This document shows, one piece after another, positions 1 through 21,934 of a stretch of 21,934 nt of DNA. The DNA lies in IMG/VR virus record IMGVR_UViG_3300044825_000577, positions 1-21,934 of that record. The stretch is one strand, 5' to 3'. This stretch comes from a virus. The notes beneath the pieces were generated by a model that was given only the letters and a program-made list of their open reading frames with translations, was not told the origin of the DNA and searched no databases. The stretch's first letter is position 1. Each line of letters begins with the position of its first letter. The translations under genes and the position numbers were made by a program.

Positions 1-901
1 CGCCACCGCCACCACCGCCAGCAACGACCAAATAATCCACACTGGTCACACCTGTCGGGCATGTCCAGTTAGTCGATGATTTAAAGGTAAAAACAGTCTG
101 TGATGCGACGGTGTATTTCAGGATGACGATACCGGAGCCTCCAGAAGCTCCGCTAGAGCCATATACTCCACCACCACCGCCGCCAGTATTCGCAGTACCA
201 GCAGCACCGCCAGCAGTTGTTCCAGCAGTGCCACCACCACCAGAACCACCTGTTCCGTATGTGCCGGGTGGGAATAAAGCACCGCCACCGCCACCAGCAT
301 AAGTTACAGACGAGCCAGAGATACTTGATGAAGTTCCTGCGCCACCGTTACCACCAGCACTTGTTGTTCCATTTCCTCCAACAGCACTAGCCCCACCACC
401 GCCGCCGCAGCCGTACTGCCCACTATTGAATCCAGTCCCACCGTTGTTGCCTTGTGATGGTGAAGTGCTAGGCGTGTTACCTGTTCCAGCAGTTCCAGAT
501 GCTCTAGCGCCGCCACCAGAACCGCCATTTCCTCCGTTTCCATATCCACCACCACCACCGCCATTTGCAGTGATTGTAGAAAAAACAGAATTCCCACCAG
601 ATGAGCCGTTTGCTTGATAACCGCCACTGCCGCCAGCGCCAACAGTAATTGTGTACTCAGTGCCAGCAGTTACACTTAATGCTGTGCCGGTTCTAAAACC
701 ACCAGCGCCACCGCCAGCACCACCAGCATTACCACCTCCGTCAGCAGAGCCGCCACCACCACCAGCAACAACAAGGTACTCAACCTCTGTCACTCCAGTA
801 GGGCAAGTCCAAGTGCCAGATGCAGTAAACGTCTGAACTACGTTAAACGTGCCGCCGCCAGCTAACGCTCTGCCCAACAGCATTGCCATGATTCCACTCA
901 T
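1..901 (-). CDS. Glycine-rich tail adhesin-like protein, partial (C-terminus outside window)
   Basis: The frame is open from an ATG at 901 to the left edge, giving 300 residues with no stop. After a short N-terminus (about 1-23) comes a unit with F25, W31, C33, P34 and a YLVVAGGGGG strand (42-51). A long Gly/Ser/Thr/Asn-rich stretch follows, and the same unit returns at F273-W279-C281-P282 and YLVVAGGGGGG (290-300), a spacing of 248 residues. Such units match the glycine-rich domain found in phage tail tips and receptor-binding proteins. Polyglycine adhesins such as phage S16 gp38 use similar runs to form receptor-contacting loops, so host recognition is plausible but inferred. The gene follows the second fibre-like gene after 9 bases. 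Codons are GGT/GGA/GCT-rich, less GC-rich than the head genes, consistent with a mosaic host-range module. Confidence 0.8.
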   Translation of the reverse strand, partial: MSGIMAMLLGRALAGGGTFNVVQTFTASGTWTCPTGVTEVEYLVVAGGGGGSADGGGNAGGAGGGAGGFRTGTALSVTAGTEYTITVGAGGSGGYQANGSSGGNSVFSTITANGGGGGGYGNGGNGGSGGGARASGTAGTGNTPSTSPSQGNNGGTGFNSGQYGCGGGGGASAVGGNGTTSAGGNGGAGTSSSISGSSVTYAGGGGGALFPPGTYGTGGSGGGGTAGTTAGGAAGTANTGGGGGGVYGSSGASGGSGIVILKYTVASQTVFTFKSSTNWTCPTGVTSVDYLVVAGGGGGG

Positions 902-910
902 GTCAGCCCC

Positions 911-1954
911 TTAACTGACGTTGCCAGAGACAACGCAGACTGTGCCGCTGATAAACAAGATCGTCGCAACGCCCCTAGTTGCCAGCGTCATCGTGTCCTT
1001 ATCCGTGTTTGTTCCAGCGATGTAAGCCGTGGTGATCGAGCAGGTGATGGTGATGTTGCCTGTGGTGTTGTTGAAGATCGAGATCACATCACCGGCAGCA
1101 AATGTGCTGTTCGGAATCGTGATCGACCCGCTGGTACCAACGCCGACAAACTTACCAACGTCTGTTGTTGCCAACGAATATGAAGTCGTCTTGTCCGATC
1201 CAGACTGCGGGATGTTTCTGTAACCGACAGAGTTCGTGCCATCTGCTGTGCAGTTAGTTAGCGTTCCAGAACTGGGAGTACCCAAAGCGCCGCCGGGAGC
1301 AACGTAATCAGTGCCAGCAGTAGCAGCAGCAATTACACCTGACGTGGCTTTTAATACGCCGGTAGTCGTAGCACGTTTAATCGTCTTGCCGCCAGTACCA
1401 GAGAACAGGGCAATCTCGTTATCTACCGAACTTGCTTGGCCGGTAACGTCGCCAGTGCCAGTGTCGCCCTTTGATGCAAGCAAAAGCCAGTATGCAGTCT
1501 GTGTATCAGGTTGCTGGTTTGTGCTGGCTTGAATTGCTAGATAGCTGCTGCCATTGGTGTAACTGACTACATCATTGGTGACATAGCTGGCACCGCTTGA
1601 CCAAGCGCCGCGAGGGGTGAAGCCAACAGCAACTGGTGCCGCGCTGCCTTCGTAAGCAGAGTACAAGCAGACAATAGTTGAGCCTGCAGAGGCACTAGCA
1701 ATGATCTTGTCGCCTGCATTCAGGTTGATCGGTTTAGGCCAAGTGAATGCCGTGTTAGCCGCAACAGCCTGACCGCTAATGATCGTGGTTGTTGCTGCGG
1801 TACTTTGGATATACACCTTGACCGTGATGGTCGCAGAGCTTCCTGTTCCATTGGCAAAGACTAGGCCGTGTACCGATGCCTCAATAGTTGCAGGACAAGT
1901 GTAAAGGTCGGTGTCTGTAGTACCGACTGCAATTGGTCTTCCTTTTAGTGCCAT
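911..1954 (-). CDS. Fibre-like tail protein with carbohydrate-binding-like module
   Basis: 347 residues. Residues 1-100 look like a Thr/Ala-rich beta domain. Residues 114-161 show the Trp/Tyr spacing of a small CBM5/12-like module (W118, Y124, V129, Y138, W156). Residues 168-234 form a segment common in phage fibre proteins (GDVTG ... EIALFSGTGGKTIK ... GALGTPSSGTLTN). The remainder is predicted beta structure ending in hydrophobic strands. The ATG at 1954 has GGGAG seven bases upstream inside the end of the preceding fibre gene, with only 2 bases between the genes, so co-translation is likely. It is probably a second receptor-facing appendage or a fibre extension. No enzyme motif was seen. 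The exact structural role is inferred from position and composition. Confidence 0.75.
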   Translation of the reverse strand: MALKGRPIAVGTTDTDLYTCPATIEASVHGLVFANGTGSSATITVKVYIQSTAATTTIISGQAVAANTAFTWPKPINLNAGDKIIASASAGSTIVCLYSAYEGSAAPVAVGFTPRGAWSSGASYVTNDVVSYTNGSSYLAIQASTNQQPDTQTAYWLLLASKGDTGTGDVTGQASSVDNEIALFSGTGGKTIKRATTTGVLKATSGVIAAATAGTDYVAPGGALGTPSSGTLTNCTADGTNSVGYRNIPQSGSDKTTSYSLATTDVGKFVGVGTSGSITIPNSTFAAGDVISIFNNTTGNITITCSITTAYIAGTNTDKDTMTLATRGVATILFISGTVCVVSGNVS

Positions 1955-1956
1955 GA

Positions 1957-3441
1957 TTAACTCCCGAAAACGAGTGCCATTGCCACAGGGTCGGGAATGG
2001 CTGAGACAGATGCAGCGGTTGCAGGGGTAAAGCCGAGTGCGGTAGTAACGTCCGTGCTAGTTAGTGTTACCGCACCAGCTCTAGTGTTAAAGCTAGTCAC
2101 GGCACCAGACACGCTGAACGCTGCCTGATCCCAAGCAGAGCCTGTCCACACATAAAGTTGATTTGCTGTCGTGCTCCAATAAATCGCACCGGTCAACAGC
2201 GCGTTGCCGTCGTTGTCAACGCTAGGCGCAGAAGACTTAGCGCCAAGGTAGCGATCATCAAAGGCATCGAAGCTGGCAGCAGCATTCGTCGCTGCGGTGC
2301 TGGCAGTGCTGGCTGAACTCGCTGCATTGCTTGCCGAGGTAGCAGCATTCGATGCGCTGGTCGCTGCGGCAGATGCGCTACTAGCAGCATTCGTCGCCTG
2401 CGTTGTCGCAGTGCTTGCGCTGTTCGCTGCATTTGTTGCGCTTGTCGATGCGTTGCTGGCCGATGTGCTGGCAGTGCTTGCGCTGTTCGATGCGTTGGTC
2501 GCAGCCGTGCTGGCGGTCGACGCAGACGAAGCTGCAGCTGTAGCCGAGTTGCTGGCATTGGTGGCTGCAGTGCTGGCCGTGGTCGCGCTGTTGCTGGCGT
2601 TCGTCGCCGAGGTGCTCGCGGTGCTTGCCGAGCTCGCCGCATTGGTAGCACTGGTCGAAGCGTTGGAAGCAGAAGTTGATGCAGAACTTGCAGAGCTCGA
2701 CGCATTGCTGGCAGATGTCGAGGCCGCCGATGCGCTTGAGGCCGCAGCCGACGCGCTTGAAGCCGCCGCAGCCGCAGATGCACCAGCCGCTGCAGCGTCA
2801 ACAATCAAAGCCCACTTCGCGCTGTCAGCATTGCTGCTGATCGGCGTGGTGCCGGTCGATGTATGCGCGGTCACGCAGATGTAGACGTTGCTGTTGCTCG
2901 CGTCCTTGACGATGTCGCGCAGCGCATAAGCAGTGCTGGCAGCCCAGTTGCCGCGCCAGGTGCCAATGGTGTCACCGATGATTGGGTTGCCAACGGAGTC
3001 AAACGCCAGCGTCTTGTTCGCCCGCACCGATGCCCTGGGCAGCGTCATGTTGATCGTGGTCGGGTCGGTCTGCGGTGCCTGCATCGCACGCGCCAGACCC
3101 TCGGCATTCTGCTGCGCGAAGATGGTCTGCTGGTCGAGCTCGTCGTTCAGCGTGTTGGCAAAGAAGTCGCCGCCCGTCACAAAGTCGCTGGTGCGCTGGA
3201 TGCTGCGGTTGCCGACGATGGCGATCTGGGTCGCACCGGTTGGGGCAGCTGTGAGCGTGATCGACCCGGTGCCGTTGGTGTTGATCGTCACCGTGTAGTC
3301 GGTGGTCAGCGTCAGCAGCGTGTCGTCCCGGTAAACCGCAATGTCGGTCGCCGCCAGGATCTCAAACGTGAAGGCATACGGGCCTGTGCCGGACGCGGCA
3401 AAGACCACACGCCTTGCAACATTGTTAATTGGTACGCCCAT
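1957..3441 (-). CDS. Tail fibre protein, T7 gp17-like N-terminus with alanine-heptad rod
   Basis: 494 residues. Residues 1-125 resemble the virion-attachment domain of T7 tail fibres: a beta-rich start, then DFVTGGDFFANTLNDELDQ followed by a helical stretch (86-120). Residues 161-212 form a Trp/Tyr-spaced module like small carbohydrate-binding domains. Residues 215-390 contain almost only Ala, Ser, Thr and Asn, with Ala alternately every 4 and 3 positions, as in a heptad coiled-coil rod. The C-terminus carries FDDRYLGAKSSAPSVDNDG (391-409) and FNTRAGAVTL (451-460), segments recurrent in phage fibres. No receptor-binding knob or chaperone domain is visible, so the tip may be supplied by the two genes downstream. 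The start ATG at 3441 has AAGAAGGGG upstream in a 28-base gap after the gp16-like gene. Confidence 0.88.
   Translation of the reverse strand: MGVPINNVARRVVFAASGTGPYAFTFEILAATDIAVYRDDTLLTLTTDYTVTINTNGTGSITLTAAPTGATQIAIVGNRSIQRTSDFVTGGDFFANTLNDELDQQTIFAQQNAEGLARAMQAPQTDPTTINMTLPRASVRANKTLAFDSVGNPIIGDTIGTWRGNWAASTAYALRDIVKDASNSNVYICVTAHTSTGTTPISSNADSAKWALIVDAAAAGASAAAAASSASAAASSASAASTSASNASSSASSASTSASNASTSATNAASSASTASTSATNASNSATTASTAATNASNSATAAASSASTASTAATNASNSASTASTSASNASTSATNAANSASTATTQATNAASSASAAATSASNAATSASNAASSASTASTAATNAAASFDAFDDRYLGAKSSAPSVDNDGNALLTGAIYWSTTANQLYVWTGSAWDQAAFSVSGAVTSFNTRAGAVTLTSTDVTTALGFTPATAASVSAIPDPVAMALVFGS
2272..2799 (-). repeat. Degenerate repeat encoding the alanine-heptad rod of the tail fibre
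   Basis: This stretch encodes fibre residues 215-390. It consists of degenerate GCN-, AGC-, ACN- and AAC-type codons in blocks such as ASTSATNAS and SASTASTAATNAS, repeated with small changes. The low complexity opens long spurious frames on both strands. In-register gain or loss of heptads by recombination would change fibre length without a frameshift. Confidence 0.8.
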
Positions 3442-3469
3442 ATATCAACCCCTTCTTTTGAAAATTGTA

Positions 3470-6400
3470 CTACTTGCCGTAAGTGTCGGAAATCGTTCGA
3501 TTCCTACGCATTTTCGCGCCAAGTTCTGGGAACTCGATCCTGATGTCCGGGGTGCCGTCTGGGTTCTTTAGCCCAATATCAACAGGCTCGCCGTCAGCGT
3601 CGCCGACCATCCGCTGCTTTGCCAGGTCGCGGTACGTCGATACCAGATTACTAATCAATGCCTGCTTCCTGCCGCGTGACGACGGTGTGCCGGTTACTTC
3701 AGAATCAATCGCGTCCTGCTTGATCTCGTAAATGATCCGCTGCTCAAGATTCATGTCGTTGTCGAGGATCTCTTGACCATACAATTTCTTGAAACGGTTG
3801 ATCTGCCCTGAAGACATTCTCACTCCGTCCCATGTTTCCGACGGGTTGGCAATGCCGAAATTCAGGCTGGCCAGGATTTCGTCAGCCTCAGAGAATTTGC
3901 CTTCCTGTGCTTGAATGATCGGCGACCAATTCAGCCAGTAATTAAGGCCACGGTTGCGAACCTTGCTTTCGCGCCCCAAGTTGTCCAGCAGCGGCGGCAC
4001 GTTTTCCGACAGGCCTGGAATGCGGGACATGACACGCTGCTTGGCCTCATAGAAAGCCCGCAGACCGGCTGGCGTGTCCATCTCTGGCGACTTGGTGTTT
4101 GACCTGGTCGGATTGACCATCCGCTCGATGTGCGCCATCAGCGTGCTGTTCGTCATGCCAACACCTGGCGTGCCGGTGTACACAAAGTTCGCGTACTGTT
4201 TGGCGAGCGCGTCAAAGGTCTGCACGATCTTCTCGCCGGTATCGGTCGAGCGGGATCTGGCAATCTGCAGCAGTTCGCCGACACCCTGCATCAGCGGCAG
4301 GTTGCTCATGTACTCACCGACCGCAGTCATGCTGGCCATTGCCATGACCTCAAAATCTGAGCGGTCTGGGTGACGGTCAAACTTGCTTGCATCGCCCATG
4401 TCAGAGCCCATTGCAAACAGCATGGAAATTGGGTCGAAGCGGGCATACGACACATAAACCTTGTCGGGGCCGACGGCCACCTTAGTGATGCCGCGCAGGC
4501 GATCAAGGTTTGCTTCGCTAATCTCGCCCTTGTCAAACACAAGCGAATGCGGTTGCCAGCCCAAGGCCTCCAGCGCCTTGCGATCCTCGGTCTGCGACGG
4601 GCCTGAGCCGGTAATGCGGTTGTCAAGGTTCAGTAATGCAGCGCTAGTAATGGCGGTGCCGCCCATCGCCAGTCTGGCAATTGCAACATCACGATGTCTG
4701 CCGCCTTTGCTCCACAAGTCATAGAAACGGGGGGACAAGGTATTGAGCAATGGGATGTAACTTGATCCTTCGATGAACAGGTTTTGCACTGTCTTGGCAA
4801 ACGGCACGATGACTTTTGCTGGAGGCAAATTCAGGATCTTGTTGCTCCAGTAGTAAGTCTCGCCAAGCGCACCTTCGCGCTCAATGTTCTCGGTCAGGGT
4901 GATCATGCGCCGGAAGCCATCGATGCTTTCCTGCATCGAGCGCGGGCGCTCTGTCAGAAACTGCTCCAGCTTTGCCGTGACTTCAGTCCTTGCTCCATCC
5001 GGCGACATGCCTTCAGCAATTAGACGGTCGTATTCTTTGTTTGCAAAACGCCAGCCTTCTTCATGCAGCTGGTAGCGGGCAGCGATGCCGCCAACAAATT
5101 CATCGGCAGCAGCGATTGGCTTGAAGCTCAGAATATCTTGCACGAAGCCAATGCCGTCGATGCCGCGCCCCAGCCATGTGTCGCGCAGATCCGGCGTGCG
5201 ATAGACCTCTTTGCCAAACATGCGGATCGGCGTGTCGGACAAATACTCTGAACTCAGCGGATTCATTACCCGGCCTGATTCAGATACCTTCGATTCGCCG
5301 CCGCGCTTGATCGCTTCCTTGGCAAGTTCCCATCCGTCGAGAATGCCGTTCTTGACACCAGACAGGCCAGCCATGATGTCATCGAACTGGTAGCGGTCTG
5401 GGTTCGCGTCAGGGAACAATTGGCGAACCTTGCCGATTGGAACGGCCAGCGTTCTTTCAATCGGCTGCAAAGATCCAAACACCGAACTGCCAGACAAGTT
5501 GTAGGCGTGCGTCTGCGGGTCGTTCAGCAGGTTGGCCTGGTAGGTATGAAACCAGATGTCGCGCAGCTTTGCGCCCAGCCCAGCCTCGACCAAACGGTTC
5601 TTGCCTGCGCGTGTCGGCGTGCTGATGTAGTCCTGCGCCAACTCAAACAGCACTTTGTCGCTTTGGTTCGCTCCGAGCTCGTCCAGCGCAGCGCGGATGT
5701 CCTTGGTGTTCAGGCCTGGCCCCTTGTCTTTTACGCGCTTGAACACGTTCAGCGAGCGAGCAACGTCGGTCTGGATGCCTTTGAGTTGGTCAACGATGAT
5801 TTTGTGCTGCGCCAGCTTCAGCCGCAGATCCAGCTTGCCTGCATCGTCCAGTTGACCTGCAGCCATCTTGGCAAACAGGCCATCCAGCATCTTTGCGCTT
5901 TCGTCGTGCGCGACAACAGCACCAGCCAGTTGCTTGGCAAGCTGGCTACCGCCGACGGTGGCTTCCATGCTTTCGCCAGCAAGCGCACGCTGCAAGAACT
6001 GTTCAGGCACACCAGCATTGATCGCCCGCATGGTTATGGAGCGAATCGACATGCTGGGATCTTGCTTGGCAGCAGACTCACCGGCAGCGCGGATTGTCGC
6101 CGCCAAACCGTCGTTGTCAGTCCATGCGCTGGAGATCGGTGTTTCTGGAGGCTTTGCCTGCGCCTCGCCAGCGGCAATCATGCGCTCGCGCTCTGCCGCA
6201 ATCTTGTTTGCCTCGCTGATGTCGACCGGTCGAGGCTTTGGTGCCGGTGGCTTTGGTTGTGCTGGGGCGACCGGTGGGGGCGATGGATTGACCACGCCAG
6301 GCGGCGCTGGCGGGCGCGGCCCCCTGATTACGTCGTCAAGCAGGCTTGGTTCTTTGGCTGCGCGTGCGCCTTTCCTCGTAAGCGGCTCAAGGATCTCGCG

Positions 6401-6547
6401 GGTAAGTTTGCTGCCAACTCCGGCAACCTGGATTGTTTCTGGAGCCGCCTGCTCATTCGTTACTTCCATGTCAGGCAGTTCTGGCTGCGTTATGTCATTG
6501 GCACGCAGCAGCTGGTCAAGGCGCGGATTTTGATCGATGGCCATCAT
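3470..6547 (-). CDS. Large internal virion / ejection protein (T7 gp16-like position), polyvalent-protein-like core
   Basis: 1025 residues, the largest gene here. The N-terminus is polar, with a Pro-rich linker at 77-108. Residues 331-357 contain IWFHTYQANLLNDPQTHAYN, resembling the 'W-x-LLSGPxTHxxN' motif of large phage polyvalent and DdrB-like proteins. Residues about 470-720 continue that core: an alternating helical segment, PPAKVIVPFAKTVQNLF (575-591), ARLAMGGTAITSAALLNLDNRITGSGP (624-650) and LGWQPHSL (662-669). Position after gp14- and gp15-like genes and before the fibre matches T7 gp16, which forms the trans-envelope ejection channel. The N-terminal transglycosylase domain of T7 gp16 is not visible. 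ATG at 6547 overlaps the previous stop as ATGA; a second ATG at 6544 is also possible. AGGAG precedes both, inside a perfect hairpin. The stop is TAG. Confidence 0.82.
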   Translation of the reverse strand: MMAIDQNPRLDQLLRANDITQPELPDMEVTNEQAAPETIQVAGVGSKLTREILEPLTRKGARAAKEPSLLDDVIRGPRPPAPPGVVNPSPPPVAPAQPKPPAPKPRPVDISEANKIAAERERMIAAGEAQAKPPETPISSAWTDNDGLAATIRAAGESAAKQDPSMSIRSITMRAINAGVPEQFLQRALAGESMEATVGGSQLAKQLAGAVVAHDESAKMLDGLFAKMAAGQLDDAGKLDLRLKLAQHKIIVDQLKGIQTDVARSLNVFKRVKDKGPGLNTKDIRAALDELGANQSDKVLFELAQDYISTPTRAGKNRLVEAGLGAKLRDIWFHTYQANLLNDPQTHAYNLSGSSVFGSLQPIERTLAVPIGKVRQLFPDANPDRYQFDDIMAGLSGVKNGILDGWELAKEAIKRGGESKVSESGRVMNPLSSEYLSDTPIRMFGKEVYRTPDLRDTWLGRGIDGIGFVQDILSFKPIAAADEFVGGIAARYQLHEEGWRFANKEYDRLIAEGMSPDGARTEVTAKLEQFLTERPRSMQESIDGFRRMITLTENIEREGALGETYYWSNKILNLPPAKVIVPFAKTVQNLFIEGSSYIPLLNTLSPRFYDLWSKGGRHRDVAIARLAMGGTAITSAALLNLDNRITGSGPSQTEDRKALEALGWQPHSLVFDKGEISEANLDRLRGITKVAVGPDKVYVSYARFDPISMLFAMGSDMGDASKFDRHPDRSDFEVMAMASMTAVGEYMSNLPLMQGVGELLQIARSRSTDTGEKIVQTFDALAKQYANFVYTGTPGVGMTNSTLMAHIERMVNPTRSNTKSPEMDTPAGLRAFYEAKQRVMSRIPGLSENVPPLLDNLGRESKVRNRGLNYWLNWSPIIQAQEGKFSEADEILASLNFGIANPSETWDGVRMSSGQINRFKKLYGQEILDNDMNLEQRIIYEIKQDAIDSEVTGTPSSRGRKQALISNLVSTYRDLAKQRMVGDADGEPVDIGLKNPDGTPDIRIEFPELGAKMRRNRTISDTYGK

Positions 6548-8007
6548 TGAGCTCCTGATCCAGGAGCTCTGCGGCCCCCAGTTACTTGTTGGGGGAGGGC
6601 GCTGCTTTGTTGCGTTCCTTCTCGCGCTCCAGAACCGTCGCGTTCAGGCTGTCGCACAACTCCTGACCGATCTTGGCCGCTATGCTGTTTGGGTCGATAG
6701 TCCTGAAGCGTTCCGGTATAGACGGATTCACTGATTCGACCAGCTTGGTACTCTTGTCTAAGGATTTCATAAAGTTTTTCCTCAATCTCATTGTAGTCAA
6801 ATTTTGGAATGTTTGCCACAGGGACAAGGTTTGCCCCGCCTTTGCCAAGAGTGTTATCAATTCCGACAACGTCTACATTTGGATTATTTGCATACATATC
6901 GGCCAACTTATCAATATTGCTACGAGCGCTTGGGTGCTGGCTCGCAAAAACTTCTAGCGGAACTGTTCGTCCACTGCCTAATTCAGCTTCTTGTCGCATA
7001 GCACGCTCAAGCACACCGTAAAAAGCCTCAATTGGATCGCGGGCGGTATAAGCAATTACAACTTCACGCCCAGCTTTTAAAGCTCTCTCTACTTTGTTTT
7101 GGGCTGTTTTTAAATTAGCAAGTGTTGTGTCATAAACAATTTCTGATTTTCCCGAAATGTTGCCCATTTTTTTGCGGCCAGAGGATTTCCCAGAGCCGCC
7201 GCCGCCGCCAAGAATTAGCACGCGAGAATCCAAACCTTGTGGTGTTGGTTTAGATAGTTTTTGCTCAAATACTCGCTCAACAAAATCACTTGCTGGATCT
7301 TGTACGGCAGATGCTAAAGATCGATTCTTCCGGTAGTCTAAAGACAATTCTCTGGCATCATCAGTATTTAAAATGCGACCGCCCTCCGTGCCATCAAGTT
7401 TTGAGTATTGCTTAACTAAGTTTTCAAAATTTTGATCAAGTTGATCTATAAATGTTTGCCTTGCTTTATTTGCAGTTGATTGCGTTATTTTTTTTATACC
7501 AGTCTTGACGCCTTTGGCAGCAGTCTTCAAACCTTGAGCAGCTGGCAGCACATCAAACGCAGCCAGCTTTGCGTCTTCAGACAGCTGCATTGTCTGACCC
7601 TTGCCCGTCACTATCGGCTTGCCTTCAGCCGGTGCCTGCAGAACCTTTGGCGTGCCTTGCCATTCAGGTTCACCCATCACAGATCTGCTGCCTGACTTGG
7701 CGCTGCCGACAAAGGGCATCAGGTCAGCCAGGCTGATCTCACCAATGCCTGGCACATCGACTTGCCCGAGGCTGTCAACAAACCTGCCGATCTGCTCAAG
7801 GGTCACGCCAGCTGTCTGCAGCGCAGATTGCAGCCTGGTCGGTTGTACAGCGCGGATTTCGCCGTAACCTTGCGGTGCGTCGGTGCGCGTGGCGCTGGGG
7901 CCAGCCGCCAGCTGCAACCCCTCAAGCGACTGCTCGTCCGGCGGCGCTGACGGGTAGTCGCGCTGCAGCGTGTAATCAATGTATGCAGTGTCGAAGTCTT
8001 TAATCAT
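6544..8007 (-). CDS. Virion-associated protein with zeta-toxin-like P-loop kinase domain
   Basis: 487 residues between the gp15- and gp16-like genes, overlapping both by ATGA (4 bases). Residues 1-165 are Ala/Gly/Pro-rich and resemble other ejection-protein N-termini, without a named domain. Residues about 215-400 match phage-type zeta-toxin kinases: Walker A GGGGGSGKSS (267-276), then IVYDTTLAN (290-298), ALKAGREVVIAYTARDP (309-325), GRTVPLEV (346-353), H358 and VVGIDNT (380-386). Only 19 residues separate the P-loop Lys274 from Asp293, much less than in classical zeta toxins, so the substrate-binding part is compact or missing. Residues 430-487 are low complexity. DNA for residues about 170-412 is strikingly AT-rich. 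Zeta kinases phosphorylate UDP-amino sugars; activity here is unproven. No epsilon-like antitoxin gene adjoins it. Confidence 0.8.
   Translation of the reverse strand: MIKDFDTAYIDYTLQRDYPSAPPDEQSLEGLQLAAGPSATRTDAPQGYGEIRAVQPTRLQSALQTAGVTLEQIGRFVDSLGQVDVPGIGEISLADLMPFVGSAKSGSRSVMGEPEWQGTPKVLQAPAEGKPIVTGKGQTMQLSEDAKLAAFDVLPAAQGLKTAAKGVKTGIKKITQSTANKARQTFIDQLDQNFENLVKQYSKLDGTEGGRILNTDDARELSLDYRKNRSLASAVQDPASDFVERVFEQKLSKPTPQGLDSRVLILGGGGGSGKSSGRKKMGNISGKSEIVYDTTLANLKTAQNKVERALKAGREVVIAYTARDPIEAFYGVLERAMRQEAELGSGRTVPLEVFASQHPSARSNIDKLADMYANNPNVDVVGIDNTLGKGGANLVPVANIPKFDYNEIEEKLYEILRQEYQAGRISESVYTGTLQDYRPKQHSGQDRSGVVRQPERDGSGAREGTQQSSALPQQVTGGRRAPGSGAQ
6549..6569 (-). promoter_or_regulatory. Perfect hairpin enclosing the ribosome-binding site of the gp16-like gene
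   Basis: On the minus strand, arms GAGCTCCTG and CAGGAGCTC form a 9-bp perfect inverted repeat around a 3-base loop (GAT). The AGGAG in the second arm is the only Shine-Dalgarno sequence for the 1025-residue gene, 4 bases from the ATG at 6547 and 7 from the ATG at 6544. The hairpin lies within the last codons of the kinase-bearing gene, so ribosomes finishing that gene would have to melt it. This suggests strict translational coupling; it is inferred and untested. Confidence 0.65.
6770..7500 (-). other. AT-rich compositional island within the kinase-bearing gene
   Basis: Hand counts of 60-base lines give 20/60 GC at 7081-7140 and 17/60 at 7441-7500. Outside the island the counts are 34/60 at 7741-7800 and 36/60 at 6601-6660. 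The island matches the zeta-like kinase domain and its N-terminal helical lead-in, while the ends of the same gene have the composition of the neighbours. This suggests the domain was acquired separately from the rest of the gene. Confidence 0.7.
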
Positions 8008-9755
8008 AGTGCGTTCAATTTCCGGCGCTGCTCTTCAATTGCAGCAAGCGATTGACGGATTGCATCGAGATCCTCGCTGCGCAGACCAAGGCGATCTTTG
8101 TCTCTGGCGATGTCTTCGTATCTGGTTTCCTCGGTAAATGTGATGCCTGTCTTTCGTATGTTGCCGCCAGCACCGTAGGAGGTATTCAAATCTTTGAGCC
8201 TGCTTTCGATAGCTTTTGCAGGAACAGACTCGCGCCGTTCTTTGAGAACTCTGTCTCTGATCTGACTTCTGCTCGGTGGCGATTTGCCTTCTGCGTTTGC
8301 TTTGTCCGTTTCCTCTTTCAACAGCTTGTCGAACCTTGTTTGCATTCCGATCAGAGCGTCGGTCTGCTTTGCTGTCAGGTTGGTCTGACCAGTGACAATC
8401 TTCGACTCAAGCTGGAACGATCTGTCTATATCGCGCTGCTCCTCATTGTTGCGGCTGATGTAGAACGGCAGCACGTTTTCGCTTAAGCGCTTGTAACCAA
8501 TGCCAAGCTGGACAGCGCGTTTTTCAATTGACTCAGGGCTGTTGTGCAGTCCTTTCATGATTTCTTTCTTCAGCACAAACTCAGCCTGTGGGTTTCCTTG
8601 CTCGCCCTGCTGCAGTTTCTTCGGCATGTCAAACACCGCTTCTGGCGTGATCGCTTTGGGGTCAAGGATAGACAGTGACTGCAAATCTTTAAGCGCCTGC
8701 TTGTCACGACCGCCGCTGTTGAGATAACGGCTTGTCAACGCTGCAGCCTGGATAACGCGGGTTTCGTGCATTTCCTTGTCGTCGCGCTGCTTGGCTTCCA
8801 CGCGCTGGCTGACGATGTCACGCAGTGCGCTCCTGACCTTTGCCTGCTGATCGAAAGGCATGTTTGCCCAGACGCTGGTCATCTTCCCAGCATCGTTCTT
8901 ATCGAGCCTTGCGATTGCTTTTGTCGGATCGCTGGCAAAGTCTGGCGATGAAACGTATTTGGCGACAGCGCCAAACAAACCATCTTCAATTGACTTTTCC
9001 ACACGCTTGCTGACGGCTTCTGCTTTGGCCGCATCACCTAGCACCACAGCTTCGTCGGTAACGGTTTTGCGAAATGTCTGTGCGTAGTAGGGTGTCAACT
9101 CTGGATTCTGAAAAACATTCGCCTCAAACAATTGCGACTGCGTAACAAAATCGCCATCTATTTTGATCAGCCTGCGTTCTTTGTCTGCTTTAAGCGCTTT
9201 CTCTCTGGCCGCATCGATGACGGTTTTGCCATGCACGATCATGTTTGCGCGAAACTTCAGCGCAGCTTCGCCATCGATCTTGGCCAAAGACTGCGCATAC
9301 CCTTCAGTCATCGAAGCGATTTCATCCTGAATTTTTTGGGGATCGACCTGTTCTTTCTCCACCCTTGCCAGCAAGGATGCAATCTTTTCCCGCCCCTCAA
9401 TTTCAAAGTGGCTGGAAAACTCAAAGCTGCGAGCTTTGCGAACTGCTTTGTCGTAGAAGCTCAAATTGCCCGAGGGAATGATGTTCGATAAGTCGCCGTT
9501 CTGAGCCATTGCAAAGTCAGCTGGTGTCAGCGGTCTATTCGCAACGTCACGCAGCGCTTCTTGCTGGCGCAGTTCCCCCGCAACCACATTGACGGTGGAA
9601 CCCATGCGATCCAGCACTTGAGCATAGGCCTGCGAGCCAGCAGCTTGTTGGCGCGCTGCGGTCATGTAGTCGACCTGGCGGTCGACCACGCGCTCCATCG
9701 GCACGCCAGTTACCGGTCGAAGCTGGATCTGTCCTGATTGCAGTCTGGTCGCCAT
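8004..9755 (-). CDS. Internal virion protein, T7 gp15-like
   Basis: 583 residues, mostly predicted helical and charged, with no signal peptide or clear membrane segment. The N-terminus (RLQSGQIQLRPVTG, then a long Ala/Gln-rich helix to about residue 70) resembles gp15-type proteins, which form a tube with gp16 across the periplasm during DNA ejection. Lys/Arg/Glu-rich stretches lie around 195-215 and 290-340, and the C-terminus is charged (DIARDKDRLGLRSEDLDAIRQ, about 555-575). Size is somewhat below T7 gp15 (747 residues). Order after the gp14-like gene supports the call. The start ATG at 9755 lies 3 bases past the previous stop, and the end overlaps the kinase-bearing gene by ATGA. No enzymatic motif was recognised. 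The assignment rests mainly on synteny and general character. Confidence 0.75.
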   Translation of the reverse strand: MATRLQSGQIQLRPVTGVPMERVVDRQVDYMTAARQQAAGSQAYAQVLDRMGSTVNVVAGELRQQEALRDVANRPLTPADFAMAQNGDLSNIIPSGNLSFYDKAVRKARSFEFSSHFEIEGREKIASLLARVEKEQVDPQKIQDEIASMTEGYAQSLAKIDGEAALKFRANMIVHGKTVIDAAREKALKADKERRLIKIDGDFVTQSQLFEANVFQNPELTPYYAQTFRKTVTDEAVVLGDAAKAEAVSKRVEKSIEDGLFGAVAKYVSSPDFASDPTKAIARLDKNDAGKMTSVWANMPFDQQAKVRSALRDIVSQRVEAKQRDDKEMHETRVIQAAALTSRYLNSGGRDKQALKDLQSLSILDPKAITPEAVFDMPKKLQQGEQGNPQAEFVLKKEIMKGLHNSPESIEKRAVQLGIGYKRLSENVLPFYISRNNEEQRDIDRSFQLESKIVTGQTNLTAKQTDALIGMQTRFDKLLKEETDKANAEGKSPPSRSQIRDRVLKERRESVPAKAIESRLKDLNTSYGAGGNIRKTGITFTEETRYEDIARDKDRLGLRSEDLDAIRQSLAAIEEQRRKLNAL

Positions 9756-9758
9756 GTT

Positions 9759-10400
9759 TTATCCCAATGTCTGTGGTGCTTTTTCTGATGGCTTCTTCTC
9801 GCCATAGATAGTCTTGTACGCATCGATGCCGCCCTGGATCAGCGTTGCATTCGCCAGCAGACCACCGGTCTGACGGGCTGCCGCGCCAGCCTGCTGGTAC
9901 TGACCGGATTGCTGACGGGCAGAGAACAGGTTCAGCGTGTTCTGCAGTTCAGCCGATTGCATCATCGCGGTCGCATCCTCAAAGCCAAGCACTCGGGCGG
10001 TCAGAGCGTTCAGGTCTGCAATGCCGACATCGAACATCACTTCCTGCACGTTCTCGCGCTGGATACCAGCAGCCGACCCGCCTGCGTAGTCGATGCCAGC
10101 CGCAGCTGCTCGCGCACGGACGGTGGCGTTTGTTGCTCGCAAGTTCTTTAGCAGCGTGTTGCCAGCGATCTCGTAATTCCTCGCCTCTATCTCTGCTCGC
10201 TTAAGCAGGCGGCCAGCCTGGATCTGGGCGTACTCCTGCGAATACTGCGCATTGACCTCGGCCACAGCCAAAGTGTTGCGTGCCTGCAACAGATAGCCTG
10301 TCTGCTGTTGGATAGCCGCAGCCTGCTGCGCTTGGGCTTGCCCATACGCGGCGATGAATCCTGCGATGCCTACTGCTTGTCCTGGTTCGATCATTGTCAT
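9759..10400 (-). CDS. Internal virion protein, T7 gp14-like
   Basis: 213 residues. A short hydrophobic segment (AVGIAGFIAAYG, 9-20) precedes a long Ala/Gln-rich helical body. Residues about 111-165 contain VRARAAAAGIDYAGGSAAG, then a helical stretch, a pattern seen in gp14-type ejection proteins (a small turn with a GGS followed by helices). T7 gp14 (196 residues) is ejected first and forms the outer-membrane channel. The location directly after tail tube B is as in T7. The ATG at 10400 overlaps the tail tube B stop as ATGA; a second in-frame ATG lies two codons on. The C-terminus is polar and Lys/Pro-rich. Confidence 0.78.
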   Translation of the reverse strand: MTMIEPGQAVGIAGFIAAYGQAQAQQAAAIQQQTGYLLQARNTLAVAEVNAQYSQEYAQIQAGRLLKRAEIEARNYEIAGNTLLKNLRATNATVRARAAAAGIDYAGGSAAGIQRENVQEVMFDVGIADLNALTARVLGFEDATAMMQSAELQNTLNLFSARQQSGQYQQAGAAARQTGGLLANATLIQGGIDAYKTIYGEKKPSEKAPQTLG

Positions 10401-12385
10401 GTCCCTGAATAAACGGCCACGCGGTAGTCAAGGCCAAGCAAGTTCATCGCCAGCGGCAAGGTCTGCGACACCTCAATTGACTGCTCGCGGTTGTAGCCCA
10501 GCACACCGTTGACCCGCTTGATGCCGGTGAACGTCGGCACCGGCTCATCCAGCAGCGGGTTGTCCATTAGCCTAAATGCCACCTCGTTATTGTTTAGGAT
10601 GCAATGCTGGGTGTCCTCGAGCACCGCGCTGATCTCGACAATCCGCTTCTTGAAGCTGACGCGGCTGCCGGTCTGCAGCTTGATCTCGACGGGCATGGTC
10701 TTGACGTACACGGTGACAGGCAGGCCGACCTCGTAACTGGTGGTCGATTCGCGGTCGAACGTCACCGCGCCGCCTGCGCTGACAGTCTCGTTCGACTGCG
10801 GCACGCCGTCGGTGATCACGTTGAGCGCTTTGCCGATATGAGGCAGGCCAGAGCCGACACCACCAGCAGAGCCGCCCGTAAATGCGCAATCGGTATACAC
10901 ATCGTCCCTGAACTGCTCAATAAAGTACCGAGTCGTGCCGTTGAACACGCGCTTGGTCACGCAATAGATCTGCGTCACGTCCACGCCGACATCGATGAAT
11001 TCACCGTCCGTGGTGAACTCAGACGGCGCGGTGATCTGCTGGCTGCGCATGATGGAGAACACTGCCATCGTGCCGTCAGTGGTGTTAGTCATCAGCAGCA
11101 GGTCAGCTTCCTCGGTGCTGGATGCGCGGCGCAGGGCAATCCGTTGCGGGGCTTTCAGCAAGTGACCGGACAGCAGCGAGATCCGCTGTGTGATGTAGGT
11201 CAGCTGGGTGTCAGAGAACACGAACTCGTTGAGCGACTTGCCCTGGCGCTGGATATAGACCGAGCCAGATTCCACCGACTGCACGCGAGTGCCAGGCTTG
11301 ATGCCGTTGCGCGACACGTTCTTGAACGTGAAGGTCAGCGGGGTGATCGGATCGGTTCCCTGCTGCGGCACATAGAATTCACCGCCCGTGGTGAAGACCT
11401 GGAAGTCACGGGCGCTGATGATGTCGGTGATGACGTTGAGCTCGTTGGTGTCAAGCGTCGCCTCAACAGCGTCATCGTCCAAAGATTCATTTGGCACAAA
11501 ATCAAAGAACAAGCCAATTTTGCTGCCCCAGACCGTGGACGGACGCGACTTGCTGCCGCCAAAATACAGCCGGCCTTCGTGGAAAGTGACCGAGCGTGGC
11601 CATCCCTTGGTGCTTGACCACACATCTTCGTAGCCGGTTTCGAGTTCCCAACTCCCACTTGCTAAAGCGGTGGTATTAAAGAACGGATACTCAGTAATAC
11701 CTTCAACCACTGTTGAGCTAACAAAACGGACAATCTTCACCCTTCCTTGCGGCGTTCCGTTGATGTACTGATTGACATGGCCGCTGTTAAAAGTAGCTGC
11801 GCCAGCGGTTAATGTAATGTTCCCAGACACGGCTGAAGGCGTCAGCGTTGTCGTCGGGTTGCTGTAAGCAACAGTAAATGCGTATTTCGGGATCGAGTCA
11901 AACGTAATGGTTGACACCGTCCAGCTTGCGTCGTTTGCTCCGCGCACGATCTTGACCGGCTGCAAGTCTGGATGCACGACGATCAAGGTGTCGGCAGACT
12001 GCGTCCAGCACATGTCGTCGACAATACTTGAGCCAATAGTCGTGGTCAGGTAGTTGTTGCCAGTGCTGTTGATGTTGGCCACCACCGCGCCGTTCTTGAT
12101 CACATACATGCGGTTGTGCGTGAAGCAGAGCATGTACGAATCGTCGACCGAGAACTGGAACGGCACCAAGCGCACGCCGTTGCCTGCAGACGCGGTGCTG
12201 GTGTTGGGTAGCTCGAGAATGTGCTTGGTGCCAGGGCGGCGACGCAGGCCACCTTGTGGCTGGATCAAGACGTTGGTGGCCTTGGCCAATGCGTTTGCGT
12301 ATGACTGCAAGTCCACGCGAGCTCGCAGCAGCGGGTCGAGTTCCCCGGTGCTGAAGTTGGTGGTGAAGTCAACGAAGCGCGGCAT
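10397..12385 (-). CDS. Tail tubular protein B (T7 gp12-like nozzle)
   Basis: 662 residues. The N-terminus carries the nozzle family signature: NFSTGELDPLLRARVDL (10-26), then NVLIQPQGGLRRRPGTKH (38-55). A beta-rich body includes SVTFHEGRLYFGGS about residue 264-277, typical of the propeller-like part of gp12 proteins. The protein forms the distal tail tube through which DNA leaves, and binds tail tube A and the fibres. Length is slightly below T7 gp12 (794 residues). It overlaps tail tube A by one base (TGATG). DNA for residues about 160-248 is somewhat less GC-rich (27/60 at 11641-11700), matching an insertion domain with a GNITLTAGAATF strand; this may be a swapped module. Confidence 0.92.
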   Translation of the reverse strand: MPRFVDFTTNFSTGELDPLLRARVDLQSYANALAKATNVLIQPQGGLRRRPGTKHILELPNTSTASAGNGVRLVPFQFSVDDSYMLCFTHNRMYVIKNGAVVANINSTGNNYLTTTIGSSIVDDMCWTQSADTLIVVHPDLQPVKIVRGANDASWTVSTITFDSIPKYAFTVAYSNPTTTLTPSAVSGNITLTAGAATFNSGHVNQYINGTPQGRVKIVRFVSSTVVEGITEYPFFNTTALASGSWELETGYEDVWSSTKGWPRSVTFHEGRLYFGGSKSRPSTVWGSKIGLFFDFVPNESLDDDAVEATLDTNELNVITDIISARDFQVFTTGGEFYVPQQGTDPITPLTFTFKNVSRNGIKPGTRVQSVESGSVYIQRQGKSLNEFVFSDTQLTYITQRISLLSGHLLKAPQRIALRRASSTEEADLLLMTNTTDGTMAVFSIMRSQQITAPSEFTTDGEFIDVGVDVTQIYCVTKRVFNGTTRYFIEQFRDDVYTDCAFTGGSAGGVGSGLPHIGKALNVITDGVPQSNETVSAGGAVTFDRESTTSYEVGLPVTVYVKTMPVEIKLQTGSRVSFKKRIVEISAVLEDTQHCILNNNEVAFRLMDNPLLDEPVPTFTGIKRVNGVLGYNREQSIEVSQTLPLAMNLLGLDYRVAVYSGT

Positions 12386-12999
12386 CAGTTCCTCACGGCA
12401 ATCAGCGTGTAATCGTCCATGATGCGGCTGGGCTGACCCTGCGCATCGATCTGCGTCGCGGTGCGGAAGAAGCCGCCACGACCGTTTTCAGCCGGGTCGC
12501 CGACAGCCTTGCGCTCCCAGCGCAGCGCCTTGTCCTGCTGCTCGGTGATCGGCTCTGCGATGTGCCAGGCGACCATGTACTTCATCAGCTGGACGAAATA
12601 GGGTGGCCATGCGTACTCGGACAGGCTGTACTGGTAGTCGATGAAGACCTGTTCCAGATTGGTCAGCAGCTGGTCGCCCTGGATTTCAAAATCTTTACGC
12701 ACCGGAGCACCCACCGCAGCAGTGTCATAGACGGCACGCGGGCCAGCCAGCCGGTCACCAGGCAACTGGTAGGCATAGCGCCAGACGCTTCCCGGCGCTG
12801 TCAGCAGGCGGGCAAGCTGGATCTTCTTCGTGTTGAAACTCCACGGGTACATAACCAGCGTTGAGTCGCGGATGTCTGGGTATAGACGGTCGCAGACAGA
12901 GCTCTCGTCGGTTCCATCGTTGAACGATGTGATCGCCTTAGAGCCCACCATCAGCAGAGCGTCTGAGCAAATTGTGATGCCGGTATCGCCAGCTGCCAA
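12385..12999 (-). CDS. Tail tubular protein A (T7 gp11-like gatekeeper)
   Basis: 204 residues, near T7 gp11 (196). Family pattern in residues 10-65: ICSDALLMVGSKAITSFND, then CDRLYPDIRDSTLVMYPWSF with Trp53, followed by basic residues. These proteins form the dodecameric ring joining portal to nozzle. The start is TTG at 12999: GGGAGAACGACT places GGGAG seven bases ahead, and a TAG stop lies in frame five codons upstream, so no ATG is available. A hairpin lies between it and the capsid operon, and it overlaps tail tube B by one base. Confidence 0.9.
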   Translation of the reverse strand: MAAGDTGITICSDALLMVGSKAITSFNDGTDESSVCDRLYPDIRDSTLVMYPWSFNTKKIQLARLLTAPGSVWRYAYQLPGDRLAGPRAVYDTAAVGAPVRKDFEIQGDQLLTNLEQVFIDYQYSLSEYAWPPYFVQLMKYMVAWHIAEPITEQQDKALRWERKAVGDPAENGRGGFFRTATQIDAQGQPSRIMDDYTLIAVRN

Positions 13000-13022
13000 A
13001 GTCGTTCTCCCTACATGTAATA

Positions 13023-13056
13023 AAGGCCAGCCACCGGTTTCCCAGCAGCTGGCCTT
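13023..13056 (-). terminator. Hairpin after the capsid operon, probable weak terminator
   Basis: Minus-strand arms AAGGCCAGC and GCTGGCCTT form a 9-bp perfect stem with a 16-base loop. TATTACAT follows, so the U-tract is short. It lies 17 bases past the stop of the 96-residue gene and 24 bases ahead of the tail tube A start. Partial termination or 3'-end protection of the abundant capsid mRNA is likely. Confidence 0.5.
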
Positions 13057-13072
13057 GTTGCACTACTACCGG

Positions 13073-13363
13073 TTAATCGGTATTGGTGCCGGTGTTGACA
13101 GCCTGTGCGTCTGCCACGTCCACCACGCCAGCTGCCGAGATCGACAGCACGACATGGAAGCCAGCCGTAGATACGGAGCCGGAACTTGTGGTCACGCGAT
13201 AGATCAGATCGCCAACTTTTAGCAGCGATGCGACGGAGTTGAAGTAACCGCTGGAGTCAACCGTAGCGGCACTATCGGTGGTGGTGTAAGTCCACATCTG
13301 CGGAGCATTGCCCGCTTTGGACTGACCACCTGCGGCATTCAAGCCTGCGGAATCAAAAGCCAT
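13073..13363 (-). CDS. Small beta-rich virion protein (possible head decoration protein)
   Basis: 96 residues, Ala/Ser/Gly/Thr-rich, predicted beta structure with a conserved-looking core APQMWTYTTTDSAATVDSSG (20-39) and LLKVGDLIYRV (47-57). Similar small genes sit just after the capsid gene in several podoviruses, usually as hypothetical proteins; a role as head decoration or structural accessory is inferred from this place. ATG at 13363 has GGGAGG eight bases upstream, a strong site in the 15-base gap after the capsid stop, so it should be well translated from the capsid transcript. It is the last gene before the hairpin. Confidence 0.7.
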   Translation of the reverse strand: MAFDSAGLNAAGGQSKAGNAPQMWTYTTTDSAATVDSSGYFNSVASLLKVGDLIYRVTTSSGSVSTAGFHVVLSISAAGVVDVADAQAVNTGTNTD

Positions 13364-13378
13364 GATTCAGCCCTCCCT

Positions 13379-14233
13379 TTAAGCTGCAGCCGCAGTGTCG
13401 CGGGCAGTGATCTTGACGATACCCTCGGAATCGATAGCAACCGAACCCGCCGAGAACAGAGCGTTGACCAGCCAGCTGGTCTTCTCGGGGATGTAGTTGA
13501 TCTCGGTGCGAGGAGCGATGCCTTCTGCGTAGCCGATAGCGTCGCGGTGGAAAGCAAACAAAGTGCGATCCGACGAACCATCGATTGGCAGGCCGCCTTC
13601 GGAACGGTCGCCCAGGACGTGGAAGGTGAAGCCCATGAACTGGTTGATCTCACCCTGAACCAGCGCCTTGACGGTGTTGAAGTCAGACGACGTTACCGAT
13701 GTCTGCTCAAGCATCGATGCGAGCGAATTGGCGTGGATGATGATGTTGCGACCTTCGGCTGGCACGTTCTTGGTGTTCAAGATCTTTGCAGCCTCGCGCA
13801 GCTTGGCGATGTTCATGTTGGTGTTCGCGCCACCAATGCTGTTTGCCACGGTGCCGGTGCTGGTTGCAGCATTCAGCGCGTCGAGAATCAGCTGATCCTG
13901 ACGACGACCGATAGCAGCGCCGACAACTTGGGCGAGCTCGGAGCGCTCGTCGAAGTTGACCTTCTGCTGCGAAAAGATGTCCGAATACTCGGCGGCGTTC
14001 CAGTCCGACAGCGTGCAGGTCACGGTCGAGAAGCCGACGTTCATCGGGGTGACATCAGTCTGGGTCACGCGGGCAGTTGCCACGCCACGACCGACTTTGG
14101 GGAATTTAACGGTAGAGCCTTCGACACCACGACGCTGACGCACAGCGCCCACCAGCATTGCCTTGCCCTGGTAAGCCTGTTTGACCTCTGCGTCGAACAG
14201 TGTCACGAAGGCATTGCTCAGAGAGATAGCCAT
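13379..14233 (-). CDS. Major capsid protein
   Basis: 284 residues. An N-terminal helix (1-22) leads to a basic, beta-type loop resembling the E-loop (VEGSTVKFPKVGRGVA, 37-52), then a P-domain-like helix: DWNAAEYSDIFSQQKVNFDE (77-96) and the following ELAQVVGAAIGRRQDQLILDAL (99-120). This fits an HK97-fold T7 gp10-class capsid protein. It is shorter than T7 gp10A (345 residues). It has its own putative promoter and a leader of about 136 bases, and a terminator precedes them, suggesting independent high expression. GAGG lies five bases before the ATG. No second frame-shifted form was seen. The downstream beta-rich gene is probably co-expressed. Confidence 0.9.
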   Translation of the reverse strand: MAISLSNAFVTLFDAEVKQAYQGKAMLVGAVRQRRGVEGSTVKFPKVGRGVATARVTQTDVTPMNVGFSTVTCTLSDWNAAEYSDIFSQQKVNFDERSELAQVVGAAIGRRQDQLILDALNAATSTGTVANSIGGANTNMNIAKLREAAKILNTKNVPAEGRNIIIHANSLASMLEQTSVTSSDFNTVKALVQGEINQFMGFTFHVLGDRSEGGLPIDGSSDRTLFAFHRDAIGYAEGIAPRTEINYIPEKTSWLVNALFSAGSVAIDSEGIVKITARDTAAAA

Positions 14234-14375
14234 GTGAACCTCGTTCGGTTAAGTGATCAGGGTTTTGCGCGTCGGTGAGCCGCTGGGTGCGGGCCTTTGC
14301 TTGCTGCTTGCGGCAGCCACTCGTCAGCTTCTCGCTGCGGTCAGGGTCGGGGAAACCCGGTGGGCCTTGTCGCGG

Positions 14376-14403
14376 ATTCTATGTCGGTGTGACCAAAATG
14401 CAA
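14376..14403 (-). promoter_or_regulatory. Putative sigma70-type promoter for the capsid operon
   Basis: On the minus strand TTGCAT and TAGAAT (5 of 6 matches to TATAAT) are separated by 16 bases. The -35 match is weak (3 of 6). It lies just downstream of the scaffold terminator and about 143 bases upstream of the capsid ATG. The promoter upstream of the cupin gene has the same 16-base spacing and shares ATAGAATC, which makes a chance match less likely. Confidence 0.5.
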
Positions 14404-14425
14404 CATGTCCGATTGCTGAATGGAC

Positions 14426-14452
14426 AAAAAAGCCCCGGCGCGAAGCCGGGGC
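14426..14452 (-). terminator. Rho-independent terminator after the scaffold operon
   Basis: On the minus strand an 8-bp perfect GC-rich stem (GCCCCGGC with GCCGGGGC), a five-base loop (TTCGC) and a run of six T residues give a textbook intrinsic terminator. It lies 39 bases past the scaffold stop. It should end the cupin-to-scaffold transcript before the capsid promoter. Confidence 0.9.
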
Positions 14453-14490
14453 AAAGGGGGCGGCAATGGCAGGCCGCCTGCGAGAGATCG

Positions 14491-15276
14491 TTACTTCACA
14501 AACTGCTGGAACATCTTTTCGACCTTCTGACGGTAGGCCGGGTCTTTGTTGTACCGCTCGTCGGCCACCATCGCATACAGATCGTCTTTAGACGGTGCGC
14601 CTTCCATTGGGGCAGTCTCAATCGGCATCCTGCCCTCATAGGTTTCGCGCAGCTTCATCAAGGCGCTCATGCCTTTGGCGGTGCCGCCCCAGATCTTGAA
14701 TTCCTCAAAGTCATCCGGCGACCAGATGCCCTTGTTGACCATGCCACGCGCCCAATCGACCATGCCGTTGATGATCGCGCCGCCGTTCGGCCCCAGCGCC
14801 TCGAGCTCCCTCTGCGGGTCAATGGTTTCAGTCGACATCAGTTCCTGCGCCTGCGTCTTCAGCTTGGTGACCAGGTCGTCGAACTGAGCCTGCGACAACT
14901 GGTTTTCCTTCGCCCAGCCCAGCAGGGTGTTGGCCATCGGGTTTTCGGAGGCATCCTCGCCCCAGCTGCTGGTGTCGTAGTTGCCGCCATCGGGTGCCTT
15001 GTGCTTGCCTTGGCTAATCTGCTTGCGCAGGTCAGACCACGACTTGCTCATGGCCTCCAAGTTGGCTTCGCCCTTGTCTGCATCCCAGAAGTTGTCCGGC
15101 AGATACTCTGGCTTGACCTTGGGTGCGCCGGTTTCGGATGCCGCGCCGGTTGGTGTTTGCGGCACTTGATGGTCGATGGCGACCGCATCCTTGGTTTCAG
15201 GTTTGGAGTCGTTTTGAATTCCCACGTTGTCGAGTAGGCCGGTGCTACCGGGCTCGACAGTTGCAGTTTCGCTCAT
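14491..15276 (-). CDS. Capsid scaffolding / assembly protein (T7 gp9-like)
   Basis: 261 residues, acidic, without a hydrophobic core domain, as expected for scaffold. An N-terminal polar tail leads to PEYLPDNFWDADKGEANLEA (56-75), a motif typical of podovirus scaffolds. The central helices include GGTAKGMSALMKLRE (197-211). The C-terminal segment DDLYAMVADERYNKDPAYRQ (231-250) resembles the capsid-binding helix ends of this group. It organises the procapsid and leaves before maturation. Immediately upstream of the capsid gene but separated from it by a terminator; overlaps the Bbp19-like gene by ATGA. Length is near T7 gp9 (307). Confidence 0.9.
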   Translation of the reverse strand: MSETATVEPGSTGLLDNVGIQNDSKPETKDAVAIDHQVPQTPTGAASETGAPKVKPEYLPDNFWDADKGEANLEAMSKSWSDLRKQISQGKHKAPDGGNYDTSSWGEDASENPMANTLLGWAKENQLSQAQFDDLVTKLKTQAQELMSTETIDPQRELEALGPNGGAIINGMVDWARGMVNKGIWSPDDFEEFKIWGGTAKGMSALMKLRETYEGRMPIETAPMEGAPSKDDLYAMVADERYNKDPAYRQKVEKMFQQFVK

Positions 15277-15536
15277 AGGTTCCTTGCTTGGTTGATCCGC
15301 GCCTCAATGTCCCGCACCACCGTCCTTTGCCCTTCGGCAAAGTAGGCGTGTGAGGAGTCCGTACCCGGCACGGCGACAGGTACGTCCACATACATTTCCT
15401 TGAGCCACTGCAGCAGCTTCTGCCCGTCCTCGTCGCCAAAGACGCGCAGCATCAGCCTGGCTAAGTCCTCGCGCTGCTGGGTGACTTCCCGAATGTCAGG
15501 CGTGTCATCCATGCGCTCCAAGTCTTCCCATGTCAT
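15273..15536 (-). CDS. Bbp19-like phage protein
   Basis: 87 residues. The C-terminal half has the family features of Bordetella phage Bbp19: a helix LLQWLKEMYV (41-50), then SSHAYFAEGQRTVVRDIE (61-78), a 'Tyr-Phe-x-Glu-Gly-x-Arg' motif before an acidic helix. Function is unknown; the genes lie with portal and scaffold genes in related podoviruses, suggesting a role in head assembly. ATG overlaps the preceding stop by ATGA, and the stop overlaps the scaffold start by ATGA. The protein is predicted soluble and mostly helical, with a charged N-terminus (DLERMDD). Confidence 0.78.
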   Translation of the reverse strand: MTWEDLERMDDTPDIREVTQQREDLARLMLRVFGDEDGQKLLQWLKEMYVDVPVAVPGTDSSHAYFAEGQRTVVRDIEARINQARNL

Positions 15537-15856
15537 GGCAGCGGCACCGGTTTGTCGTTCTGGTCTGCGAACGGCGAGCGACCCGCATTGATCCTGCCGA
15601 CCGCATGTTCAACAGCCTTGTCGATGATCGTGGGCGGCATCTTGCTCATAAAGTTTTTCGCCTTGGGATCGTTCTTCAGCAGGTAGTCCATCTCCTGCTT
15701 GGTCAGCGTCGGCACGATCAGCGGCACCTGTGTTTCTTTGCCATTCAATCCCACGCCGATGCTGATCTCGGTCATGACGTTGCCGTCAGGACGCTTGATC
15801 TCGCCAAAGAATCCAGATCCCTTCTTGGTGCCGTCTGGCCGGTTGCCGTAGTCCAT
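15533..15856 (-). CDS. Conserved small phage protein near portal, function unknown
   Basis: 107 residues from the ATG at 15856. RPDGTKKGSGFFGEIKRPDG (6-25), VPLIVPTLTKQEMDYLL (44-60) and a helix near AVEHAVGRINAGRSPFAD (81-98) mark a family met in many podoviruses beside portal genes, usually hypothetical. It may be a beta-strand plus helix protein; no catalytic motif is evident. A GTG at 15859 would add one residue, but AGGAG lies four bases from GTG and seven from ATG, which favours the ATG. It overlaps the portal stop by one base (TGATG) and the Bbp19-like start by four (ATGA). Confidence 0.75.
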   Translation of the reverse strand: MDYGNRPDGTKKGSGFFGEIKRPDGNVMTEISIGVGLNGKETQVPLIVPTLTKQEMDYLLKNDPKAKNFMSKMPPTIIDKAVEHAVGRINAGRSPFADQNDKPVPLP

Positions 15857-17460
15857 CACGCCGCTCCTTCGGGTGCGGGCAGGGCGGGCTGGCCTTGCTG
15901 CATAGCCGCCATCTGCATTGCCATTGCCTGCTGCTGCTGGGCTTGCGCCTCCTCCATAAGCAGGCTGCGTTCGGTTGCGTCGTTCCTGACGGCGGCAGGC
16001 ACACCCATCTTGTCTGCGATGTAGTCCACCACCTGGTCGTTCTTGAGCGCCAGCTGGCCGTCTGCGCCAAACTGGCCGGTCGCCATCAGCTGCGCGTATT
16101 GAAGGATTGCGTTGACTTCCTCCATGTTCTGCGCCATTGCCAGCGGTGCGACCGGGGTCACCTTCACGTCCAGACCGTTGACGCGCAGCGGCATGTCGAT
16201 CAGGCCGCGCTCGTCCATGACCTCAAGGATCTTAGCCACCAGCGGAATCATGGTTTCGTTGATCAGGCGGCCAAATGCAGAGCCGAGGTTCTGCGCCAGT
16301 TCCTTCATGCGCTCAACAATTTCGGTGGCTGACCGTGCCGACATGTTCTCTGGCGGCAGCGACTCATCGAGCAAGATTCGCTTGATGCTCGCGGTCAGGT
16401 CGTTGATGACTAGCTGGCTGACGTTGAAGTCGCCGGAGCGGGGCAGGGCTTGCAGGGCTGGGCCTTGCGGGCCACCGTTGCGGGCGACCGGGATGATGGC
16501 ACCAGGTGCGATCTTGACCGTGTTCGGGTTCAGCACACCGTCGTCTGCAGCCGTGTACACGCCAGCGACTGCCAGGCTGGCGTTCTTCAGCAGCAGTTCC
16601 TTGGTCTTGTTCAGCGTCTTGATGTCGGGCAGGGCAGTGATCAGCGGGCCGCGACCGTAGATTTCGCCAGCCACTTTCATGTAGCGGCTGATCACCCAGG
16701 GGCTGGTTTTGCGACGGCGGTAGACCAGTTCCTCTTTGCCTTCTTTCCAGATGACGTGGTAGCAGTAGTCGCCGCGCTTGGCATCAAAAATGGTCGCCTC
16801 GACGAGCTCGATGTCGTCGGAGGGTTTGTCGTCGATCTTGCGCTGCAGGTTGGGCGAGATCTTCGCGTCAGGCCACTGGCGCTGGATGCTTTCGCCCTTC
16901 ATCCTCATGCGGCGATAGACGTTGTCGACCTGCCCGTTTGCGCCTTCCTCATAGCAGACCAGGAACAGCGGCACCGGAATGAAGTTGATCGGGTTCACGT
17001 CGTCGCCAGGCTGCACCATCATGCAGGCAGTGCCGACCGCCAGATCCAACAAGTATTCGCCAATGGCGATGTCGAAGTTGCTCTGCTTTAAGACGGCAAA
17101 CATCTTCTCCACGTATGCGTCGAGAATGACCTGCGCCTTGGGCTTTAACTCAACGGGGATGGCAGAGCCCGGTTCCAGCCGCGCCCACTTGCGCTGTGGC
17201 GGGAACACCACCGACTGCAGCCTGTTCGCAAACCTTTGGGTGCTATTGATTGCTGTACTGTCGAACACCCGCTGCATCTTTTTCATGCCGGTGGCGCCAC
17301 CCTCCCAAACGCCATACAGCTGACGCTGGGGCAGGGCGAACTCGTAGGCATCCTGATAGAGCGTTTGAAACTCGTCCTTCTTGCGTTGGGCGAGCTCATG
17401 CCGCTTCATGATTTCATCTGGCTTCAGGCGCTTGCCGCCAACCGGGGTTTTGTATTCCAT
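15856..17460 (-). CDS. Portal protein (head-to-tail connecting protein, T7 gp8-like)
   Basis: 534 residues, the length of T7 gp8 (536). The N-terminal helical part holds RVFDSTAINSTQRFANRLQS (64-83), the strong signature of the head-tail connector family, followed by VVFPPQRKWARLEPG. The C-terminal part has VNGLDVKVTPVAPLAMAQ, then helices for the crown. It ends in a Gln/Met-rich tail (AQQQQAMAMQMAAMQQGQ), unlike T7. The dodecameric portal sits at one vertex, is the docking point for the terminase, and later connects to tail tube A. ATG at 17460 lies one base past the DUF6321-like stop. The next gene overlaps its stop by one base. Confidence 0.95.
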   Translation of the reverse strand: MEYKTPVGGKRLKPDEIMKRHELAQRKKDEFQTLYQDAYEFALPQRQLYGVWEGGATGMKKMQRVFDSTAINSTQRFANRLQSVVFPPQRKWARLEPGSAIPVELKPKAQVILDAYVEKMFAVLKQSNFDIAIGEYLLDLAVGTACMMVQPGDDVNPINFIPVPLFLVCYEEGANGQVDNVYRRMRMKGESIQRQWPDAKISPNLQRKIDDKPSDDIELVEATIFDAKRGDYCYHVIWKEGKEELVYRRRKTSPWVISRYMKVAGEIYGRGPLITALPDIKTLNKTKELLLKNASLAVAGVYTAADDGVLNPNTVKIAPGAIIPVARNGGPQGPALQALPRSGDFNVSQLVINDLTASIKRILLDESLPPENMSARSATEIVERMKELAQNLGSAFGRLINETMIPLVAKILEVMDERGLIDMPLRVNGLDVKVTPVAPLAMAQNMEEVNAILQYAQLMATGQFGADGQLALKNDQVVDYIADKMGVPAAVRNDATERSLLMEEAQAQQQQAMAMQMAAMQQGQPALPAPEGAA

Positions 17461-17461
17461 C

Positions 17462-17788
17462 TCAGTCGTCCTTTTCCAACTTGTACTTTTCCAGCAGGTT
17501 GCGGCCTTTCGCCGCCAGCCTTGCAGCTGCGCCTCTGGTGCGCGGCACCGGCTCCCCCCATGCGTTTGCTGCTAGTGCCAGCCTGGTCGGATCGCCGTCG
17601 TCGTCGACTAGCGGGCCGCTTGGGTTCGTATAGAAGCGAGTCAGGAAAGACCCCTTGCGCCGCGCACGGTCGCCGCTCGGGTTGCTGTCCTTGACACCAG
17701 GCTGCAGGTTTCCGCTCTCACCAGATCGCTCAAACTTGCGCCGCCCAGCCTCAGTCAGCCCACCCTCGGGGTCTTTGTACTTGCTCAC
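17462..17788 (-). CDS. DUF6321-like small basic phage protein
   Basis: 108 residues starting with GTG at 17788, which overlaps the previous stop as GTGA. Recognisable features are GGLTEAGRRKFERSG (9-23), RARRKGSFLTRFY (41-53), GPLVDDDGDPTRLAL (58-72) and AWGEPVPRT (76-84), then an Ala/Lys-rich helix. I recall this pattern as DUF6321 in podoviruses of aquatic bacteria; the family number is from memory. Strongly basic, it could bind DNA or RNA, but no function is established. Placed just upstream of the portal and probably co-translated. Confidence 0.75.
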   Translation of the reverse strand: MSKYKDPEGGLTEAGRRKFERSGESGNLQPGVKDSNPSGDRARRKGSFLTRFYTNPSGPLVDDDGDPTRLALAANAWGEPVPRTRGAAARLAAKGRNLLEKYKLEKDD

Positions 17789-17943
17789 TTGCCGCCCTTT
17801 GCCGCAATCATGTTGTCTATTAAGTTGGGATATGGGCGACCTGCCTTCTGCGCCCTGCGCATAGCGTTGCGCTTTTCTGCGTCAGACAGCTTCTGCGGTT
17901 TGCCCAGATCCTTTGGGCGCGGCTTGTCCCAGACTTCTTTCAT
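17785..17943 (-). CDS. 52-residue basic phage protein
   Basis: A small frame from ATG at 17943 to TGA at 17785. The translation begins MKEVWDKPRPKDLGKP and ends in KAGRPYPNLIDNMIAAKGGK; it is Lys/Arg-rich with a Pro-rich start. The 'RPYPNLIDN' part looks conserved from memory of similar small genes in T7-like phages, but no family name is known to me. ATG overlaps the stop of the DUF6496-like gene as ATGA, and its own stop overlaps the DUF6321-like start as GTGA, evidence that it is a real translated gene in the chain. Confidence 0.72.
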   Translation of the reverse strand: MKEVWDKPRPKDLGKPQKLSDAEKRNAMRRAQKAGRPYPNLIDNMIAAKGGK

Positions 17944-18101
17944 GCTGTTGCCCCTTTCGTCAGCCCGCGCTTACGCTTGGCGCGTTCCTGTTCGGACAGG
18001 GCGATGGCAATCGCTTGGTCGCGGCTTTTCACCTTCTCGCCGGAGCTCGACTTCAACGTGCCAGCCTTGTACTCACGCATGACTTTCTGAACCTTATCCA
18101 T
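17940..18101 (-). CDS. DUF6496-like small protein
   Basis: 53 residues, ATG at 18101 to TGA at 17940. VMREYKAGTLKSSSGEKVKS (7-26), then RDQAIAIALSEQ (27-38) matches the DUF6496 pattern (a short basic segment, a Ser/Gly turn, then 'QAIAIALSE'). It occurs widely in phages and some bacterial genomes; function unknown. The start shares one base with the stop of the coiled-coil gene (TGATG), and it overlaps the next small gene by four (ATGA). It is too short for routine gene calling, yet the motif and both junctions support it. Confidence 0.8.
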   Translation of the reverse strand: MDKVQKVMREYKAGTLKSSSGEKVKSRDQAIAIALSEQERAKRKRGLTKGATA

Positions 18102-18727
18102 CACGCATCCTTCAATAATGGTCTTGATGCTCTGCGGCCAACGGCAGCCAGACGCGCATTTCTGCGTTCGCCTGTCTCGCGCTGGAACTCGGTCTGCAGC
18201 TGCTGCCGCTTTTGCTGGAACTGGCTTTCATCGAATCCAGCAATCTGCGGAGCGGTTGGTGCTTGTGGAGCGGATGGAGCACCGCTGGGCGCTTTGGGCA
18301 TAGGCCGGTCGCGGTAAACAGCGCCTGCTCCCAGACCAGCCACCGAATATTCAGCGGGCAGGTTTTTCGTCCCATACACTTTGTTGCCGATCTGGATGAT
18401 GGTGCCGAACTTGCTGGCCTCCACGAATGAGTTGGCAATCTTCTCTCTCGGGTTCGCTTCGTAGTCTGCGAGCGCCTGGTTGTACTGCTCCAGCCGTTGT
18501 CTGTACGCTTCGGCTGCAGACTCATATGCAGGCATGTCGACTTCACGGTATTGCTTGAGCGCAGACTCATACGGGGCCATTAGTTCATCACGCTGCTTCT
18601 GATACGCAGCAAACGAAGCCTCATACTGGCCAGTCGTTGCCTCAAGATTTTTCTTATACTGCTCGGCCAGCCTAGTCAGGTCTGAGTTCTTGCGCAGCGT
18701 CATGCGCTTCTGATATGCGGTCGCCAT
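18101..18727 (-). CDS. Coiled-coil protein, possible structural or ejection accessory
   Basis: 208 residues of unrecognised family. Residues about 1-95 are helical with many Tyr/Ala/Gln/Glu and repeated YE-x-A-x-x-x-Y type spacing (QYEASFAAYQKQRDEL, APYESALKQY, AYESAAEAYRQ, QYNQALADYEA). A central region, FGTIIQIGNKVYGTKNLPAEYSVAGLG (107-133), may be a small beta domain, followed by a Pro/Ala linker and a basic, Gln-rich tail ending in RRASRPLLKDA. No signal peptide. It overlaps the preceding coiled-coil gene by one base (TAATG) and may act with it. Possible roles are virion accessory or ejection protein; this is inferred. Confidence 0.7.
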   Translation of the reverse strand: MATAYQKRMTLRKNSDLTRLAEQYKKNLEATTGQYEASFAAYQKQRDELMAPYESALKQYREVDMPAYESAAEAYRQRLEQYNQALADYEANPREKIANSFVEASKFGTIIQIGNKVYGTKNLPAEYSVAGLGAGAVYRDRPMPKAPSGAPSAPQAPTAPQIAGFDESQFQQKRQQLQTEFQRETGERRNARLAAVGRRASRPLLKDA

Positions 18728-19170
18728 TACTGAATCCTCATGCCAGAGCCCAGCTGCGTATCCATCACACCGAGTTCAGGTGTTAGACGCTCCTGCGACA
18801 GCAGTGCGCGGCGACCACCTCGAGTGCGAGCCTTCAGCGCAGATGCTTCGGATGCTGCAGCTTTGCGACGTTCCTCGTCTGCCGCTGCCTGCACCTCTTT
18901 GGCTTTCTGTTCCATTGCCAGCTTGTTCTCTGCGTACTGCAGTTGCTGCGCTTCAAACTGCTGCTTGGCCATCTGCGCCTGCTGTTCAAGCGATGCAGAC
19001 TGGCGCGAGTATTCGGCGGTCTGTCTTGCCACTTCAGTTCGCATTGCCTCGGCATCTGCCTTTTGCTGCTGCAGTGCGCGCTGCTGCTGACGTTCTGCGT
19101 CCTGGCGCGCTTTGCGACCTTCGTATGCGCTGTATGCAGTGGCCACTGCTAAAGCTACGATTCCAGACAT
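18727..19170 (-). CDS. Coiled-coil protein with hydrophobic N-terminus
   Basis: 147 residues. A short hydrophobic start (GIVALAVATAYSAY, 3-16) leads into a long Gln/Ala/Glu/Lys/Arg-rich helix (18-112), clearly coiled coil. The tail has basic TRGGRRALL and ends in a small polar segment. This plan, short membrane-active tip plus coil, recalls small internal virion proteins, though there is already a gp14-like protein downstream. A strong AAAGGAGAT sits six bases before the ATG at 19170. It overlaps the end of the cupin-like gene by 16 bases and the next gene by one. Not a named family to me. Confidence 0.68.
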   Translation of the reverse strand: MSGIVALAVATAYSAYEGRKARQDAERQQQRALQQQKADAEAMRTEVARQTAEYSRQSASLEQQAQMAKQQFEAQQLQYAENKLAMEQKAKEVQAAADEERRKAAASEASALKARTRGGRRALLSQERLTPELGVMDTQLGSGMRIQ

Positions 19171-19616
19171 TTCAAATCTCCTTTGCGTTTGTCATATAGG
19201 CCGCACTCCGGTATCTCGTACAGCCTCGCCTCAAGTTCATCAATGTTGCGGCAGTTGTCTGGGTTTTCGTAAATGTCAGTCCAGATTACTTCTTCCTCGT
19301 ACACTCTGCCTGCCCGCTGAAACCCAGGCCCAACATCAAACTCGCAAGGTGCAATCAGTACCTTGATGCCATCCTCTGTGTTGACTGCAATCACGCCTTT
19401 TTCCAAACGAACTTTGTATGCAGTCTTATGCGCGGCACCGGTCAAAACCGTCCACGGCGGCAAGATGATCGTGCGCTCGTAAATACCAGGCAGGAACTTA
19501 TGCAGAGTTACTGCCTCTCCCTGCGGCATCTTCAGCAGCGCATCCTGTAACCGCAGCACGGCTTCGCGCATCTGATGCGCTGGCACCTTGCCTTCAAAGA
19601 TGGTCAGATCGTCCAT
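19155..19616 (-). CDS. Cupin-like phage protein
   Basis: 153 residues. Residues 39-117 fit a compact cupin barrel: HKFLPGIYERTIILPP (39-54), AAHKTAYKVRLEKGVIAVNT (61-80), a Gly/Asp turn, LIAPCEFDVGP (87-97) and RAGRVYEEEVIWTDIYEN (101-118). H39, H63 and E82 are candidate ligand residues, but a metal site is not certain. Proteins of this type are common in podovirus late regions with no known activity. Starts: ATG at 19616 has no Shine-Dalgarno and lies about 4 bases after the predicted transcription start, so translation may be leaderless. GTG at 19586, with GAAGG four bases upstream, is the alternative. Confidence 0.8.
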   Translation of the reverse strand: MDDLTIFEGKVPAHQMREAVLRLQDALLKMPQGEAVTLHKFLPGIYERTIILPPWTVLTGAAHKTAYKVRLEKGVIAVNTEDGIKVLIAPCEFDVGPGFQRAGRVYEEEVIWTDIYENPDNCRNIDELEARLYEIPECGLYDKRKGDLKCLES

Positions 19617-19626
19617 ATAGCATTAG

Positions 19627-19654
19627 ATTCTATTGGTTTCTGTACTACTTCCAA
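19627..19654 (-). promoter_or_regulatory. Putative sigma70-type promoter for the cupin-to-scaffold operon
   Basis: Minus strand: TTGGAA and TAGAAT with a 16-base spacer, in the 62-base gap between terL and the cupin gene. -10 matches 5 of 6, -35 matches 4 of 6. Spacing and the ATAGAATC core equal the promoter before the capsid gene. Predicted start near 19620. Confidence 0.55.
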
Positions 19655-19660
19655 GCAGTC

Positions 19661-19679
19661 ATATTGCTGGCGGCAATAT
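19661..19679 (-). other. AT-rich hairpin directly after terL
   Basis: Arms ATATTGC and GCAATAT form a 7-bp stem with a 5-base loop, starting at the stop codon of the large terminase gene. No U-tract follows, so it is a poor intrinsic terminator. mRNA 3'-end stabilisation or a pause site are possible alternatives. Confidence 0.4.
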
Positions 19680-21229
19680 TAGGCAAATACATCGAAGTCA
19701 GTGCTGGCGGTGGTTTGACCTGGAGCTCTGCCGCCCAGCTGGTGCTGTCTGGTCATGCGGTTGTATTCGCCACCACCCAGCATCAAGTATCCAAACGAGT
19801 CACCGATGTGCGAGTGCTCGTTCTTGTTTGGCGCGTCCCTGAACCGCTCCTGGCCTGCTCCAATGGCCACCCGCTTGAAGTGGTATCCACCGCCCAGGGC
19901 TTTGCGTAGCAGCTTGCAATCACGGTTGACGATCAGCCCCGGCTTGCCGTTGATTAGACGCTGCATGGGGGCTGCCGCAGCTTCACGACGCACCTTGAAG
20001 TCGTTCGATGCTGTTGGCTGCGCACGCAGGCCAAGGGTCTTTAAGAAGTCGAACGCAGTGACCTCATAGATCGCATCTCGAGCCATACCTGCCGGGTCGC
20101 CCCAGACCAGCACCTGGTGGTTGGGATAGCGCTGGTTCAACTCACCGAGCAGCTGGTGGCCAAAACGCTCTAAGCCCATGTCAAAGGTGACGATCTCCTG
20201 GTGGATCACCCAGCGACCGTTCGACAAGCGCTGGCCGATGGTGGCAGCTGGTGTCAGACCAAAGTCGAGGCCAACCTGGATCGGTACAGTTGGATCGACA
20301 TCGGTATCGCCTGACATCGTGCCGTCTTCGTATTCTGGCCAGACCGGGCGACCTTCCTGCACATAGGTGTACAAGCCGCCTGCATAGCACTTGATCCAGT
20401 CCAGGTTCTTGCCAAGCAGCATTTGCTGATAGTAGCCAGCGGGCAGGTTGTTGATGTTCTCTGCCTTGGGGTTTAGCTTCCACCACTTGCCTGCAGAGAA
20501 AATATGGTCATTCGCTTCTGGGTTGTCTGGCAGATCGTCTGAAGACACCTCCACGATGCCGCCTGGTTGCTTCCAGAACTTCCAGGCATAGGCACCGGTC
20601 ATCTTTTCTTTCTCGGCCATGCGATGCCACCAGTGGTCGTCATCCATCGGGTTGGTGTCCATCCAGATGCCGTGCCAGGTTGCGCCTCCGTCGCGCTTGG
20701 TCGGGTATCGACCGACACGGTGCGTCAGGCCATCAATGACGGCCTTGGGGAGCTCGCGGGCCTCGTTGACCCAGGCACCGGTCAACTCAAGCGAGAGCAG
20801 CTTTCTAACGTCCTTTGGCTGATCTAACGCCAGAAAGATGACCTCGCAATCGATGCCTGCAGCATCACCTCTTGCTGGCAGCCGGATGTGGTGCGTGATC
20901 GGTGGAGTCCACAGCATCGGGCCGAACGTCGACTCGGGGAACAGATCCAGCCAGGTCTTGATGGTGGTGGTCTTCAGCATCGGGTAGCTGTTCCTGACCA
21001 CTGCCCATCGGGTGTAGCGAATGTTGTCGATGGGGGAGGGCTTCTGCTGCACTGCCTTGATGAAGATCTTGGACGCGCAGCCATACGACTTGCCCGATCC
21101 AACCGGCCCCATGATGCCCTGCACGAATGCGTTGCTCCTGATGAAGTCGTAGATCACCGGGCTCTGGCTGAAGTCCAGGTTCAGACCGCCGACGATCTCC
21201 TTCTCCGATTGTTCTTTTGTCCTTGCCAC
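19679..21229 (-). CDS. terL: Terminase large subunit
   Basis: 516 residues. The packaging ATPase starts with Walker A GPVGSGKS (41-48), then WVNEARE (153-159), the Walker B/catalytic Glu region with Asn in place of the usual Asp, and the coupling-type motif DTNP (191-194). The C-terminal RNase H-like nuclease shows three acidic motifs: GLDFG (D322), GDPAG (D378) and HIGDSFGY (D477). It cuts the concatemer and drives DNA through the portal. The start is GTG at 21229 with GGAGG four bases upstream, 15 bases past the small-subunit stop. The stop is TAA, directly at an AT-rich hairpin. Position before the portal differs from T7. Confidence 0.96.
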   Translation of the reverse strand: MARTKEQSEKEIVGGLNLDFSQSPVIYDFIRSNAFVQGIMGPVGSGKSYGCASKIFIKAVQQKPSPIDNIRYTRWAVVRNSYPMLKTTTIKTWLDLFPESTFGPMLWTPPITHHIRLPARGDAAGIDCEVIFLALDQPKDVRKLLSLELTGAWVNEARELPKAVIDGLTHRVGRYPTKRDGGATWHGIWMDTNPMDDDHWWHRMAEKEKMTGAYAWKFWKQPGGIVEVSSDDLPDNPEANDHIFSAGKWWKLNPKAENINNLPAGYYQQMLLGKNLDWIKCYAGGLYTYVQEGRPVWPEYEDGTMSGDTDVDPTVPIQVGLDFGLTPAATIGQRLSNGRWVIHQEIVTFDMGLERFGHQLLGELNQRYPNHQVLVWGDPAGMARDAIYEVTAFDFLKTLGLRAQPTASNDFKVRREAAAAPMQRLINGKPGLIVNRDCKLLRKALGGGYHFKRVAIGAGQERFRDAPNKNEHSHIGDSFGYLMLGGGEYNRMTRQHQLGGRAPGQTTASTDFDVFA

Positions 21230-21244
21230 GTTTCCTCCAGAGAC

Positions 21245-21667
21245 TCATTGCTCACCAGACGGTGGTGCCACTACGTTCACATCGATCACAGATGGCTTGT
21301 CAGACCCATCATCCGGGTTGTCCAGTAGCCCAGAAGCCTTGGCTAGCAGGCGCAGCACGCCCACTTTGTCGTAGAGCTCAATCTCAAGCGTGTTGTTGCC
21401 ATCCTTGTCCGTCTTGACCGACACCTTCTTGATCGCCTGCAGCGCATGTTCTGGGATCTGGTGGGCAGGCTTGACCTTCACATTGCCAGCCTCATCCCAG
21501 GTCATGATGTCCGTGATTTTGGTGTTGGCCATGCAGAGCAGGGCATAAGCCACAGCCTCCCGGTTCTCGACAATGGTTGCCGAGCGCTCAAGCCTTCTCT
21601 GCACGCTCCTGATCCCACCCCAATTGGTCAGGGGAGGGATCACGTTGGTCTGTTTAGGCCTGGCCAT
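21245..21667 (-). CDS. terS: Probable terminase small subunit
   Basis: 140 residues. Residues 48-115 resemble the C-terminal part of Terminase_2-type small subunits: NTKITDIMTWDEAGNVKVKP (48-67), IPEHALQAIKKVSVKTD (71-87) and LEIELYDKVGVLRLLAK (94-110). The N-terminal helix-turn-helix expected for DNA binding is short or absent; only RSVQRRLERSATIVENREA (20-38) remains as a basic helix. Adjacent to terL, 15 bases apart, which supports the call. ATG overlaps the stop of the upstream gene by one base (TGATG). The C-terminal tail (VVAPPSGEQ) may interact with the large subunit; this is inferred. Confidence 0.8.
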   Translation of the reverse strand: MARPKQTNVIPPLTNWGGIRSVQRRLERSATIVENREAVAYALLCMANTKITDIMTWDEAGNVKVKPAHQIPEHALQAIKKVSVKTDKDGNNTLEIELYDKVGVLRLLAKASGLLDNPDDGSDKPSVIDVNVVAPPSGEQ

Positions 21668-21927
21668 CAGAACGGAATGTCCGAGTCATTTTGCGGCTGG
21701 AACCCATTGCCCTTAGCCTGGCTATGCGCACTCACCTGACACGCATCACCAATCTGGCAGCTGAAGAAAGCCTGGCCAGCGCTGTCCTCTTTCTTCCACG
21801 CCTTGAACCAATGCAAGCTGCCATCCGGCAACATGATCCGACCGTCATAGTCAGGATCCTTCTTGTCAGGCCGCTTCTTGTTGTTCACGAACAAGCCGCC
21901 ACTACCAGGTCGATGCTCAAATGCCAT
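21667..21927 (-). CDS. Small protein with SSB-like C-terminal tip
   Basis: 86 residues. GLFVNNKKRPDKKDPDYDG (11-29), then LPDGSLHWFKAWKKE (33-47) and FFSCQIG (54-60) match a small family common in phages, with a beta core and Trp/Phe residues that could contact nucleic acid. It ends in NDSDIPF (80-86), close to the acidic DDDIPF tip by which bacterial SSB recruits RecQ, PriA, ExoI, RecO and others. A role in ssDNA binding or host-protein recruitment is inferred, not shown. First gene seen in the window, its ATG is 7 bases from the right edge, so its promoter and ribosome site lie outside. Its stop overlaps the next start by one base (TGATG). Confidence 0.72.
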   Translation of the reverse strand: MAFEHRPGSGGLFVNNKKRPDKKDPDYDGRIMLPDGSLHWFKAWKKEDSAGQAFFSCQIGDACQVSAHSQAKGNGFQPQNDSDIPF

Positions 21928-21934
21928 GTTGCTC

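What the first reader, a model, noticed from the sequence alone, without database searches (positions are those of the whole stretch)
6735..7485. Zeta-toxin-like kinase domain placed inside the ejection-protein block
Seen: a Walker A GGGGGSGKSS and following motifs (VYDTTLAN, GREVVIAYTARDP, GRTVPLEV, VGIDNT) in a 487-residue protein between gp15- and gp16-like genes, all ATGA-overlapped. Known: zeta kinases phosphorylate UDP-amino sugars and stop wall synthesis; polyvalent phage proteins (Iyer et al. 2017) carry such effectors. Inferred: this protein is packaged and delivered with the DNA, acting on the host or on competing phages. The stretch between P-loop and the next motif is much shorter than in classical zeta toxins, so the substrate could differ.
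Basis: partly seen in the sequence, partly recalled or inferred. Interest (0 to 1): 0.75.

Follow-up and report, generated by a model that had tools for sequence, protein, structure and literature searches.

The report
Swappable toxin-like cargo in phage injector
This short-tailed phage carries, between the genes for its DNA-injection proteins, an intact kinase of a type known to poison bacterial cell-wall synthesis, and related phages fill the same slot with unrelated, interchangeable protein modules, which suggests a swappable payload injected with the DNA (the injection itself is not yet shown).

Summary
Residues about 170-445 of the 487-aa protein (window 6544-8007, minus strand) form a zeta-toxin-fold kinase: Pfam Zeta_toxin E=2.6e-13, AlphaFold2 pLDDT 95, structural Z 27.6 to gonococcal zeta1 against 11.4 for streptococcal zeta. 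Asp216, Lys274, Arg335 and Arg347 are invariant in 30 phage homologues; the domain is under purifying selection. The larger result is the slot. In about 60 related contigs the gene between gp15 and gp16 keeps related N-terminal parts, but its C-terminal module is swapped: zeta kinase, ADP-ribosyltransferase, GP88, ParB-like, DUF7178, unknown modules, or nothing, with flanking DNA up to 90-98% identical. Packaging, ejection and the kinase substrate are inferred, not shown. Zeta kinases in phage polyvalent proteins were known; a polymorphic-toxin-like cassette slot inside the ejection block is, as far as I could find, new.

The parts
6544..8007 (-). slot-X gene, 487 aa: conserved N-terminal part + zeta-type kinase module + short tail
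7507..8007 (-). N-terminal part (residues 1-167), low-confidence/disordered in the model; 76% identical (residues 9-160) in L103, which has no kinase, and 70% (residues 27-182) in L107, which has an ART instead
6688..7476 (-). kinase domain (residues 178-440), zeta fold of the rewired ng_zeta1 type; GC3 about 0.32 against 0.56-0.79 in most other genes of the window
7360..7362 (-). Asp216, predicted catalytic base (equivalent to ng_zeta1 Asp56), in the motif GRILNTD
7180..7209 (-). P-loop GGGGGSGKSS (residues 267-276), Lys274 invariant (ng_zeta1 Lys115)
7129..7131 (-). Asp293 of YDT, invariant; equivalent by alignment to ng_zeta1 Glu133, not to the catalytic Asp
7003..7005 (-). Arg335, invariant (ng_zeta1 Arg175, phosphate patch)
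6967..6969 (-). Arg347 of GRTVP, invariant (ng_zeta1 Arg181, phosphate patch)
6544..6579 (-). C-terminal tail GGRRAPGSGAQ; its DNA holds AGGAG (6552-6556), the likely Shine-Dalgarno of gp16. The tail is shared with L139, whose module is unrelated
8004..9755 (-). gp15-like internal virion protein, named by position (583 aa); ATGA overlap with slot X
3470..6547 (-). gp16-like internal virion protein (1025 aa); ATGA overlap with slot X
9759..10400 (-). gp14-like internal virion protein
10397..12385 (-). tail tubular protein B / nozzle, used as the marker for the slot survey

Best explanation
Slot X encodes a fourth ejection-block protein: an N-terminal part that I infer docks it in the virion core/ejectosome, a hinge, and a C-terminal effector module. 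In this phage the module is a kinase of the rewired ng_zeta1 class. Proposed mechanism: the protein is packaged with gp14/gp15/gp16 and ejected into the host. There the kinase uses ATP (Lys274, Arg335, Arg347) and Asp216 to phosphorylate a small-molecule hydroxyl, most likely on a UDP-sugar precursor of peptidoglycan/LPS, stalling wall synthesis at entry; late in infection the same activity could also help lysis. Recombination between the conserved N-terminal part/hinge and the conserved tail-plus-gp16 start swaps the module among related phages. Shown: fold, catalytic residues, selection, gene position, module swapping. Inferred: packaging, ejection, substrate, benefit.
For: Fold and class: Pfam E=2.6e-13; PDB profile E=1.3e-20 to Zeta_1 toxin; model pLDDT 95, Foldseek TM 0.81 and Z 27.6 to 6eph, next 11.4. 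Catalytic residues invariant in 30 homologues; omega 0.12-0.19 for the domain. Position: immediately after gp15 and before gp16 with ATGA coupling. In 9 further, distant IMG/VR loci the kinase gene lies a few genes downstream of a nozzle homologue, with PHROG 'virion structural protein' next in five of the neighbours scanned; in four loci it is part of giant polyvalent-type proteins with LPD22, or with ddrB-ParB and ART-PolyVal. Slot: 43 distinct X proteins of 145-957 aa with gp15 upstream and gp16 downstream; 5 N-types x 10 C-modules, most modules seen behind two or more N-types; nozzle, gp14, gp15 and gp16 homologous in all pairs while X C-terminal parts have no hit in 80% of pairs, and 33 of 85 pairs with N-terminal identity of 70% or more have unrelated C-terminal parts. 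Kinase phage L148 and non-kinase phage L139 share X residues 1-167 at 96% and gp16 at 91%. L184/L185: 91.8% DNA identity over 5.85 kb up to the hinge and 90.4% over 4.3 kb from the stop codon on. Module GC3 about 0.32.
Against: No virion proteomics was found for any member, so packaging rests on gene position and analogy. Substrate is unknown: by sequence alignment the ng_zeta1 Asn75 contact to the UNAM lactyl group is Ser/Ala here (Lys59 is Arg), and AvrRxo1 scores as high structurally as streptococcal zeta. Stand-alone homologues lie in front of the terminase genes in other phages, so the kinase family is not confined to ejection blocks. Effector-less X proteins of 145-230 aa exist, so the module is dispensable. 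Most other modules have no known activity, so 'effector' is an inference for them. N-terminal 'docking' has no structural support (pLDDT under 50).
Confidence: 0.6

Rival explanations
1. The module is a real, ejected kinase but acts on another substrate (NAD, a nucleotide, a host second messenger, a nucleic-acid end) and serves counter-defence or takeover rather than wall poisoning.
For: Zeta-fold kinases include AvrRxo1 (Z 11.4) and polynucleotide kinases (Z about 9); UNAM-contacting Asn75 is not conserved by alignment with ng_zeta1; family-specific invariant motifs (RDP, H of THxG, DN of DNS) are absent from ng_zeta1; the slot also holds ART and ParB-like modules.
Against: By far the closest structure is the UDP-sugar kinase ng_zeta1 (Z 27.6), including both phosphate-patch arginines and the same topology.
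Confidence: 0.3
2. X is made late and acts inside the producing cell (for example to stop wall synthesis before lysis or to block superinfection), and is not ejected.
For: Structural genes of such phages are expressed late (general knowledge); the kinase homologues placed before the terminase genes are stand-alone and need not be in virions.
Against: Conserved placement and translational coupling inside the gp14-gp15-X-gp16 block, a shared N-terminal part kept even when no module is present, and presence in giant virion-neighbouring polyvalent proteins at the same place.
Confidence: 0.25
3. The slot variability is ordinary phage mosaicism or metagenome mis-assembly, and the C-terminal parts are structural extensions without catalytic roles.
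For: Ejection proteins are known to be mosaic and to swap domains such as the peptidoglycan hydrolase (PMC8954989).
Against: The same modules recur in independent contigs behind different N-types, with flanks of 88-98% identity spanning kilobases inside contigs; some modules carry recognised families and the kinase active site is intact and under purifying selection; gp15, gp16 and nozzle do not show it.
Confidence: 0.12

Closest known systems
ng_zeta1 toxin of the Neisseria gonorrhoeae epsilon1/zeta1 system (PMC5923241; 6EPG/6EPH/6EPI)
   Same: Same rewired block order, fold (Z 27.6), catalytic Asp before the P-loop, Lys and both Arg
   Different: No antitoxin gene beside it and placed in a phage ejection block as a module of a larger protein; the ng_zeta1 OB domain is outside the match; Asn75 contact not conserved by sequence alignment; extra invariant RDP, THxG and DNS-type motifs
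Polyvalent proteins of phages and conjugative elements (PMC5512222)
   Same: Zeta kinase, ART-PolyVal and ddrB-ParB domains near virion genes, inferred packaging
   Different: That paper says its proteins do not follow the layout of fixed N-terminal part plus variable C-terminal toxin; the slot here does, with one exchangeable module per protein
Bacterial polymorphic toxins (PMC3482391)
   Same: Conserved N-terminal part, variable C-terminal module exchanged by recombination
   Different: Phage-encoded, presumably delivered by the ejectosome; no immunity genes or silent cassette arrays seen
T7 ejection proteins gp14/gp15/gp16 (PMC8954989)
   Same: Same operon order and neighbouring genes
   Different: T7 as described there has three ejection proteins and no slot-X gene between gp15 and gp16
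Methylophilales phage MEP301 (MW452941)
   Same: Closest named relative by nozzle (58%); has a 161-aa gene at the slot position
   Different: No effector module in the slot; two genes follow where one gp16 gene would be expected

Membership tests
Zeta-toxin-like kinase (Pfam PF06414 superfamily) | Curated HMM score above cut-off | tested here: met
   50.3 bits against cut-off 22.3; all 14 architectures scanned match at E<=0.01
Zeta-toxin-like kinase (Pfam PF06414 superfamily) | P-loop Lys and catalytic Asp conserved | tested here: met
   Lys274 and Asp216 invariant in 30 homologues
ng_zeta1 subclass | Rewired order: catalytic Asp block before the P-loop | tested here: met
   Sequence alignment and Z 27.6 over 253 residues to 6EPH, far above classical zeta at 11.4
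ng_zeta1 subclass | Residues contacting UNAM conserved (Lys59, Asn75, Arg175, Arg181) | tested here: inconclusive
   Arg175/Arg181 met; Lys59 is Arg; Asn75 is Ser/Ala, alignment-dependent
ng_zeta1 subclass | Phosphorylates UDP-sugars at C4'-OH | not testable with these tools
   needs an enzyme assay
Epsilon/zeta toxin-antitoxin system | Cognate antitoxin gene next to the toxin | tested here: not met
   Flanking genes are gp15-like and gp16-like, both ATGA-overlapped; no small ORF between
Polyvalent proteins | Effector domains in large multidomain proteins beside virion genes | tested here: inconclusive
   Homologues of the domain sit in 1549-2231-aa proteins with LPD22, or ddrB-ParB plus ART-PolyVal, but the window protein itself has one recognised domain in 487 aa
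Polymorphic-toxin-like system | Shared N-terminal part with non-homologous, exchangeable C-terminal modules | tested here: met
Polymorphic-toxin-like system | Dedicated immunity genes | tested here: inconclusive
   no ORF between X and gp16 in the window; not searched elsewhere in the genomes
Ejected virion protein | Present in virions and delivered to the cell | not testable with these tools
   only positional and architectural support

The most novel reading that the evidence does not exclude
Short-tailed phages of this group possess a dedicated payload slot in their ejectosome: one ejection protein with a conserved docking part whose C-terminal effector is exchanged by recombination, giving a polymorphic arsenal (wall-poisoning kinase, ADP-ribosyltransferase, ParB-like, and several unknown activities) injected at the moment of infection.
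Probability: 0.55. Interest if true: 0.78.

Novelty: new variant of a known kind. Interest (0 to 1): 0.64.

Why it matters
Proteins injected with phage DNA act before any phage gene is expressed, so they may decide early host takeover and escape from defence. A slot with fixed borders and interchangeable modules makes this testable: the slot can be listed across metagenomes to find new early-acting enzymes, and the shared N-terminal part is a candidate loading signal for phage ejectosomes. The kinase itself would be a case of an ng_zeta1-type enzyme used by a virus rather than by a toxin-antitoxin pair.

Tried and rejected
Classical zeta/PezT assignment: rejected because block order and Z scores point to ng_zeta1. 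Asp293 as base: rejected by alignment. Epsilon/zeta TA module: no antitoxin gene. Nearest plasmid relatives: none found at E 1e-3. Named phages: only MW202577, annotated 'thymidylate kinase', carries the domain at the sensitivity used. Identity of unknown modules: the module profiles searched (C1 and C4 together as A11, C3, C5, C7) had no PDB relative, and module representatives had no NCBIfam hit; the PADLOC CARF hit of the window protein (E=0.005) is taken as chance. Independent acquisition of the kinase in each ejection block was tested by tree: backbone unresolved, 4 label changes, so neither one nor several origins is shown; the pre-terminase group is one clade. Search for virion evidence in papers: no paper holds both 'zeta toxin' and 'internal virion protein'; the MEP301 paper has no mass spectrometry.

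Full report
1. What is there. The window is a 21,934-base virus record holding the structural half of a T7-like podovirus on the minus strand. The ORF at 6544-8007(-) has 487 codons and lies between a gp15-like (8004-9755) and a gp16-like (3470-6547) gene, both junctions being ATGA overlaps. PHROGs names the gp16-like protein an internal virion protein (E=7.9e-17), the 213-aa protein weakly the same (E=2.6e-4) and the 662-aa protein a tail protein (E=1.1e-120). The gp15-like protein had no family hit and is named by position.

2. The kinase. Pfam finds Zeta_toxin at E=2.6e-13; phmmer and a profile search of PDB sequences both find the N. gonorrhoeae Zeta_1 toxin first (E=2e-6 and 1.3e-20). An AlphaFold2 model of residues 174-440 from 30 phage sequences has mean pLDDT 95 and pTM 0.91. 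Its best structural match is 6EPH (TM 0.81, Z 27.6 over 253 residues), far above streptococcal zeta and AvrRxo1 (Z 11.4). Rocker et al. (PMC5923241) report that in ng_zeta1 two sequence blocks have swapped places relative to classical zeta toxins. The window protein shares that order: the block with the catalytic Asp (window GRILNTD, Asp216; ng_zeta1 Asp56) comes before the P-loop (Lys274; ng_zeta1 Lys115). This is why the P-loop is so close to the YDT motif. Asp216, Lys274, Asp293, Arg335 and Arg347 are invariant in 30 homologues, most about 40% identical to the window's. The ng_zeta1 residues Arg175 and Arg181 correspond to Arg335 and Arg347; Lys59 corresponds to Arg219; Asn75, which contacts the lactyl group of UNAM, falls on Ser/Ala by sequence alignment. 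The catalytic apparatus is therefore intact and the substrate open. dN/dS of the domain among window, L001 and L002 is 0.12-0.19.

3. Where relatives lie. A profile scan of IMG/VR gave 104 confirmed relatives, 80 kept. They fall mainly in two settings. In one, the kinase is a domain of a 487-2231-aa protein placed a few genes downstream of the nozzle gene; homologues of the window's nozzle were found in L007, L008, L018, L050, L058, L065, L072, L079 and L081, and five of the downstream neighbours are PHROG 684 'virion structural protein'. Four of these proteins are giant polyvalent-type proteins with LPD22, or ddrB-ParB plus ART-PolyVal. In the other setting a stand-alone gene of about 300 aa lies just before the terminase genes; these form one clade. 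Bacterial genomes hold prophage-like giant versions and chromosomal stand-alone versions. Iyer et al. (PMC5512222) had already listed zeta-like kinases in polyvalent and MuF-fused proteins and proposed that they help entry by weakening the wall.

4. The slot. Residues 1-167 of the window protein are not zeta-like. They recur at 70-76% identity in L103 (799 aa) and L107 (416 aa), which lack the kinase. I therefore collected phages by their nozzle gene and read the gene between gp15 and gp16. It was found in nearly all contigs that reach far enough, but varies from 145 to 957 aa. Among 59 distinct sequences, simple clustering gives five N-terminal types and ten C-terminal modules, among them zeta kinase, ART-PolyVal, GP88, a ParB C-terminal-like module and DUF7178-containing modules, the rest unknown; seven complete proteins have no module. 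Most modules occur behind two or more N-types; the zeta module was seen behind one (N3). As a control, nozzle, gp14, gp15 and gp16 find each other in all pairs of phages, while the C-terminal parts of X have no hit in 80% of pairs; of 85 pairs with N-terminal parts at least 70% identical, 33 have unrelated C-terminal parts.

5. Clean swaps. L148 (kinase) and L139 (600-aa unknown module) are 96% identical over X residues 1-167 and 91% over all of gp16. L184 and L185 are 91.8% identical over 5.85 kb of DNA up to the hinge and 90.4% over 4.3 kb from the stop codon on, with unrelated modules in between; L116/L167 resume at 97.9% exactly at the stop. The last residues (GRRAPxxGAQ) are shared by the window protein and L139, probably because their DNA carries the likely ribosome-binding site of gp16 (AGGAG). 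In the reverse direction, window and L148 share the whole X gene at 84% while their gp15 and gp16 are only about 30% identical. The kinase module has GC3 0.32 against 0.56-0.79 in most other genes of the window (two tail genes at the left end are also low: 0.34 and 0.52; gene 2-901 shows that low GC3 alone is not proof of transfer), and dS of N-terminal part and kinase disagree between pairs (window-L001 1.00 against 0.42; L001-L002 0.57 against 1.16). Together this says that the module moves on its own.

6. How it most likely works. Shown: an intact ng_zeta1-type kinase; position and translational coupling in the ejection block; module exchange at fixed borders. Inferred: the N-terminal part carries the protein into the virion and out with gp14-gp16; in the new host the kinase phosphorylates a precursor, most likely a UDP-sugar of peptidoglycan or LPS synthesis, and so stalls wall growth during takeover; other phages use ART or unknown modules for other early tasks. 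The chief doubts are packaging and substrate.

7. Comparison and novelty. It is a member of the zeta-kinase superfamily and of the ng_zeta1 subclass by structure. It is not an epsilon/zeta TA module. It belongs to the broad idea of polyvalent proteins, but the fixed N-terminal part with one exchangeable C-terminal module is the plan of bacterial polymorphic toxins, a plan that Iyer et al. say their polyvalent proteins did not follow. The review of ejection proteins describes mosaicism and one domain swap, not an effector slot. The held library is open-access papers only, so prior description elsewhere cannot be ruled out. I rate it a new variant of a known kind.

Noticed in passing
window 911-1954 (-) and 1957-3441 (-): Two tail genes carry CBM5/12-like carbohydrate-binding stretches, both under the curated cut-off; possibly chitin or glycan binding.
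   Followed up: no
L009, L010, L012, L026, L027, L053 and others: A separate clade of stand-alone ~300-aa kinases of the same family lies directly upstream of the terminase and portal genes in other phages.
   Followed up: partly
L090, L091, L093, L094, L095, L098: Acidobacteriota chromosomes carry stand-alone genes of the rewired kinase family; whether they are toxin-antitoxin pairs was not examined.
   Followed up: no
BFVD entry A0A2R8FDL0 (structure search): A cedratvirus protein matches the kinase model with TM 0.78 at 17% identity: the rewired fold may also occur in giant viruses of amoebae.
   Followed up: no
L185:14347-14877, L119:5487-6017, L141:11091-11621: A compact ~150-residue slot module (C7), 75-90% identical across two N-types, with no Pfam, NCBIfam or PDB relative: a candidate new effector domain.
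   Followed up: partly
L103, L106, L167 (module C5, about 600 aa): A large unknown module that replaces the kinase behind the window's own N-terminal type; no family or PDB hit.
   Followed up: partly
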